This document shows positions 1-64,000 of a stretch of 64,000 nt of DNA, piece by piece. The DNA is from Thermodesulfovibrionales bacterium. Its GTDB lineage: Bacteria; Nitrospirota; Thermodesulfovibrionia; Thermodesulfovibrionales; Dissulfurispiraceae. The notes beneath the pieces are model-generated. The model was not told where the DNA came from. It did no database searches and saw only the letters and a list, made by a program, of their open reading frames with translations. Location of the stretch: the NCBI GenBank assembly GCA_020062545.1, contig JAGUWD010000020.1, forward strand, positions 62,001 through 126,000. Reading direction: 5' to 3'. How positions within the stretch are numbered: position 1 is the stretch's first letter; each line of letters opens with the position of its first letter. The position numbers and the translations under genes were made by a program.

Positions 1-457
1 TCTCGGTGCCATCAGGCTGTTTCTCTTTTACCTTTGATTTTGAGGTAATCTTAAAAGTTCTGTCGCGCGTAGCCTTTATTCTTTTTGCAATTTCATCGAG
101 CGCCCAGTCCCATTCAACCTCTTTCCATTCAGTTGCGCCCGGTGCACGGTATCTGGGCTTTGTCAGCCGCGTGGGATTATTTACGATCTGATAAAGGGAC
201 TGTCCTTTTGAACAAAGGGTTCCTTCATTAATGGGATGATCGGGGTCTCCCTCTGTGTTTATAACCTTGCCCTCTGATGTATACACTATAATGCCGCATC
301 CAACAGAACAGTAAGGACATATTGTCTGCGTCTCTTTTGCATTCTTAATTCTAAGCCCCTGCGCATATGCCTTTACAGGATTGAGATTAATGCCGAGAGA
401 GCCTATGAGCAGCGACCCTCCTGAAATCTTGAGAAAGTCCCGTCTTGATACCCCCAT
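1..457 (-). CDS. Formate dehydrogenase (molybdopterin, FdnG-type) alpha subunit, N-terminal part, truncated at window edge
   Basis: Minus-strand reading from ATG at 457 gives MGVSRRDFLKISGGSLLIGSLGINLNPVKAYAQG...ICPYCSVGCGIIVYTSEGKVINTEGDPDHPINEGTLCSKGQSLYQIVNNPTRLTKPRYRAPG; twin-arginine signal plus Cys4 [4Fe-4S] motif. Not in the ORF track because it runs off the window. Confidence 0.85.
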   Translation of the reverse strand, partial: MGVSRRDFLKISGGSLLIGSLGINLNPVKAYAQGLRIKNAKETQTICPYCSVGCGIIVYTSEGKVINTEGDPDHPINEGTLCSKGQSLYQIVNNPTRLTKPRYRAPGATEWKEVEWDWALDEIAKRIKATRDRTFKITSKSKVKEKQPDGTE

Positions 458-588
458 GACAACCCCCTATTAAAAATTTTTATCAATACATTAATGTATG
501 AATAATAGCTCCATAAGGAAATGTTGTCAAGTTTTAGATTGGAAAATCAGAAAATACTTTGGTGTTTCTGTTGTCTGGAAATATAAAT

Positions 589-969
589 TTATTTTACTGA
601 TGCCTCTTTGCCCGGAAAGTCTATAACCTTCATCTCATCTTTCTGAATAGTGGAGCGTCCCTCAAATATGCCGCCCTCTGCAACAGACAGTTTGCTTGTG
701 TGAATATCGCCAAACAGCTTGCCGGTATGCTTGATCTCCACAAGTTCATCCGCATTCACATTACCCTCCACGCTGCCACCGATTACCACGCATCGTGCCT
801 TTATATCGCCTGTAACGGATGCATCATCTCCAAGTATAACCGAATCTGCAATAATGTTTCCTGTTAACTTTCCGTCAATCCTTAAAGTTCCATTGGCGGT
901 TATGTCGCCTTTGAATTCTGAATCATGACCGATTAATGCCTCAAGTTTATTATTTTTCTTTAGAAACAT
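589..969 (-). CDS. Bactofilin (polymer-forming cytoskeletal protein)
   Basis: Repetitive beta-helix sequence FKGDITANGTLRIDGKLTGNIIADSVILGDDASVTGDIKARCVVIGGSVEGNVNADELVEI. Confidence 0.9.
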   Translation of the reverse strand: MFLKKNNKLEALIGHDSEFKGDITANGTLRIDGKLTGNIIADSVILGDDASVTGDIKARCVVIGGSVEGNVNADELVEIKHTGKLFGDIHTSKLSVAEGGIFEGRSTIQKDEMKVIDFPGKEASVK

Positions 970-1021
970 TTTTTGCCTCCCTGTGCATAAAGGGGGCTTT
1001 GTCCCCCCTTATGAAATCCCT

Positions 1022-1870
1022 CTAACTATTATTTTTAATAAAATCTATTGGATTTACCGGCTTGCCGTTATGCCATACCTCATAGTGCAGATGAGGCCCT
1101 GTAGTATTTCCTGTAGAGCCGACATGAGCTATGATATCTCCCCTCTTTACTTTCTGCCCTACCCTGACACCAATTGAACTGTTATGGGCATAAAATGTGG
1201 AATATCCAGATCCATGCTCTACAACTACGAGATTTCCGTTTCCTGCACTCCAGCCGGAAAAACTCACTATGCCGTCAGCAGTTGCCTTTACAGGCGTACC
1301 AGTGCCTGCCGAGATATCAAGCCCTGAATGGAATTCCTGTCCTCCGTATTTAGGGTTTTCCCTGTTGCCGAATCCCGATGTTATCCTTCCTATAATAGGC
1401 CAGCCCTTTGGAGTAGACATGTATATGTCTTTCTGGTTTTTCAGAAAATCCTGAATCTCTGTAACTCTCTCGATGGTATTCTTTATCTGGTCTTTCAACA
1501 GGTCCATATCCAGTGAGCCTGCGTCATGAATATTAACTTTTGCATCCACATTTTCAAGTATCTTTTCCTTGCTCTTAAATGATAAAAGCCTTTTAAACTC
1601 CGACTCTGCCTTTTCCAGCATGGATATGGTTGTTTTAAGCTCCACAAACTGGCCCATATAAAAATTCAATTTGCTTTTCATATTGTAGTATTCGATGGTG
1701 TCTATGGCAACCGAGACGACATAGATGGAGCCGACCAGCCATAATATCACGGATGACACAACGCCGACGGATGGGAGTTTTATATTGATTGTCCGCTTGC
1801 TGTCATGAGGTATGAGCATTATAGTGATGGGGGTGAAAAGTTTTCTAAAAAACCTTTTTAGTTTATACAT
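1022..1870 (-). CDS. M23 (LytM-type) peptidase with N-terminal TM and coiled coil
   Basis: HSGLDISAGTGTPVKATADGIVSFSG...GHLHYEVW-type motif (GPHLHYEVWHNGKPVNP). Confidence 0.92.
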   Translation of the reverse strand: MYKLKRFFRKLFTPITIMLIPHDSKRTINIKLPSVGVVSSVILWLVGSIYVVSVAIDTIEYYNMKSKLNFYMGQFVELKTTISMLEKAESEFKRLLSFKSKEKILENVDAKVNIHDAGSLDMDLLKDQIKNTIERVTEIQDFLKNQKDIYMSTPKGWPIIGRITSGFGNRENPKYGGQEFHSGLDISAGTGTPVKATADGIVSFSGWSAGNGNLVVVEHGSGYSTFYAHNSSIGVRVGQKVKRGDIIAHVGSTGNTTGPHLHYEVWHNGKPVNPIDFIKNNS

Positions 1871-2909
1871 AGCGTATCTTTTCTCCTCCTTTTTCTATAA
1901 ATCCAATATTGTAGGCGTCAAAGCCATATTGCTTTAAAGCGGAGATCGAAAGGTCGGAATTTTCTTTAGGTAATACTATAACATATCCGATACCCAGATT
2001 AAAGGTTTTTTTCATATCCTCATCAGGGACATTACCAAGTTTTTTGATAATATTAAATATAGGCGGCACCGGCCATGAGTTTTCTTTTATTACTGCGGTC
2101 AGTCCATCTCCGATTATTCTCGGCACATTGCCCACAATGCCGCCGCCTGTTATATGGGCCATTCCATGAATATCCATCTTATCTTTCAATGCATCGAATG
2201 CCTTCACATATATCTTCGTGGGCTTAAGAAGTTCTTCTCCGATTGTAGTGCCAAGCTCGGGCATGTGTGTATCAACATCGAATTTGACTGCATCGAAAAA
2301 TACCTTCCTTGCAAGGGAATAGCCATTGCTGTGCAGGCCGCTCGATGCTAAGCCTATAATGGCATCCCCCTCTTTTATCTTTGAGCCATCAACGATTTTA
2401 TCTCTATCCACAACGCCAACTGCAAAACCTGCAAGGTCGTATTCTCCTTCCCTATAAAATCCTGGCATCTCTGCTGTCTCTCCACCAATCAATGCACATC
2501 CTGATTCTTTGCAACCCTCTGCAATGCCTTTTACCACATCCTTTGCCTTTTCCGACTTGAGTTTTCCTGTTGCAAAGTAATCGAGGAAAAATAAAGGCTC
2601 CGCACCAAGGGTAAGAATGTCATTTACGCACATCGCCACAAGGTCAATGCCGACTGTGTCGTGCCTGTCCATCATGAATGCAATCTTTAATTTTGTCCCT
2701 ACGCCGTCGGTTCCGCTCACAAGCACCGGCTCTTTATACTTTTTAATATCGAGTTTGAACAATGCGCCAAAAGAGCCTATTTCGGTCATAACCTCTGGCC
2801 TGAACGTCTTTTTCACCAGAGGCGAGATGAGGCTGATAAACCTGTCGCCTTCGTCAATATCAACGCCGGCCTTTTTATATGTTAACTCTTCCATATCACC
2901 CCTAAACAA
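1863..2909 (-). CDS. purM: Phosphoribosylformylglycinamidine cyclo-ligase
   Basis: Full-length PurM sequence: SGTDGVGTKLKIA, VNDILTLGAEPLFFLDYFATG, GGETAEMPGFY. Confidence 0.95.
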   Translation of the reverse strand: MFRGDMEELTYKKAGVDIDEGDRFISLISPLVKKTFRPEVMTEIGSFGALFKLDIKKYKEPVLVSGTDGVGTKLKIAFMMDRHDTVGIDLVAMCVNDILTLGAEPLFFLDYFATGKLKSEKAKDVVKGIAEGCKESGCALIGGETAEMPGFYREGEYDLAGFAVGVVDRDKIVDGSKIKEGDAIIGLASSGLHSNGYSLARKVFFDAVKFDVDTHMPELGTTIGEELLKPTKIYVKAFDALKDKMDIHGMAHITGGGIVGNVPRIIGDGLTAVIKENSWPVPPIFNIIKKLGNVPDEDMKKTFNLGIGYVIVLPKENSDLSISALKQYGFDAYNIGFIEKGGEKIRYV

Positions 2910-3729
2910 ACTTCATGCTTATATCCACAGCCCTTGCAGAGTGTGTCAATGCGCCGATGGATATTATATCAACTCCTGTCTCTGCAATGCCCCTGATATT
3001 TTCGAGATTCACGTTTCCCGATGCTTCGAGAATGGCCTTACCCTTTGCAATCTTTACCGCCTTTTTCATATCAGGGATAGACATGTTATCGAGCATAATG
3101 ACATCAGCCCCTGCATCCAATGCCTCTCTTAATTCATCAAGACTTTTTACTTCGGTCTCAATTTTTAAGAGATGGTGTCCCTTCTTCGCAAGCATAACAG
3201 CCTTTTTCACACCACCTGCAATTTTTATGTGATTGTCTTTGATCAAAATCCCGTCATAAAGCCCGAACCTATGGTTTATTCCTCCGCCAACTCCAACGCC
3301 ATATTTTTCCATGATGCGCATTCCCGGTATGGTCTTTCTGGTATCAGCAATCCTTACAGATAACCCCTCGACTTTTTTTACAAACTGATTTGTCATCGTA
3401 GCAATTCCTGATATGCGCTGCAGTATATTCAATGAAATCCTCTCTCCTGCAAGAAGGCTTCTCGCTCTCCCTGAAATCATGGCGATTATATCGCCCTTTT
3501 TAACATGGGCTCCTTCATCAAAATATATTTGCATTTCAATACCGGGGTCTATCGCATTAAATACTTCCTTTACAAAAGGCATCCCTGCAAGTATAAAATC
3601 TTGCTTTGCAATGATATTCGCCTTGGCTTTTTTCTCCCTGGGAACAATCAAAAGGGATGTTATATCGCCATGTCCTATGTCTTCAAGTATCGCAAGATGA
3701 ATTGTTTCTTTTAAAAGTTCGTTCATCAT
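2902..3729 (-). CDS. nadC: Nicotinate-nucleotide pyrophosphorylase (carboxylating)
   Basis: EDIGHGDITS, ADTRKTIPGMR, KYGVGVGGGINHRFGLYDGILIKDNH, EASGNV. Confidence 0.95.
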   Translation of the reverse strand: MMNELLKETIHLAILEDIGHGDITSLLIVPREKKAKANIIAKQDFILAGMPFVKEVFNAIDPGIEMQIYFDEGAHVKKGDIIAMISGRARSLLAGERISLNILQRISGIATMTNQFVKKVEGLSVRIADTRKTIPGMRIMEKYGVGVGGGINHRFGLYDGILIKDNHIKIAGGVKKAVMLAKKGHHLLKIETEVKSLDELREALDAGADVIMLDNMSIPDMKKAVKIAKGKAILEASGNVNLENIRGIAETGVDIISIGALTHSARAVDISMKFV

Positions 3730-4208
3730 TTTTTCTTAAAAATTGAAAACAATCCGAATATCCCTCCGGCAACAGCGCCTATCGCAAGGGCAGAACGCCA
3801 GTCAAGAAGTGTGGTCACATTGCCGTTTATATTTTTACCTATCATGAGTATCGAAGTGCTGTTGTTGGAATTTATCTCCCTCGCAGCAATGATACCTGCA
3901 GCACTCTTATTTACAACTGCCTCTTCTGCTGAAACTGCAACAGGCGCAAATGAAAAATTAAGATTTGTGGTATTTCCTGCTGTCAGAATTCCTATGCTCT
4001 GGTTTAAAGAAAGGCTTGCACCACGCATCAGCACGGATGCTCCCTGCGTAACCTCAACCCGCTCGCCGTCAATGCTCAATGCACCGACCTGCTGCAGCTC
4101 GATATGGCCTCCTTCTACTGACCTGACAGTGCTCTGTCTTATGTTCATAAATTCTGCTTCGACCATACCAAGGTTTTTATTCTCCATCTCTATGATCTCT
4201 TTCTCCAC
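3726..4208 (-). CDS. Hypothetical protein with repetitive beta-rich N-terminus and C-terminal TM tail
   Basis: 160 aa ORF overlapping nadC start by 4 bp; hydrophobic C-terminus ALAIGAVAGGIFGLFSIFKKK. Confidence 0.7.
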   Translation of the reverse strand: MEKEIIEMENKNLGMVEAEFMNIRQSTVRSVEGGHIELQQVGALSIDGERVEVTQGASVLMRGASLSLNQSIGILTAGNTTNLNFSFAPVAVSAEEAVVNKSAAGIIAAREINSNNSTSILMIGKNINGNVTTLLDWRSALAIGAVAGGIFGLFSIFKKK

Positions 4209-4228
4209 TTTTTACCCCCTTTATTTTG

Positions 4229-4334
4229 TATTGGTAGCCAGTGGCCAGTTTCCAATAACCAGATTTTTCCTATCTGCAGACCAACAGTCACTTACTAATA
4301 TTTTCATGGCTACCGATCACTGGCTACTGTTTTT
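4229..4334. repeat. Heptad repeat inverted pair (CCAGTAG/CCAGTGG type) overlapping valS 3' end
   Basis: ttggtagccagtggccagtttccaataaccag ... catggctaccgatcactggctactg. Confidence 0.82.
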
Positions 4335-7141
4335 AATAGTTTTATGTTCTCCTCTATTTTTACCTTTTTATGTGTAAGGTCTCCAAACTTTACTCTCTCC
4401 TTTTCCACAACAGCCTGCGGGGCATTTTTCACAAAATCTTCATTGGAAAGCTTTTTGGTGAGGGTTGCCATTGCATCTTCTATCTTTGTCTTCTCCTTCT
4501 GAAGCCTTTCTATCTCCGCCTTCACATCTATCAGGCCTTCTATTGGAATATAAATTTCCATCTTATCCTTCACAGATACCGCAGAGCCCTTTACCCTCGT
4601 AATATCAGGTCCGATGCTTATCTCTTTGCACCGCGTTAATTTCATTATAGCGGTGAGATTGCTTTTAAGAATATCCTCAACCTCTTTTGATGAGGTCTTT
4701 ATATCTGCCCTGATTTCGAGCGAAGGAGCTATATTCAATTCACCTCTCACACTCCTTATACCTGTAACTGCGTTTATCACATAATTCATCTTCTCTTCTG
4801 CATCCAGATATTTCGGCAGTTTTTCGGGATACGGAGAGGCCATAATGCTTTTGCTCTGTTTAAATACACTATTCCACAATTCTTCGGTAACATATGGCAT
4901 AAATGGATGAAGCAGTTGAATGGTCTTTTCGAGGACAAAGAACAGATAGTTTATAATTGTTGCCTTTTCTTCACTGCTCCCATGATGAAGGACAGGCTTT
5001 GTAAACTCTATGTACCAGTCACAGAATTCATGCCAGACAAATTGGTATATGCTGTTTGCAGCATCGTTAAATCTGTAGTTCGTGAGATTTCTGTTTACCT
5101 CTTCTGCTGTAAATGCCAGTCTGCTCAATATCCATTTACTCGGAAGGTCTAGGTCATTGTCATGTCCGTGCAATGGCTGCTTTCCCCATAAATCTTCATT
5201 ATTCACTATGAATTTCGTTGCATTCCATAGCTTATTTATGAAGTATCTGTATCCTTCTACCCGGTCCTCAGAAAATCTCACGTCCCTTCCCTGTGCTGCA
5301 AATGCAGCGAGGGTGAACCTGAATGCATCGGCGCCATATTTATCTATCATCACGAGCGGGTCTATAACATTTCCCTTTGACTTGGACATCTTCTGTCCCT
5401 TTGAATCACGTACAAGGGCATGGATATAGACATCCCTGAAAGGCACATCATTCATGAATTTAAGCCCCATCATGATCATGCGTGCGACCCAGAAGAAAAG
5501 AATATCAAAGCCTGTAACAAGGACGCTGGTTGGATAGAATGTCTTTAAATCCTCTGTTTCATCAGGCCATCCTAATGTAGAGAAAGGCCACAATGCAGAT
5601 GAAAACCATGTGTCAAGGACATCAGGGTCACGGATTATGTTTTTGCTGCCGCATTCTGGGCACTCTTCCAAATCCTCTCTTAGGCAAATCGGCTTAACGC
5701 TCTTTGATATTCTTATGATCTTCGAATTTTTGATTATGTCCTCATGGCCCATTCCCGACTTTCTTAGTTCCGAATATATACCGCCTGTGACCTTTCTTCC
5801 GTCCTTGAGCATGGCAGGCTCAAAAAATATATGCTCTATCATCTCTCCCTGAGGCGGCATTCCGTCAGAGCCTTTGCAGTCAGGGCAATACCAGACAGGT
5901 ATCCGGTGACCCCACCATATCTGACGGGATATACACCAGTCCTTTATGTCCCTCATCCATGCAAAATAGTTGTTTTCCCACTGCTCTGGAATAAGCCTTA
6001 TACTTCTCTCCTCGACTGCCTTTACCGCTTCTGCAGCAAGGGATTCTATCTTCACATACCACTGAATTGTAAGGATAGGCTCTATTATGGTCTTGCATCT
6101 GTAACAATGTCCAACAGAGTGGCGATGCTTTTTGTCGCCTTCGAGCAAGTCGAGTTCCTGTAAATCTTCTATGACCTTTTTCCTGCAGGCATATCTGTCA
6201 AGGCCAATGTATCGCTCTCCTGCATCTGCTGACATGCGGCCGTCTTCTGCAATAACGCTTATAGACTTAAGATTATGGCGCTTACCAATTGCTTCATCAT
6301 TGAAATCGTGTGCAGGCGTTACTTTCACTGCTCCAGTTCCAAAGGAAGGGTCAACTGCCGGATCCGCAATTACAGGTATTTTCCTGCCAGCCAGTGGCAG
6401 GTCAAGACTTTTGCCGATAAGGTCTTTATATCTCGCATCTTCAGGATGCACTGCAACTGCAGTATCGCCGAGCATTGTCTCAGGCCTTGTGGTTGAAACC
6501 GTGATATAACCATCTCCCTCTGAGAGCGGATATTTTATGTTATACAGTTTACCGTCAAGCTCCTCATATTCAACCTCAAGGTCAGAAAGTGCAGTATGGC
6601 ACCTCGGACACCAGTTGATTAAGCGGTTATCCCTGTATATGAGACCTTCTTCAAATAGCCTTACAAAGACCTCCCTGACAGCCCTCGATAATCCTTCGTC
6701 CAGGGTAAATCTCTCCCTCGACCAGTCGCAGGACGCACCAAGCTTTTTAAGCTGATGGATTATTCTCCCGCCGTATTCTGCCTTCCACTTCCAGACCCTC
6801 TCGATAAATGCATCTCTACCTAATTTATATCTGTCTATTCCTTCCTTGGATATTTCTCTCTCTACAACATTCTGGGTCGCAATCCCGGCATGGTCAGTTC
6901 CGGGAAGCCATAATACCTTATGCCCCAACATCCTTTTCCATCGTGCAAGAATATCCTGAATCGTGGCATTAAGGGCATGACCCATGTGAAGGGAGCCGGT
7001 GACATTAGGCGGAGGAATGACTATGCAAAAGGGCGACCTGGCAGCATCGGGATCCGGTTTGAAATATCCGTTCTTTTCCCAAAAAACATACCATCTGTCT
7101 TCTATGTCTTCAGGACTGTAAGTTTTCTTTAATTCGATCAT
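4310..7141 (-). CDS. valS: Valyl-tRNA synthetase
   Basis: PPPNVTGSLHMGHALN (HIGH motif), KMSKSKGNVIDP (KMSKS), C-terminal coiled coil. Confidence 0.97.
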   Translation of the reverse strand: MIELKKTYSPEDIEDRWYVFWEKNGYFKPDPDAARSPFCIVIPPPNVTGSLHMGHALNATIQDILARWKRMLGHKVLWLPGTDHAGIATQNVVEREISKEGIDRYKLGRDAFIERVWKWKAEYGGRIIHQLKKLGASCDWSRERFTLDEGLSRAVREVFVRLFEEGLIYRDNRLINWCPRCHTALSDLEVEYEELDGKLYNIKYPLSEGDGYITVSTTRPETMLGDTAVAVHPEDARYKDLIGKSLDLPLAGRKIPVIADPAVDPSFGTGAVKVTPAHDFNDEAIGKRHNLKSISVIAEDGRMSADAGERYIGLDRYACRKKVIEDLQELDLLEGDKKHRHSVGHCYRCKTIIEPILTIQWYVKIESLAAEAVKAVEERSIRLIPEQWENNYFAWMRDIKDWCISRQIWWGHRIPVWYCPDCKGSDGMPPQGEMIEHIFFEPAMLKDGRKVTGGIYSELRKSGMGHEDIIKNSKIIRISKSVKPICLREDLEECPECGSKNIIRDPDVLDTWFSSALWPFSTLGWPDETEDLKTFYPTSVLVTGFDILFFWVARMIMMGLKFMNDVPFRDVYIHALVRDSKGQKMSKSKGNVIDPLVMIDKYGADAFRFTLAAFAAQGRDVRFSEDRVEGYRYFINKLWNATKFIVNNEDLWGKQPLHGHDNDLDLPSKWILSRLAFTAEEVNRNLTNYRFNDAANSIYQFVWHEFCDWYIEFTKPVLHHGSSEEKATIINYLFFVLEKTIQLLHPFMPYVTEELWNSVFKQSKSIMASPYPEKLPKYLDAEEKMNYVINAVTGIRSVRGELNIAPSLEIRADIKTSSKEVEDILKSNLTAIMKLTRCKEISIGPDITRVKGSAVSVKDKMEIYIPIEGLIDVKAEIERLQKEKTKIEDAMATLTKKLSNEDFVKNAPQAVVEKERVKFGDLTHKKVKIEENIKLLKTVASDR

Positions 7142-7171
7142 AATTAAATTAAACGATTTTAATTTCAGCGA

Positions 7172-7338
7172 TATATGTCAGACGCGGATCAAAAACTTTA
7201 AACTCCGCACTTGTAAAGACATTTACCTTGCATCCGTCATCTACTACATTGGATACTTGTTGGGTGATGCAATTATAATCCTTTGTTATACACATGAAAT
7301 ACGACTTTTTAAAGGCTTTGAGCCGTGCCTGACATATA
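7172..7338. repeat. Intergenic inverted-repeat element, family copy A
   Basis: TATATGTCAGaCgCGGaTCAAAaaCTTTAAA / revcomp of far end TATATGTCAGgCaCGGcTCAAAgcCTTTAAA. Confidence 0.75.
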
Positions 7339-7344
7339 GCACGC

Positions 7345-8331
7345 TCAACTTAGCTCTGAAGTAATCTTTTCTATCTCTTTCTTTATCAATGTTTCGGCAA
7401 CTTCAGGTACGATCCTTTTAATCGCAGCCTCGATCTCGCCCCTCATGGATCCCATCAAGTCCTTCATCAACTCCCTTGTTACATTCTCAATAATATCCGG
7501 CGCTATTGATGATACTGCCTGTTCAACCGAATCCTTTATTGCTGAAGATATCCTGGGTAATACATCGCTAACTATGACACCTGAAATTTTTTCTTCAACA
7601 CTTCCCTGCGGTATCTCTGAAACCTGTTCAATTACGGGTGCTGCCAACGGCTCTTTATGTTCTTCGGTAGTAGGAATTTCTTCTTCTTTCATTGTCTCGG
7701 CCATCGTTCCGGCCATAGCCTCTGATAATTCAGCCTCAAAACCCTTTGCCTCATATTCCTCTTCTGCCATCACCTGTTCCTCTGCCTTTTCTTCAGCTAC
7801 TGGAATCTCCTCATCCCACCTCGGCTCCTGAACTTCCAATTTAGATAATTCAACCGATTCGGACATAGCTCCGGATAATCCAACAGAGACTTCAGAAGTA
7901 CCGGCCTCAGACAGCAATTCCTCCTCCTGGATTTCTTCGGCCTCAGCCTGTTTTGCAGGCTCGAAATTCTTGAGCAAAGCCTTTACCTTGCTTATCAATT
8001 CCTGAGATTCAAAAGGCTTGATGATAAAGTCATCCGCATAAACTGATTTCGCATACTCTTCGTCAAATGGTTCGAATGCACCTGCAAGAAGGATTACCGG
8101 GATCATGGCAGTGGCCATGTCATTCTTTATCTTTTCGCAGAGTTGATAGCCGTTTAATTTTGGCATCTCGATATCCGCAAGAATAATATCGGGTTTGAAT
8201 GACTCCAATGCCTGAAGGGCCTGTTCTCCGTCATTAAATGCCCTTATCTCAAAATCTTCTGGCGCCAGAACAAGCTCAACCACTTTCTGGATAGTCAGGC
8301 TGTCATCCGCTAACAGCAGTTTATAAGGCAT
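7345..8331 (-). CDS. Response regulator with Glu-rich linker and conserved C-terminal helical region
   Basis: REC domain KLLLADDSLTIQKVVELVLAPE...DIILADIEMPKLNGYQLCEKIK...KPF. Confidence 0.88.
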   Translation of the reverse strand: MPYKLLLADDSLTIQKVVELVLAPEDFEIRAFNDGEQALQALESFKPDIILADIEMPKLNGYQLCEKIKNDMATAMIPVILLAGAFEPFDEEYAKSVYADDFIIKPFESQELISKVKALLKNFEPAKQAEAEEIQEEELLSEAGTSEVSVGLSGAMSESVELSKLEVQEPRWDEEIPVAEEKAEEQVMAEEEYEAKGFEAELSEAMAGTMAETMKEEEIPTTEEHKEPLAAPVIEQVSEIPQGSVEEKISGVIVSDVLPRISSAIKDSVEQAVSSIAPDIIENVTRELMKDLMGSMRGEIEAAIKRIVPEVAETLIKKEIEKITSELS

Positions 8332-8384
8332 AATCCCCCTTTGTCGTACAGGTTATAAACTCTATAATGCTATGACGCTGTTTG

Positions 8385-8756
8385 TCAAGACTTTTTCTTG
8401 TTTCTGTAGTCCTCTATTGCCTTCCTTAATGCATCGGCACCGAGATTGGAGCAATGCATCTTCTGGGGTGGAAGCCCGCCCAGTTCCTGGGCAACCGCCT
8501 CTTTGGATATGCTTAATGCCTCATCGAGGGTTTTGCCCTTGACCATTTCTGTAATCATGCTGCTCACAGCAATGGCAGCCCCGCATCCGAATGTCCTGAA
8601 CTTCGCATCAACAATCACATCATTTTCGACCTTTATGAACAACTGCATTGCATCGCCACATGTGGGATTACCCTCCATGCCTACGCCATCTGCATCAGGA
8701 ATTTCGCCCACATTCCTCGGGTTCATAAAATGATCCATTACTTTTTGAGAATACAT
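8385..8756 (-). CDS. IscU/NifU-like Fe-S scaffold protein
   Basis: MNPRNVGEIPDADGVGMEGNPTCGD...FRTFGCGAAIAVSSMITEMVKGKT...HCSNLGADALRKAI. Confidence 0.93.
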   Translation of the reverse strand: MYSQKVMDHFMNPRNVGEIPDADGVGMEGNPTCGDAMQLFIKVENDVIVDAKFRTFGCGAAIAVSSMITEMVKGKTLDEALSISKEAVAQELGGLPPQKMHCSNLGADALRKAIEDYRNKKKS

Positions 8757-8773
8757 ATCTATCCTCCTCTGTA

Positions 8774-8883
8774 AATATCAAATTTCAAAATCCAAATAAA
8801 TCTCAAACTAAAGTTTACAAATTTGGTATTTGAGAAATTAGGTCTTGTTTGAAATTTGTGATTTGAAATTTGGATTTTATAAT
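8774..8883. repeat. Inverted short-period repeats (ATTTGAA/ATTTGGA type)
   Basis: caaatttcaaaatccaaataaatctcaaac ... gtttgaaatttgtgatttgaaatttggatttt. Confidence 0.75.
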
Positions 8884-10080
8884 TTATCCTGTGTAACATT
8901 TCTCTCCTTCACCTGCTTTGCCCCATCCTTTTGCAAATGGGGACATTTCTCTCAACTTATTAATGATCTGTGGAAATTCGTTGATGAAATAATCAACATC
9001 TTCATCCGTATTGTCCATACCGAGACTGAATACGATAGATCCCTGTGCAAGGGCAGATGGAATTCCGAGGGACAACAATACAGGCGAAGACTTAAGCGCC
9101 TTTGAAGAGCAGGCAGAACCGCTCGCTGCGTATATGCCTTTCATTGAGAGCATTAACAGCATTGCCTCTCCTTCTATAAATTCAACCACAAAGCTCGCAT
9201 GATGCGGCAATCTTTTTTCTGGATGCCCTGTAAGATATACATTCGGTATTTTAAGCACACTTTCTATTATTCTATCACGGAGCTTTTTACAGTGCTCCAT
9301 TCTCCTGCCCATCTCATTCTTTGCAAGCTCCGCAGCCTTACCCATTCCGACTATGGCAGGGACATTCTCTGTGCCTGCCCTCCTGCCACCTTCCTGAATG
9401 CCTCCGTAAATGAGGGGGACTATCCTTAATCCCTCTCTCACATACAAAGCGCCTGCTCCTTTGGGACCGTAAAACTGATGTGCTGTCATACTCAGAAGGT
9501 CAACTCCAAGCTCCTTCACATCAACAGGAATATTTCCTGTTGTCGCCACTGCATCCGTATGGAGTATTATATTTTTTTCCTTTGCTATTGCTGCTATCTC
9601 TTTTATAGGCTCTATAGAGCCAATCTCGCTGCTTGCATGGGCCACAGAAATAAGTATAGTTTCCTTTGTAATCGAGTCCTTAACAACATCCGGATCAACA
9701 AGTCCGTACTTGTCAACAGGAAGGTATGTGACTGCAAAGCCGCTCTTTTCGAGAAAGCGCGCTGAATTGAGAATGGAATGGTGCTCCACCTTGGATACAA
9801 TCACGTGCTTGCCCTGATTCTGTTTTGCAAGGGCAATTCCCCTGAGAGCAAAATTATTTGCCTCTGCACCGCTTGAAGTAAAGATAATTGTTGATGGTTT
9901 TGCGTTTATCAGGGAGGCGACAGATGCACGTGCATTTTCTATTGCATCCCTTGCATTTATGCCAAGGTCATATACGCTCAAAGGGTTTCCGAACTCTTCC
10001 TTGAAATAAGGCATCATTGCATTTAGAACATCCGGATGCAACGGGTTTGTTGCAACATGGTCAAAATAACACTTCCTCAT
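8884..10080 (-). CDS. Cysteine desulfurase (NifS/IscS family)
   Basis: MRKCYFDHVATNPLHPDVLNAM...HHSILNSARFL, SMTAHQFYGPKGAGALYVR, ASGSACSS; start chosen at MRKCYFDH because the upstream 13 codons lie in repeat DNA. Confidence 0.93.
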   Translation of the reverse strand: MRKCYFDHVATNPLHPDVLNAMMPYFKEEFGNPLSVYDLGINARDAIENARASVASLINAKPSTIIFTSSGAEANNFALRGIALAKQNQGKHVIVSKVEHHSILNSARFLEKSGFAVTYLPVDKYGLVDPDVVKDSITKETILISVAHASSEIGSIEPIKEIAAIAKEKNIILHTDAVATTGNIPVDVKELGVDLLSMTAHQFYGPKGAGALYVREGLRIVPLIYGGIQEGGRRAGTENVPAIVGMGKAAELAKNEMGRRMEHCKKLRDRIIESVLKIPNVYLTGHPEKRLPHHASFVVEFIEGEAMLLMLSMKGIYAASGSACSSKALKSSPVLLSLGIPSALAQGSIVFSLGMDNTDEDVDYFINEFPQIINKLREMSPFAKGWGKAGEGEKCYTG

Positions 10081-10098
10081 AATTTGTCTCCTTAAAAT

Positions 10099-10162
10099 TA
10101 GGCGATAGGTCATAGGCAATAGGCTATAGGTTTTTATTTTTTACCTATTGCCCATTGCCTGT
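10099..10162. repeat. Heptad repeat, inverted pair (AGGCAAT type)
   Basis: aggcgat aggtcat aggcaat aggctat agg ... cctattg cccattg cctg. Confidence 0.8.
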
Positions 10163-10402
10163 CTTTTTTACATAAAACTTGTAATAGTCCTCATCCTCAT
10201 CCATTCCTATAAACTCGTTCCCTGTCTTTTCGCACCATTGGGGTATGTCTTCAAGCGCACCGTCATAATCGGTGAGTATTTCGAGCACCTGCCCCTTTTC
10301 GAGCCCCTTTATCATCTCGTCGAGTTTAAGGAGATGCATGGGGCACATCATATACACAATGTCCGCTGTTACATCCGCCTTTAAATCATGGACAAATTTC
10401 AT
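10145..10402 (-). CDS. TusA/YeeD-family sulfurtransferase-like protein
   Basis: DIVYMMCPMHLLKLDEMIKGLEKGQVLEILTDYDGALEDIPQWCEKTGNEFI; small TusA fold with Cys-Pro. Confidence 0.8.
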   Translation of the reverse strand: MKFVHDLKADVTADIVYMMCPMHLLKLDEMIKGLEKGQVLEILTDYDGALEDIPQWCEKTGNEFIGMDEDEDYYKFYVKKTGNGQ

Positions 10403-10421
10403 AATAACAAGTATCGGAGTG

Positions 10422-10919
10422 TCACAGTTTCAATAGCGTCATAGCCTTTGACTCTTTGATACCTTGAGATTTTGACTTTACCCTGACACTTTGACTTTTT
10501 GACACTTTTAAAAAGTCTCCTGTTATAAGATTCTTAAGGGTTATTGTCCTCAGGAATGCCTCAACCTGCTCTCCCAATGCCTTCCACAACAAATGCGTGA
10601 CACAACTATCAACCCTAACACATCCCTCTTCGGGGTCGAGGCATGACGTTAATGCAACAGGCCCCTCCAGTTCGTTTAAAATAGAGGCTATGCTTATATT
10701 TTCAGGGCTCTTGTTCAGTATATAACCGCCTCCGGGGCCCTTTATGCTCCTTATAAGGCCAGCCTTCCTGAGTTTATTGAGTATCTGCTCGAGATAGGCA
10801 ACAGAGACATCCTGTCTTTCAGAAATCTCCTTGATCGTTACAGGAGTTTCAGGATACCCTCTCGCTATTTCATACATGGCCCTGACACCATATTGTCCCT
10901 TTGTCGATAATCTCAGCAT
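10422..10919 (-). CDS. Rrf2/IscR-family transcriptional regulator
   Basis: LRLSTKGQYGVRAMYEIARGYPETPVTIKEISERQDVSVAYLEQILNKLRKAGLIRSIKGPGGGYIL. Confidence 0.93.
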   Translation of the reverse strand: MLRLSTKGQYGVRAMYEIARGYPETPVTIKEISERQDVSVAYLEQILNKLRKAGLIRSIKGPGGGYILNKSPENISIASILNELEGPVALTSCLDPEEGCVRVDSCVTHLLWKALGEQVEAFLRTITLKNLITGDFLKVSKSQSVRVKSKSQGIKESKAMTLLKL

Positions 10920-10989
10920 GACATTATACTATAATACCCTACCATTCTTGTCAAGTATTTTTATAAAAAATTAGGAATAAGCTATAGAC

Positions 10990-11117
10990 AGGCAGGACAT
11001 GGTATTGGAGCGGCTTCGGCAGCCCATAGCGTGCCATGGATGGCTAAGCGGGCTGGCATAGCCTCGGAGACAGGCTGGATGCCTGTCGAGAATGAGCGGA
11101 AATACCATGTCCTGCCT
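10990..11117. repeat. Multi-hairpin element bounded by a perfect 17-bp inverted repeat
   Basis: AGGCAGGACATGGTATT (10990-11006) / AATACCATGTCCTGCCT (11101-11117); internal hairpins gacaggc-tggat-gcctgtc (11069-11087) and agccc...gggct (11021-11054). Confidence 0.88.
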
Positions 11118-11128
11118 TGCATAAACAC

Positions 11129-11797
11129 CTACCTCGCCTTTTCCTCAAACAACTCTTCTTCCTGTTTATTCTTCATCCTCTTGACGAGTTCTTCGTAAGA
11201 ATTCGTACGTATAATCTTGTTGAACTGTGTCCTGTAGTTGTTTACCAGGCTTACGCCTTCTATTATCACATCATACACTTCCCACTTGCCGTTTTTCCTG
11301 AGAAGTCTGTATTCGATGGGGATTTCGACATTCCTTTTCGTGACTATTTTGGTATTAACTTCGGAGTATTCCCCGTTTATCTTCTCGTCTATATACAGGA
11401 TTTTCTCATCCGTATAGCTCTCTATCTTTTTGATATAAGACCTTTCAAGCAAATCAGTGTATAAAGGTACAAACTCCTTTCTTTCCTCCGGCGTCCTTTT
11501 TCTCCAGTGAAGTGCAAGCGACCTCTTTGCCATTTCTTCAAAATCAAATCTCTCTGATATTGTCTTGCGCAATAATGCCCGGCGTTCTTTTGTTTTTTCA
11601 GGCTTTTTAAGCTCCTTGTTCCTTAATATGTCGAGCACCTTATCAACCGTCTGTTTAACCTGTTGTGTAGGGGTATCGGCATATGCCTCGGAACCAGTAA
11701 TCGGTAACCAGTAGCCAGTAGCCAGTAAAATAGTAACGAGTAACGAGTAACAAGTAACGAGTTTTTTGAATTTTGAATTCTGAATTTTCAATCTCAT
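11129..11797 (-). CDS. mlaC: MlaC/Ttg2D-type phospholipid-binding protein
   Basis: QQVKQTVDKVLDILRN...RFDFEEMAKRSLALHWRKRTPEERKEFVPLYTDLLERSYIKKIESY; downstream of mlaEFD. Confidence 0.9.
   Translation of the reverse strand: MRLKIQNSKFKKLVTCYSLLVTILLATGYWLPITGSEAYADTPTQQVKQTVDKVLDILRNKELKKPEKTKERRALLRKTISERFDFEEMAKRSLALHWRKRTPEERKEFVPLYTDLLERSYIKKIESYTDEKILYIDEKINGEYSEVNTKIVTKRNVEIPIEYRLLRKNGKWEVYDVIIEGVSLVNNYRTQFNKIIRTNSYEELVKRMKNKQEEELFEEKAR
11690..11797. repeat. Heptad repeat tract coincident with MlaC signal peptide codons
   Basis: minus strand ATTCAGA ATTCAAA ATTCAAA then CTCGTTA CTTGTTA CTCGTTA CTCGTTA ... CTGGCTA CTGGCTA CTGGTTA. Confidence 0.88.
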
Positions 11798-11817
11798 AAA
11801 TCCAATGACCTCCTATT

Positions 11818-13167
11818 TTATCTCCCGAAGTCCATTCCTGTTGCGTATAAAAGGTTTGCAAATGACATCCTGTGATTATATATGGAACGGAGATTATTTG
11901 CCTTCATCTGTGCATAAGCCATTGCAGCATCTGCTACTTCCTTTGCATCGCCTATTCCCATATCAAAGTTTGCCACTGCAGCAACAAGCCACTTCCTCGC
12001 ATTTTTATACGCCTTCTCTGTCTCCACAATGTTCTTGTTTGCCTCTTCCATATCAAGATACGCCTTTCTCACCTGAAAAGGTATGGCCTCGTCGGCAAAC
12101 TTTTTCTTCTCCACCAATTTATGATATTCAGCCCTCGCTTCTTTCACCCTTCCCTCTGTAATTCCGAAATCAATAGACCATTTAAGCCCAATAAATGCAG
12201 CGCCGTAAGAATGGTTGAAATTATCATATATATACGGGTTGTCCACTTTATCCCTGTTTGTTGCACCTGCTATGGATGCCTTTAAACCCAAAAACAACTG
12301 GGGATAGTAATTGCTTTTCTCTACACCGACAAGGGCATTTCTTGCGTTCAGTCCTTCTTTAAGCTGGATAAATTCAGGCCTGAGTTTTACAGCATTCTTT
12401 AGATAATTATGCAGATCTTCTGGAATTTTTATTTCGGGTGTCAGGGACATCTCGGCAGTATCAAAATCAGTTCCCCTTGGAAGTCCCATGCTGGTGACAA
12501 GGGCATCCTTTGCAAGAGTAATACCCTTTTCTGCCTCGTTCAAATTTTTATCCACCTCTCCTAAGAATGCCCTGAGCTTAAAAAGATTAACCTCATCTGC
12601 CCATGGAGCTCCTATCTCAATTTGCTTTTCTGCCTTTTTTATAGATTCGACAAGTTCATCCCTGACTTCCAGCACAAGATTTCTCATGTCCTTTGCAAGG
12701 AGAAGGTTGTAATACAATTCCTTAGTTCTTAAAACTATATCCGATGTTTTCTTGTCCACGCCTGCCTTTGCCACTTTTATGCCGCTTAAGGCAGCCTCTC
12801 TATAACTGCTTATCTTTCCGAACGTATATACAGGCTGGATTAATGTCACATCAGCACTGCCGAATATTCCATTAACCGTTGTTGCCACCGATGTATTAAT
12901 TGAAGGGCTTATATATTCCCTTTTTGCTTCTGGGGAAGGCCCTGTTATTGCAAGCACCTCAATTTGAGGATAGACTGCCGAATCCGCCTGCAGCTTTTTA
13001 GATTTATACACTTCTTCTTCATAGCGTGATTCTCCTATCTCTGGACTGATCTCGACGGCTTTTTTAATGCATTGGTCAAGGTTTAAGACAACTTTCTGAT
13101 CCGTATCCTGTCCATAGGCTGGTTGTAAAATCAATAAGCAGAAAACAATCGCCATCCATTTCACCAT
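11818..13167 (-). CDS. TolC-family outer membrane protein
   Basis: LNLDQCIKKAVEISPEIGESRYEEEVYKSKKLQADSAVYPQIEV; AYLDMEEANKNIVETEKAYKNARKWL; signal peptide. Confidence 0.9.
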   Translation of the reverse strand: MVKWMAIVFCLLILQPAYGQDTDQKVVLNLDQCIKKAVEISPEIGESRYEEEVYKSKKLQADSAVYPQIEVLAITGPSPEAKREYISPSINTSVATTVNGIFGSADVTLIQPVYTFGKISSYREAALSGIKVAKAGVDKKTSDIVLRTKELYYNLLLAKDMRNLVLEVRDELVESIKKAEKQIEIGAPWADEVNLFKLRAFLGEVDKNLNEAEKGITLAKDALVTSMGLPRGTDFDTAEMSLTPEIKIPEDLHNYLKNAVKLRPEFIQLKEGLNARNALVGVEKSNYYPQLFLGLKASIAGATNRDKVDNPYIYDNFNHSYGAAFIGLKWSIDFGITEGRVKEARAEYHKLVEKKKFADEAIPFQVRKAYLDMEEANKNIVETEKAYKNARKWLVAAVANFDMGIGDAKEVADAAMAYAQMKANNLRSIYNHRMSFANLLYATGMDFGR

Positions 13168-13176
13168 GTTACCCTC

Positions 13177-13617
13177 CTACACTCCTCCAAATACATATTT
13201 GGAAATCAACTCTTCGATGTCCACTGCAGACTCGGTTTCTCTGATTTTTCCACCATCCGGAATAATCTTCTCAGAGCCTCCGGGTGCTATCTGGACATAT
13301 TTCTCGCCTATGAGCCCCTTTGTCTTTATGGACGCTATGGCATCCTCCTGAATCTTTACATCCTTATAAATTGTGAGTTCAACCAATGCCTGATAGTCGT
13401 TAAGTCTTATGCTCTTTACCTTTCCGACCTCTACTCCTGCTATTTCAACAATAGAGCCTGATTTGATCCCCCCTGCCTTTTCAAACTCGGCATATACAGT
13501 GTATCCCCTTCCGCCTATGACTTCAAGTTTCCCCAATTTTATGGATATGTATCCGAGGGCAAGAATGCCTATCAGCACAAAAAAGCCTACAGCCAGTTCA
13601 AGGTCAAACTTCTTCAT
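13177..13617 (-). CDS. mlaD: MlaD-family (MCE domain) substrate-binding protein
   Basis: MKKFDLELAVGFFVLIGILALGYISIKLG...GGIKSGSIVEIAGVEVGKVKSI; start set at MKKFDL, which has AAGGAG upstream. Confidence 0.9.
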   Translation of the reverse strand: MKKFDLELAVGFFVLIGILALGYISIKLGKLEVIGGRGYTVYAEFEKAGGIKSGSIVEIAGVEVGKVKSIRLNDYQALVELTIYKDVKIQEDAIASIKTKGLIGEKYVQIAPGGSEKIIPDGGKIRETESAVDIEELISKYVFGGV

Positions 13618-13630
13618 TGCTATAACTCCT

Positions 13631-14374
13631 TTAAGGTTTAAATGAAGGGACTTCCATCCCAATTATAAACTGTCTCACTATAGGATTTAAAGAGTTTTTA
13701 ATCTCATCCGGCGTCCCCACCTCTACTATTACTCCGTTATGAAGCATTGCAACCCTGTCAGCAACATCAAATATTTCAGGAATATCATGGCTTATTATCA
13801 CGCCTGTAAAACCGTATTTCTTATGAGTATCTATTATAAGTCTGTGGATGGAATTCAGAATAATGGGATCAAGGCCTGTAGTCGGTTCATCAAAGAATAC
13901 GATCTTCGGTTCCGTTATCAAGGCGCGGGCAAGTGCTACCCTCTTTCTCATGCCGCCGCTTATTTCCGCGGGATATTTTTTTTCCATACCCCATAGCCCT
14001 ACATCTTCAAGTGCCTGCATTACCCTGTCATGGATCTCCTTTTTGCTCACCTTTGTTTTTTCCCTCAGTGGAAATGCTACATTTTCATAGACAGTTAGAG
14101 AGTCAAATAGTGCACCTCCCTGGAAGACCACGCCAAGTTTTTCTCTTATACTGTCCAGTTCCCTTCCGCCAAGCTTCGTGATATCAATGCCATCAATGAG
14201 CACGCTTCCTTTATCCGGCTTAAGAAGGCCGATAAGGTGCTTTAAAAACACGCTCTTGCCTCCTCCGCTCTTCCCTATGATAGCCATTAATTCTTTATCA
14301 AAAATAGTAAGATTTATACCATCCAGCACCCTCTGGCTATCAAAGGATTTCTCAAGATCTATAACTTCTATCAT
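13631..14374 (-). CDS. mlaF: ABC transporter ATP-binding protein MlaF
   Basis: Walker A GKSGGGKSVFLKHL; signature ISGGMRKRVALARAL; Walker B IVFFDEPTTGLDP. Confidence 0.93.
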   Translation of the reverse strand: MIEVIDLEKSFDSQRVLDGINLTIFDKELMAIIGKSGGGKSVFLKHLIGLLKPDKGSVLIDGIDITKLGGRELDSIREKLGVVFQGGALFDSLTVYENVAFPLREKTKVSKKEIHDRVMQALEDVGLWGMEKKYPAEISGGMRKRVALARALITEPKIVFFDEPTTGLDPIILNSIHRLIIDTHKKYGFTGVIISHDIPEIFDVADRVAMLHNGVIVEVGTPDEIKNSLNPIVRQFIIGMEVPSFKP

Positions 14375-14386
14375 TACATTTACCTC

Positions 14387-15157
14387 TTACAACAATACCG
14401 AGCCTAAGAAGTAATCCCATATCAGAATTAATACAGAAGACATAACAACCGCCTCTGTAGTTGCTTTGCTAACACCTTCTGCTCCGTATCCTGTATAAAA
14501 ACCTTTATAACAGCATACCCATGAGACAATGACCCCAAAGCTTATGGATTTGTACAATCCCTGCCTTATGTCTTTCATTTCAACGAATACCTCCATCTGA
14601 GAAAAATAAGTCCCCTCGCTCATTCCTAAAAGCTTTACTGCTATTGCATAACCACCGTATATGCCGATTACATCAAAAATAGCTGCAAGTAAAGGGAAAA
14701 CCATTATTGCAGCGGCTATATTGGGAATGATTAGATACCTCATGGGGTTCAATGCCATTGCAGTAAGGGCATCGATCTGCTCGCTGATCCTCATTATGCC
14801 GATCTCGGCAGTAAGGGCAGAACCTGCCCTTCCCGTTACCATAAGGGCGGAAAGCACAGGACCGAGTTCCCTTATAAGGCTTAAGGCTATGGCAGGACCT
14901 AATAATGCCTCGGAGCCGAATTTTCTTAAGGTATAAAACAACTGAAGGGCAAGTACCATTCCTGTAAATGAACCTGTCAGAAGGATTATAATCATTGACT
15001 TGTTTCCAAAAAATCTTATCTGTTTAAGAAGCAGATTAAATTTAAATGGAGGTGAGAAAATAAAATAAAAGGCATTCATGAGGAATGTGAACATATGTCC
15101 CATTCTCCTTATGACAGAGAGTGCCCATGAGCCCAATATCCTTAATAATTTTTCCAT
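14387..15157 (-). CDS. mlaE: ABC transporter permease MlaE
   Basis: GSFTGMVLALQLFYTLRKFGSEALLGPAIALSLIRELGPVLSALMVTGRAGSALTAEIGIMRISEQIDALTAM. Confidence 0.95.
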   Translation of the reverse strand: MEKLLRILGSWALSVIRRMGHMFTFLMNAFYFIFSPPFKFNLLLKQIRFFGNKSMIIILLTGSFTGMVLALQLFYTLRKFGSEALLGPAIALSLIRELGPVLSALMVTGRAGSALTAEIGIMRISEQIDALTAMALNPMRYLIIPNIAAAIMVFPLLAAIFDVIGIYGGYAIAVKLLGMSEGTYFSQMEVFVEMKDIRQGLYKSISFGVIVSWVCCYKGFYTGYGAEGVSKATTEAVVMSSVLILIWDYFLGSVLL

Positions 15158-15190
15158 ATAAAAGCTTTATCTAAATTCTAATTAAGAAAA

Positions 15191-15357
15191 TATATGTCAG
15201 GTACGGTGAAAAGACTTTAAACTCCGCACTTGTATTAACATCTCTCCTGTATCCGTAATCTACAACATTGAATACTTGTTGGATAATGCAATTATAATCT
15301 TTTATACTACACTTGAACTAACACTTTTTAAAGTCTTCGAGCCGTGCCTGACATAAT
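15191..15357. repeat. Intergenic inverted-repeat element, family copy B
   Basis: ATGTCAGGtACGGtgaaAAGACTTTAAA pairs with TTTAAAGTCTTcgaGCCGTGCCTGACAT; interior closely matches copy A. Confidence 0.8.
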
Positions 15358-15427
15358 ATAATAACCGCTCAATTTAGCCTTTAATAATAAAAAATACCTG
15401 TAGTGTTGTCAATTAACTGGCTACAGG

Positions 15428-16213
15428 CTACTGCCTTAAAACAGTTACTTTTTCGCCTTTGTTAATATTAAATAGCCTTGAAGCGCTATCCATGTTAACA
15501 AAAAACTCTAAATGGCCGGAACTATTGATGAGGCAGTAAAGGCCTTTGTCAGATGCTTGAGCATAATTTTTTACGGTCCGGACAATCTTACCTTTTATTT
15601 TAACTGAATATTTTTCGCCCAATCCCTGCAAAGTACCTTTCCTGATATTGGTAATTGCATTGCCGAATCTGTCTACATAAATAATTTCCCCAGAAATCTT
15701 ATCACCTTCAACCTTCGGCACCGGAACTTCAAACCTCTTAAAGTCGTCAATTGTGCATCCGAATGATTCTAATGCAATCCCTCTCGATAGCCATGCAGCA
15801 ACAGGGGCAAATATATCCCTCCCCTGAAAAGTCGGACTATACTCGGACAGCATGTATTTCTCTTCTTTTATATGAAGAACCTTTAACTTTTCTGAAAAAG
15901 ACATTATATAAGAAAAAATCCCGTTATCAGGACCTACGAAATAATGGCCATCTGCCTCAACGATGATCGGCCTTCTTTCAGAGCCGACCTCCGGGTCAAC
16001 AACTGTAATATGAATGGTTTCTGACGGAAAATATTTATAACTGGAGCCGATGATGAATGCCCCTTCTTCTATGTTATGAGGCTCTATTGCATGGGTTATA
16101 TCAACAAGAGTTACAGAGGGGTTTATGGATAAGATAACCCCCTTCATCTCGCCGACAAAAGGGTCTTTGTATCCGAAGTCAGTGGTAAGAGTTATAATTC
16201 GCTCATGGCTCAT
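15428..16213 (-). CDS. SAM hydroxide adenosyltransferase (DUF62 family)
   Basis: ITLTTDFGYKDPFVGEMKGVI...VTLVDITHAIEPHNIEEGAFII...VVDPEVGSERRPI...VGPDNGIFSY. Confidence 0.92.
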   Translation of the reverse strand: MSHERIITLTTDFGYKDPFVGEMKGVILSINPSVTLVDITHAIEPHNIEEGAFIIGSSYKYFPSETIHITVVDPEVGSERRPIIVEADGHYFVGPDNGIFSYIMSFSEKLKVLHIKEEKYMLSEYSPTFQGRDIFAPVAAWLSRGIALESFGCTIDDFKRFEVPVPKVEGDKISGEIIYVDRFGNAITNIRKGTLQGLGEKYSVKIKGKIVRTVKNYAQASDKGLYCLINSSGHLEFFVNMDSASRLFNINKGEKVTVLRQ

Positions 16214-16265
16214 GGCTCATGGCTCACAGTTTTATAGTTTTTTGCTATGAGCAATCAGCTATGAG
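16198..16265. repeat. Heptad repeat, inverted pair (ATGAGCC/AGCTCAT type)
   Basis: gctcatg gctcatg gctcatg gctcac ... gctatgagcaatcagctatgagcc. Confidence 0.88.
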
Positions 16266-17206
16266 CCAACTTTCAGGCTTCCGATGATCTCATTTATATC
16301 AGACAGCCCTTCCTCCTTAAGAAATCTCTTCAGCCCTTCTGTTATTTCGATTGTCGCAGTCGGATTTACGAAATTTGCAGTGCCAACAGCAACAGCCCTT
16401 GCACCTGCTATTAAGAATTCGAGGGCATCATTGGCGTTCATTATTCCGCCCATGCCTATAATCGGTATCTTCACAACCTTATATACCTCCCAGACCATCC
16501 TCACTGCTATTGGCCTTACAGCAGGACCTGAAAGCCCGCCTGTGTTATTTGCAAGCACCGGCCTCCGTTTTTTCACATCCACAACCATACCGGTTATGGT
16601 ATTTATCAGAGATACCGCATCAGCGCCTGCGTTTTCCGCTACTTTTGCCATAAGACCGATGTCCGTAACATTAGGTGAAAGCTTGACTATCAGGGGAAGT
16701 TTTGTTGCCTTCCTCACAGCAGTTACAACCTGCTCCATTGTTTTAGGATCTGTTCCGAAAACTATCCATCCTGCCTGCTTATTCGGGCATGATATATTCA
16801 TCTCAAGGGCATGGACACCTTCTGCATTGCTTAGCACCTCTGCTGCATGAATATATTCATCTATGCTGTCTCCAAAAAAATTTGCAATGACAGGGGTTTT
16901 AAATTGTTTTAGAAATGGAAGTTTCTCCTTTATAAATGTCTCAACACCTATATTTTGAAGTCCAATGGCATTGAGCATTCCTGCAGGTGTTTCCACAATT
17001 CTCGGTGTAGGATTCCCTTGTCTCGGTGTGATGGAAAGCCCTTTAACAACAATAGCTCCAAGCATGCTCAAATCGAGAAACTCTGAATATTCCTCTCCGT
17101 ATCCGAATGTACCTGATGCGGTCATCACAGGATTCTTAAGCTTTAATCCCGCGATATCTACCGATAAGTTCGGGGTTCTGAGTTCGGAGTTTGGAGTTAT
17201 TCCCAT
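16259..17206 (-). CDS. pyrD: Dihydroorotate dehydrogenase B, catalytic subunit
   Basis: [17 protein letters not shown]...[30 protein letters not shown]...NISCPN...[16 protein letters not shown]. Confidence 0.95.
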
Positions 17207-18015
17207 ATAATATCCTTTATGTCAAATACAGGTCCTTCTTTGCAAACTCTTTTGTAAATCCATTTCTGGCTACTATCTACGGTCTCCTGACCCCTGACTT
17301 TTACAACACAGCCAAGACACGCACCTACACCACATGCCATGTGTTCTTCCATGGAAACATAACACTCAATAATTTGGGATTTGGGATTTTGGATTTGGGA
17401 TTTTATAATGCGATGGAGTTCTTTCAACATCGGTGTTGGGCCACAGGCATATATGCGTGATGCGTGATGCGTAATGCGTGATGGGTTAAGAAAATCGATT
17501 AAAGAATCTGTTATCAATCCTTTCTTACCTTCAGAGCCGTCATCTGTAGTTATAAATGTTTCTTTTGATATCCCCTTTGCTGCATCTATCATTACCAGTT
17601 CTTCCTTGTTCCTCGCACCATAGAAAAGATATGCCCTGTTTTTAAATCTATCAAGAAGTGGCAATAACGAGGCAATTCCTATTCCTCCTGCAAGGGCAAT
17701 AAAGTCCCCGTCAGGCACTGGATAACTATTTCCAAGTGGACCGATTACATTAATAATATCTCCGCTTTTAAGACGCGAAAGCGATAGTGTCCCTTTGCCC
17801 CTTATCCTGTAAAGAAAGCTCAGCAAATTGTCTTCATATCTGAAAATACTAAAAGGCCGTTTTAAAAGCGGATCGCAGGTATCGCCAGCCTGAAGCATAT
17901 AGAATTGACCGGGTTGAGGAATGTCTATGTCCGATAATGGACTGAGATTTAATAAACTGAAGTGTTTGTTTAAAGAGAAGTTATCAACTGTCTTTGCTTT
18001 AAAATATTTAGACAA
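17197..18015 (-). CDS. pyrK: Dihydroorotate dehydrogenase electron transfer subunit
   Basis: [22 protein letters not shown]...[14 protein letters not shown]...[12 protein letters not shown]...[18 protein letters not shown]. Confidence 0.93.
17371..17485. repeat. Two short heptad repeat tracts inside pyrK
   Basis: aatttgggatttgggattttggatttgggatttt (17371-17404) and atatgcgtgatgcgtgatgcgtaatgcgtgatggg (17451-17485). Confidence 0.85.
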
Positions 18016-18481
18016 AGTTAATCTCTGTGATCTCGTATTCTATAGTCCTTGCAGGCGCCTTTACTACTGCGACATCGCCCACCTCTTTTCCGATCAATGC
18101 CCTTCCTACAGGTGAGCTAATGGAGATCTTCCCGTTTTTTACATCTGCCTCCCCCGGTCCCACAAGGGTGAATTCATACTCTGTATCAGCCTCTATATCA
18201 ACAACCTTCACCTTTGCACCGAATGCAATCTTTGACTGGTTTATTTTTGCAGGATCTATCACATCGGCCATTGCCAGTTTTGCCTGAAGTTCCTGAATAC
18301 GGCCTTCTATAAAAGACTGCCGCTCCTTTGCAGCATGGTATTCCGCATTCTCGGACAGGTCGCCATGCGCCCTTGCCTCGGCTATGTCCTGAATGTTCCT
18401 GGATCTTTCGACCTTTAGAAGCCTATCAAGCTCGTCCTTGAGTTTCTGATAGCCTTCAGGTGTCATTGGAACACGCTTCAT
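18008..18481 (-). CDS. greA: Transcription elongation factor GreA
   Basis: MTPEGYQKLKDELDRL...EARAHGDLSENAEYHAAKERQSFIEGRIQELQAKLA. Confidence 0.96.
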   Translation of the reverse strand: MKRVPMTPEGYQKLKDELDRLLKVERSRNIQDIAEARAHGDLSENAEYHAAKERQSFIEGRIQELQAKLAMADVIDPAKINQSKIAFGAKVKVVDIEADTEYEFTLVGPGEADVKNGKISISSPVGRALIGKEVGDVAVVKAPARTIEYEITEINFV

Positions 18482-18604
18482 CTATAACCTCCCTTGTTAG
18501 TAACCAGTGACCAGTAACCAGAACATAAATCCTGGCTACTAAATAAAATAACACTTTCACATAGATTTTTTCAAAGTAGAGCAGCAGAACAGTAAGGTAA
18601 TAAA

Positions 18605-19054
18605 CTACTGCTCTGCTGCTCTGTTGCTCTGTTGCGTTGTTGACAGCGAAGGCACCGGTACTCTGAAGGAATAACGTTCGTCTTCGAGGATTATCTGTGT
18701 TGCCTTTAGTTTGGATATGTTAACAATTATAGGGGCCTTTAAATTTGCATTCAAGCTGTTGTCAGCAACATTGAGAATTACAAGAACAATGGTCTCTGCT
18801 ACATCCGTAATCTCAAGAAATTGTTCAACATCGTCCTCTATAGTAAGAGAATAGTCAGGGAAAAGGCCAAAGGGCTCGGTAACTATAAATGCAATATCAG
18901 GATCATCCACTGCATGGAGCCACTTTATAGGGTCTTTATAGTCCAGAAGTATGTACCTTTTCAGATTGGCAAATCCAGGAATTCCCAATGGGAAATTAAT
19001 AATCTTGTTTTCTTCTATTTCTATTTCCCCGAATCTTGTCGTATTTATCTTCAT
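18605..19054 (-). CDS. fliW: Flagellar assembly factor FliW
   Basis: MKINTTRFGEIEIEENKIINFPLGIPGFANLKRYILLDY; start set at ATG 19054 (the ORF track start at 19069 is a TTG). Confidence 0.94.
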   Translation of the reverse strand: MKINTTRFGEIEIEENKIINFPLGIPGFANLKRYILLDYKDPIKWLHAVDDPDIAFIVTEPFGLFPDYSLTIEDDVEQFLEITDVAETIVLVILNVADNSLNANLKAPIIVNISKLKATQIILEDERYSFRVPVPSLSTTQQSNRAAEQ

Positions 19055-19072
19055 CTTCACCCCGGACAATTG

Positions 19073-19300
19073 TTAAGTATTTTTTATTCCAAGAAAATCT
19101 TTAAGTTTATCCATATCTAATTTTGCCGATTCCACATTTAACTGTTTCAATTTTTCGTAGAGTTCTTCCCTGTAAATAGGAAGTTCGCGAGGCGCCTCAA
19201 TTCCAAGCTTAACAAAACCGTTACCGATCTCGACAATTTTAATTTTAATATTGTCCCCGATGTTTATAGTCTGATTTGCTTTTCGTGTTAGAACAAGCAT
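19073..19300 (-). CDS. csrA: Carbon storage regulator CsrA
   Basis: MLVLTRKANQTINIGDNIKIKIVEIGNGFVKLGIEAPRELPIYREELY. Confidence 0.96.
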   Translation of the reverse strand: MLVLTRKANQTINIGDNIKIKIVEIGNGFVKLGIEAPRELPIYREELYEKLKQLNVESAKLDMDKLKDFLGIKNT

Positions 19301-19361
19301 TTTAGTAGCCAGTGACCAGTGGCCTGTAGCAATTTTTTGGTTTTCTATCTTCTGTCATCTG

Positions 19362-21125
19362 TTATTTGATAAAATCAAATAGGCTTGTCCTCAAGAAATT
19401 TGATGAAGCTACACGCAGGCTCTCAAGTGCAGCCTGACTCTGCGCAAGTTCCGCAGTCAGTTTTGGGATATCTGCATCCTGATCATTAGAAAGATAAGTC
19501 TGAATATCATATTCCCTATTGTCTTGAAATCTGAATTCCTGATCAAGTTTATTTAATCTGGCTCCCACCTCTGCCTGCTGCTGATAAACCTTTTCTGCCA
19601 CCTTGTTAATATAATCAAGCGCCTTTTGTATTCTACCAACATCATTCATTTCGAGGGAGACTTTTAAGAAGTGCAGTGCCCTCAATACATTGTTGTCGTT
19701 CAGGTAGTTATTGTTGAAACTGTAGTAATTTGAATTTAGTACTGAGAAGTCGCTGATATCAGAGCCTCCAGCACCTATACCAGTAGTATCTACCGTATCA
19801 AATCCGAGTAAGTGCGCTGCTTTTGTATTTGTACTGCTCCACAGTAGATCAAGGGCATCTGCATTGCCTGCGTCGCTTGCAATAGTAAACTTCTTGGTTG
19901 CAGAATTGTAGGAAACGGTATATGTGTTTGCAGAGGCAGTCGCAGATTCCAATGCACTTTTTATAGCTGTACCCAATTGTGTCGGGGTATATGTCCCCTG
20001 AGTTATAACCGCTGTTCCGTTCACAGCACCCTCTTTAATGTAAATCTGGTCGTTGGAGTTGTTTATTACTATATCATCATTACTCGTAAGGTTGGTAACG
20101 TAGTTGTAATTTGTAATATTTGTGCCGAGAGTCATGTTCGTTATTCCGAGCGGGTCATATGCAAGTCTATTAAGTCCTGTGCCTGCACCGTCCGATGTGC
20201 TCACAGTTATTTTTATTTTGTCGGAACTGCCAATAGGGTTTGATGCAACAACTATCCTGTAATCAGGACTTGCCGATGTGCCGAAATTCACAACTTCTGC
20301 CTTTACACCAGCATTTGCAGTATTGATAGTATTCCTGACATCATTGAGCGTAGCATTAGGAGCAATTGTAATGTTTACAGGCGTGGTATCATTTTCTCCC
20401 ACTGTTACGGTTAAAGTCCCTCCGTTGACTGTGAATACATCTGATGAAGGGTTTGTAAAACTTCCCGAAGAAGTATAGATTGCAGAAATAGGGTCTGCAT
20501 CGGGAATTGTAATAGTTCCGTTATTATTCCAATTATACGGCGGCAGGACAGCATTTGGTGGGTCTGTTGAATTTACCCGCTTGAAGCTGAATAATTCACT
20601 CGCTGGAATATTTAATCCAATCTCTATGCTCTGACTTATACTTATTTCGAAAATATTGGTATCGGCAACAAACTCACCCGTGTTGACATCGATGGGTGCA
20701 ATATTCGATTTGAATCCAGAGAATATATATCTATCGCCGACTTTCGTATTTGCAATGCCAACAGCGCTTTCAAACAGAACACCAATCTCTTTTGCTATCA
20801 TAAGTCTTGAATTTGCATCGGTGGTCCCTGTTGCTCCGCTCAGTGCAAGTTCTTTTGCCCTTGTTAAAATATCATTTAACCCCGACAATGACGAATCTGC
20901 AGCCTCAAGAGAGCCTTTGGCTGAATCTATTGCCCTTTTGTATTCGCCAATTGCCGATATATGTGTTGTGTAACCAATAATCCTCGACATTGCTGTAGGA
21001 TCATCAGAAGGACGATTAATCTTTTTTTGTGTTGAGATCTGCTCACTTGCTTTAAATACAGTCTCCATATTCTTCTGCATATCAGAAAGGAACCTGTCAT
21101 AAAACATCTTTGTGGTAATTCTCAT
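19362..21125 (-). CDS. flgL: Flagellar hook-associated protein 3 (FlgL) with large central insertion
   Basis: MRITTKMFYDRFLSDMQKNMETVFKASEQISTQKKINRPSDDPTAMSRIIGY; C-terminal axial helix. Confidence 0.94.
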   Translation of the reverse strand: MRITTKMFYDRFLSDMQKNMETVFKASEQISTQKKINRPSDDPTAMSRIIGYTTHISAIGEYKRAIDSAKGSLEAADSSLSGLNDILTRAKELALSGATGTTDANSRLMIAKEIGVLFESAVGIANTKVGDRYIFSGFKSNIAPIDVNTGEFVADTNIFEISISQSIEIGLNIPASELFSFKRVNSTDPPNAVLPPYNWNNNGTITIPDADPISAIYTSSGSFTNPSSDVFTVNGGTLTVTVGENDTTPVNITIAPNATLNDVRNTINTANAGVKAEVVNFGTSASPDYRIVVASNPIGSSDKIKITVSTSDGAGTGLNRLAYDPLGITNMTLGTNITNYNYVTNLTSNDDIVINNSNDQIYIKEGAVNGTAVITQGTYTPTQLGTAIKSALESATASANTYTVSYNSATKKFTIASDAGNADALDLLWSSTNTKAAHLLGFDTVDTTGIGAGGSDISDFSVLNSNYYSFNNNYLNDNNVLRALHFLKVSLEMNDVGRIQKALDYINKVAEKVYQQQAEVGARLNKLDQEFRFQDNREYDIQTYLSNDQDADIPKLTAELAQSQAALESLRVASSNFLRTSLFDFIK

Positions 21126-21137
21126 CTATACCTCCTG

Positions 21138-21212
21138 ATTTAGTAGCCAGTTACCAGTAACCTGTAGCCAGGAAAAATAATCTGGCTACTGACCACTGGC
21201 TACCAATCATTA
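21138..21212. repeat. Heptad repeat inverted pair (CCAGTAG type) between flgK and flgL
   Basis: tagtagccagttaccagtaacctgtagccagg ... ctggctactgaccactggctaccaatc. Confidence 0.85.
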
Positions 21213-23645
21213 TCTCCCTGCCATATTTATAAGTGCATCCAGGAGGCTATCTGCAACGCTTATCATCTTTGCAGCAGCCTCAAAAGATTTCTGGTATTTA
21301 ATAAGATTTGCAGCTTCTTCATCCAGATTGACTCCAGATGCCTCCTGCCTTTTCCTCTCCAGTTCTTCAACCATAGTATTGTGAAATTTCTGGCTTATCT
21401 TTGCCGAGTTTGCTTCTACACTGACATCTGTGACTATCGCTCTGTAATAATCAATAGGTGTGCTACCTTTTATAAAACCACTTCCTGCAAAAGAAGCAAT
21501 CAGCTTTGCATTACTATTGTCGCCGGGTAAAATTGGATAAACTTCAAAATCGCTCAAATCAGAACCGCCAACGCTAATAATAGAGTTAGAGTTAAACCCA
21601 AAAATATTTTCTACGGTAGTTGTTGTATTAGTCCAGTCTAAAATAATGCTATTGATATTTCCAGCGTCATTTTGGATAGTATATTTTTTAGTAGCAGTAC
21701 TATATGAAATAGTGTAAGTATCACTTGTAGTATTAGCATCTTCCAAGGCTTTTTTTAGCACAGCTGCAAGCTCATCCCTTGTATATATACCGCTTGGGAT
21801 AGTAACATCATTATACGAGTTTCCTCCGTCTTCGCTGAACCTGATTGTATTGTTTGAGCTACCTATAACAATTGACCCACCTTTGATTTCGTTAATGCTT
21901 TCAGCATACCCACTTTGAGGAATAACGGAATCAGCATTAGAGGTAAATCCGAAAAGATCCTCGGCTGTTGTGCTTTGCGATGTCCAGCTAATGGTAACGC
22001 TGCCTGCAACTGTGTTGTTTGTAACCCTAAACTTATTTATCTGGGCGTCGAAAGCTACAGTGACAGCGCCGGCTCCAAGCAAGGCATTTAATCGTGTCTG
22101 GAGTTCATTTGCAAGTTCGAATCTGTTATAACTGCCGTTGGAAAGCGTAACAGGATTACCGTTAACAATAATTGTATCATTCACACCTGTTGTTATCGTA
22201 AATTTCGTATCCAGATCTCCTGATGCAGCAGCTACCTTATTTGGGTCTGAAACCGCTACATCCATATTCGCTGCAGCATTAGCATAAGGGCGTATAGTGA
22301 ATGTTTCAAAGGTCGGAGAAGTGGCTAACAAGTTAGCCTGCGTGCCATCTATCTTAACATCGATGCCATAGAATTTAAGAGTTCTTTCATTTGCAACAGT
22401 AGTATCTATATTAATCTTTTCAGGATCAATAGTTGTCCATGTCTTACCATCTGTTGATTCTTGAACACGCCAGTAAATATCTATAGCACCAGCTTCTTCT
22501 TTTTGGTATTCGGCCTGTTGCGAAGCAGGCAATCCCGCATATTTCGTACTATCTATATAGTCAATCTTATACTGTTTCTCAAAATCCACCATATGAAGAT
22601 TCGATATTGTCACATTGGCATCTGTAATAGACCCTCCTGATACACTGGAATCTTTTGTTGTAAAAGGATTGCTTATATTGGTGAAAAAATAATTTCCTGT
22701 AGAGCTATCAAGCCCATAACCGCTTGTATGATATTGATTTATTGTTAGAGTAAGGTCTAATGCAAAGGCATTCAGCCTGTTCATATAGTCGGGTATTACT
22801 GTTTCTCTTAAATCAATGTTTGTCTTTAGCTCTCCACTCGATATGTCATTAGTGATTTCCTTTATCTCCCCTGGCAATGTTATATAAAAATGCATATTAT
22901 TGTCTGTGTCAGTCGAAACGCTCATTGTATAAGTCTTTCCACCATCAATAATTGGCACTCCTCCTATCAAAACAGAGTACCTACCAACATTATCCTCAAA
23001 TGTGCTGACCCTTACTATTTCATTAAGCCTCTCAACAAGAATGTCTCTCTGATCTTTTAAATCCAATGCGCCTGGAGACGTTGATATTTGCTCATTCAAA
23101 TCAGCTATCTTTTTTGCAATGCTGTTTACTTCATCTACAAGGCTCTGGCTACTCTTAAATAATTCTGTTCTCTCATCATCTATAGAAGAGTAAGCTCTGC
23201 TTATACGTGAGGTAAGATATTCGGCCTTTTTAATTAACAGCGTCCTCTGTGCATATCCTTCTGGATTCTGCGATACCTCCTGCCATGCATTGAAGAAATC
23301 GGTAATTACAGGACTTATCCCTGTATCTGATGCCTCATTAAAAATATTTTCTACCTTTAAAATAGACTTTTGATATGCGTCCCAGTATGAAAAATTCGAT
23401 TTTTCTGTTCTTACCTGCAAAGTGGTAAATGCATCATACATCCTTTTTATCTCTGTAATACTAACTCCTCTGCCTGTCATGCCGACAGAGGTTATTGTTC
23501 CTGTTGGTATGTTTTGAAAAACAACATCCTGTCTTGTATAACCAGGTGTCGAGGCATTGGCAATATTATGGGCTGTGGTATCAAGCGCCCTTCTTGTCGT
23601 CAGCAAGGCGGTTTTGCCGATGTCAAACAGACCCAGTACAGCCAT
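21210..23645 (-). CDS. flgK: Flagellar hook-associated protein 1 (FlgK)
   Basis: FDIGKTALLTTRRALDTTAHNIANASTPGYTRQDVVF; C-terminal VNLDEEAANLIKYQKSFEAAAKMI. Confidence 0.95.
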   Translation of the reverse strand: MAVLGLFDIGKTALLTTRRALDTTAHNIANASTPGYTRQDVVFQNIPTGTITSVGMTGRGVSITEIKRMYDAFTTLQVRTEKSNFSYWDAYQKSILKVENIFNEASDTGISPVITDFFNAWQEVSQNPEGYAQRTLLIKKAEYLTSRISRAYSSIDDERTELFKSSQSLVDEVNSIAKKIADLNEQISTSPGALDLKDQRDILVERLNEIVRVSTFEDNVGRYSVLIGGVPIIDGGKTYTMSVSTDTDNNMHFYITLPGEIKEITNDISSGELKTNIDLRETVIPDYMNRLNAFALDLTLTINQYHTSGYGLDSSTGNYFFTNISNPFTTKDSSVSGGSITDANVTISNLHMVDFEKQYKIDYIDSTKYAGLPASQQAEYQKEEAGAIDIYWRVQESTDGKTWTTIDPEKINIDTTVANERTLKFYGIDVKIDGTQANLLATSPTFETFTIRPYANAAANMDVAVSDPNKVAAASGDLDTKFTITTGVNDTIIVNGNPVTLSNGSYNRFELANELQTRLNALLGAGAVTVAFDAQINKFRVTNNTVAGSVTISWTSQSTTAEDLFGFTSNADSVIPQSGYAESINEIKGGSIVIGSSNNTIRFSEDGGNSYNDVTIPSGIYTRDELAAVLKKALEDANTTSDTYTISYSTATKKYTIQNDAGNINSIILDWTNTTTTVENIFGFNSNSIISVGGSDLSDFEVYPILPGDNSNAKLIASFAGSGFIKGSTPIDYYRAIVTDVSVEANSAKISQKFHNTMVEELERKRQEASGVNLDEEAANLIKYQKSFEAAAKMISVADSLLDALINMAGR

Positions 23646-24083
23646 TTATGCCTCCACCGATATCTTCTGGCGTGCGCTTACATCAAAGTTATTCAAGAAA
23701 TTATATGAGGTCTTTATATAATAAAGGGACTTCTCAATCAATATGCTGTTAAATCTGTTAAGCTCTGATATGCTGTGAATTATGGATGTAAACCTGGAGG
23801 CTATGCTCGTCAATCTCTCCCTGTAACTGTTTTCTGCCATCCCGGCAACCTCGGATATGGTCTTATTTTTAAAACCGAGATTATCCAGTATCTTTTCACG
23901 GGTCTCATCGCATACCCTTATCTGGGTTGTTATAGCCTCTTTGTCGCACAGCAACTGCTCAAGTGCCCTTGGATCAAGGCTCGCTATAACATCCTTCTCT
24001 TTTTGCAAAAGCTCAACCAGTTGCGTACAAAGAGAAAACTCCTTCTCCAGCACATCGATTAAATCCTCATACAAGTGAGTCAA
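23646..24083 (-). CDS. flgN: FlgN-type flagellar export chaperone
   Basis: 145 aa helical protein between flgM and flgK; EDLIDVLEKEFSLCTQLVELLQKEKDVIASLDPRALEQLLCDKEAI. Confidence 0.85.
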   Translation of the reverse strand: MTHLYEDLIDVLEKEFSLCTQLVELLQKEKDVIASLDPRALEQLLCDKEAITTQIRVCDETREKILDNLGFKNKTISEVAGMAENSYRERLTSIASRFTSIIHSISELNRFNSILIEKSLYYIKTSYNFLNNFDVSARQKISVEA

Positions 24084-24360
24084 TGATAGCCTCCTTCAAA
24101 AGTTTGCCTGCTACTGCCTCGCCTTTGACATCATAGGTTCCGGCATTGATAGCGTTTTTAATTTCATCCACACGGTCTGTCCGTATCTCGGGGAGTTTAC
24201 TAACCTCCACCTGGAGCCTGCCAATCTCTTTGGCCCTTTCCGAGACCGTTACCTGATCCTTGGATAAAACCTCCTCGGATCTTTCCCCTCCTTTTTCCTT
24301 AGGCTTGTCGGGCTTCTGTAAATTAGGCCCAACAACTTCTAACTTATCCGTTATTCTCAT
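24067..24360 (-). CDS. flgM: Anti-sigma-28 factor FlgM
   Basis: DQVTVSERAKEIGRLQVEVSKLPEIRTDRVDEIKNAINAGTYDVKGEAVAGKLLKEAI. Confidence 0.9.
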   Translation of the reverse strand: MRITDKLEVVGPNLQKPDKPKEKGGERSEEVLSKDQVTVSERAKEIGRLQVEVSKLPEIRTDRVDEIKNAINAGTYDVKGEAVAGKLLKEAIIDSLV

Positions 24361-24384
24361 CTTCTTATCCTCCTTGTTTTGTTA

Positions 24385-24408
24385 ATATAGGTCTTATAAG
24401 ACCTATAT
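24385..24408. repeat. 24-bp perfect palindrome in flgM 5' leader
   Basis: ATATAGGTCTTATAAGACCTATAT. Confidence 0.9.
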
Positions 24409-24412
24409 CTAT

Positions 24413-24439
24413 ATATCGGAGGATTTAAACAAAAATTAA
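24413..24439 (-). promoter_or_regulatory. Candidate sigma-28 (FliA) promoter for flgM-flgN-flgK-flgL
   Basis: minus strand TTAATTTT-N11-TCCGATAT versus consensus TAAAGTTT-N11-GCCGATAA, ~50 nt upstream of flgM. Confidence 0.45.
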
Positions 24440-25128
24440 CCAATCATGCCCGTTGGATCTACCGGCACCCCGTCTTTCCTTACCTCAAAGTGCAGATGGG
24501 GACCTGTGGACCTCCCGGATGAGCCTGACAGTGACAAAATGCTATTTTTATCAACAACATCGCCGGTCTTTACGAGATTTAAAGAATTATGGGCATAAAG
24601 GCTGGTCAGTCCATTCCCATGATCCACAATTACAGTGTTACCATATCCAGACAACAGCCCGCTGAATACCACCTTTCCTTCTCTGGCAGCTTTTACATGG
24701 CTGCCTTCGGGCATTGCAATATCTATTCCGTTGTGATGCCTCAGCCTTCCATCAATAGGGTCATGCCTCAAACCGTATCTTGAAGTCACTTTACCCACTG
24801 CAGGAAGTTTCAGTTTTCCGTCAAATAATAAAGTGTTTTGAGGTAACGTATTTGGGGATTTTGTATCCTGAATGCCTGCTGATGGGGTCCTTAAAAAGAA
24901 ATCACCAACGCCTATGCCCCTTTCGGTAATAGACCTGGCAATCTCTGATGTTATATAAGGCATATAAGTCGAAACAGTCCTGTCTTTGCCAAAGGATGTC
25001 TGCTCCATCATTATCCTTAAAAACTCGTTCAAAAAAACGGTTTCTATCTGCTTTGCCATGACCTTTGGGTCTGTTGAGTCCTTGATTTGGAACTCAGGAT
25101 TTGGAGTTATGCCTGTTACTGTCTTCAC
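24436..25128 (-). CDS. FlgJ rod-binding domain fused to M23 peptidase
   Basis: N-term MAKQIETVFLNEFLRIMMEQTSFGKD...ITSEIARSITERGIGVGDFFL; C-term RHHNGIDIAMPEGSHVKAAREGKVVFSG...GPHLHFEVRKDGVPVDP. Confidence 0.9.
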   Translation of the reverse strand: MKTVTGITPNPEFQIKDSTDPKVMAKQIETVFLNEFLRIMMEQTSFGKDRTVSTYMPYITSEIARSITERGIGVGDFFLRTPSAGIQDTKSPNTLPQNTLLFDGKLKLPAVGKVTSRYGLRHDPIDGRLRHHNGIDIAMPEGSHVKAAREGKVVFSGLLSGYGNTVIVDHGNGLTSLYAHNSLNLVKTGDVVDKNSILSLSGSSGRSTGPHLHFEVRKDGVPVDPTGMIG

Positions 25129-26285
25129 ATTATCACCAGTTCTGCCTTAAGACTTCCGGATGTCTTAATTGCTTGCAAAATTGCTATCAGATCCTTTGGC
25201 GTTACACCCAACACGTTGAGTGCCTTGACAAGTTCGCCGATTGTTGTTCCCTTTACCTCTACCAATGGCGCCTTTTTCTCTTCTGCCTTCATTTCTATTT
25301 TTGGAACAACCGCTGTTGCAGCCTTTTCAGGTGCCAACGGAGGAGGTTGCGATACCTGATATTCAACTTTTATCTCTATAGTTAATCCTCCGTGGGCAAG
25401 GGCAATTGGACTGATGGTTACATTGTCTCCTATGACAATTGTGCCTGTCTTTTCATTGATAACAACCCTCGCAGGCACATCCACATCAACATTTATGAGT
25501 TCTATTTTTGACATCAAATCCACTACCCTGTTCGCATAGGCATCAGGTACTTTTATGGAGACAACAGAAGGACCCTCGGCCCTGGCAAAGACCCCTCCAA
25601 GACCCATATTGATCCTATCAGCGGTCTTTTTGGCGGTTGTAATATCCTGAACGGTCAACAAGAGATCCAGCCTGTTTTTGTCGTTTAATTGCACAGGCAC
25701 CTCTTTCTCCACAATTGCGCCGTTAGGCACAGTGCCTACATTTGGATGGTTCTTAATTGCCTGCGCACCGGCGCCACCGGCCAGAAATCCGCCGATAGAT
25801 ACAGGGCCCTGTGCAACTGCATAGACATTTCCATCAGGCCCCCTCAAAGGCGCCATTAAAAGAGTTCCTCCCTGAAGACTCTTTGCATCTCCGATGGACG
25901 ATACCTGCACATCCACCTTTGATCCAGGCTTTACCATAGTGGGCAGTTTTGCAGTAACTATTACTGCTGCTATATTCTTTGTCTTTCCCTTTATATCAGC
26001 AGCATTAACGCTGATCCCCATTCTGGTGAGCATATTGGCAAAGGGCTGGAATATGTACGTTCCGTCCTTATCGCCTGTCCCGTTGAGTCCGACAACAAGA
26101 CCGTATCCTATAAGTTCATTTTCCCTTATGCCGGAGAACGTGGCAATGTCTTTTATACGCTCGGCATGAGCAGAAGACAGAATACAGATAACAGATAACA
26201 GAGCACAGATAACAGAATATAGAGATGTCTTTCTCTGTCTGACTTCTGACTCCTGACTTCTGTCTTCTGTCGTTAGAATGGCCAT
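25125..26285 (-). CDS. flgI: Flagellar P-ring protein FlgI
   Basis: ERIKDIATFSGIRENELIGYGLVVGLNGTGDKDGTYIFQPFANMLTRMGI. Confidence 0.96.
   Translation of the reverse strand: MAILTTEDRSQESEVRQRKTSLYSVICALLSVICILSSAHAERIKDIATFSGIRENELIGYGLVVGLNGTGDKDGTYIFQPFANMLTRMGISVNAADIKGKTKNIAAVIVTAKLPTMVKPGSKVDVQVSSIGDAKSLQGGTLLMAPLRGPDGNVYAVAQGPVSIGGFLAGGAGAQAIKNHPNVGTVPNGAIVEKEVPVQLNDKNRLDLLLTVQDITTAKKTADRINMGLGGVFARAEGPSVVSIKVPDAYANRVVDLMSKIELINVDVDVPARVVINEKTGTIVIGDNVTISPIALAHGGLTIEIKVEYQVSQPPPLAPEKAATAVVPKIEMKAEEKKAPLVEVKGTTIGELVKALNVLGVTPKDLIAILQAIKTSGSLKAELVIM
26166..26278. repeat. Heptad repeats coincident with FlgI N-terminus and signal peptide
   Basis: cagaagacagaatacagataacagataacagagcacagataacagaatatagag ... 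ctctgtctgacttctgactcctgacttctgtcttctgtc. Confidence 0.9.
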
Positions 26286-27052
26286 ACCTTATCCAAAAAC
26301 CTCACCAACCAGCCCTGAGACTGCTTGTCATCCAGAACGCCGTCACCCACAAGATATATCTGGGCATCAGCCACATACTGCGATGAAATCGTATTATTCG
26401 GGGCTATATCATCAGGTCTGACAATACCCCTCAATACCAGTATCTCCTTTTCATTGTTCACTACGACCTCTTTCCTCGATTCAAGTACCAAATTTGAATT
26501 AGGCAAAACCTCCACAACTTTTGCCGTTACAGTTCCCGCAAGCTTGCCTTCCCTTGTTGTATCGCCTTTTCCTTTGAAATCGGATCCGGCCTTTCCTTTA
26601 GCAGACGGAGAAAACACATTCGTGCCTTTATAAAACCCATTTACCATGGGGAGCTTCTGTATGCCAAAGTCCGTATCCATACCGAAAAAATTCTCCAATC
26701 CATAATCACCAGAAGAATCACGGCTCGCATTAGTTGTTGCCTTTTTGGATGCAGTGGACTTTTCATTAATCAGTATGGTCACAAGGTCATTTACCCTTTT
26801 TGCCCTCCTGTCTTCAAAAAGGGATGCGCTGTCCTTCCACAGAGAACCTTCGGAAGAATAAATTTCTTTCTCCTTTGTCTCCACATACCTTGGCGGCATA
26901 GGCGCATTTTTTATCTCGCGAGCCTCTTTTAAACCGGAAGCACAACCAAACAAAACAGTAGCCAGTAACCAGTAGCCAGTAACTAATACGTAACGAGTAA
27001 CGAGTTTTTTTAACGCTTTACGATTGACGCTCCACGCTTGACGCTTTTTCAT
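26273..27052 (-). CDS. flgH: Flagellar L-ring lipoprotein FlgH
   Basis: Lipobox LFGC; LFEDRRAKRVNDLVTILINEKSTASKKATTNASRDSS; QYVADAQIYLVGDGVLDDKQSQGWLVRFLDKVWPF. Confidence 0.95.
   Translation of the reverse strand: MKKRQAWSVNRKALKKLVTRYVLVTGYWLLATVLFGCASGLKEAREIKNAPMPPRYVETKEKEIYSSEGSLWKDSASLFEDRRAKRVNDLVTILINEKSTASKKATTNASRDSSGDYGLENFFGMDTDFGIQKLPMVNGFYKGTNVFSPSAKGKAGSDFKGKGDTTREGKLAGTVTAKVVEVLPNSNLVLESRKEVVVNNEKEILVLRGIVRPDDIAPNNTISSQYVADAQIYLVGDGVLDDKQSQGWLVRFLDKVWPF
26956..27050. repeat. Heptad repeats coincident with FlgH signal peptide
   Basis: minus strand GCGTCAA GCGTGGA GCGTCAA TCGTAAA GCGTTAA then CTCGTTA CTCGTTA ... CTGGCTA CTGGTTA CTGGCTA. Confidence 0.9.
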
Positions 27053-27801
27053 ATCTTCACCCTCACTGTATTCGGTGATATTAAGACCCCGATAACCTCC
27101 TTTTTGGAGACATCACATAATACTTTCGCTGTTCCACCTACCACTGTGTCATTTTTCAATATTCCATGAGTCGATATAGCAACATTATCCCCTTCCACCA
27201 CAACATCCACCCTTTGTCCTCTTTTAATGCTCAACTGATTTGTCAGGTAATCGGCCCTTATAATAACTCCCTGTCCAATGTTGTTTTTAAGTATCTTTTT
27301 TTCAACATCATTTCTGCCCAGTACAGCACCAACAGGCAGTTTCGAGCTTTTTTGCTTTACAGCATAAAAATCATCCGCTGTTAGTACAGTCCCCTTTGTA
27401 AGGGGTCTTGAAGAAATAAAAACATCCACAAGAACATCATAAGACGCTTCAACAATTATATTTTTTCTACTCATTCTCTTCTTATCTCTAAGGTCAACCA
27501 TAAAATTCACTTTATTACGGCCAGCATATCCATTCATCGCAACAGCATTGATTTTATAGCCCTCTAAATTTTCTAAAGCATCCATCCCTTCAAGCACCCT
27601 CAGACCGGTAATTTCAACATCTTCAGAAACCGAATTTTTCAGCTCCCTCAGTATCATCCGGTTAATATCTGACATCAGGTTTTCCTTTTCAGCAGATTCA
27701 GATATACCGGTGAGCAGTAAGCAGTAAGCGCTAAGCACTAACAGATAGAAGATTATTTTCTTCCTATCGCCTATTGCCAATTGCCTATCGCCTTTCATCA
27801 T
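27049..27801 (-). CDS. flgA: Flagella basal body P-ring formation protein FlgA
   Basis: SSRPLTKGTVLTADDFYAVKQKSSKLPVGAV...GQGVIIRADYLTNQLSIKRGQRVDVVVEGDNVAISTHGILKNDTVVGGTAKV. Confidence 0.93.
   Translation of the reverse strand: MMKGDRQLAIGDRKKIIFYLLVLSAYCLLLTGISESAEKENLMSDINRMILRELKNSVSEDVEITGLRVLEGMDALENLEGYKINAVAMNGYAGRNKVNFMVDLRDKKRMSRKNIIVEASYDVLVDVFISSRPLTKGTVLTADDFYAVKQKSSKLPVGAVLGRNDVEKKILKNNIGQGVIIRADYLTNQLSIKRGQRVDVVVEGDNVAISTHGILKNDTVVGGTAKVLCDVSKKEVIGVLISPNTVRVKI
27708..27795. repeat. Heptad repeats coincident with FlgA signal peptide
   Basis: ggtgagcagtaagcagtaagcgctaagcactaac and cctatcgcctattgccaattgcctatcgcc. Confidence 0.85.
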
Positions 27802-28590
27802 CTATCTCCTCAACGCAGTAGCGGTCTGAAGCATCTCATCCGATGCCTGAACAGCCTTTGAATTAAGGTCATACGCCCTCTGGGCGATTATAAGATTTGC
27901 CAGCTCTTCCACGACATTAACATTGGACATCTCAAGGAAGCCTTGATTCAGGTTGCCCCGCCCCTCTGTGCCCGGAGTTCCGGTTGCGGCCTCTCCTGAT
28001 GCATCGGTGGAGAGGAACAGGTTTTTGCCAATTGCCTGAAGTCCGGCGGGATTTATGAATCTTGCTGTTTCGATAGTGCCAATCTCAACAGGCGTGGTGC
28101 TGCCTGCCTGCAGCACAGTGACGCGTCCATCAGAGGCTATAGTGATTTTGGTTGTATCTGAGGGGATGGTAATTGCCGGCTCAAGGGGATAGCCATCTGA
28201 AGTCACAATCCTTCCGTCCCTGTCAAGCTTAAATGCCCCCGCCCTCGTGTAAGCTATGGTTCCATCTGGCCTTGTAACCTGGAAAAAGCCGTCTCCCTCT
28301 ATAACAAGGTCAAGGTCATTGCCGGTATTGATGAAATCTCCCTGCGTGAAAAGCTTTTGCACAGCAACGGGCTTGACGCCGAGACCGATCTGTATTCCTG
28401 TCGGCAATTGGACACCTTCTCCTGATGGCGCACCCGGGGCCTTTATTGTCTGATAAACCAAATCCTGAAAATCGGCCCTGCCCCTCTTATAACCAACAGT
28501 ATTTACATTTGCAAGGTTATTCGATATAACATCCACATTAAGAGATTGTGCATGCATGCCTGTTGCTGCTGTAAAGAGTGACCTGATCAT
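27802..28590 (-). CDS. flgG: Flagellar distal rod protein FlgG
   Basis: [48 protein letters not shown]. Confidence 0.96.
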
Positions 28591-28603
28591 TCCATATACC
28601 CCC

Positions 28604-29338
28604 TTATACTTTTGCTATCTCAGAAACAACCCTCTGCGAAAGGTCATCAAAGTTTTTAATGACCTTCTGGGCTGTTTCGTACTGTCTTAATGCAGTTATT
28701 ATGCCGACCATCTCCTGTATTGGATTAACATTAGACATCTCAATACTGCCCTGCAGTATCTCGCCCTTGGGAGCACCCATTTCATTCCCTGAAAATAATG
28801 ATCCTCCAACATGCTGTATATTATTGAGATTTACAAGCTTAATCTTGCTCAAGACATTGCCGTTTACATAAATGTTCCCGTCAGGAGTTACATTTATCTT
28901 TTCAGCACTTATATTTTCTCCCTCGATCCTGATAGGTTTATTTGTAGTATCAAGCACTCTCTGTCCACTTCCGGTAACCAGGAATCCATCCTTATTCATG
29001 TTGAAAGAGCCGTTTCTGGTGTAATAGGTCTTGCCTTTGCTTTCGACTGCAAAGAAGCCATCTCCATTTACAGCAAGGTCAAGGGGGTTTCCTGTTGTTT
29101 TTATGTTTCCTTCAGACGTATCAATATGGTACTTCCCGAAATAAGTCATTGCCCTTGCATCCGGATAAATCGAGTCCTGTCTTTGAGAAGTGCCTTCCAG
29201 CAATGGATAAAGGCGTGAGGAGAATGAAGTCTTCTTGTACCCTGCGGTGCTGGCATTCGCCAAATTATTGGCGACACTGTCCAGTTCTTGACTTCTCAGC
29301 ACCGCCCCTGTCATTGCAATGTATGTGCCTTTGTACAT
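28604..29338 (-). CDS. flgF: Flagellar rod protein FlgF
   Basis: [47 protein letters not shown]; FlgG paralogue upstream of flgG. Confidence 0.9.
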
Positions 29339-29388
29339 ATTATCCTTTTTGGCAGCCTTCCCTGTTTTTAGACTTGATTAAGATATTA

Positions 29389-29403
29389 GCAATATTGATG
29401 CCA
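29389..29403 (-). promoter_or_regulatory. Candidate sigma-54 promoter upstream of flgF
   Basis: minus strand TGGCATCAATATTGC followed by T; matches TGGCAY-R-N4-TTGCW apart from C at the R position; GG-GC spacing correct; ~51 nt from flgF ATG. Confidence 0.7.
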
Positions 29404-29485
29404 AGACAGCGTCAAGCGCACAACGATAAATGTTCGACACAACTGTTAATACATAATCCATAACAAAACCTTCTGATATATGGAT

Positions 29486-29640
29486 AGCAGGTGTGCCGAA
29501 AAGCCTTAAATAGCGATACCTTAGCGCCGAACCCTCCCGCTGTTTAAGGGCAACTTCAGGAGCACCTTTTGCATTTAGCAGAAAAACAGGCAGAAAAATA
29601 ATCTCATCGCATTGATAAAGGCTTTGAAGCTGTGCCTGCT
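29486..29640. repeat. Intergenic inverted-repeat element, divergent family copy C
   Basis: AGCAGGtgtgcCgaAAAGCCTT pairs with AAAGGCTTTgaaGCTGTGCCTGCT; interior differs from other copies. Confidence 0.6.
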
Positions 29641-29706
29641 TTTCTTTCAATAGTGTTTCTTTACGGATTATAGACTGGTAGGAAATTTTTTCCTGTGGTA
29701 GGAAAA

Positions 29707-29889
29707 TTATACCTCTATGTCGATGCCTTCTTTCTTTTGTTCTCTGGGTTCTTCAGAAGGCTTCTTTTCTTCTTTGACAATCTTTTTTATCTTGCGGGTA
29801 ATGCGGGTTTTGGGAAAGACATGGGCATGTCCTATGCTACGTATACCAGCAATACTATAAGGCTCTCTTATGCCTTCATCTCTTGCCAT
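29707..29889 (-). CDS. Small basic/acidic hypothetical protein upstream of flgF
   Basis: 60 aa ORF with purine-rich AAAAAGG before ATG; no family recognised. Confidence 0.4.
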   Translation of the reverse strand: MARDEGIREPYSIAGIRSIGHAHVFPKTRITRKIKKIVKEEKKPSEEPREQKKEGIDIEV

Positions 29890-30004
29890 CTTGCCTTTTT
29901 ATCGGGCAAAAGTTCAGTTTCTTGAGTCTATCGGGTTCATTGAGTTTATCAAGTCTATTGAGTTTATTCAACACAACGAACACTATGAACTCAACAAACT
30001 GAAG

Positions 30005-30847
30005 TTACTCCAATAACTTAGCCTTTTGTTCGGTGTATGCCTTCTTTATTTTTTCCTGCAATTCATTGAATTTTTCCTCTGGCATACCGAGGCGCTCCAG
30101 TTCGATTTTCGAAACATCAACAGGTCGTCTCAAACCAATACCCATGTTCAGACAGACTGCATCCGCTATCCTGATGATCTCGCAGAATGTCTCAAAATTG
30201 CTGTCTTCAAAGGCAGGAAATGTTTCGGCATGATGATATTCTATGACAACCTCGAGATTTTTAGGCAGTTTCCATTTACGTGCGATAAGGCCGCCTACAT
30301 TGCAGTGGTTAAACCCGAGCATCTCGTCTTCGACTTCTATAAAAGGCAGTCCTTCTTCATAGATCTTCTCAATAACTGCAGAGTATTGCTCCGGCAGGCT
30401 GTTGTTAAGAACTGTTTTTCCAACATCATGGATCAGCCCTGCAACGAGAGCCTCTTCTGATTGAACCAGCTTTGTCTCCATGGCAATCATGGATGCTGCA
30501 ATGGACACGCCGAGACTGTGTTCCCATAGCCTTTGTTCGAATAGACCGAACTTCCTATGAATATCCTTCAATGATGCTGCAACAACAAGATTTTTCATGG
30601 TGTTAAAGCCAATAAGAATTATAGCCGTAGATATCGTGTCTATGCTCCTGCCGCGGCCGTAATATGGAGAATTGGCAATCCTGAGAAGTCTTGTGGAAAA
30701 TGACTGATCTCTGGAAATAATTTTCTCAAGCTCGTTTATGGACGAATAGTCGTTATTCATCAACTGCAAGACCTTCATTGCCACTGTAGGAAGGCTCGGA
30801 ATATCTACAGTCTCTAAAATAATCTTTTCTAAAATCTCTTCCTTCAT
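30005..30847 (-). CDS. HDOD domain signalling protein
   Basis: DIPSLPTVAMKVLQLMNNDYSSINELEKIISRDQSFSTRLLRIANSPYYG; GLIHDVGKTVL. Confidence 0.93.
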   Translation of the reverse strand: MKEEILEKIILETVDIPSLPTVAMKVLQLMNNDYSSINELEKIISRDQSFSTRLLRIANSPYYGRGRSIDTISTAIILIGFNTMKNLVVAASLKDIHRKFGLFEQRLWEHSLGVSIAASMIAMETKLVQSEEALVAGLIHDVGKTVLNNSLPEQYSAVIEKIYEEGLPFIEVEDEMLGFNHCNVGGLIARKWKLPKNLEVVIEYHHAETFPAFEDSNFETFCEIIRIADAVCLNMGIGLRRPVDVSKIELERLGMPEEKFNELQEKIKKAYTEQKAKLLE

Positions 30848-30865
30848 CTAAAGCACTCTCTTTTC

Positions 30866-30929
30866 TGTCATTGCGAGCAAAGCGAAGCAATCTCAAACAG
30901 AGAGATTCCTCGCTTCGTTCGGAATGACA
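30866..30929. repeat. Palindromic TCATTGCGAGC...GAATGACA intergenic element
   Basis: tgtcattgcgagcaaagcgaagcaatctcaaacagagagattcctcgcttcgttcggaatgaca. Confidence 0.88.
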
Positions 30930-30931
30930 AT

Positions 30932-31315
30932 TTAAGACATTTCCTTTTCGAGTTCCATGAGTGTATTCCTAAGCACTTCCAGTTTAAAGGGCTTGTTAAT
31001 AACCCTTACGCCCTCTTTTTTTATAAACTCATCAAGCCTTTCATTCAGCACAGCGCCGGTAATAATAATAAATCTCTTTGCAAGTTCGCTGTCCATCTCT
31101 TTGATCCTGTAATAGAGATTATCTCCCGTAGCCCACGGCATCATGTAGTCGCATAATACCGCCCAGTATTTATTGTTAAGCACCGCCTCCATGGATTCTT
31201 CACATGACAGAAACACGTCGGCCTCGTATCCAATATTATTTAGAAATATCCTGAGCAATTCGACCACATCAGGTTCATCATCAACCACAAGAATCTTCCT
31301 CATTTTATCTCCCAT
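30932..31315 (-). CDS. Response regulator (single REC domain)
   Basis: ILVVDDEPDVVELLRIFLNNIGYEADVF...AVLCDYMMPWATGD...VRVINKPF. Confidence 0.9.
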   Translation of the reverse strand: MGDKMRKILVVDDEPDVVELLRIFLNNIGYEADVFLSCEESMEAVLNNKYWAVLCDYMMPWATGDNLYYRIKEMDSELAKRFIIITGAVLNERLDEFIKKEGVRVINKPFKLEVLRNTLMELEKEMS

Positions 31316-32723
31316 GCCTCTTAAAATTGATTATAACAGATAATCCATTATTCGTCACAAAGTCAATATCCCCTCCGTAATTTCTTATCACGGAATAGGC
31401 TGTCGAGAGTCCCATTCCAAGGCGGCCGAACTCCTTTGTAGTGAAAAACGGTTCGATAAGCCTGCTGAGGAGTTCCCGTGGTACTCCGGCGCCGGTATCG
31501 CTGATTGTAATTATAACATTATCGTTATGTGCCCGGGATTTGACTGTCAATACCCTTTTATCGGTATCGCTCATGGCCTCTATGGCATTGGTTGCAATAT
31601 TATAAAAAGCCCTGATAATGTCTTCCCGCGCCATTATAGAGGGCTCCGATACATCAAACTCGGCTACTACAGACACCCCCCTGTTTTTGATCTCTTTCTG
31701 TAAAATGGAGAGGGTATTTTTCAGAGCCTCATTGATGGACACAGGATGAAGCGGCGCAGTGTCCACACCTGCAAAATCCATGAGTATCTTCATCACCTTA
31801 TTTATTCTCTCTGATGCTTCCTCAATCTTCCCGCATACATCCCTGAATTTTTCCTCATTCAAAAAACCCATGTGGGCTGCAACCTGTGTATAACCGCTTA
31901 TTATCGCAAGTGGATTGTTTATCTCGTGGGCAAGGCCTGATATAAGCCTTCCCACAGCAGCCATTTTTTCGGAGTCCTTAATCCTTTCCTGCATTTCTGC
32001 CACATCGGTGATGTCCCGGATATCCTCGATAACGAACTGTATATTGCCTTTCTTGTCCCTGAAAGGAGTATAGACTATGTTGTGGATATGCCTCCTCCCC
32101 TTTATCAGATGAACATGTGTTATGCCTCTTTGAATCCCATCCTTATAAACCTCTTCTAAATAACACACTTCTCCCATTTCATTGCAGGGTTTGCTATAGG
32201 AGTGAACTACCTCCCAGCATTTTTTTCCTATGACCTCGTCACGGCTCAGCCCTGTATCAATAAGAAACCTCTCATTGACCTCCACGATGGACTTGTTTGG
32301 AGATACGATAATCACATAATTTGATATGGAATCATAAAGTTGTTTGAAATAATTTTTGGCATCATCCAGCTCTTTTGTAAGCAGATTGATGTCTTTAGCC
32401 ATTCTGTTAAATGCATCATTCACCCTTTGAAAATCCTCTATATCCACATCAGGGACCCTGTAATCGAAATCTCCCTCGGAAAACCTCTCTGCCGCTGTCA
32501 CCAACTCCTTCAGTGGCTTTTCGGTCTTTGAGGCAAATATGTACGAGATAATAAAAGAGAAGACGATTAAAAGAAGTATAAATCCCATGAAAAACAGCTT
32601 TAGACCAAAAGGCTCCATCCCTTTCTCCTGCAGATAAACAGATATAATCGTGAACAGCATTACGGGGAGCACTGCAAGGGAAGATGATACAATAAATAGC
32701 CTTATAAATAGATTTCTCCTCAT
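31305..32723 (-). CDS. HAMP-PAS sensor histidine kinase
   Basis: GLAHEINNPLAIISGYTQ (H box); ISDTGAGVPRELLSRLIEPFFTTKEFGRLGMGLSTAYSVIRNYGGDI; start set at MRRNLF (4-bp overlap with the upstream gene). Confidence 0.92.
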   Translation of the reverse strand: MRRNLFIRLFIVSSSLAVLPVMLFTIISVYLQEKGMEPFGLKLFFMGFILLLIVFSFIISYIFASKTEKPLKELVTAAERFSEGDFDYRVPDVDIEDFQRVNDAFNRMAKDINLLTKELDDAKNYFKQLYDSISNYVIIVSPNKSIVEVNERFLIDTGLSRDEVIGKKCWEVVHSYSKPCNEMGEVCYLEEVYKDGIQRGITHVHLIKGRRHIHNIVYTPFRDKKGNIQFVIEDIRDITDVAEMQERIKDSEKMAAVGRLISGLAHEINNPLAIISGYTQVAAHMGFLNEEKFRDVCGKIEEASERINKVMKILMDFAGVDTAPLHPVSINEALKNTLSILQKEIKNRGVSVVAEFDVSEPSIMAREDIIRAFYNIATNAIEAMSDTDKRVLTVKSRAHNDNVIITISDTGAGVPRELLSRLIEPFFTTKEFGRLGMGLSTAYSVIRNYGGDIDFVTNNGLSVIINFKRHGR

Positions 32724-33331
32724 TCCCACCTCATGGAAAATCCCAGCATCAATATCAGAAAGCCCACCGGCCTGATAATATGCCCTGCCATCCACGGAAA
32801 CGATCTAACATCCGCAGGGAAGAACAAGAATACAGAACTTATTGCAACAAGGAAAAAGCCGACTGTTATAGCGCCAATATGCTTTTTCCTGTTCCTGATG
32901 TATTCAGACAGATATATTACAAACAAAAGAGATGATAAAAACGCCGTGGGCGTCCAGAGTGAAAACCTTGTCTTAAAGAAGTCTGCCATCATACTGCTTG
33001 ACAAAAACAGTACGGTCAACAGGACAAAAAATATCAAAGGGATGTATTTTTTTACCCTGCTTTCCTTTCTTACAAGTGGAGATGCAAGTATAGAAGCAAA
33101 GCCGATCAGATAACCCATAAGAGAGCCGTATAAAAGCCCCTGAACTTCTCCTAAGATATGGCCCATGATATGAATAATGCTGCTCACCGAAAGGATAAAG
33201 AAACCTTCTGCGGTCATAAAAGAGAGGCTGTCAGGCGTCTGTCTGTGCCTCTTTATCATTGCAATCGCAATTATAAAGCAGGCAATGCTGACAATGAGCT
33301 CTTCTAAGTTGTGGTAGAGATAACCTTTCAT
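32720..33331 (-). CDS. Integral membrane protein, unknown function, next to histidine kinase
   Basis: 203 aa with ~6 hydrophobic segments; ATGA overlap with kinase start. Confidence 0.75.
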   Translation of the reverse strand: MKGYLYHNLEELIVSIACFIIAIAMIKRHRQTPDSLSFMTAEGFFILSVSSIIHIMGHILGEVQGLLYGSLMGYLIGFASILASPLVRKESRVKKYIPLIFFVLLTVLFLSSSMMADFFKTRFSLWTPTAFLSSLLFVIYLSEYIRNRKKHIGAITVGFFLVAISSVFLFFPADVRSFPWMAGHIIRPVGFLILMLGFSMRWE

Positions 33332-33343
33332 AACATAATTATA

Positions 33344-34647
33344 TCAGCCCATGAATTGTTTTACAGCAACATACTCTTCGCCTGCCTTAAGCTGGGCATC
33401 GAGCCGCACATCATCGAGATGCCTGAAGTATGTGACTGCCAGATCCACAATACTTTTATCGAGGCTATTGTTTTTAGCCATATCCTCTATTATTTTTAAT
33501 GCTTCTTTTCCAGACATCCACTTCCTGTAAGGTCTGTCCTCTGTTATAGCAGTGAAGACATCAGCCACTGCCATAATCCTTGAACCAATAGGCAACTCAT
33601 TGCCTTTTATATGGAATGATGGAATGGATATCCATTCCCATCCATGCGCTCATGATGGAAAGATGCCCATGTGTTTATAATTTCAAGCCCTGATACTGCC
33701 TCAAGTATCCTGTAAGAGTGATAAACATGACTTTTCATGATATTGAACTCTTCAACAGAAAGATTAGCAGGCTTTTCGAGTATTTCTGTCGGAACAGCCA
33801 GTTTGCCGACGTCGTGGAGATAACCTGCAACCCTCATCATCTGACATTCCATGTCAGAAAAACCTGCCATTTGCGCCAACAGTGCTGCAACTTCACTGAC
33901 ACCCGCTGAATGGACTGCTGTAAAATGGCTTCTGTAATCTATGATGTGGCTGAAGAGTCGGCCAGTTTTTAAAAGTTCCTTAATATCAAGTTCTACATCA
34001 GGAAGTGCATTTCTGTCATATATTATCTGGTCGATCTCAGGAGATGCTGCATCGAGCCAGAAATACTCTTTTTGAGACAATTCTTCGAATGCTTTTACCA
34101 CATCAGGCATAAACATGCTACCTGCCTTTGTCTTAATCATATCTGAAATCTCCCTGCCCTGATTGAGTATATATTTCTGTCTGTCTATAAGCACCTCTAT
34201 TCTGTCTGCAAGATGTATGATATGAGAACCAACATGAACACTCTCTCCTTCGAAATATGCTCCCTTGCCATCTGCCCATGGCAGGTGATGAAATCGAATT
34301 ATCCTTGCAACATCAGAAAGCAAATCAAAGCCTGTATTTTTTAAAAGAAAGTATCCTCTCTCAGCATGAGACTGTGGATCCTTTATTTCGAAATCTAAAG
34401 TGGCAAGCCTATCTTTTAAAGAAAATGCACCAATATCATGCAGTGTTGATGCTAAAAATATATTTGCTATTTCATTATTCGGCATCCCATATTGCCTTGC
34501 TATCTCTCCGGCAATAATAGCAACGCGAATATGATGATTCATCATTACTGGATTAACAAAGTCCAGAGCCCTTGAAAATGAAAGTATGATATCAGAGAGC
34601 TTTATCCTGATATTTCCTATCATGATTCTATTGTGCCTCTGACTCAA
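33344..34647 (-). pseudogene. Tandem HD / HD-GYP domain protein disrupted by 8-bp tandem duplication
   Basis: ORFs 33607-34647 (ends HHERMDGNGYPFHHSI*) and 33344-33595 (LPIGSRIMAVADVFTAITEDRPYRKWM) are halves of one gene; duplicated ATGGAATG at 33611-33618 / 33619-33626; removing 8 bp gives 432 codons with GYPFHIKGNELPIGSRIMAVADVF. Confidence 0.92.
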
Positions 34648-36604
34648 GCCGCGTCAATATTGAAATTATTTCGTCAACCAGTTTTATCGACTCTGCTATA
34701 TATTTTTTCACTGATTCCCTGTCTCCTCTGCCAGCTGCCTCATATGCCTTAAGTCCAAGTTCGTGCAGCCTTCTATGCGAAGGCTCTACATCTGTAAATG
34801 CATCAAGGCTTCCAAAAAATTCCTTGCCTTCGCCATAATACCATTTGCCCATCCTCGACCTGTCTGCATGGAGTTCATCAATATTTATAGATATATCCTG
34901 TCCATCAATTAAATCCATAATCCTGTAAAGCCATAATACATAGTCAGACTTGGCTATCCCTATCTTTAATTTAGGGTCATAGAAACCATCAAGCAGCCTG
35001 AGAAATTCCTTTGCATTTACTCCAAATTTATTAAATGAAGATGTCATTTCTTTTACAGCCTTAGAACTTTCTTTTGCATCTTCTGCAATGCTTGCAAGGT
35101 TGGTGGAAATCTCTGTCACAGTAGCAGACTGCTCTTCTGTCGCGGTAACAATCTGGTGCACCATGTCGGCAACCCTCTGGAAACTGTTGTGTATTTCTGC
35201 AAAGGATTCGTCAAGGTGCCGGGCTATAGCAGCAGTAGCCTTTACTTTTTCCACAGCCACATCCATCATATCGGTTGCGCTTATAGTGCCATTATGGATG
35301 GAACTCAGGATATTATTGATGTCCGCCGTGGCGTTTGTAGTCCTCTGGGCAAGCTTTCTCACTTCATCTGCCACGACCGCAAATCCCCTTCCCTGCTCTC
35401 CTGCCCTTGCAGCCTCTATTGCAGCATTAAGTGCAAGAAGATTCGTCTGGTCTGCAATGTCCTTTATCATAATGACTATTTCATCTATCTTTTTTGAAAA
35501 TTCTGATAAATCCCTGACCTTATCAGATGCCATCTCTATCTGGCTGTTCACCCCGTCTATGGATGAGACAGTCTCATTGATCATCCCTTTGCCTTTAAGC
35601 GATACATTCATTGCATTCTCCGCTGCCTGCGATGCAATATTAATATTCCTTGCTATATCGCCGATTGTAGAAGACATCTCCTCTGTTGCGGTTGCGGCAG
35701 TGGTTGTGCGTTCAAGGTCTTTATCCACCCTCTGCGATACTTCCTTTCCATAAAGAGTAAGGCTTGCAGCATCTTTCAGAATATTTACAGTCTTATTTGC
35801 CACATCACGCATAACATAACGCATCTTCTTTATAATGTTGGTCACATCATTTGCCACACTGCCAAATTCGTCACCTGTTTTTGATTCGACCCTGACTGTT
35901 AGATCTCCGCTGGCAACCTTTTCTGCAGAATAGCTTATGTTATGCAGCACACCTATGACATACTTATTTATAAACCAGAATGACACTATAAAGGCTATAG
36001 AAAAAATGACTAATACAACAGCTATAACAGTTGTCACTGTTTTCTTTATCTCTCTGTTTATGGTCTCTATATCCTGAACAAATTGTTTTCTTGATAACTC
36101 TATTATCTCATTGGCAATACCCATAAACGCCTTAGACCGTTCTGCCTGAACTGTTCCGAGAATATTCATTGCTTCGCCAACCCTTCCGGACTTCACAAGG
36201 GGGATCAGTTCTTTAAATATTGACTCTTTGAAGGGAACCCATGTCTTCTCTATCTCGACTATCTTTTCTTTGTATAGTCCTTGCCTCAGTTTTGATATGT
36301 TTTCATCGCTCTTTTCTGAATACATGGCAATAACGCCTTCCTGGTTTTCCCACACATCAGGTTCCTTTGCTATTGCCATCCTCAAAAACGCAGCCCTGAT
36401 TCCATTGATGTCTGCCTTAAGCTGAGTAATTAACTGAATATCATTGCTCATGGCATTCATATGATCATACTTTGACTTAACAGCAAAAAAGTTTATTCCT
36501 ATGAAGCCTATTATACCGAGTATCAAAAGGCTCATGAAGATATAGCCCATCAACACCTTTTTCTTCAGGCTGATGGAGAGCATAGTTTCAATCAGTCTCT
36601 TCAT
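34628..36604 (-). CDS. Methyl-accepting chemotaxis protein with C-terminal CZB-like domain
   Basis: [43 protein letters not shown]-term [11 protein letters not shown]...[11 protein letters not shown]. Confidence 0.93.
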
Positions 36605-36656
36605 CGATTATCCTCCAAATTTATTTTTAACCAAAATTGCGAAAGAATCACCTAAC

Positions 36657-36828
36657 ATATGGCAGCAGGTGTGCTGAAAAGACTTTGCACCTCGCAGTAT
36701 TGTAAAACATCAATCTTGAATCCGTCACCTATTACATTGCTCACCATTTAGCTGAATTGTTAGTAGTTTTCTGGTATGCATAAAGAAAAACGCTTTGTAA
36801 AGTCTTTGATTCACACCTGCTGCCATAT
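36657..36828. repeat. Intergenic inverted-repeat element, family copy D
   Basis: perfect 17-bp arm ATATGGCAGCAGGTGTG / CACACCTGCTGCCATAT, then AAAGACTTTgCA / TGTAAAGTCTTT. Confidence 0.88.
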
Positions 36829-36834
36829 CAGAGG

Positions 36835-37722
36835 TTAAAATTTAACCATCTTGTTTATCTCTACATTAACCTTTGCAACTGTAGAAAATACCTTATGCGC
36901 CTCTTCAAGTGTGGATACAACAAGAGAAACCCTCTTTGTAACATCTGTCAATACCTGGCTCTGCTCCTCAATAGCTGATGAAAGATTATTAACAGAATCT
37001 CCGACCCTGTCGGAAAGCACCTTTGTATTTTTAAATGTCGACCTTATGGATTTTATGTCATGCTCAAATGCAATGATGATCTCTGAAATCTTATCCACCT
37101 CTCCAACTGCAGCGATAACCTTATCTTTCAAATCTTCCAGTATATTTGCAATATCTTTTGTGAGCTTTTCTGTCTTTTGCGCAAGTTTTCTTACCTCATC
37201 TGCCACAACAGCGAATCCTCTGCCTTTGTCCCCAACCCTTGCTGCCTCTATTGCAGCATTAAGCGCAAGGAGATTCGTCTGATCTGCTATGTCAGAAATG
37301 GATACGACTATATTGCCTATATTTTCTGTAGCAGCGCCTAAATTCTGGATATTATTGACAACCTCTGTAACCTTCTCCTGCTGTCTCGATATATCCTCAA
37401 CCCTTTTTGCGAGTTCCACATCCAGCGTATCGTTCTGCCTGACCATATCCTGCACCTGTGTATTAATGGACGATACATTGCCGGACATATCCCTGATAGT
37501 AGCATCTATTTCCTCTATGGCTGTGGCAACGGATGTGGTCTCGTCTTTTATCCTGCCAAAATTACTATCGATTAAATCCATGGTGTTAGTAATAGTAGAG
37601 CCTAAAAGGGTGGATTTAATAAGCCCTGTTGAAATTTTCTGTATTGCCGGCAGAAGATTATCGTGTGCTACAATTTGCTGTTTGTTCTTAAAAAGTCTCA
37701 ATGCCATTATTCCCTCCGTCAC
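36835..37722 (-). CDS. Soluble (no TM) methyl-accepting chemotaxis protein
   Basis: [54 protein letters not shown]; no hydrophobic TM segment. Confidence 0.92.
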
Positions 37723-37773
37723 TCCATTACCAGTAATTTAACCTTACAGTTGCATAAAATCACAGGTTTACAG

Positions 37774-37936
37774 AAGGACTAACATGCGTAAAAGACTTTG
37801 CCTGCGACACCTTGTGAGATTTTGATACCACCCCGTTGTATTCAGCATTAGATTCAACTCTATGTTAAAACATTTATACTCTGCATGAATACGGTTTTCT
37901 GTCGCTTGTAAAGGGCTTTGAAGCATGTTAGTCCTT
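37774..37936. repeat. Intergenic inverted-repeat element, family copy E
   Basis: AAGGACTAACATGCgTaAAAGaC... pairs with ...gCTTTgaaGCATGTTAGTCCTT; inner GCGACA/TGTCGC. Confidence 0.82.
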
Positions 37937-37957
37937 GCTGTCAATGCAACATTAAGG

Positions 37958-38749
37958 TTAATATATCTCATTTATAATGTCCGCACCACACTTGAGTCCC
38001 GAGAACCAATCCCAGAATCTTTTCACATGCTCCTTTTTAAAAATAGCTCCATGCTGTGGAGCAATCATCTCTATATCATATTTCGATATTCTATCCACAT
38101 ACTTTCTGCACACAGAATTGGATGCCATGTATCTTTTATGGAAACCTTCCATAAGCTTCACATGGGAACCAAAGTCCCTGACAAAGGGGTATCTCTCTCC
38201 CTTCTGGAATATTGCTGCACCGAGGTCTCCTGTGAAAAGTATCTTTGACTTGGGATCATAAACATGGAAGTTGGCAACAGAGTGGAGAAAATGGGCAGGA
38301 ATCAGTTCAAGGGAATCGCCCGATGAAAGCTGAATCCTTCCGCCATTGTCTTCTACCGGAACTATTCTGGTCATGTCGAACATTCCATAATGGGGAAGGA
38401 ACCTTACCCACCATTTGGAGAGATGTATCTTTGCAGGGGTCACGCTGAGCCAGAGGGCTATTCCTGAAGAAACATCAGGGTCCTGATGGGAAAAAAATAT
38501 GTGCTGAATCCTGCTTAAATCAATATACCTCGATGTGTTTGCAACAACACGGGGAAAAACATGAATTCCGCCGGGATCAAGCAGTATGCCCGTGCCTTTA
38601 TTTTCTATAAGGTACTGGTTTACCTGAACCAGTCCTTCTTCCTCATGCTCCTCCCATCCAAGCCACACAAACCTGTGAGTTCCGTCATCATAAAGCACTT
38701 TACCCTTTACAATATCCACATCATTTCCAGTATTCGCAGCCGTTGCCAT
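37958..38749 (-). CDS. MBL-fold oxygen-binding di-iron protein (ODP/flavodiiron-like)
   Basis: NQYLIENKGTGILLDPGG, IFFSHQDPDVSSGIALWL, PAHFLHSVANFHVYDPKSKILFTGDLGAAIF, IAPQHGAIF. Confidence 0.88.
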   Translation of the reverse strand: MATAANTGNDVDIVKGKVLYDDGTHRFVWLGWEEHEEEGLVQVNQYLIENKGTGILLDPGGIHVFPRVVANTSRYIDLSRIQHIFFSHQDPDVSSGIALWLSVTPAKIHLSKWWVRFLPHYGMFDMTRIVPVEDNGGRIQLSSGDSLELIPAHFLHSVANFHVYDPKSKILFTGDLGAAIFQKGERYPFVRDFGSHVKLMEGFHKRYMASNSVCRKYVDRISKYDIEMIAPQHGAIFKKEHVKRFWDWFSGLKCGADIINEIY

Positions 38750-38758
38750 AAAAACCTC

Positions 38759-39811
38759 CTAAACCGCGTTTATAATTTCGCCTGCCATCTCTTCTATAGA
38801 TAAGACCTTATCCGCTATGCCTGCATCCACAACCGCTTTCGGCATTCCATACACAACACATGTCTCTTCGTTCTGGGCAAATATCCTTCCGCCTGTCTTC
38901 TTTAATTCAATAAGTCCCTTAAGCCCATCATTTCCCATGCCTGTAAGTATTACGCCCAGTGCCCTGCCAGGAAAAAATTCTGCCACAGAAGACATAAGGG
39001 CATCGACAGATGGGCGATAAATAAACTCCTCTTTATTCTCGGAAATGGCAATGACCGTCTCTATTCCCCTTGGTCTTTTCACCCTCATATGTCCTCTGCC
39101 AGGTGCTATATACGCAACACCATTTTTTAAAGGTTCCCCTTCCTCTGCCTCCTTCACGGTAATCTGGCTTAGCTGATTCAGCCTCTCTGCAAAAGGGCCT
39201 GTGAAGTTTGGAGGCATATGCTGGGCTATGACTATAGGCGTTGGAAAATCCTTTGGCAGTTTGGGAATTATCTCCTGAAGTGCCTTTGGCCCACCAGTAG
39301 ATGTCCCGATAGACACCAGGTTTATCCTGCGCTCTCCTGTTATCCTCACTGGCATTGATTTGGGAATTTCTATTGTCTTTGATGCTGTTACAGGCCTGAT
39401 GCGCCTTTTCACAATGCCTTTTCGGGCAATATGCTTTATTTTGTCAATCAATATCTCTCTTATCTTCACAATATTTATCGAAAGGTCGGAGAGGTTTTTG
39501 GGTATAAAGTCCACAGCGCCGAGGTCAAGGGCATCCAGTGTAACCTTTGCTCCCTCTGTGGTAATGGAGCTTACCATAATTACCGGAACGGGATTCTTCT
39601 CCATTATATGCTTCAGTGCAGCGATGCCGTCCATCCTCGGCATTTCAACGTCCATCGTCACAATGTCAGGCCTTAATTTTTCTACAAGCTCGATCCCCTC
39701 AACCCCATCCCTCGCCTTACCAATGACCTGGATTTCAGGGTCGGAAGAAAGCATGCTCGCCAAGGCGTTTCTCATAAATGCCGAATCATCAACAATTAGA
39801 ACCTTTACCAT
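38759..39811 (-). CDS. cheB: Chemotaxis protein-glutamate methylesterase CheB
   Basis: KVLIVDDSAFMRNALASML; SIGTSTGGPKALQEIIPKLP; IAQHMPPNFTGPFAERL; GMGNDGLKGL. Confidence 0.96.
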   Translation of the reverse strand: MVKVLIVDDSAFMRNALASMLSSDPEIQVIGKARDGVEGIELVEKLRPDIVTMDVEMPRMDGIAALKHIMEKNPVPVIMVSSITTEGAKVTLDALDLGAVDFIPKNLSDLSINIVKIREILIDKIKHIARKGIVKRRIRPVTASKTIEIPKSMPVRITGERRINLVSIGTSTGGPKALQEIIPKLPKDFPTPIVIAQHMPPNFTGPFAERLNQLSQITVKEAEEGEPLKNGVAYIAPGRGHMRVKRPRGIETVIAISENKEEFIYRPSVDALMSSVAEFFPGRALGVILTGMGNDGLKGLIELKKTGGRIFAQNEETCVVYGMPKAVVDAGIADKVLSIEEMAGEIINAV

Positions 39812-39825
39812 AAATCTCCAATATT

Positions 39826-39892
39826 AGCTCATGGCTCACGGCTTTAAAAATTAGCATCTATGAGCTATGAACTATCAGCTATTTTATACCTT
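39826..39892. repeat. Heptad repeat inverted pair (AGCTCAT type) between receptor and cheB
   Basis: ttagctcatggctcacggc ... catctatgagctatgaactatcagctatttta. Confidence 0.85.
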
Positions 39893-42337
39893 AAACCAGC
39901 CTGCCATTGAATTCAGTTCTATGGCGAGTTTTGAAAGGTCTCCTGCTGCACGCTTTATTTCAACCATGGAATTGCTTAACTCTCTCGTTATTCCTGCAAT
40001 GTTTTCCATATTATGGGAGACCTCCTCAGAGGCAGAAGACTGCTCCTCTGTAGCCACCGCGATCCTCTGCACCATATCCGCAACCCCTTCCACATATGAG
40101 ACGATTTCGTCTATGGACTTCAATGTTCTGTTTACATGCTCAAGCACCTTCCCTACAGACTCCCTCTCTTCCTTCATAAAGCTCACGGAATCCGTTACTT
40201 CTGTCTGCATTGTCTTGACGGTGTTTGCTATATCCTCTGTCGCGACAGTTGTCCTCTCTGCAAGCTGTCTGACATTGTCTGCCACCACTGCAAAGCCTCT
40301 GCCCTGCTCTCCTGCGCGCGCTGCTTCAATTGCTGCGTTTAAAGCAAGAAGGTTTGTCTGGTCTGCTATCTCTTTTATCAAGGTTATTATTTCGTTTATC
40401 TCCACTGATTTCTGCCCGAGGGATTCCACCTTTTCTGCGGATTCCTTGACTGTATTGGCAAATTTCTGCAACTCCTGCATTGTTACATACATTGCATCTT
40501 TGCCTTGCATTGCTACCTGTTTCATTTTCTGAGCAGCCTCCGCAGTTTGGGATGCATTTTTTGCCACATCAAGGATTGTCTGCGACATTTCTGTCATGGC
40601 TGTGGCTGATTGTTCTATCTGGCTATGCTGCTCATGCGAGCCTTTTTCAAGGGATATAGCCGTGGCTGATAATTCCTCTGAACTGCTTGCAAGGGTTCCT
40701 GTTGATGTCTTCATTTTCCCGACTATTTCTCTCAGGTTTTCTATCATTTTGCACATCGATTTGTGCACCATTCCGATTTCATCTTTTGTGTATTCTGTCC
40801 TCGCACAGGTGAGATTTCCCTGTGCTATCTGGTCGGCTCCCCATATGAGTTCATTAAGCGGTTTTGAGACGGAGCGATAAATCCATGAGCCAAAGGCAAT
40901 GCCGAATACAGTCGCACCTATTCCTATAGCTGCAATGAGTATAGTGCTGAACCGCACCATCTTATTAACCATTCCAATCGCTTTTTCCTGCTCTCCCTGT
41001 GCAGCAGTAACAGTTTCTTTGCCCTTTGCTGCCTGCTTCAGGACTATCTCCCTCAATCTCTCGGTAGCCTGCAGTGCCTTCTCCTTCATGTTGATCTGAT
41101 GGCGGATCTTTGCTATGATTCCATCCTTTGCTAACAATACACCTCTGATTGAGGTAAAAGCACCTTCTACACCTTTTAATGCCTTCATTTCTTCTTTTGC
41201 ATCGAGTTTTGTCAGGGCCCTTTCCAGACTCTTTTGCACAGAATCTATCTTTTCGTATACCTTCCTGATCTCGGTCTCTACGCCTTCGACATCCTTTGCA
41301 GTCATAAGGGTAAAGAGCCGAGTTGATAATCCCTCTATGGACAGGCCGAGAGAAACCAGCTCTGAATTGGCAGTCAGGACATTGGTTGCTACGTTCGCCT
41401 GTGTAAAAACCTTGCCCTGTTTTTCTGTCTCTATTCCGTATTTTTCACTTGCCGAGACTACTTCCTGTTCGATCGTGAGCATAACAGAAGACAGTTTCTC
41501 GCTAACATCCCTGTTTAGCGCTTCAAACTTGTTCTTTATGTCGCTATTAGCCTGACCTAAAAGAGAGGTCTGGAGTTTTACAATCTCCTCTATCTTTTCG
41601 CCTAAGAACTTTACATCTGCCATGAGATTTTTAGATTCCTTCAAATACTCATTCTGAATCGCTCTATTTATTGCTGAATTGACTTTTCCACGGCCTATTA
41701 TCAATGTCTTTTTATCCTGAGCATGCTGTATTTCGAAAATAGCAACCTGAAGGTCCTTCAATGTTGTCTTTAATACTTCTATATTTCTGAGTTTTGACGA
41801 AATGCCTTTTGTATCCTCCAGCGATGTCACAAAATTTGCCGAACGGTTGAGTTGAAGTGCTTTTATCTTAGCATCCATATCCTTCAATCTATTTGAAGCA
41901 TCCTTTAGTTTCTGTGTAATTGCCTTGTTTGCCATGCCGGCTTCTTCTTCTGCATAGAGTCTGCTCTCTGTTATTTCAAAAAGCTCTTTTGCTATACGGC
42001 TCAATTCATTGTAAGTCTCTATCTTTGCGCCTCCTGACATGGACTCCAATGCATCCTGAGTATTTTTAACCTCTGACAGAGATTTTTCGGCTTCGGTGCG
42101 ATAGGTCTTGTATTCTTCTATGCCTTTTGAGGCGCTTACCTTAACTAGATCTGCGGTAGTGCCCTGTATTGCTCTTTGAAAATCAGCTGTCCTCATCTGA
42201 AATGGTGTGCTTCGCTCCGTCAGGTAAAATAACTTGCTCTTAACAAACCCCATACCTATAATACTTGTGGCAGCAACGGCAGCAACAATCGCAATCACAA
42301 TAATCACATTCCATGTCAGTTTGGTCTTTATCGTCAT
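39884..42337 (-). CDS. Methyl-accepting chemotaxis protein, large periplasmic helical domain
   Basis: Two TM segments, [42 protein letters not shown]. Confidence 0.94.
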
Positions 42338-42432
42338 AATATTCTCCTCACATAGTGCGATAGAGCGACAGAGTGGTAGTACGATAGTATAGTAGTCACT
42401 AACAACCTATCGCTCTGTCGCACTATTTTAAC

Positions 42433-42912
42433 CTACTCTGTCGGATAACCTCTCTTTTTCCAGTCAGGCAGTCCTTCCCTGTACCAGTGAACCTTAAAGC
42501 CAAGGGAATGCAGCATTACCGCTACAGAAGGTGAACGCCAGCACTTAATGCCATTACAATAAAGGATATACTCCTTGTTCTTATCGAGTTTGTCAGCCAT
42601 AGAAGGACCCTGTTTGATTAAATCATCACAGAAAAACCACTCTGCACCGGGGATCTTTTCTGTGTCATACTGCGTCTTTAGGCGATTGTCTAAAAAGACA
42701 GCCTTCTTTGACTTCCATAGTTCGTGCGCCTTATCACCACTGATATTTGGTATTCCTTCCAGTGATGGAGGCATCTCCTTCTTTGCCTTTTCGAGTTCGT
42801 GTATCTCGTTTACCTTATTCATCACGGCATCAGGCCATGATGCAGCAAATGCAATACCAGCTGCTAAAAGTGTTACTGCTAAAAATATCCCCAACCAATT
42901 TTTCTTGTTCAT
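42433..42912 (-). CDS. Exported rhodanese-domain protein
   Basis: Signal peptide; KKAVFLDNRLKTQYDTEKIPGAEWFFCDDL...YILYCNGIKCWRSPSVAVMLHSLGF...GLPDWKKRGYP. Confidence 0.88.
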   Translation of the reverse strand: MNKKNWLGIFLAVTLLAAGIAFAASWPDAVMNKVNEIHELEKAKKEMPPSLEGIPNISGDKAHELWKSKKAVFLDNRLKTQYDTEKIPGAEWFFCDDLIKQGPSMADKLDKNKEYILYCNGIKCWRSPSVAVMLHSLGFKVHWYREGLPDWKKRGYPTE

Positions 42913-42941
42913 AGTTGTTATCCTCCCTTAATCAGGATACA

Positions 42942-42958
42942 AACCACCAAAGGTGGTT
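42942..42958. promoter_or_regulatory. Leader hairpin upstream of rhodanese gene
   Basis: AACCACC-AAA-GGTGGTT; similar CCACC-AAA-GGTGG upstream of the next gene at 43753-43765. Confidence 0.6.
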
Positions 42959-42964
42959 AGCTCT

Positions 42965-43726
42965 TTATGGTTTTACGTATTTCTGCCCCTCTCCTTTAAT
43001 ATAGTCTATGAGTTTCTGGACATTGGCAGACGGTTTGCCCTTGGTAACGAGGATTATGTCGCTTTTTGCCTCAGGCTGTTCAGGAACCTTGACAGTATCA
43101 TCAGCAACGGATGCGGCTGAAATACCTATTGCCTCCTGATTAGACGCCACATTTTGTCTTAAATCAGGGCCTGTAGTTGCCTCAAGGACATCTTTTATTA
43201 CAGCAGCGCCATCAAGGACTTGATTTACGAATAATGAGTTCATTCCAGGTGTAAGTTTTGCCCATACTACAATTATTGGCATGTCCTTTCCGCCTACATC
43301 TTTCCAGTTTGTTATCTTACCTGTGAATATTCCTTTTAATTGCTCTTTAGTAAGCTTCGTGACAGGATTAGCCTTATTTATCATAACCACTGCCCTGCTT
43401 TTCCCAATAACATGAACCTGCAATTCGGTCTTATTGACTTCAATCCCCTCTTTTTTCATCATGGCAATCCACTCATCCAGTGTAAGACCTGCACCGGCGG
43501 CATCTATAGCGCCTTTCAGAACATCCTGCATTGCTAATTTTGGACCCTGCTCAATAAGGGTGAATTTAATCCCTGTTGCCTTTTCAAAATGTTCTTTAAC
43601 AGGTTTCAAAATGCTGTTTGAAGGCGCCGCCCCGGCCCCCACCTTGACTTCCTGTGCAAAGGCACCGATGGACAATGCTAATACAAGAACAATTACAATT
43701 GTTAAAACCAATCCATACCTTTTCAT
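42965..43726 (-). CDS. Exported PstS-like phosphate/anion-binding protein (PBP-like)
   Basis: KVGAGAAPSNSILKPVKEHFEKATGIKFTLIEQGPKLAMQDVLKGAIDAAGAGLTLDEW...LKGIFTGKITNWKDVGGKDMPIIVV; start set at MKRYG with GGGAGGA upstream. Confidence 0.85.
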   Translation of the reverse strand: MKRYGLVLTIVIVLVLALSIGAFAQEVKVGAGAAPSNSILKPVKEHFEKATGIKFTLIEQGPKLAMQDVLKGAIDAAGAGLTLDEWIAMMKKEGIEVNKTELQVHVIGKSRAVVMINKANPVTKLTKEQLKGIFTGKITNWKDVGGKDMPIIVVWAKLTPGMNSLFVNQVLDGAAVIKDVLEATTGPDLRQNVASNQEAIGISAASVADDTVKVPEQPEAKSDIILVTKGKPSANVQKLIDYIKGEGQKYVKP

Positions 43727-43810
43727 ATCCTCCCCCCAAAATTGAGATATTACCACCAAAGGTGGACTATTTAACGGTTTGAAACGTTTAAACCGTTTGA
43801 ACCGTTAAAA

Positions 43811-44989
43811 TCAGAATCCAAATTCCTTTAAAAGATCATCAACACCTTCCTGTGAAACCTTCTCAGGCACGATAGTCTCAACCTTTTTACCTTCTTCTAT
43901 CTTTACACCAAATGTCGCAATTAATTTGACCAATTCTTCCTCTATTTCTCCGACAAGTTTAATCACCTTTTTTATTGTCTGTCCTGTAATATCCTGAAAT
44001 GACTGGGCAGTAAGTATCTCTGTCAAATCATCTTCAAGTTTATTTTTGAAGTCTTTTAAATAGCTCACAGATTCCTCTGGTTCTTTTAGGTTTCTTATAT
44101 GCGAGGCAAGGTCATCCATAGAAAGTATGTACTTTTCAACTATGCCCATTGTCTTGTTTGCTGCCTCTTCGGTCTTGTCTATAACAAATTGCAGTTTATC
44201 TATTGCACTTGGCATGTCCGTTACTGCCATATCTTTAAGTCTCGGGTCTATAGCCTCTTTGAAACTCCTTATGGCATTGTGAAGCTTCCTTGTAACCTTT
44301 CCAACCTCTTTAAAAAGATCGCTCTGGCCTTTACTCATTATTTTCTGGATGGCCTCGTCAGCCTTCTCGTAATCCTGCGCTGCTATGGCATTCATAAAAC
44401 CGACCATATCATCAAAAAGGGCATATCTTGGATCGGTAGAGCTTATTCCCCTCTTTTCAAAAAAGTCCTTTGCATCCATCACTTCTTTGACAACTATCTC
44501 TCCACCCATCCCTTCTATTTTCTTCACAACTTCAACCTTATCGCCCGCCTCCTTTACCTCAAACACCTCTTCTTCAAAGATGCTCATGTCCTCAACAGGG
44601 ATAAGCTTCTTTGCATCAAGAAGCACGACAAGTTTGTCGTCAACCTTTGCAACGCCCGATACAATATCGGAGGTATTAAAATCTGTTGGAGGCTCTATCT
44701 CCGACTCCTCTATCGTAATCACGCCGGTTATGCTGTCAACAAGAACTCCAAAGGTAATACGGCCGCTTGTAACGACTATTACCTTTTCTCCAACAGTGCC
44801 GCCGTTCAAACCGGCAAGTTTCTTAAGATCCACAACCGGTATTATTCTTCCCCTGAGATTGGCAATGCCTTCTATATAACCGGGCGCTTGCGGCAGTTTT
44901 GTCAAAGACGGCATGTTTATAATTTCCTGAACCTTTAATATTGGTATCGTGTATTCATTGTTGTTCATTGTAAAGCCTATATATTGCAT
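43811..44989 (-). CDS. CheW-CheZ fusion protein
   Basis: N-term CheW: NNNEYTIPILKVQEIINMPSLTKLPQAPGYIEGIANLRGRIIPVVDLKK; C-term CheZ: SFQDITGQTIKKVIKLV catalytic helix and C-terminal GVDDLLKEFGF. Confidence 0.9.
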   Translation of the reverse strand: MQYIGFTMNNNEYTIPILKVQEIINMPSLTKLPQAPGYIEGIANLRGRIIPVVDLKKLAGLNGGTVGEKVIVVTSGRITFGVLVDSITGVITIEESEIEPPTDFNTSDIVSGVAKVDDKLVVLLDAKKLIPVEDMSIFEEEVFEVKEAGDKVEVVKKIEGMGGEIVVKEVMDAKDFFEKRGISSTDPRYALFDDMVGFMNAIAAQDYEKADEAIQKIMSKGQSDLFKEVGKVTRKLHNAIRSFKEAIDPRLKDMAVTDMPSAIDKLQFVIDKTEEAANKTMGIVEKYILSMDDLASHIRNLKEPEESVSYLKDFKNKLEDDLTEILTAQSFQDITGQTIKKVIKLVGEIEEELVKLIATFGVKIEEGKKVETIVPEKVSQEGVDDLLKEFGF

Positions 44990-45057
44990 ATATTCCTCCT
45001 CCTTTATGTTTTATCGTGTTCGTTGAGTTTGTTGTTTTCCAATCTACTCAATAAACT

Positions 45058-46815
45058 CTATTTACCCGTTTTAAATATTCCCCTTGAAACTACTGCGAGG
45101 TCAAGGATTAAAACAACCTTTCCATCGCCTGTAATTGTTGCCCCCAGGATGCCGCACTCTTCAGATTCTATGCCGTTGATGGTCTTAATAACAATCTCTT
45201 CCTGTCCTAACAACTCATCTACGGATATGCAGAATCTCCTGTCGCCAACTGCTGCAACAAGTACATAGCTGTTATCATGGTCTATTTCAGACATCCTCCT
45301 TACACCAAGCACTTCAGACATTTCGAACAGGGGCAAAACCCTACCACGTATGGTCAATACCCTCTGGCCTGTTACATCCTTTATGTCGCTCTTTTTAACC
45401 CTGAGTGTCTCTTCTATCATGGACTGCGGTATTGCATAATACTCGCCGCCTATTCTCACCATCATTGCCTGAAGGATTGCAAGGGTTAACGGCAGGCTTA
45501 TTTTGAATGTGCTTCCAATATCCTTTTTAGTAATTACCTCAACATATCCATTCAGTTTTGCCACATTTGTCTTTACGACATCCATTCCAACACCGCGGCC
45601 GCTCAGTTCTGTGGAAACCTCCTTTGTGGAAAATCCCGGCAGGAATATAAGATTTATTGCCGCATCATCGGACATCCTCTGTACCTCTTCCTCAGTTATC
45701 AGACCTTTAGACAACGCCTTTTTCTTGACAGACTCAACATCTATGCCCTTCCCGTCATCAGATACCTCTATAACAATCATAGTGCCCTTCTGATAGGCAC
45801 TGATAATTATCCTGCCCTTCTTCGGCTTTCCTTTGGCTTGTCTTTCTTCTGGAGATTCTATGCCGTGGTCTATGGAATTTCTTATGATATGCACAAGGGG
45901 ATCGCCGATATTTTCTATGACTGTCTTATCCACCTCTGTATCTTCGCCAAATATTTCCAAATCAATGTCTTTTCCTAAATTCCTCGACATATCTCTGACC
46001 ATCCTCGGGAACTTGCCGAAGACCTTCTGGATAGGTTGCATTCTCATCTTCATTACAGCTAACTGCAAATCCGATGTAACCCTGTCGAGAAATCCCGTTG
46101 TCTCAAGAAGGCTTTCGACATGAGGGTCCCCTGAATAGCTGAGGTCAAGTTTAGAAGCAAGATTGAGGAGCCTGTTTCTCGCGAGCACGATCTCTCCTGC
46201 GAGGTCCATTACCTTATCAATCCTCGATACATCAACCCTGAGCGTAGAGACGACCTCTCGCTCCTTTGTTATCTGCTGCACCTCTTCAGCGGGTGAGGGT
46301 AAAGGTTTAGGTGAAGGTTTTGCCTTCTCTTCTATTTTTTCTTCTGCTTTTGGCTCTACTATCTCCTCTACCTCTTCCTTTACCTCTTCCTTTTCTTTAA
46401 CCTCTTCTTTTGCCTCTCCTCCTGCAACTGCCATTTCCAGAGCAGAATCCAGCCCTCTTAAAAGGTCTGATGTATCTTCCTCTATTCCATCTTTGAGTTT
46501 TATATGAAATATAAGAAGCCTTAAGGTATCCACACTCTTAAGGATTACATCCATCAACTCCCGTGAAAGGGCGATTTCGCCGTCACGGAGCCTTTTCATA
46601 ATGCTTTCTGCCCTGTGGGCAACATCCACAATCTGCTGAAAGCCCAGGAATCCTGCAGCACCCTTAAGGGTATGCATTCCCCTGAATATTTCATTGAGAA
46701 TGTCCTTGTCATACCCCTTTGTCTCCAGCTCCACAAACATGGGGTCAATTTTTTCGAGAGTTTCTTCCGCTTCTGTAACAAATTCGCTTATAATCTCGTC
46801 CATCTCGTCAGCCAT
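45058..46815 (-). CDS. cheA: Chemotaxis histidine kinase CheA
   Basis: P1 MHTLKGAAGFLGFQQIVDVAHRAESIM; HATPase HIIRNSIDHGIESPEERQAKGKP; GRGVGMDVVKTNV; CheW-like C-term; start set at MADEMDEI. Confidence 0.96.
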   Translation of the reverse strand: MADEMDEIISEFVTEAEETLEKIDPMFVELETKGYDKDILNEIFRGMHTLKGAAGFLGFQQIVDVAHRAESIMKRLRDGEIALSRELMDVILKSVDTLRLLIFHIKLKDGIEEDTSDLLRGLDSALEMAVAGGEAKEEVKEKEEVKEEVEEIVEPKAEEKIEEKAKPSPKPLPSPAEEVQQITKEREVVSTLRVDVSRIDKVMDLAGEIVLARNRLLNLASKLDLSYSGDPHVESLLETTGFLDRVTSDLQLAVMKMRMQPIQKVFGKFPRMVRDMSRNLGKDIDLEIFGEDTEVDKTVIENIGDPLVHIIRNSIDHGIESPEERQAKGKPKKGRIIISAYQKGTMIVIEVSDDGKGIDVESVKKKALSKGLITEEEVQRMSDDAAINLIFLPGFSTKEVSTELSGRGVGMDVVKTNVAKLNGYVEVITKKDIGSTFKISLPLTLAILQAMMVRIGGEYYAIPQSMIEETLRVKKSDIKDVTGQRVLTIRGRVLPLFEMSEVLGVRRMSEIDHDNSYVLVAAVGDRRFCISVDELLGQEEIVIKTINGIESEECGILGATITGDGKVVLILDLAVVSRGIFKTGK

Positions 46816-46831
46816 GTTTAGCCCCCTTTTT

Positions 46832-46895
46832 GGCTCATAGTTCATTGCTCATAGCTCATGGTTTTTACGATGAGCCATCAGCCATGAGCTAACAT
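46832..46895. repeat. Heptad repeat inverted pair (AGCTCAT type) upstream of cheA
   Basis: ggctcatagttcattgctcatagctcatgg ... gatgagccatcagccatgagctaac. Confidence 0.88.
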
Positions 46896-46901
46896 GCTAT
46901 A

Positions 46902-47315
46902 TCATCCCGCTTTTAGGGATGTTTTCTTATCTGCTATCTTTTCAAGTTTCTCTTTCAATACCTCGGCTGTAAATGGTTTCACAATATAATTATCAACCCC
47001 TGCCTTGATTGCCTCGATGACCTTTTCCTTTTCGGCCTCTGCAGTTACCATAAGAAATGGTACATTCTTTAACGGTTCAGGCTCTTGCCTGACATTCCTT
47101 AGGAGGTCAATACCTTCCATGTTGGGCATGTTCCAGTCAGATACAACAAGCCCGTAATTTCCGCTCTTGAGCTTGTTAAGTGCTTGAACACCATCCTCAG
47201 CCTCATCTATATTTTCAAAACCTATCTGTTTTAAAAGGTTTTTAACTATCCTTCTCATAGTAGGAAAGTCGTCAACCACAAGCACCTTGATGCCAAAATT
47301 AAACATTACCATCAC
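46902..47315 (-). CDS. cheY: Chemotaxis response regulator CheY
   Basis: [37 protein letters not shown]...[18 protein letters not shown]...[31 protein letters not shown]. Confidence 0.95.
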
Positions 47316-47691
47316 CTCCTGTGCTAAACATCTTTTTAAGTATCTTTTTTATGCTTTCATTTATCTGATCCGCATTGGTGGGTTTGACCAAATAGTCGTC
47401 GGCGCCGGCTTCAAATGCCCTTTTCTTCTCATCCTCGTCAGCCTCTGTAGTAACCATAACAATAGGAATGCTGCTTAAAGTGGGGTCTGACTTTAAGTTT
47501 TTTGTAAACTCTATTCCGTCCATATAAGGCATGTTCATATCTGTAAGGATGAAGTTGATATTCTCTGTTCCTACCTTTTCCATGGCATCCAGCCCGTTTT
47601 CTGCAGTTATTACCTCGTATCCCTTGCCTTTGAGGTACAAACTTAACAATTTCCTTGTGGTTTTGTCATCATCAACAACCAATATCTTCAT
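47299..47691 (-). CDS. CheY-like response regulator
   Basis: [32 protein letters not shown]...[15 protein letters not shown]...GADDYLVKP. Confidence 0.94.
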
Positions 47692-47705
47692 CTATAACCT
47701 CCGGT

Positions 47706-47776
47706 TTAGCTCATAGCTCATTGCTGATAGCTCATAGCCTTTAGTCTTTTGCTATGGGCCATGAGCTAATAGCCAT
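47706..47776. repeat. Heptad repeat inverted pair (AGCTCAT type) between cheR and response regulator
   Basis: ttagctcatagctcattgctgatagctcatagcc ... gctatgggccatgagctaatagcc. Confidence 0.88.
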
Positions 47777-47777
47777 T

Positions 47778-48608
47778 TTACACTTTCTGATAGACAATTA
47801 CCTTATTAATAACAATAGGTCTGAAAGCCCTCGTCACATTGTGAAGACTTTCTGACGTGCCCACAAACAGATAACCGTTTGGCCTCAATGCGTCGTACAG
47901 GTTGGCAACCGCCTTCTGTTTTGCCCTGTCATCGAAATATATGAGGACATTCCTGCAGAATATGACATCAACACCTCGCACCGCTTTTACGTCTCTGTCC
48001 TCTATAAGGTTTATCTTCATAAATTTGGTTATGGATTTCACGCTATTTGATATAGTGTACTGCTGGTTGGCCCCATTGAAATACTTCTTTAAATACACTT
48101 CCGGAACATTCCTGATCGCATACGACCCATAAACGCCGGACTTTGCAGAGTTTAAAACAGACTCGCTGATGTCAGAGGCGTATATCTCTTTTTTAAGGGC
48201 ACCCGCCTCTAATTTCTCCATGAGTATCATTGCAATGGTATAGGGCTCTTCTCCTGTCGAACATGCTGCAGACCATATCTTTATGTCCTTACGTCCGGTT
48301 TTGGCATTTTCGGCTACGATACGGTTAAAAAGCTCTCCTGCAAAAACATCGAACTGCTGCGGTTCCCTGAAAAAAAATGTCTCATTGGTTGTCACCAGAT
48401 TGAACATTATATTGAGTTCGTTTTTATCGGAACCGTATTTCAGGATATAGAGGTAGTCTTCGTATCCCTTGAGATTCTTCTCCTGCACCCTTCTTCCAAG
48501 CCTGTTTTCGAGAAAATATTTTTTGTTGTCGGGGATGAAAATGCCGCTCCTCTCGTATATAAAATCCCTGAGTTGTTTGAAAACATCGTCTGTCATTAAT
48601 AGACTCAT
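47778..48608 (-). CDS. cheR: Chemotaxis protein methyltransferase CheR
   Basis: KIWSAACSTGEEPYTIAMIL; DVIFCRNVLIYFDDRAKQKAVANLYDALRPNGYLFVGTSESLH. Confidence 0.95.
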   Translation of the reverse strand: MSLLMTDDVFKQLRDFIYERSGIFIPDNKKYFLENRLGRRVQEKNLKGYEDYLYILKYGSDKNELNIMFNLVTTNETFFFREPQQFDVFAGELFNRIVAENAKTGRKDIKIWSAACSTGEEPYTIAMILMEKLEAGALKKEIYASDISESVLNSAKSGVYGSYAIRNVPEVYLKKYFNGANQQYTISNSVKSITKFMKINLIEDRDVKAVRGVDVIFCRNVLIYFDDRAKQKAVANLYDALRPNGYLFVGTSESLHNVTRAFRPIVINKVIVYQKV

Positions 48609-50470
48609 AGAGAGCTTAAGGCCTCCTTTATCTTGTCTCTCACATCAGGATTGGGATGCTCTTCGTGAACAACCAATGCCTCGTATGCCTCCCTTCCGCC
48701 TATTTCACTGATTGCATCGATGGCAGACATGACAACAGGGATAAATTCATCGTGGAGCATTGTGCCTATCATGCTTATGGCCTTTCCCTTATCGCACGAG
48801 AAGGCTATTGCCTTAATGGTATAAAATCGCACCCACGGGTCGTCATCCTGCAGGGCATTGAACAATTCGGCAGAGCAATACCGCGCCTCGCCGAGGCCTA
48901 CCACAGCAGCCTTCCTTATATCCGGATCGCTGTCTCCCAAAAACCAAATAAGTCTGGATACCGCCTTATCAGTACCAATGCGTCCAAGCCCGTATATTGC
49001 AGCTATCTTCACTTTCTTATTCGGGTCATCTGCCAATCTTAAAAGAATATCCACATCGGATACAGTCTTCGCTATTATCTCTCGGACATTGTCGCGGTAC
49101 TTTGGCATATCAGACAAAAAGGCATCCGCATCTATCTTTATAAGTGATTCAACAATCTTTTCGATAACATCATAATACTTCTCCACCTCTAATAGATCCA
49201 TCAAAGCTTTAAATGCGTCCTTTGCCTGAATATTGCCGAGGGCCTCTATGGCAGAGCGTCTGACATGGGCATCCACATCCTTCAGGGATACTTCGAGGAG
49301 GTGTCCTGTGGATCTCATCTCTCCTATTTCACCGAGGGCCTCGGCAGATGCCCTTCTTAAGTCCCTCCGCATGTCATCGAGATAATCGACCAGCTTTGAG
49401 ACAGCCTTTTTACTTCTAATAGTGCCCAGTATTTCTATGGCAAAAGACTTGCCCCTGTATTTCATGCCAGGTGATTCGAGCAGATTCAATAATTCATCCT
49501 CCGAGTCCATAGAACTGATAGCATCCCTCAATAATACAATCCTCTCTTCGCTTTCAGGCAACGATGGGTCTAAAGAACCTGCAATATCTACCAGCACAGG
49601 CACTGCCTCACGGCAGTTTAAGGAAACAATACCCTTCAGGGCTATCTCCTTTTCCTCCCAGTCGCCATCCTTGAGCATTTTTATAAGATGTCCCGACAGG
49701 TCGGCCATTTCGGGGGTAATCCCTATCTGGATAAGGCTCTTTATAACCGCACTCCCTTCATCAACAGACGCCTTTGGCAGATATGCAATTAAAGCATCTA
49801 CTGCCTTTTCAGAGCCTATCTTTCCCAGTGTTTCAATTGCAGCAAAACAGACTGCTTCAGACGAACTACCAAGGAGTGAGCCTATATCCTCCACAGCCTC
49901 TACAGCTTTGAGTTCTCCGAGTGCGTCGAGTGCAGAAAAACAGACCCACTCTTCATCCTTAAGCGCCTTTATCAATTCCGGAATAGAATCCCTGTATCCC
50001 AGCAAACCGAGACTCTTTGCAGCAGCAGCCCTTACATTTGCGTTAGGGTCTTTGAGGAGCGGCATAATCATTGACGGCTCGACTCCTTTCTTTATGTCTC
50101 CCATAAGGTCGATGGCAAACTTCCTGATATCATCGTCCTTATCCTTTAAGAGTGGATAGAGGAGCGGCACAGCTACTCCGTTAAGTGCAGTGAGAATGAT
50201 TAAAGCTGTATTTCTAAGATAGGAATCTTCCCTTAACAGCGGCAACACCATATAACCAACAACTTCGCCTGAATAGCTGTCTCTCGTCCCTATGGCAATA
50301 AGGGAGCGCATTGAGGCGTCCTGAACCCCTGCATTCTCATCGCTCAGCGCCTTAATAAGCGGATATACCGCCCTCTCGTCCCCTTCCGATAGATCTTCGG
50401 CGACCCTCCTTCTAACAGAAGGGTCTTTATCACCAAGCTTCTGGATCAGTTTTTTAATGTTTTTGATCAT
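48605..50470 (-). CDS. HEAT-repeat protein linked to CheR
   Basis: Many ~31-aa repeats such as DPNANVRAAAAKSLGLLGYRDSIPELIKALKDEEWVCFSALDALGEL; ATGA overlap with cheR. Confidence 0.9.
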   Translation of the reverse strand: MIKNIKKLIQKLGDKDPSVRRRVAEDLSEGDERAVYPLIKALSDENAGVQDASMRSLIAIGTRDSYSGEVVGYMVLPLLREDSYLRNTALIILTALNGVAVPLLYPLLKDKDDDIRKFAIDLMGDIKKGVEPSMIMPLLKDPNANVRAAAAKSLGLLGYRDSIPELIKALKDEEWVCFSALDALGELKAVEAVEDIGSLLGSSSEAVCFAAIETLGKIGSEKAVDALIAYLPKASVDEGSAVIKSLIQIGITPEMADLSGHLIKMLKDGDWEEKEIALKGIVSLNCREAVPVLVDIAGSLDPSLPESEERIVLLRDAISSMDSEDELLNLLESPGMKYRGKSFAIEILGTIRSKKAVSKLVDYLDDMRRDLRRASAEALGEIGEMRSTGHLLEVSLKDVDAHVRRSAIEALGNIQAKDAFKALMDLLEVEKYYDVIEKIVESLIKIDADAFLSDMPKYRDNVREIIAKTVSDVDILLRLADDPNKKVKIAAIYGLGRIGTDKAVSRLIWFLGDSDPDIRKAAVVGLGEARYCSAELFNALQDDDPWVRFYTIKAIAFSCDKGKAISMIGTMLHDEFIPVVMSAIDAISEIGGREAYEALVVHEEHPNPDVRDKIKEALSSL

Positions 50471-50526
50471 TAATTACCCCCCAAAACAAGTTACAAATTA
50501 TACCATAATCAGTAGCCAAACTTTTA

Positions 50527-50699
50527 AATGTATGCAGGGTGTGCTGAAAAGGACTTTACACTTTGTAATATTTAGACTGCATTGTCTTGAATTAGTCATC
50601 TACTACATTGCTCACTATTAGGATAAGGTGTCAGTTGTCTCTGATATACACAGAGAACAACACTTTGTAAAGGCATTTTCAGCATGCCCTGCATACATT
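50527..50699. repeat. Intergenic inverted-repeat element, family copy F
   Basis: AATGTATGCAGGGtgTGCTGAAAAgGaCTTTACA pairs with TGTAAAGgCaTTTTCAGCATGCCCTGCATACATT. Confidence 0.88.
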
Positions 50700-50716
50700 G
50701 TTACGGATATGGCCAA

Positions 50717-51463
50717 CTAACACCCATTCTTAAAATGTTCCATCCTGTTTTTCAGTTTAACGAGGACCTTACCGTGCAGTTGACAGACCCTCGACTCGCT
50801 AATATCCAGAACCCTGCCTATTTCCTTCATTGTAAGTTCTTCAAAATAATAAAGTGTTATTACAAGCCTCTCTTTCTCGGGAAGTTCGTCTATGGCACTA
50901 CCGAGAGCAGACCTCAACTCCTTTAGATTTAACTCATACAGCATGTCCTTCTCATCCTCTTTTGATATACATTCGAGAATATCGAGGGATTCGCCATCCT
51001 TGCTTACTCCTAAGTCCTCCAGACTTATCATGTTCATGGTATTGGCTATGGATAAGGTCTTGTAGAGTTCGTCGATGGTTATGTTCAGCTTTTCCGCCAC
51101 CTCTTCATCCGTGGCAATCCGGTTAAAGCTCTTTTCGAGTTCGGAATAGGCTTTTCTAACCTCTTCCAGCTTCTTCCGTGCATCTTTCGATGCCCACTGC
51201 ATGGAGCGGATCTCATCGATTATGGCGCCCCTTATTCTAAAGTCTGCAAAGGTGCTGAGCGTTGCATTCATGGAGGGGTCATATCTTTCTATTGCCTCTA
51301 AAAGTCCTACTATTCCTGCTGATACTAAATCTTCGATGCTTAATTCTGAAGGAAGACAAAAGGCATATTTACTTGCATAATATTTTACCCTCGGCAAAAA
51401 CTGTTCGACTATCTTCTCTTTTTGTTTTTCGGATACTTTCTGTTTTTTTGATAGTTTTCCCAT
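50717..51463 (-). CDS. fliA: RNA polymerase sigma-28 factor FliA
   Basis: VKYYASKYAFCLPSELSIEDLVSAGIVGLLEAIERYDPSMNATLSTFADFRIRGAIIDEIRSMQW; LPEKERLVITLYYFEELTMKEIGRVLDISESRVCQLHGK. Confidence 0.95.
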   Translation of the reverse strand: MGKLSKKQKVSEKQKEKIVEQFLPRVKYYASKYAFCLPSELSIEDLVSAGIVGLLEAIERYDPSMNATLSTFADFRIRGAIIDEIRSMQWASKDARKKLEEVRKAYSELEKSFNRIATDEEVAEKLNITIDELYKTLSIANTMNMISLEDLGVSKDGESLDILECISKEDEKDMLYELNLKELRSALGSAIDELPEKERLVITLYYFEELTMKEIGRVLDISESRVCQLHGKVLVKLKNRMEHFKNGC

Positions 51464-51484
51464 TGATTAATTATAACAACTTCC

Positions 51485-52306
51485 TTACCCAACCCTCAGT
51501 GCCTTTTTTAAGAAGAACTGTATATTCCCCTTTACCTCATTGAGTGGATTATCAAGCACCTTCTTTCCTATGGCCGCCAGCCTTTTTGCGAAGTTGCTGT
51601 TAGGATACATTGCTATAAAGCCCTTCTGGGCAATTATCGCATCCTTAACATGCTGATCAAAAGGCAGATATCCGAGATAATCTATCGAGAGGTTTAGAAA
51701 CTTATCAGCAACGATTGCCAGTTTCCTGAAGGTATCGAATGCCTCCTTCTCGGAGCGGGCTGTGTTGACGAGGATCCTGAAATGCCTTTCCTGAAAATCC
51801 CTCGACAAAACCTTTATCAGGGCATATGCATCGGCTATGGATGTTGGCTCTGGAGTTACAACCACTATCGTTTCCTGTGCTGCACTGCAGAAAAATAATA
51901 CATTGTCCGATATGCCTGCACCGGTATCGATCAGGAATACATCAAATGCCATATCAAACTCATCCAGCTCCGAAACAAGCTTTAATCTATGGCTGTCTGT
52001 CAGCTTTGTAAGCTCTCTGATGCCAGAGCTTGCCGGAAGTATCATCATCCCGAGAGGCCCTGTAACGATAATATCCTTTATCCTCTTTTCTCCCAGGAGC
52101 ACGTGCTTGAGATTGTATTTGGGAGCTATGCCGAATAACACATCTATGTTGCTCAGTCCTAAATCGGCATCAAGTACGAGCACCTTCTTATTGAGGCTTG
52201 CGTAAAACAAGGCAAGGTTGGCAACGAAATTTGTTTTTCCAACACCGCCCTTTCCGCTTGAGACAGCAATTATCCGCGGCCCGCTGATATTATTATTAAC
52301 GTTCAT
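51485..52306 (-). CDS. flhG: MinD-like flagellar number regulator FlhG/FleN
   Basis: IAVSSGKGGVGKTNFVANLALFYASLNKKVLVLDADLGLSNIDVLFGI. Confidence 0.92.
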   Translation of the reverse strand: MNVNNNISGPRIIAVSSGKGGVGKTNFVANLALFYASLNKKVLVLDADLGLSNIDVLFGIAPKYNLKHVLLGEKRIKDIIVTGPLGMMILPASSGIRELTKLTDSHRLKLVSELDEFDMAFDVFLIDTGAGISDNVLFFCSAAQETIVVVTPEPTSIADAYALIKVLSRDFQERHFRILVNTARSEKEAFDTFRKLAIVADKFLNLSIDYLGYLPFDQHVKDAIIAQKGFIAMYPNSNFAKRLAAIGKKVLDNPLNEVKGNIQFFLKKALRVG

Positions 52307-53352
52307 TAAACACCTCCGACAATTAGACCTGCAAGAAATTCAGGAGTAGGAATCCTTATGTCATCAGGGACATCCGGACCTGTAGCAACAAGGGATAATG
52401 GACGACTGGTAAGGAGTGAAAGATTATAGAGGCTTCCATACTGTGACGCCATATCCAGCTTTGTAAAACCTATAGAATCGATCATATCGGAATTGCACTT
52501 CTGCCATGCCTTTAGCGCTGCCTGCGTATCCATGGAGGCATCCATAAGAAAGCATTTCTTTACAGGGAACCCCGAAGGAAATATCTCTCTTATATCCTCC
52601 AGTATTTCCTTATACTCATATCCAGGCGTATCAATGAGGATAGGACCTTTGCCCATCTCACGGTATATGATCTTCGGCAGATCACTCACATTTCTTATAA
52701 TCCTCAACGGGCACTTGATCTGTTTTGAAAGCTCCTTCATATATGCCATGGAGCCTATCCTGTTGTCATCGAGGGAGATGAGATTTACCGGTTTCTTTTT
52801 CGATGCAAGCAGGTGAGCCACCTTTGATATAGTCGTGGTTTTGCCGACACCGGGAGGGCCAAGGAATATAAACCCGCTCTCCTCTGCAGGCAGCATACCC
52901 TGTATCTTTAAATCCTTCTTTATAACGCCCTTGAGACTGTCCAGGGAATCCTGCGCCCTTTCGAGCAGGATTATGGCAAACTGTGTATCAACGCCTTGTT
53001 TCACAAGGAGATTGAACAATCCTTTTTTATCCTTTCCGATCCTGAGGGCAGGCACTATTGGCCGCAGTGTTTCTTTTAAGAATCCCATCTCATCCCTTAA
53101 TCCCCTTATCTCTTTCAGTATCTCCTCGACATCTGAAAACCCCGCCTTTGCAGCAGGATTAATATTCACTGCAACATCCTCCATAGAATCGTCTATGGCA
53201 GCAGTGACTTCAACCGCGTCTTTGTTGATGATCCCGAAGGGACCTGTCTTTACAGACTTGCTCGAAAGTATTATTGCGTCTGGTCCGAGCTCCTTCTTCA
53301 CCGTCTCAAGGGCTTCTTTGAAACTACGACCAACGAATTTCTTGATTTTCAT
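52306..53352 (-). CDS. flhF: Flagellar biosynthesis GTPase FlhF
   Basis: MKIKKFVGRSFKEALETVKKELGPDAIILSSKSV; GPPGVGKTTTISKVAH; ILIDTPG. Confidence 0.94.
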   Translation of the reverse strand: MKIKKFVGRSFKEALETVKKELGPDAIILSSKSVKTGPFGIINKDAVEVTAAIDDSMEDVAVNINPAAKAGFSDVEEILKEIRGLRDEMGFLKETLRPIVPALRIGKDKKGLFNLLVKQGVDTQFAIILLERAQDSLDSLKGVIKKDLKIQGMLPAEESGFIFLGPPGVGKTTTISKVAHLLASKKKPVNLISLDDNRIGSMAYMKELSKQIKCPLRIIRNVSDLPKIIYREMGKGPILIDTPGYEYKEILEDIREIFPSGFPVKKCFLMDASMDTQAALKAWQKCNSDMIDSIGFTKLDMASQYGSLYNLSLLTSRPLSLVATGPDVPDDIRIPTPEFLAGLIVGGV

Positions 53353-53365
53353 CCATCTACCCTCC

Positions 53366-53434
53366 GTATTGGCTCATAGCCGATAGCTCATGGATGCCAA
53401 ACAAAATAATTTATTTGCCATGAGTTATAAGCCA
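53366..53434. repeat. Heptad repeat inverted pair (AGCTCAT type) between flhA and flhF
   Basis: ggctcatagccgatagctcatgg ... gccatgagttataagccatgagctattc. Confidence 0.88.
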
Positions 53435-53438
53435 TGAG

Positions 53439-55484
53439 CTATTCTATCTTTACCGTCCCTATCGAATAAACCTTTGTGCCCGGTGCAATTTCACCGTGGG
53501 ATACCACCATGATGCTTCCGGAAACCCGCTCTGTCAGCTTTTTCACAAACCTCCTTATTGCCGGAGAACATAAAAGCACGGGCTGGTATCCCTTCTGCAT
53601 GCCTTCCTCAAAGCTCTTTCGTATGGCCTCAACAACCTTCTCGGTTGTTGCTGGATCAAGGGCGAGATACGAACCCTGCGGCGTTGTTTGCACCGCCTCA
53701 ATGATCGATCTCTCAACCCTCGGGTCAATTAATATTACAGACACGGAACCATCTGGATTCTGCAACTGCCTTGTTATGCCCCGTGCCAATGCCTGCCTCA
53801 CATATTCCGTGAGGATATCCGTATCTTTGGTAACATTCGCATAATCCGACAACGCCTCGAGGATTGTCTGCAGATCCCTTATGCAGACCCTTTCCCTGAG
53901 AAGGTTCTGAAGCACCTTCTGAACAGCACCCAGATTCAAAAGCCCGGGGATAAGGTCTTCAACAACCTTCGGATGCGTTTTTGAAAGATTATCCAGCAGT
54001 TTCTGGACATCCTGCTTGCCGAGGAGTTCATGGGCATAGTTTTTTATCACCTCTGTAAGATGGGTCGTGATAACAGAAGGGACGTCTACAACTGTGTAGC
54101 CGGCAAGCTGCGCCCTTTCCACATCCCTTTCATCTATCCAGAGTGCAGGCAATCCGAATGTAGGGTCTTTGGCCGGTATTCCCTCTATCCCGACCTTCTC
54201 TGTTGCAGGCGAGATAGCGAGATATTTATTGATCATTACCTCCGCAGATGCAACCTCAACGCCTTTTATAAGAAGGGAATACTGCGTTGGCTTTAAAGAC
54301 AGATTATCCTTTATATGTACAGGCGGGACGATAAACCCCATGTCTGTTACCATCTGCTTTCTGATCGCCTTGATCCTCGCCAAAAGCGGGCCTCCTTCTT
54401 CCACAAGTGGGATAAGACCGTAACCTATTTCGAGGGCGAGGGGATCAAGTGGCAGTAGTGACTCAAGGGTCTCCAAAGGCTTCTCTTCTTCTGCAGGGGC
54501 CGGTACGGCCTCTTGTTCCCTTTTAGCTGACTTTCTTAAAAAATATGCGCCTGTCCCCGTAATTGTAGCAAGCATCAGGAACGGGACGTGTGGTAATCCC
54601 GGAATAAGACCGAAAAATGCCAGTATGCCCGCAGCCGTTCCCAATGCCTTTGGGTTTACCAGTAACTGTTTCACCACTTCTGCACCAAGATTGGCTTCTG
54701 TGGCGGCCCGGCTCACTATAATGCCTGCTGCTGTGGATGTAATGAGGGCGGGTATCTGGGCAACAAGTCCGTCGCCGATTGTGAGGATTGTGTAAGTCTT
54801 TGCAGCATCGGCAATGGGCATTCCTTTTTGCAAAACACCGATGAGGAAACCGCCTATTATGTTAATGACCATTATGATTATGGCTGCAATGGCATCACCC
54901 CTGACAAATTTGCTCGCGCCGTCCATGGCTCCGTAGAAATCAGCCTCCCTGCTTATCTCCTGCCTCCGCCTCCTTGCCTCTGTCTCGTCGATAAGACCTG
55001 CATTCAGATCGGCATCGATGCTCATCTGTTTGCCAGGCATTGCATCGAGGGTAAACCTTGCAGAGACCTCGGCGATCCTTCCTGCACCCTTTGTTATAAC
55101 CACAAAATTTATAATGATCAGGATAAAAAATATGACAAAGCCGACCACATAGTTGCCGCCGACAACAAATTCTCCAAAGGACTTTATAACCCTTCCTGCT
55201 GCCTCTGTGCCTATATCCCCCCTCATCAGTATCAGCCTTGTGGCAGCTATGTTCAGGGAGAGTCTGAGCAGCGTTGATATGAGAAGGATCGACGGAAATA
55301 CCGAAAAGTCAAGGGGCTTATAACTGTACGCAGAAACAAGAAGAACCACAACCGACAGGGTGATGCTGAAAGAAAGCGCCAGGTCCAACAATATTGGCGG
55401 CATGGGTATTATCATCAAACCGAGGATTAAGACAATACCAACTGCCAGCACAAGATCACTTTGTCTCAATAATCTATCGAGCAT
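53439..55484 (-). CDS. flhA: Flagellar export protein FlhA
   Basis: MPPILLDLALSFSITLSVVVLLVSAYSYKPLDFSVFPSILLISTLLRLSLNIAATRLIL; SARFTLDAMPGKQMSIDADLNAGLIDETEARRRR. Confidence 0.97.
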   Translation of the reverse strand: MLDRLLRQSDLVLAVGIVLILGLMIIPMPPILLDLALSFSITLSVVVLLVSAYSYKPLDFSVFPSILLISTLLRLSLNIAATRLILMRGDIGTEAAGRVIKSFGEFVVGGNYVVGFVIFFILIIINFVVITKGAGRIAEVSARFTLDAMPGKQMSIDADLNAGLIDETEARRRRQEISREADFYGAMDGASKFVRGDAIAAIIIMVINIIGGFLIGVLQKGMPIADAAKTYTILTIGDGLVAQIPALITSTAAGIIVSRAATEANLGAEVVKQLLVNPKALGTAAGILAFFGLIPGLPHVPFLMLATITGTGAYFLRKSAKREQEAVPAPAEEEKPLETLESLLPLDPLALEIGYGLIPLVEEGGPLLARIKAIRKQMVTDMGFIVPPVHIKDNLSLKPTQYSLLIKGVEVASAEVMINKYLAISPATEKVGIEGIPAKDPTFGLPALWIDERDVERAQLAGYTVVDVPSVITTHLTEVIKNYAHELLGKQDVQKLLDNLSKTHPKVVEDLIPGLLNLGAVQKVLQNLLRERVCIRDLQTILEALSDYANVTKDTDILTEYVRQALARGITRQLQNPDGSVSVILIDPRVERSIIEAVQTTPQGSYLALDPATTEKVVEAIRKSFEEGMQKGYQPVLLCSPAIRRFVKKLTERVSGSIMVVSHGEIAPGTKVYSIGTVKIE

Positions 55485-56544
55485 GGCCTGCCTTTTTGTT
55501 TTTCAGTTTATACACATTCGCAAGTATCGTTGCTACTGCCCTGTACAATGTCTCGGGAATCTCCTGTCCAATGTTCAATTTAAATAAAGTCCTTGCAAGG
55601 GGCTTGTCCTCAAAAACAGTCACACCGCTCTTTACAGCAATTTCCTTTATCTTCTCCGCAACAATGTTTGCTCCCTTCGCAACGATTGTCGGAGCACCCA
55701 TCTTTGAAGAGTCATACTTTAACGCTACAGCAAAATGCGTGGGGTTCGTTATAACCACATCGGCCTTTGGAACCTCCTGCATCATCCTCTTCCGTGCCAT
55801 CTCCCTCTGAAGGCTCTTTATCCGCGCCTTAACGCGGGGATCGCCCTCCACCTCTTTGTACTCTTCCTTCACTTCCTGTTTGGTCATCCTCAAGTTGCGT
55901 TCAAACTGCCATCTCTGGTAGGCAAAATCAGCAACTGCAAAAACAGTCAGGACAACAGCCGAGATAAGTAAAAGCTTTCTTATCTGGTTGAATGAAAAGC
56001 CCATAATTGACTGTATGTCCATATCTACAAGCAGGGGGAGATTTACCAGTTCTTTTTTTATAAGGAGATAAATAATAAAGCCGAGAACAATAACCTTTAA
56101 GACGCCCTTTAAGGTTTCGAAAATTGTATTAAGACTGAAAAATTTCTTTACCCCCTCGAGAGGATTAATCCTGTTAATATCCGGACTCAAAGGAGCAGGC
56201 GAGAGCAAAAAGCCTGTCTGTAAAAAATGCACAATCACGATAGCAAAAAGCATAAGCCCCAGGAAGGGAGCCATCATCAATGCTACATTGACCGTGTCTG
56301 TCTTAAATATATCCATAAAGGAAACCTCGTTCAAAGAAATCTCAAAACCCCTTTTCAGCGATGTCTTCATATATGTAAGCAGAGAGGTGAACATAAAGCC
56401 GCCGAATGAGAGATAGAAAAACACCACCCACAGGGGTATAATCCCTGTAAGCTCCCTGCTCCTCGGTATTTCACCCTTTTCCCGTGCCTTTTGACGCCTT
56501 CGGGGCGTCGCTTGTTCCGTTCGTTCATCAAACTCTTCAGGCAT
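55474..56544 (-). CDS. flhB: Flagellar export protein FlhB
   Basis: DERTEQATPRRRQKAREKGEIPRSRELT; VITNPTHFAVALKYD (NPTH cleavage site). Confidence 0.96.
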   Translation of the reverse strand: MPEEFDERTEQATPRRRQKAREKGEIPRSRELTGIIPLWVVFFYLSFGGFMFTSLLTYMKTSLKRGFEISLNEVSFMDIFKTDTVNVALMMAPFLGLMLFAIVIVHFLQTGFLLSPAPLSPDINRINPLEGVKKFFSLNTIFETLKGVLKVIVLGFIIYLLIKKELVNLPLLVDMDIQSIMGFSFNQIRKLLLISAVVLTVFAVADFAYQRWQFERNLRMTKQEVKEEYKEVEGDPRVKARIKSLQREMARKRMMQEVPKADVVITNPTHFAVALKYDSSKMGAPTIVAKGANIVAEKIKEIAVKSGVTVFEDKPLARTLFKLNIGQEIPETLYRAVATILANVYKLKNKKAGHAR

Positions 56545-56547
56545 CTG

Positions 56548-57285
56548 TTACCTCGTAAAGACCATTATCGCATCCTTTACATTTATAAAGGCCTTTGAAA
56601 CGACCATCAATACAAGTGGCAATGAAAGCGCCATAAAAATAATCCCGATGGTAATAAGCAATGGAAAACTTATAAAGAATATATTGGCCTGTGGCAGCGC
56701 CCTCGAAAGAAAGCCCATTGCAAGATTGATCAATACCTGAACAAGAATGACAGGGGCTGCTATTTTAAAGGCCAGCGGAAACAGAATAGAATTGAGCTTT
56801 ATAATGGAATCGAATATTCCTTTGTACTGGATGCTGCTTATATCAAAGCTGCGCGCAATGCCCTCGATGAAATAATAATGCATATCGAGTATGAAAAAAA
56901 GCCCCATGGAAATAAATGTGTAAAAAAGACTCAAAGGTCCAAGCTGTTCACCAAACATGGGGTTAAAAATAGCAGCCACGCCAATTCCCATCTCTATGCT
57001 CATCCACTGGGCTGCTGTTTCAACAGCTCCGAGGATTATCCTTGCTGTTAAACCTATTGCAGAGCCGATAAAGAATGCCTCAAACACAGACCTCACAGGA
57101 TTGCCGGTCTTTACTTCAACCACAGGCAGAAGAAGAAGCGTCAGTGCAATGGCAAGCCCTGCCCTAACCATTATTGGTGTCATTCTCGCCCCGATAAACG
57201 GAATGAAAGAGAGGATGACAGCAACCCTTATGAATACGGGGATGAACTTTTCAGCATACGTGTTTATAAGGTTATAAAGCTCCAT
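56548..57285 (-). CDS. fliR: Flagellar export protein FliR
   Basis: RVAVILSFIPFIGARMTPIMVRAGLAIALTLLLLPVV; VLIQVLINLAMGFLSRALPQANIFFISFPL-type sequence. Confidence 0.94.
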   Translation of the reverse strand: MELYNLINTYAEKFIPVFIRVAVILSFIPFIGARMTPIMVRAGLAIALTLLLLPVVEVKTGNPVRSVFEAFFIGSAIGLTARIILGAVETAAQWMSIEMGIGVAAIFNPMFGEQLGPLSLFYTFISMGLFFILDMHYYFIEGIARSFDISSIQYKGIFDSIIKLNSILFPLAFKIAAPVILVQVLINLAMGFLSRALPQANIFFISFPLLITIGIIFMALSLPLVLMVVSKAFINVKDAIMVFTR

Positions 57286-57286
57286 C

Positions 57287-57556
57287 TTACCTCACATACA
57301 TTGGTATATTCTCGAATATGCTTCTTGTGAATCCAACCAGCACCTTAACCATCCACGGCAGCGCAACGAGCAGAGTAATGAAAACAGCTATTATCTTCGG
57401 CACAAAGGTCATTGTCATTTCCTGAAGCTGTGTTATTGCCTGGAAAATACTTATCAGCACTCCAACTATAAGGCTGACCAGCAATACGGGCCCGCCGACA
57501 AGCAATATTGTCTCAAATGTCTGCCTCGATATCTGATTTAATAATTCGGTTGTCAT
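57287..57556 (-). CDS. fliQ: Flagellar export protein FliQ
   Basis: MTTELLNQISRQTFETILLVGGPVLLVSLIVGVLISIFQAITQLQEMTMTFVPKI; start set at MTTELL, overlapping fliP stop. Confidence 0.95.
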   Translation of the reverse strand: MTTELLNQISRQTFETILLVGGPVLLVSLIVGVLISIFQAITQLQEMTMTFVPKIIAVFITLLVALPWMVKVLVGFTRSIFENIPMYVR

Positions 57557-58623
57557 TTGAATCCTCCGATAAGCGAGCCTATCAACAAATCCCATCCATC
57601 AACAAGAACGAACAGAAGCAATTTAAAAGGCATGGAGACCATAATAGGGGGGAGCATCATCATACCCATTGAGAGGAGCACACTGGCAACAACCATATCA
57701 ATAACTAAAAAGGGCAGGAATATAAGGAAACCTATCTCAAATGCCTTTTTAAGCTCGCCAATGGCAAAGGCAGGAATAACAACCCTCATCGGCAGATCCA
57801 TGGGTGTTGCAGGCCTTTCAGATTTTGACATCTTTAAAAAAAGCGCAAGATCTTTTTCCCTGGTCTGCTTCAGCATAAATTCCTTCAACGGAACTCCTGC
57901 CCTGTTAAGGGCTTCTTCCGCATTTATCTCCTTTTTTGTATAAGGCTGGTAGGCATCAGCGTAAATCCTGTCCACAACAGGCGACATAACAAAGAGGGTA
58001 ATAAAGAGGGACAGACCGATTATTACCTGTGTGGGAGGAACCTGCGGAGTTCCAAGCGCCTGCCTGAGAAAGGAAAGAACAACAACAATTCTTGTAAAGC
58101 ATGTGGTCATGACAAGGATTGCAGGCAATATAGAGAGCAGTGTAAGGAATAAGAGTAATTCAAGAGGTGTGGTTAAACCAAGGAATCCTCCGGCAGGCGG
58201 AGGAGGCGCCGGTGCAGCAAAAGATAAATCAGGCAACAGGCACGAGGCTATAGGCAATAGGGCAAAGTAAAAAAATTTTCTTTTTATAAAATCTTTTATA
58301 CCGAGTGGCTGGTGGCTGGTAATCGCTGGCTGCTGTTTCATCGCTTCTTCCACATCAGACGGGTTAGGTTTGCTCAGAATGGATATGCTTTCATCAGCAA
58401 TTCCCAGAACAAGGTATTCCTTTAAAACCTTAACAATTGCAACTCCCTTTTTAGGGCCAAAAGGCTGATATTGGACAATCTCGATCAATCCTTTATTGGG
58501 TAAAACCCTCTGTTTCAGAAATCTGAGGAGTAAATACAGACCGCCGAGGACAATCAGCAGTGCAACTGTAACCTTAATTAACTCAAAGCCCAAATTAACC
58601 CTCCATTTTAGCTCATGGCTCAT
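57553..58623 (-). CDS. FliO-FliP continuous ORF (fusion, or FliP with internal start)
   Basis: FliO: VALLIVLGGLYLLLRFLKQRVLPNKGLIEIVQYQPFGPKKGVAIVKVLKEYLVLGIADESI; FliP: ILPAILVMTTCFTRIVVVLSFLRQALGTPQVPPTQVIIGLSLFITLFVMSP. Confidence 0.9.
   Translation of the reverse strand: MSHELKWRVNLGFELIKVTVALLIVLGGLYLLLRFLKQRVLPNKGLIEIVQYQPFGPKKGVAIVKVLKEYLVLGIADESISILSKPNPSDVEEAMKQQPAITSHQPLGIKDFIKRKFFYFALLPIASCLLPDLSFAAPAPPPPAGGFLGLTTPLELLLFLTLLSILPAILVMTTCFTRIVVVLSFLRQALGTPQVPPTQVIIGLSLFITLFVMSPVVDRIYADAYQPYTKKEINAEEALNRAGVPLKEFMLKQTREKDLALFLKMSKSERPATPMDLPMRVVIPAFAIGELKKAFEIGFLIFLPFLVIDMVVASVLLSMGMMMLPPIMVSMPFKLLLFVLVDGWDLLIGSLIGGFK
58236..58340. repeat. Heptad repeat tracts within the fliO-fliP junction
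   Basis: caggcaacaggcacgaggctataggcaataggg and gagtggctggtggctggtaatcgctggctg. Confidence 0.8.
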
Positions 58624-58680
58624 AGCTCACGGCTTTTAAAATTAGATTAGCATCTACGAGCCATCAGCTATGAGCTATTT
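58606..58680. repeat. Heptad repeat inverted pair between fliN and fliO/P
   Basis: ttagctcatggctcatagctcacggc ... ctacgagccatcagctatgagctatttt. Confidence 0.88.
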
Positions 58681-59004
58681 TAACTGCCTCACTCTTTCAG
58701 TCGGACTTATAATGTCAGTGAGTCTGATACCGAACTTCTCATTGACAACAACAACCTCTCCTCTGCCGATCAGTCTCTCGTTCACGTATACTTCCATGGG
58801 CTCTCCTGCCAGTTTTTCAAGGGCGATAACAGATCCCTGCCCAAGCTGAAGCAGTTCCTGAATGAGTATCTTTGTCCTGCCGATAACAACGGTCAGCTCA
58901 AGGGGGACATCAAGAATAAAATTTATATCCCTCTGGGAAACCTGAGGCGACTGTGCCTCTCCCTGAAATTCCTGTACATCCAAATTTTTTACTTCGTCTA
59001 CCAT
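58675..59004 (-). CDS. fliN: Flagellar motor switch protein FliN
   Basis: ILDVPLELTVVIGRTKILIQELLQLGQGSVIALEKLAGEPMEVYVNERLIGRGEVVVVNEKFGIRLTDII. Confidence 0.96.
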   Translation of the reverse strand: MVDEVKNLDVQEFQGEAQSPQVSQRDINFILDVPLELTVVIGRTKILIQELLQLGQGSVIALEKLAGEPMEVYVNERLIGRGEVVVVNEKFGIRLTDIISPTERVRQLK

Positions 59005-59021
59005 TTTAACCTCCGGTTTAG

Positions 59022-59096
59022 CTCTTAGCTATTAGCTCATAGTCTTTAATTAGCATCCATGAGCTAAGAGCTAAATTGAGCCATGAGCTATTACTT
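59022..59096. repeat. Heptad repeat inverted pair between fliM and fliN
   Basis: ttagctcttagctattagctcatagtc ... catgagctaagagctaaattgagccatgagctatta. Confidence 0.85.
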
Positions 59097-60051
59097 TTGT
59101 TATTTTTAATGCATACGAGCCTTTATAAACCCCGAATCTTCCCTTAAACTTCTGGGCTCCCTCGACAAGTATATTGATATCTTCGTCCACCCTCTGATTG
59201 AGGATTATTACATCCGATACCTTCATATCAAGAACATCCTGGACTGTGACTCTTGTATCTCCAAGTCTGCCTGTCACAGTTACAGGAATCTCTTTCAGCC
59301 TCTCCTTTAATCTCTCAAGCCACTTTATGTCCAGTTCATCCCTGTCAGCAGAAAATGCACTATAAAGTTTTTCTTTTATCGGTTCTACTGTTCCATATGG
59401 TATGCAGAGAAATGCCCGACATTGCTTACCCTCGATCTCGAGGACAAATTCGACCTTTATCACCACATCCACAGGAGTCACGATGGTAACAAACTGCGGG
59501 TTCATTTCGGAGCGCACATATGTCGGGATTATCGGATAGATGGGCTTCCACGCCTCTTCCATATCACTAAAGAACATCATCACCACTTTGTGTATTATCT
59601 TCTGCTCTATAGGGGTGAACTCCCTGCCTTCAGGCTTGTAATAGCCCTTGCCCGTGCCGCCGAAGAAAAATTCAATGAGGCTGAATATCATCGGTGCATC
59701 GAACACAAGAAGGCCAAATCCCCTCAGCGGCTCCATCCTAAAAACATTTATACTCGATGGAAAAGGAACGCCGCGCATGAAGTCATAGAACTTCGTAATA
59801 TTGACATTCACATTGGTAACATCAACCATACGCCTGATTGCTGCTGACAAAGACAGACGGAAGTTTCTGGCGAGCCTTTCGTTCGCGATGTCGAGGGAGG
59901 GCATTCTCCCCCTGACGATTTTTTCTTGACCCGTAAAGTCATAGGGCTTTATGCCTGAGACTTCTTCTACCTTCTCGGTCTCTACAGCGCCTTCTGCTAT
60001 TCCTTTTAACAGCGCATCAACTTCTTCTTGCGAAAGAATATCTTCCATCAA
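59071..60051 (-). CDS. fliM: Flagellar motor switch protein FliM
   Basis: ILSQEEVDALLKGI; YDFTGQEKIVRGRMPSLDIANERLARNFRLSLSAAIRR; FFGGTGKGYYKPEGREFTPIEQKI. Confidence 0.96.
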   Translation of the reverse strand: MMEDILSQEEVDALLKGIAEGAVETEKVEEVSGIKPYDFTGQEKIVRGRMPSLDIANERLARNFRLSLSAAIRRMVDVTNVNVNITKFYDFMRGVPFPSSINVFRMEPLRGFGLLVFDAPMIFSLIEFFFGGTGKGYYKPEGREFTPIEQKIIHKVVMMFFSDMEEAWKPIYPIIPTYVRSEMNPQFVTIVTPVDVVIKVEFVLEIEGKQCRAFLCIPYGTVEPIKEKLYSAFSADRDELDIKWLERLKERLKEIPVTVTGRLGDTRVTVQDVLDMKVSDVIILNQRVDEDINILVEGAQKFKGRFGVYKGSYALKITKVIAHGSI

Positions 60052-60057
60052 ACCTCC

Positions 60058-60127
60058 GGTTTAGCTAATAGCTGATAGCTCATAGATGCTAATTCTAAAA
60101 GACTATGAGCCATGAGCTATGAGCTAT
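60058..60127. repeat. Heptad repeat inverted pair between fliL and fliM
   Basis: ttagctaatagctgatagctcatagatg ... gactatgagccatgagctatgagctattt. Confidence 0.85.
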
Positions 60128-60619
60128 TTACTGCATTACAAAATCCGTAAGATATACATTTTTTACCGAGTTCTCTCCAAGCACCTGGTTAATCCTTATA
60201 TTTATCTCGTCCTTAAGCTGCAGTTTTCCCTCTGGTGAGATCAATGCATCGGATGTCTTGCTTGTAAGGAGTGTAATAATCGCATCCCTTATCTGAGGGG
60301 TCTTTGCCTTTGCCTTTTCCATAACAGCAGGCCCGGCAAGCTCAAGCTGCAAAGATACCTTTAAAAATCTTGTCCCTGTCGGATCACTCAGGTTAACAAC
60401 AAATGGTTCAAGAGCAAATGTTACTCCTTCTGCAGCCTTTGTCTCTTCAGCTTTTTGCGCCTTATTGCTTGATTTTGTGAAAAAGAAGAATGCACCTGCA
60501 CCACCGGCAAGGACAGCAACTGCAATAATGATAATCAAGATCAAATTCTTTCCCTTTTTCTTTTTCGGCTCTTGACCTTCTTCTTCGCCTTCTAATTTTT
60601 CTTCTTTTTCGTCAACCAT
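60128..60619 (-). CDS. fliL: Flagellar basal body-associated protein FliL
   Basis: Single TM LILIIIIAVAVLAGGAGAFFFF; FALEPFVVNLSDPTGTRFLKVSLQLEL; KTSDALISPEGKLQLKDEINIRINQVLG. Confidence 0.93.
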   Translation of the reverse strand: MVDEKEEKLEGEEEGQEPKKKKGKNLILIIIIAVAVLAGGAGAFFFFTKSSNKAQKAEETKAAEGVTFALEPFVVNLSDPTGTRFLKVSLQLELAGPAVMEKAKAKTPQIRDAIITLLTSKTSDALISPEGKLQLKDEINIRINQVLGENSVKNVYLTDFVMQ

Positions 60620-60715
60620 AAAATACCTCCATATTTTCGTTGTAGGTTATAGTATTATAGCGTTTATCGTGTTATAGCATCATGGCATAACACCTTTATA
60701 AAAAACGCTATAAAC

Positions 60716-60730
60716 GCAATTGCTGTGCCA
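60716..60730 (-). promoter_or_regulatory. Candidate sigma-54 promoter upstream of fliL operon
   Basis: minus strand TGGCACAGCAATTGC matches TGGCACR-N4-TTGC exactly, ~97 nt upstream of fliL ATG. Confidence 0.75.
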
Positions 60731-60774
60731 GAGATTAACTAATTGAATTATAACAAAATTGGTGTGTGGAGGTC

Positions 60775-60824
60775 AAAAAAATGACGGTTAAATCCCAACT
60801 ACAGGAAATTAACCGTCAAAAAAT
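60775..60824. terminator. Rho-independent (possibly bidirectional) terminator after flgE
   Basis: A7-TGACGGTTAA(ATCCC)...(GGAAAT)TTAACCGTCA-A6; stem 60782-60791/60809-60818, T-run on the minus strand. Confidence 0.82.
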
Positions 60825-60833
60825 CACATAAAA

Positions 60834-60902
60834 CAGGTTATAGGCAATAGGTCATGGATTTTTTTTAATTTTCCATAACCTATCACCTATTGCCCGTTAT
60901 CT
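60834..60902. repeat. Heptad repeat inverted pair downstream of flgE
   Basis: aggttataggcaataggtcatgg ... ccataacctatcacctattgcccgttatc. Confidence 0.85.
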
Positions 60903-62586
60903 ATCTTTTTAACTGCATCAATTCTGTCAACATATCGTCTGTAGTGGTAATGACTCTCGTATTCGCCTGAAAGCCACGCTGAAATGCAATCATCCTTACA
61001 AACTCTTCTGCCAAGTCAACATTGGATGTCTCAAGGGAGCTTGCCATAACTCTACCCCTTCCTGATGTATTAGGAGAGCCTATAATCGGACTGCCCGAAG
61101 CAGCCGATTCGGTGTAAAGGTTTCTTCCCTGTTTCGTAAGCTGTGTTGGAGCTATAAACCTCGCAAGATAAATCTCTGCAATCTCAAGTGTCTGTCCATT
61201 GGTAAATGCGCCAACCATCGTGCCTGTATTATCGACAGTAAGACTCTTCAAACTACCAGAGGCATAGCCGTCCTGTGTCTGGAAAATTACAGAATTTGCA
61301 GAACCGTATTGTGTTGTTGCATCCCTTCCGCTTCCACCCGCTGCTGTGCCGGTTCCAAAGTCAAAATTTATTGCCTGTGCCTGTGTAACACCACCTGTAA
61401 AATCAAAAGCACCCGGCGAAACTCCATACTGCTGAACATCCCTTACGAGTCTTCCATCGGTATCAAACTCAAGATAACCCTGTGATCCAACCTGTACCTG
61501 TCCCTGTGTGCTATCCGATGCCTGAACAAGAGCATACCAATGCCATCTGTTTCCGGTGGTTGTCTCAGAGCCCGTACCGTCGAGGTCTACAGATTCTGCT
61601 GTTTTTCTGAAATACACGGTAACAAGATGGCCATATCCAAGTGAGTCATAAACAGTGATGGATGTTGAAAAATCAGATGTAGTTGAAGCCTTATTGGGGT
61701 CAAAACCAACCGCAACATAATCGGCTGTAAAAGAGGCTGCTGCTGCTGAAGGCGTAACAGATCTAAAACCAATAATTTGTTCGATTGTCGTGGTTGCATC
61801 TCCCCACTTAGGTGTAAAAGTACCAGCAGCCTTTGATATTGCAAATTTTGGAGGCCTTCCATCACCACCAGCAGTATAAGTCACAGTAAAATCACGATCA
61901 CCCACAGGTATAGGAGCCGCATTAAGGGCACTTTGAATTGCTGTTGCAAGTCCAGCGCCATCATAAGTACCTGTTGCAACACTTATAGTGTATGGGGTTC
62001 CTCCTATATCGACCACAAGGGTCTGATTTGAGGCATCGATAGTAAAAGAATCAGCGGTGCCACTGAGGGGGTCCTTTGAGGTGGTTGCTGAATTCAGGTT
62101 TGCAGCTACTGTAACACTACTTGTCTGATTTGGCGGGCTGTTCAAAGACGCCACATTTATAGTGCTCACCTGTCCAGCCTGTGTTCCTGTTAATAATTTC
62201 CCCTGCAGTAAGAGTCCCTCTGGATTAACTATATTACCGTCCTTATCAAGAGTAAATTGCCCAGCCCTCGTGTAATACTGGGCACCTGATGTGTCCTTTA
62301 AAATGAAAAAACCATCACCTTCAATTGCCATATCAAGGGGATTGGATGAGGTCTCGAGTGTACCCTGGCCGAATACAGCCTGCACATTCTGAATAAATGC
62401 CCCTCTTCCTACCTGAAATGCAGCACCGCCTCCCAGCGAAGAGCTAAGTATGTCAGCAAAGACCGTCCTGCTGCCCTTAAATCCTACAGTATTCGAATTG
62501 GCGATATTGTCACCAACAACGGACAATCCCTGTCCGTTTGAACTAAGACCGCTTACACCTGTAAAAAGCGATGTCAGCATTCCCAT
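60901..62586 (-). CDS. flgE: Flagellar hook protein FlgE (copy 1, 561 aa, with insertion domain)
   Basis: MLTSLFTGVSGLSSNGQGLSVVGDNIANSNTVGFKGSRTVFADILSSSLGGG; C-term SLETSNVDLAEEFVRMIAFQRGFQANTRVITTTDDML. Confidence 0.94.
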   Translation of the reverse strand: MGMLTSLFTGVSGLSSNGQGLSVVGDNIANSNTVGFKGSRTVFADILSSSLGGGAAFQVGRGAFIQNVQAVFGQGTLETSSNPLDMAIEGDGFFILKDTSGAQYYTRAGQFTLDKDGNIVNPEGLLLQGKLLTGTQAGQVSTINVASLNSPPNQTSSVTVAANLNSATTSKDPLSGTADSFTIDASNQTLVVDIGGTPYTISVATGTYDGAGLATAIQSALNAAPIPVGDRDFTVTYTAGGDGRPPKFAISKAAGTFTPKWGDATTTIEQIIGFRSVTPSAAAASFTADYVAVGFDPNKASTTSDFSTSITVYDSLGYGHLVTVYFRKTAESVDLDGTGSETTTGNRWHWYALVQASDSTQGQVQVGSQGYLEFDTDGRLVRDVQQYGVSPGAFDFTGGVTQAQAINFDFGTGTAAGGSGRDATTQYGSANSVIFQTQDGYASGSLKSLTVDNTGTMVGAFTNGQTLEIAEIYLARFIAPTQLTKQGRNLYTESAASGSPIIGSPNTSGRGRVMASSLETSNVDLAEEFVRMIAFQRGFQANTRVITTTDDMLTELMQLKR

Positions 62587-62614
62587 GACTAAACCCTCCT
62601 TAATTAATTAAAGT

Positions 62615-63937
62615 TCAAATAATATTATCCCAACTCTTCAGCATCTCAAGCGATGTAGATAATGCCACACTGTTGGCATTATATGCCTTCTGTAACATCA
62701 TCATCGTTACAAACTCATTTGCCAGATCTACATTACTCATCTCAACAGAATTTGCAGATATCTTTCCACCGCCTCCGGAGCCTGCTGTGACATCTGTTCT
62801 CTGCCCGGACCAATAAGTTTCCGCAAACAAATTTCTCCCAATCTTATCAAGCTCTGTTGGCGCTGCGAATTTTGCCAGGACAAGCTGGGCAAGTTTTCTG
62901 TCCCTTCCGTTTGAATATAGACCATAAAGTATTCCATCCTTATCCATTTTGAAACTCGTGAGACCACCCTCGGGATAACCATCTACATTCTGGAATACAG
63001 TGGAATACGGAGAGCCGTATTGGGTTGAGCCAGTAAAATCCATAGCAACTGCCTGAGCAGCAGGTGTTGTAGGCGGCGTTAAAATATCGCCATCCCAGTC
63101 ATCCGCATCCCATGTCAGGTTAACAGTCGAAGGTCCGACCGGACTTGTCATGTCTCCGTTTGTATCAAATGTAAGATTGCTTATTATCTGCTCACGATAA
63201 TTAGTAATTGTTTTGCCCGAATTCCATATAACATGGGCATCCCATGTTGAGCCGACGCCGATGGTAGAACTCGTCTTCTTAAAGTAGATTTGTACAGCAT
63301 GCGTGTTGCCTTCGCTGTCATAAATCGTCATTGCGATGCTGTGGTTGTATGTGCCTGCAGCAGGTCCCTTGGTGGGATCCAGAGGATCGAGGAGTGTTCC
63401 CGCCGGATAAACAGTCTCTGTAGGGCTTCCACTGAGGTTTATCTGAATCTCTGCTGTTGCTGTTGTCTGCGCATTCATTATAGGCACACCGTCGGCATTC
63501 TTGGGCAGTATTTCTATATCGCTGAGGGTTTGTGCAATATTGCCTGCATCATCTGCCATGTAGCCCTGAAGTCTCAGTCCATCGGGATTTATTATGATAC
63601 TGTTTTTATCAAGGGAAAATTCGCCTGCTCTTGTATAATACTCTTTGTCTTTAGCACTGTCTTTTACAATAAAAAATCCGTCTCCTTCGATTGCAAAATC
63701 AAGTGGATTCCCTGTACCCAAAACAGCGCCCTGCGCAAACTGTGTTGTGGCTGCATGTAAGCGCGATCCTTTGCCTATCTTATCAAGCTCAGAACCATAT
63801 ACATCGCTGAACAACATGCGGCTGCTTTTAAAACCTGTTGTGTTTAAGTTAGCGACATTATTTCCTATCACGGAAAGACCCTCTCCGGTTGCAATAAGGC
63901 CGCTTACGCTTGTAAAAACAGATGACAGCAAACCCAT
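62615..63937 (-). CDS. flgE: Flagellar hook protein FlgE-like (copy 2, 440 aa)
   Basis: MGLLSSVFTSVSGLIATGEGLSVIGNNVANLNTTGFKSSRMLFSDVYGSEL; C-term VEMSNVDLANEFVTMMMLQKAYNANSVALSTSLEML. Confidence 0.92.
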   Translation of the reverse strand: MGLLSSVFTSVSGLIATGEGLSVIGNNVANLNTTGFKSSRMLFSDVYGSELDKIGKGSRLHAATTQFAQGAVLGTGNPLDFAIEGDGFFIVKDSAKDKEYYTRAGEFSLDKNSIIINPDGLRLQGYMADDAGNIAQTLSDIEILPKNADGVPIMNAQTTATAEIQINLSGSPTETVYPAGTLLDPLDPTKGPAAGTYNHSIAMTIYDSEGNTHAVQIYFKKTSSTIGVGSTWDAHVIWNSGKTITNYREQIISNLTFDTNGDMTSPVGPSTVNLTWDADDWDGDILTPPTTPAAQAVAMDFTGSTQYGSPYSTVFQNVDGYPEGGLTSFKMDKDGILYGLYSNGRDRKLAQLVLAKFAAPTELDKIGRNLFAETYWSGQRTDVTAGSGGGGKISANSVEMSNVDLANEFVTMMMLQKAYNANSVALSTSLEMLKSWDNII

Positions 63938-64000
63938 TTAAAATCTCCTTTCCCTTAATCCCCTAAAGATTTAGCCATCAGCGACTTGAACCTATGCTTA

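Follow-up and report, generated by a model that had tools for sequence, protein, structure and literature searches.

Heptanucleotide arrays as coding sequence of predicted signal peptides in MlaC and other exported proteins of a Nitrospirota family

Repeats whose length is not a multiple of three are reportedly, in an argument due to Ohno, good raw material for coding sequence, all three frames saying the same. Repeated DNA is also found in frame at tolerant sites of essential proteins in the form of the Rickettsia palindromic elements; these are longer, structured palindromes, whereas the DNA described here consists of short tandem heptads. In neuO of Escherichia coli K1 the poly-psi VNTR AAGACTC in the 5′ coding region encodes RLKTQDS, and the downstream frame is preserved only when the number of units is a multiple of three (PMC3046976, PMC13001214). 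Geobacter metallireducens has 49 copies of heptanucleotide elements with the consensus GGACCGG, located both between and within genes (PMC2700814). For the TAACTGA repeats of Beggiatoaceae and cyanobacteria, MacGregor (2015) noted that some ORFs contain an open LSVISYQ cycle (PMC4679880). The tandem repeats of Borgs evolve fast within ORFs, all ORF units are divisible by 3, and the repeat proteins are enriched in signal peptides (PMC9879509).

The locus described here, the mlaC gene of an uncultured Nitrospirota bacterium, shares with neuO a tandem 7-nt unit within the 5′ coding region and a heptapeptide cycle. The neuO array, however, is long and perfect, works as an on/off switch and encodes a hydrophilic extension of an enzyme. 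The Nitrospirota arrays are short and imperfect, none being long and near-perfect; they are of many words, lie in signal peptides and loops, and no off state was seen between species. Borg ORF repeats encode disordered regions, whereas here the unit is seven and the repeat itself would be the signal peptide. In the literature covered, largely other than subscription papers, we found no report of heptad-built signal peptides or of one word replacing another at orthologous sites.

The MlaC leader and its reading frames

The window, a stretch of 64,000 nucleotides, belongs to a metagenome-assembled genome (G000). Its minus strand carries an MlaC gene adjoined by genes for MlaD, an MlaF-type ATPase and MlaE, as in an mla operon; proteins of the MlaC family are located in the periplasm. 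Features are listed in Table 1.

Table 1. Positions of heptad-encoded leaders, their component arrays and gene-internal arrays (window coordinates unless a locus is named)
Feature	Position	Strand	Basis
MlaC, periplasmic phospholipid-binding protein, heptad-encoded leader	11129..11797	-	Pfam PF05494, E 1e-51, residues 48-209; PDB MlaC/Ttg2D matches
AGGAGG, Shine-Dalgarno-like, 5′ of the MlaC ATG	11809..11814	-	sequence
MlaC array 1, sense unit ATTCAAA, encodes n-region IQNSKFK	11764..11786	-	TTTTGAA on plus strand
MlaC array 2, sense unit CTCGTTA, encodes first half of h-region, LVTCYSLLVT	11732..11762	-	array unit AGTAACG
MlaC array 3, sense unit CTGGCTA, encodes second half of h-region, LATGYWLP	11697..11727	-	array unit GTAGCCA
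MlaC c-region SEAYA, non-repeat, AxA cleavage motif before D41	11678..11692	-	sequence; SEAYAD common to G003
Gene-internal heptad array, hydrophilic 12-residue peptide	17372..17403	-	array scan
Gene-internal heptad array, 10-residue peptide	17453..17483	-	array scan
FlgI, heptad n-region TEDRSQESEVR (array 26238-26271) and h-region SVICALLSVICILSS (array 26171-26216)	25125..26285	-	Pfam FlgI, 8e-128
FlgH lipoprotein, heptad leader (array 26956-26981), lipobox LFGC	26276..27052	-	Pfam FlgH, 4e-59
FlgA, heptad n-region (27763-27793) and h-region (27713-27741)	27049..27801	-	Pfam ChapFlgA, 2e-21
murE, murF, murD, murB cluster, unusually rich in gene-internal arrays	L141:5959-7416, 2303-3715, 621-2309, 11496-12332	+	

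Translation of the minus strand gives the N-terminus of the MlaC ORF as MRLKIQNSKFKKLVTCYSLLVTILLATGYWLPITGSEAYA followed by DTP. Codons 1-35 are made up of three heptanucleotide arrays of three to four imperfect units, each detected independently in the array scan. A preliminary description of this DNA had proposed that heptad repeats encode the leader at 11690-11797 on the minus strand. This was borne out: over these 108 nt the identity at lag 7 is 0.69, whereas the best of 5000 dinucleotide-preserving shuffles, searched over lags 4 to 14, reached 0.46. The sequence quoted there for codons 1-34 also reads as given, but the quoted peptide has 35 residues, and the SEAYA that ends the leader is non-repeat.

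The encoded peptide has the layout of a signal peptide. Its n-region, MRLKIQNSKFKK, contains five basic residues (R2, K4, K9, K11 and K12) and no acidic ones. The h-region, LVTCYSLLVTILLATGYWL, is hydrophobic, with a mean KD value of 1.75 versus 1.5 in non-repeat orthologues. SEAYA/D fits an AxA cleavage motif preceding the mature domain, and this is the predicted site; AYA precedes the mature start in G003 (the sister genome, of the same genus), in G001 and in other MlaC orthologues, and VYA does so in G002. The preliminary description had named use of a non-repeat start further downstream as one finding that would refute its reading. Among in-frame ATG, GTG and TTG codons, there is a TTG at codon 3 and then none until a GTG at codon 54, within the mature domain. 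Since no start lies between codon 3 and the mature domain, the leader is the signal peptide of MlaC, if MlaC is exported. The n- and h-regions of a Sec signal peptide, whose export and cleavage are predicted from sequence, are thus probably encoded by the heptad DNA. If so, this is an actual example in which a repeat has furnished essential envelope genes with a working targeting signal.

Because seven is not a multiple of three, a stop-free heptad array can be read through in each of the three frames, always as a single heptapeptide cycle. Computation confirmed the earlier statement that (CTGGCTA)n gives LATGYWL in every frame. Of all heptad classes, 69% have no stop in any frame, and about 12% combine this with a mean hydropathy above 1. 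Heptad leaders make Ohno's idea testable.

Comparison of orthologues provided a natural case. The MlaC leader of G003, MRFKIQNSRNLLLATRYSLLVAVLLAAIYYLLVTGSEAYAD, is heptad-encoded and equal in length to that of G000. When the two leader DNAs were aligned at low gap cost, a 52-nt segment matched at 47/52 positions with a -7/+7 indel pair, versus 39/52 ungapped; raising the gap cost favours the ungapped alignment. The alignments make an indel pair between the two genomes well supported but not certain. Within this segment of about 52 nt G000 and G003 use different frames, and both leaders are basic and then hydrophobic; an unused frame of G003 encodes IQNSKFKKLITCYSLLVT, which nearly reproduces the G000 peptide. 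A local frameshift would therefore appear to leave the encoded MlaC signal working in outline. This one compensated pair, between species, is the copy-number change observed at MlaC, and all orthologues in the leader comparison are in frame. The heptad peptide is indifferent to frame and the protein downstream is not: an uncompensated one-unit indel shifts the frame of the mature protein, and therefore only three-unit or paired, compensated changes are tolerated. The frame independence previously claimed is accordingly a property of the leader peptide, as G000 and G003 illustrate, and does not extend to the mature protein.

Among other relatives, G002 has a decayed version of the heptad leader, while G001 and two genomes of genus g13 have short non-repeat leaders that are mutually similar (MRIIKLFFVLFFIF.., MRGVRSFFAVFFIF..). 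In the MlaC tree the genus forms a clade with poorly resolved internal branching, and a 961-column FlgI+MurD+MlaC tree does not settle that branching either. The description of the G000 leader as de novo draws partial support from the common, ancestral-looking leader of G001 and the two g13 genomes, but gain and loss of the heptad leader are inseparable because the trees do not fix the branching inside the genus. The expectation that the replacement would be confined to one lineage and one gene failed. G005, which belongs to another genus, and L150, a locus of a named Nitrospirae MAG, have MlaC heptad leaders of their own, and so do many other exported proteins; a single lineage-specific event in MlaC is thereby ruled out, and the scope of the arrays had been understated.

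Heptad peptides in other exported proteins and in loops

The window also contains heptad leaders on three flagellar genes, flgI, flgH and flgA (Table 1). Searching with the MlaC leader alone, retaining matches after inspection and adding orthologues gave 33 heptad leaders across eight genomes (seven of the family, and L150). Besides MlaC, FlgI, FlgH and FlgA, such leaders occur in the relatives on envelope or exported proteins of about 13 other families. By Pfam name these are a D-Ala-D-Ala carboxypeptidase (DacC-type), HtrA-type protease, TlpA-like thioredoxin, TolB, LptA, SpoIID-like, M16 and M48 peptidases, outer-membrane efflux protein (OEP), lytic transglycosylase, LysM/NlpC, FecR and TPR proteins. 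Several heptad-leader proteins have a lipobox and are lipoproteins.

In FlgI the words found at one site, before the conserved HAERIKD, differ between relatives: CTGTTAT in G000 and G003, CTGTCTT in G002, GTTCACT in G001 and GTTACTC in G018. No heptad array was found in the FlgI h-region of 18 of the 27 family genomes, so that the repeats are not required there. Mean hydropathy is +1.50 for h-region arrays versus -0.93 for gene-internal arrays (P = 4e-13), a contrast inflated by the use of a hydrophobic leader as the query with which the leader set was collected; for n-region arrays the mean is -0.92.

A heptad array that may encode KFKIQNSKNSLLVT is present at L099 (G005:C29:2200-4800), in frame and directly upstream of a possible CobQ-type gene, an assignment that we presume from its appearance.

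Gene-internal arrays follow a similar course in the peptidoglycan genes. MurD has heptad peptides at the same loop sites with words that differ by species (ISNFKFQISNF, SLLVTRYSLL, KIGNRQWAIGNR, RVKSQESRVK), and the four arrays in G000 MurD sit at insertions relative to the solved MurD structure 3lk7. Loops of MurE, MurF and MurB, named by Pfam, show the same pattern of species-specific words at orthologous sites. In the window, the arrays at 17372-17403 and 17453-17483 (minus strand) are both within one called gene, 17197-17898, beside a motif of 12 residues; the gene may encode a PyrK-like subunit. At L104 (G005:C28:12000-12989) a plus-strand ORF, in which the stretch LFVNDRKMRELN..TTDVLSFP resembles YbeY, is open across several different repeat stretches, including heptads of the AAAATTC and CTCGTTA types.

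Annotation of these bacteria should take account of repeat-derived peptides such as FKIQNSK, LVTRYSL and RSQKSEV, which confound both homology judged from N-termini and the calling of start sites.

Array census in the genome and its relatives

A sample of 464 kb of G000, comprising the window and 20 fixed stretches of 20 kb (18% of the genome), was scanned for arrays. We found 68 arrays at lag 7, about one per 7 kb; at the same threshold, lags 5, 6, 8, 9, 10 and 11 gave 1, 0, 16, 6, 1 and 2 arrays. This departs from the divisibility by 3 of Borg ORF units: lag 7 has 68 arrays, lag 6 none and lag 9 six. The smaller excess at lag 8, seen in the window and L130-L149, suggests that octamer arrays arise too.

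As judged with a crude, home-made gene caller, 40 of the 68 lag-7 arrays are gene-internal, 14 are intergenic, 13 lie in the first 50 codons and one is C-terminal; 45 words are represented among them. The TAACTGA repeats and the cyanobacterial STRR heptamers are likewise tandem heptamers spread over the genome. The TAACTGA type, however, is mostly intergenic and of one word, with ORF copies mainly at the ends of hypothetical proteins; the arrays of G000 are neither predominantly intergenic nor limited to one or a few words. The Geobacter elements, in the part of the published account drawn on here, form one consensus family that is read as regulatory, with no coding role proposed, as against the 45 words in 464 kb.

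Signal-peptide-like regions, called with an equally crude home-made procedure and not with a trained predictor, make up 2.2% of the sample and hold 10 of the 68 arrays (P = 3e-6). Compared with other N-termini, their excess of arrays is about fourfold (P = 0.015, from counts assembled by hand).

Array density across the family samples ranges from 30 per 100 kb in G015 to none in G004, G008, G009 and G023, a range that is partly due to the small size of the samples, some being single 20-kb stretches. Of 296 genomes in the phylum, 21 contain the sequence (AAAATTC)3, and almost all of these belong to the same order or class. Eleven of 25 words are common to different genera, where by our estimate a uniform draw from 1172 classes would give about one. 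The presence of orthologous arrays in separately assembled relatives argues against assembly error.

Origin of the arrays

These observations would best be explained by a process, common to the family, that makes short heptanucleotide arrays or imports them into the chromosome, inside and between genes. The arrays would persist in coding DNA at places that accept any short peptide, such as surface loops and N-termini, as long as they add a multiple of 3 nucleotides overall or are offset by a change close by. Words may be exchanged or imported between sites, as the 11 words common to genera suggest. Selection would then filter them by site: hydrophobic cycles (LVTRYSL, LATGYWL, SVICLLS, LFTVHCS) would persist in the h-regions of signal peptides, and n-regions and loops would keep hydrophilic cycles (FKIQNSK, RSQKSEV, ISNFKFQ). 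We give this reading as a whole a probability of roughly 0.8. The arrays, their positions and frames, the differing words at orthologous sites and the hydropathy contrast are observed; the mechanism that generates arrays, the part played by selection, and export and cleavage are inferred.

The most serious alternative is slippage in place, by which ordinary signal-peptide codons turned repetitive locally, with no imported array, and words came to resemble each other by convergence on hydrophobic codons. It suits arrays that are local and often imperfect and signal peptides that are loosely constrained, and polymerase slippage has been invoked for over-representation of heptamers (PMC4692102). 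Identical words, however, recur across genera, and the hydrophilic words of n-regions and loops do not converge on hydrophobicity. Furthermore, unrelated words stand at orthologous sites of related species, which suggests replacement and not expansion of the local sequence. We consider slippage a possible but doubtful source.

A stronger form of the preferred reading, in which an active, dedicated process writes and rewrites heptad words at preferred tolerant coding sites and so supplies new signal peptides and surface loops irrespective of frame, is offered more tentatively still. Were it correct, a unit that is not a multiple of 3 would be what makes such rewriting survivable.

An inverted-repeat element, with the n- and h-region arrays as the arms of a hairpin whose reverse complements encode a hydrophilic and then a hydrophobic peptide, would account for clear cases in two lipoproteins of G018, a G012 protein, DacC of G012 and FlgI of G000. 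It agrees as well with the anticorrelation (r = -0.71) between the hydropathy of a heptad and that of its own reverse complement. Over the 33 leaders, however, pairing was not above that of cross-paired controls (P = 0.13), and MlaC was among the lowest scores. As a general origin of n- and h-regions we therefore rejected the hairpin, which is real in about a quarter of leaders and absent in MlaC; as the explanation of the arrays it is improbable.

Still less probable is a phase-variation switch, in which gain or loss of one heptad toggles MlaC off and on. The arrangement matches that of neuO, whose 7-nt unit likewise lies in the 5′ coding region (PMC3046976, PMC13001214), but the MlaC arrays have just three to four imperfect units, and the sole change observed is a compensated pair that leaves the protein intact, every MlaC compared being in frame. 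Repeat DNA near starts is often a sign of misannotation, but an untranslated or unused MlaC leader with a start downstream is scarcely credible given the position of the next in-frame start, the AGGAGG before the ATG and the leader of equal length in G003.

At three loci, L111, L113 and L177, the n- and h-region arrays are mutually reverse-complementary and the leader DNA could form a hairpin; such leaders are a minority.

Follow-up and report, generated by a model that had tools for sequence, protein, structure and literature searches.

A gene in the window (the whole stretch of 64,000 nucleotides analysed, from a Thermodesulfovibrionales bacterium) joins the sensory-array adaptor CheW and the phosphatase CheZ, which ends the flagellar "turn" signal, in a single chain of 392 aa. 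The fusion is the standard CheZ of the whole class to which the window belongs, not a single-strain oddity, and it tracks flagella. Its product is probably a bifunctional adaptor-phosphatase of flagellar chemotaxis, with CheW docking in the array and CheZ dephosphorylating CheY-P beside CheA.

Fusion gene and domain architecture

The open reading frame runs on the minus strand from an ATG at 44989 to a stop codon at 43811 as a single uninterrupted frame; the plus strand of the region, read in frame, contains stops. Pfam places a CheW domain (PF01584) at residues 2–130 (4.5e-36; 123.9 bits, cut-off 23.5) and a CheZ domain (PF04344) in two stretches, residues 224–303 and the C-terminal part (2.4e-34; 119.5 bits, cut-off 30.7), which bears out the N-terminal CheW and C-terminal CheZ of the original prediction. 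A local CheZ profile stretches the CheZ domain to residues 184–392. Compared by sequence with solved structures, the CheW half matched 2qdl (3e-23) and E. coli CheW (3e-20), and the CheZ half matched E. coli CheZ (1kmi_Z, E=5e-9). The two predicted signatures, FQDITGQ and VDDLLKEFGF, are present at residues 331–337 and 383–392. Features of the gene are listed in window positions, with the evidence in parentheses.

44995–45003, minus strand: Shine-Dalgarno-like AGGAGGAGG, just 5' of the fusion ATG (sequence)
43811–44989, minus strand: cheW-cheZ fusion gene, 392 aa (single open reading frame; Pfam CheW and CheZ; kept across the class)
44600–44986, minus strand: CheW domain, residues 2–130 (Pfam PF01584; invariant residues; model resembling CheW structures)
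44441–44599, minus strand: linker, residues 131–183, with a conserved GGE..VKE segment inside (AlphaFold2 pLDDT; alignment)
43814–44440, minus strand: CheZ domain, residues 184–392 (Pfam PF04344; local profile; 1kmi_Z; E. coli CheZ alignment)
43979–43999, minus strand: catalytic motif FQDITGQ, residues 331–337 (D333/Q337 invariance; E. coli alignment)
43814–43843, minus strand: C-terminal CheY-binding tail VDDLLKEFGF, residues 383–392 (E. coli-like motif; conserved)

A missed stop or frameshift separating the domains, against which the original prediction had cautioned, is ruled out, and an assembly artefact is rejected with it, because dozens of independent assemblies, single-contig genomes among them (G014, G052, G075, G079, G166, and G312), preserve the same uninterrupted frame. 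The stop codon of the fusion is closely followed by an imperfect palindrome of 40 bp, in which repeats recur at a 9-bp spacing (TTTAACGGTTTGAAACGT...; window 43770–43809).

Conserved residues and predicted structure

An alignment was made of 52 fused homologues, which represent dozens of genera. Within the FQDxTGQ motif, Q332, D333, G336, and Q337 are the same in all of them, and D333 and Q337 align with D143 and Q147 of E. coli CheZ; the tail, counterpart of VDDLLDSLGF in E. coli, is conserved. Residues E22, G41, and R46 of the CheW half, equivalent to E38, G57, and R62 of E. coli CheW, are also invariant in the 52 homologues, and the position equivalent to V36 is nearly invariant in the window's class. 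The E38–R62 salt bridge of E. coli CheW gives the sites for receptor and kinase their geometry and is needed for a correct scaffold (PMC3828127). Judged by their residues, both halves look functional.

In the alignment, the fused CheZ lacks approximately 21 residues of the hairpin tip seen in E. coli CheZ, among them the aromatic stretch (residues 97/98) with which E. coli CheZ contacts CheA-short (PMC7750401). The tip is shorter in stand-alone CheZ of Nitrospirota too, and its loss is therefore not counted as support specific to the fusion.

An AlphaFold2 monomer model built from the 52 homologues (mean pLDDT 69, pTM 0.36) predicts a CheW beta fold, a linker, and long helices at residues 249–299 and 305–360. 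The linker is mostly of low confidence (pLDDT <50 at residues 139–173) and varies in length among homologues. In Foldseek searches with the model, the first half matched CheW and CheA structures (e.g., 6s1k_C, 2ch4_Y); CheZ (1KMI) was not among the matches listed, though the sequence finds 1KMI. By analogy with E. coli CheZ, the CheZ half is presumably dimeric.

Distribution of the fusion

When GTDB contigs were scanned for patterns specific to the window, a search limited in reach to close relatives, 13 relatives came up (12 records of Nitrospirae, Nitrospira, or Nitrospiraceae; one uncultured bacterium). In 396 phylum genomes searched for CheZ, open reading frames of two size types were found, approximately 395–480 aa and 200–280 aa; reading of the loci identified the long CheZ frames in the window's class as CheW-CheZ fusions. 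When a profile of the fused protein was run on the 163 class genomes with a completeness of at least 90%, the full-length fusion was found in 83 (in one of these, genome G336, the match ends at profile position 339), with a clear gap between fused matches (E ≤1e-118) and the next matches, which are to CheW only (E >1e-50). FlhA is present in 80 of the 83 genomes with the fusion versus 11 of the 80 without (Fisher p 4e-30, a value that overstates independence because related genomes are included in the counts); the 11 class genomes with FlhA and without the fusion count against the proposed role in flagellar chemotaxis. In one genome of family f1, a further contig encodes CheW-CheZ again at full length (G158:C21:26905-28080). 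No plasmid or phage record searched covers 80% of the fusion protein.

Outside the class, fusions were found in f22, f28, and one f25 genome. The f25 fusion, on a 10.8-kb contig, nests inside the class and may be due to transfer or misbinning. Relatives in f29 have a separate CheZ of approximately 212–220 aa, encoded between cheY and cheA. In f30, the N-terminus of CheZ is CheW-like but strongly diverged; of two tested, only that of G010 passes the Pfam cut-off. In the f30 loci L128, L155, L168, and L175–L177, the N-terminal domain measures 110–170 aa and looks like a CheW that has diverged greatly; a second, short CheZ is additionally present in some f30 genomes.

Origin of the fusion

After two long-branch rows were dropped, the fused CheW domains of the class formed one clade (99/94), distinct from the stand-alone CheW with which they coexist in these genomes. 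A single CheW origin was rejected in the first clade test, with the long-branch rows included (p 0.005), and was not rejected without them (p 0.28); the initial rejection was thus driven by these rows. The CheZ tree needs three to four changes and contains long branches. Within the clade of fused CheW domains, a 160-aa stand-alone CheW of G152 (L129) forms a long branch; the domain may have been set free from the fusion, or its placement may be a tree artefact. A broader proposal, that the phosphatase is controlled by receptors and dependent on array state, and that it was joined to CheW more than once in Nitrospirota (window class, f22, f28, and in degenerate form f30) under strong selection to integrate the phosphatase into the array, seems rather unlikely to hold.

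Other chemotaxis adaptors and phosphatases in the genome

The window contains no CheW or CheZ gene besides the fusion, except for the CheW-like end of CheA, as originally predicted. For the genome as a whole this does not hold as to CheW: contig C3 encodes a stand-alone CheW immediately 5' of a receptor gene, a second che cluster on C8 contains a further one, and a CheV gene is present on C32. No further CheZ above the Pfam cut-off was found in the genome. A candidate second CheZ at C8:87140 was rejected (9.2e-5, below cut-off; no catalytic motif; best relative of the open reading frame a chemoreceptor).

Most genomes with the fusion also carry a stand-alone CheW. Among 12 genomes with both, mean identity between genomes is 67.6% for stand-alone versus 53.1% for fused CheW, the former being higher in 66 of 66 pairs (pairs share genomes and are not independent); fused and stand-alone CheW of one genome are approximately 36% identical. 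Because the fused CheW is a paralogue in its own right, with faster evolution, it usually works beside a normal CheW. The idea of the fusion as sole CheW was rejected for this genome and is possible only in G209 among the genomes looked at. There, CheW domains were found only in CheA and the fusion, so that the fusion should serve as array adaptor; G209 is a 96% complete draft, in which a CheW may have been missed. In most cases, then, the fusion supplements other CheW adaptors, and in some it may be the sole one.

Gene neighbourhood

The fusion gene belongs to a block conserved across the class with local variation: flhA-flhF-flhG-fliA-HEAT-cheR-cheY2-cheY-cheA-cheWZ-(receptors)-cheB. In the window its members are as follows; the names FliA, FlhG, and FlhF are inferred from context.

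53439–55484, minus strand: flhA (Pfam FHIPEP, 3.4e-280)
52306–53352, minus strand: flhF-type GTPase (Pfam SRP54)
51485–52306, minus strand: flhG-type ATPase (Pfam AAA_31/ParA)
50717–51463, minus strand: fliA-type sigma factor (Pfam Sigma70 regions 2, 3, and 4)
48605–50470, minus strand: HEAT-repeat protein adjoining cheR (Pfam HEAT_2; gene order)
47778–48608, minus strand: cheR methyltransferase (Pfam CheR)
47299–47691, minus strand: cheY2, second single-domain receiver protein (Pfam Response_reg)
46902–47315, minus strand: cheY, E. coli-like (NCBIfam NF007901, 1.1e-52; E. coli CheY alignment)
45058–46845, minus strand: cheA, with Hpt, dimerisation, ATPase, and CheW-like domains (Pfam)
39884–42337, minus strand: chemoreceptor (Pfam MCPsignal, HAMP)
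38759–39811, minus strand: cheB methylesterase (Pfam CheB and receiver)

The product of the E. coli-like cheY is the likely substrate of the CheZ half. A P2 domain was not recognised in CheA by Pfam. Throughout the class, and likewise in f28, the flagellar che block retains the HEAT-repeat protein beside cheR. Between the fusion and the large receptor are encoded a PstS-like substrate-binding protein (42965–43759, minus strand) and a rhodanese-domain protein (42433–42912, minus strand); the former recurs in relatives of family f1 and in one f9 genome, the latter in fewer f1 relatives. A protein of the ODP family (di-iron, oxygen-binding type; 37958–38749, minus strand) adjoins cheB, with an MCP-type gene beside it (36835–37722, minus strand; 295 aa, no HAMP match); the two are possibly an oxygen-sensing receptor pair.

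Proposed mechanism and alternatives

By docking on the tips of chemoreceptors and/or the regulatory domain of CheA, the N-terminal CheW would bring the protein into the sensory array, where the C-terminal CheZ, presumably as a dimer, would dephosphorylate CheY-P next to CheA, its kinase. The fusion would thereby take over from the CheA-short route of enteric CheZ, and in most genomes it would work beside the separate, better conserved CheW in the manner of CheV, with a phosphatase as its module. It is read as a dedicated, CheV-like phosphatase tether because stand-alone CheWs and CheV exist and the stand-alone CheW is the better conserved; for the latter reason the fused CheW could also be a weak or specialised binder. 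For the fusion we infer dimer formation, array localisation, phosphatase activity, and signalling effect.

Fusion might instead couple only stoichiometry or expression, fixing the CheW:CheZ ratio and leaving the location of the phosphatase nearly irrelevant. The gene directly follows cheA in one block, and in modelling of E. coli, phosphatase localisation alone need not alter the response (PMC2673030). A co-transcribed gene pair would serve equally, however, and as stand-alone CheW occurs in most genomes, total CheW is not tied to CheZ; we consider this explanation unlikely.

CheV is thought to give fast signal termination or extra adaptation. The fusion, which parallels CheV (also present in this genome) in combining CheW with a regulatory module, could serve the same ends if its CheW half read the state of the array and switched CheZ. 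A conserved segment in the linker fits such gating, as does work cited in PMC2673030, according to which the CheAs-CheZ interaction raises CheZ activity in E. coli; but the protein has no phosphorylation site or other obvious switch, and the linker is of low confidence and variable length, so that gating by receptors appears doubtful. It is very improbable that the CheW half is degenerating, with no array binding, and that the protein is an ordinary cytoplasmic CheZ: the fused CheW does evolve faster (53% vs. 68% mean identity) and the N-terminal domain in f30 is nearly unrecognisable as CheW, but in the window's class the equivalents of E38, G57, and R62 are invariant and that of V36 nearly so, and the modelled domain closely resembles CheW structures. 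An array-docked adaptor-phosphatase is the reading that we prefer.

Comparison with known systems

To our knowledge, most work on the importance of array localisation for the CheY phosphatase concerns E. coli, in which CheZ is held at the array only partly, through CheA-short. A covalent link fixed across a class offers a natural construct to test the effect of tethering the phosphatase to the array, and the fusion extends the few known CheW-carried modules (CheV, CheA) by a phosphatase. The gene may be annotated as plain CheW or plain CheZ in public genomes, in which case counts of both would mislead. Wide prior description, which would have weakened the original prediction, was sought in open PubMed Central papers, and no description of a CheW-CheZ fusion was found in this open-access literature.

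E. coli CheZ (PF04344, 1KMI) resembles the fused CheZ in its catalytic Asp and Gln, long hairpin helices, and C-terminal CheY-binding tail; here, it is joined to CheW, and approximately 21 tip residues, including the CheA-short contact, are missing. E. coli CheW (PF01584) is matched by a full domain with the same predicted fold and invariant E38, G57, and R62 equivalents; unlike stand-alone CheW, the domain carries a phosphatase, and its clade is separate from that of the stand-alone CheW in these genomes. CheV likewise has the CheW adaptor and a signalling module on one chain and occurs beside a normal CheW; its module is a receiver, whereas that of the fusion is the CheZ phosphatase, with no receiver domain by Pfam. 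CheA-short in E. coli and ChePep in Helicobacter bring CheZ to a defined cellular site (PMC7750401), which agrees with the recruitment of enteric CheZ through CheA-short assumed in the original prediction; there, the phosphatase is recruited by binding of a partner protein, here by covalent fusion. The nearest described analogues are the CheA-CheC/CheX fusions known in Leptospirae (PMC10542144), in which a CheY phosphatase is also physically joined to a core protein of the array; their phosphatase fold is unrelated, and the partner is the kinase instead of the adaptor.
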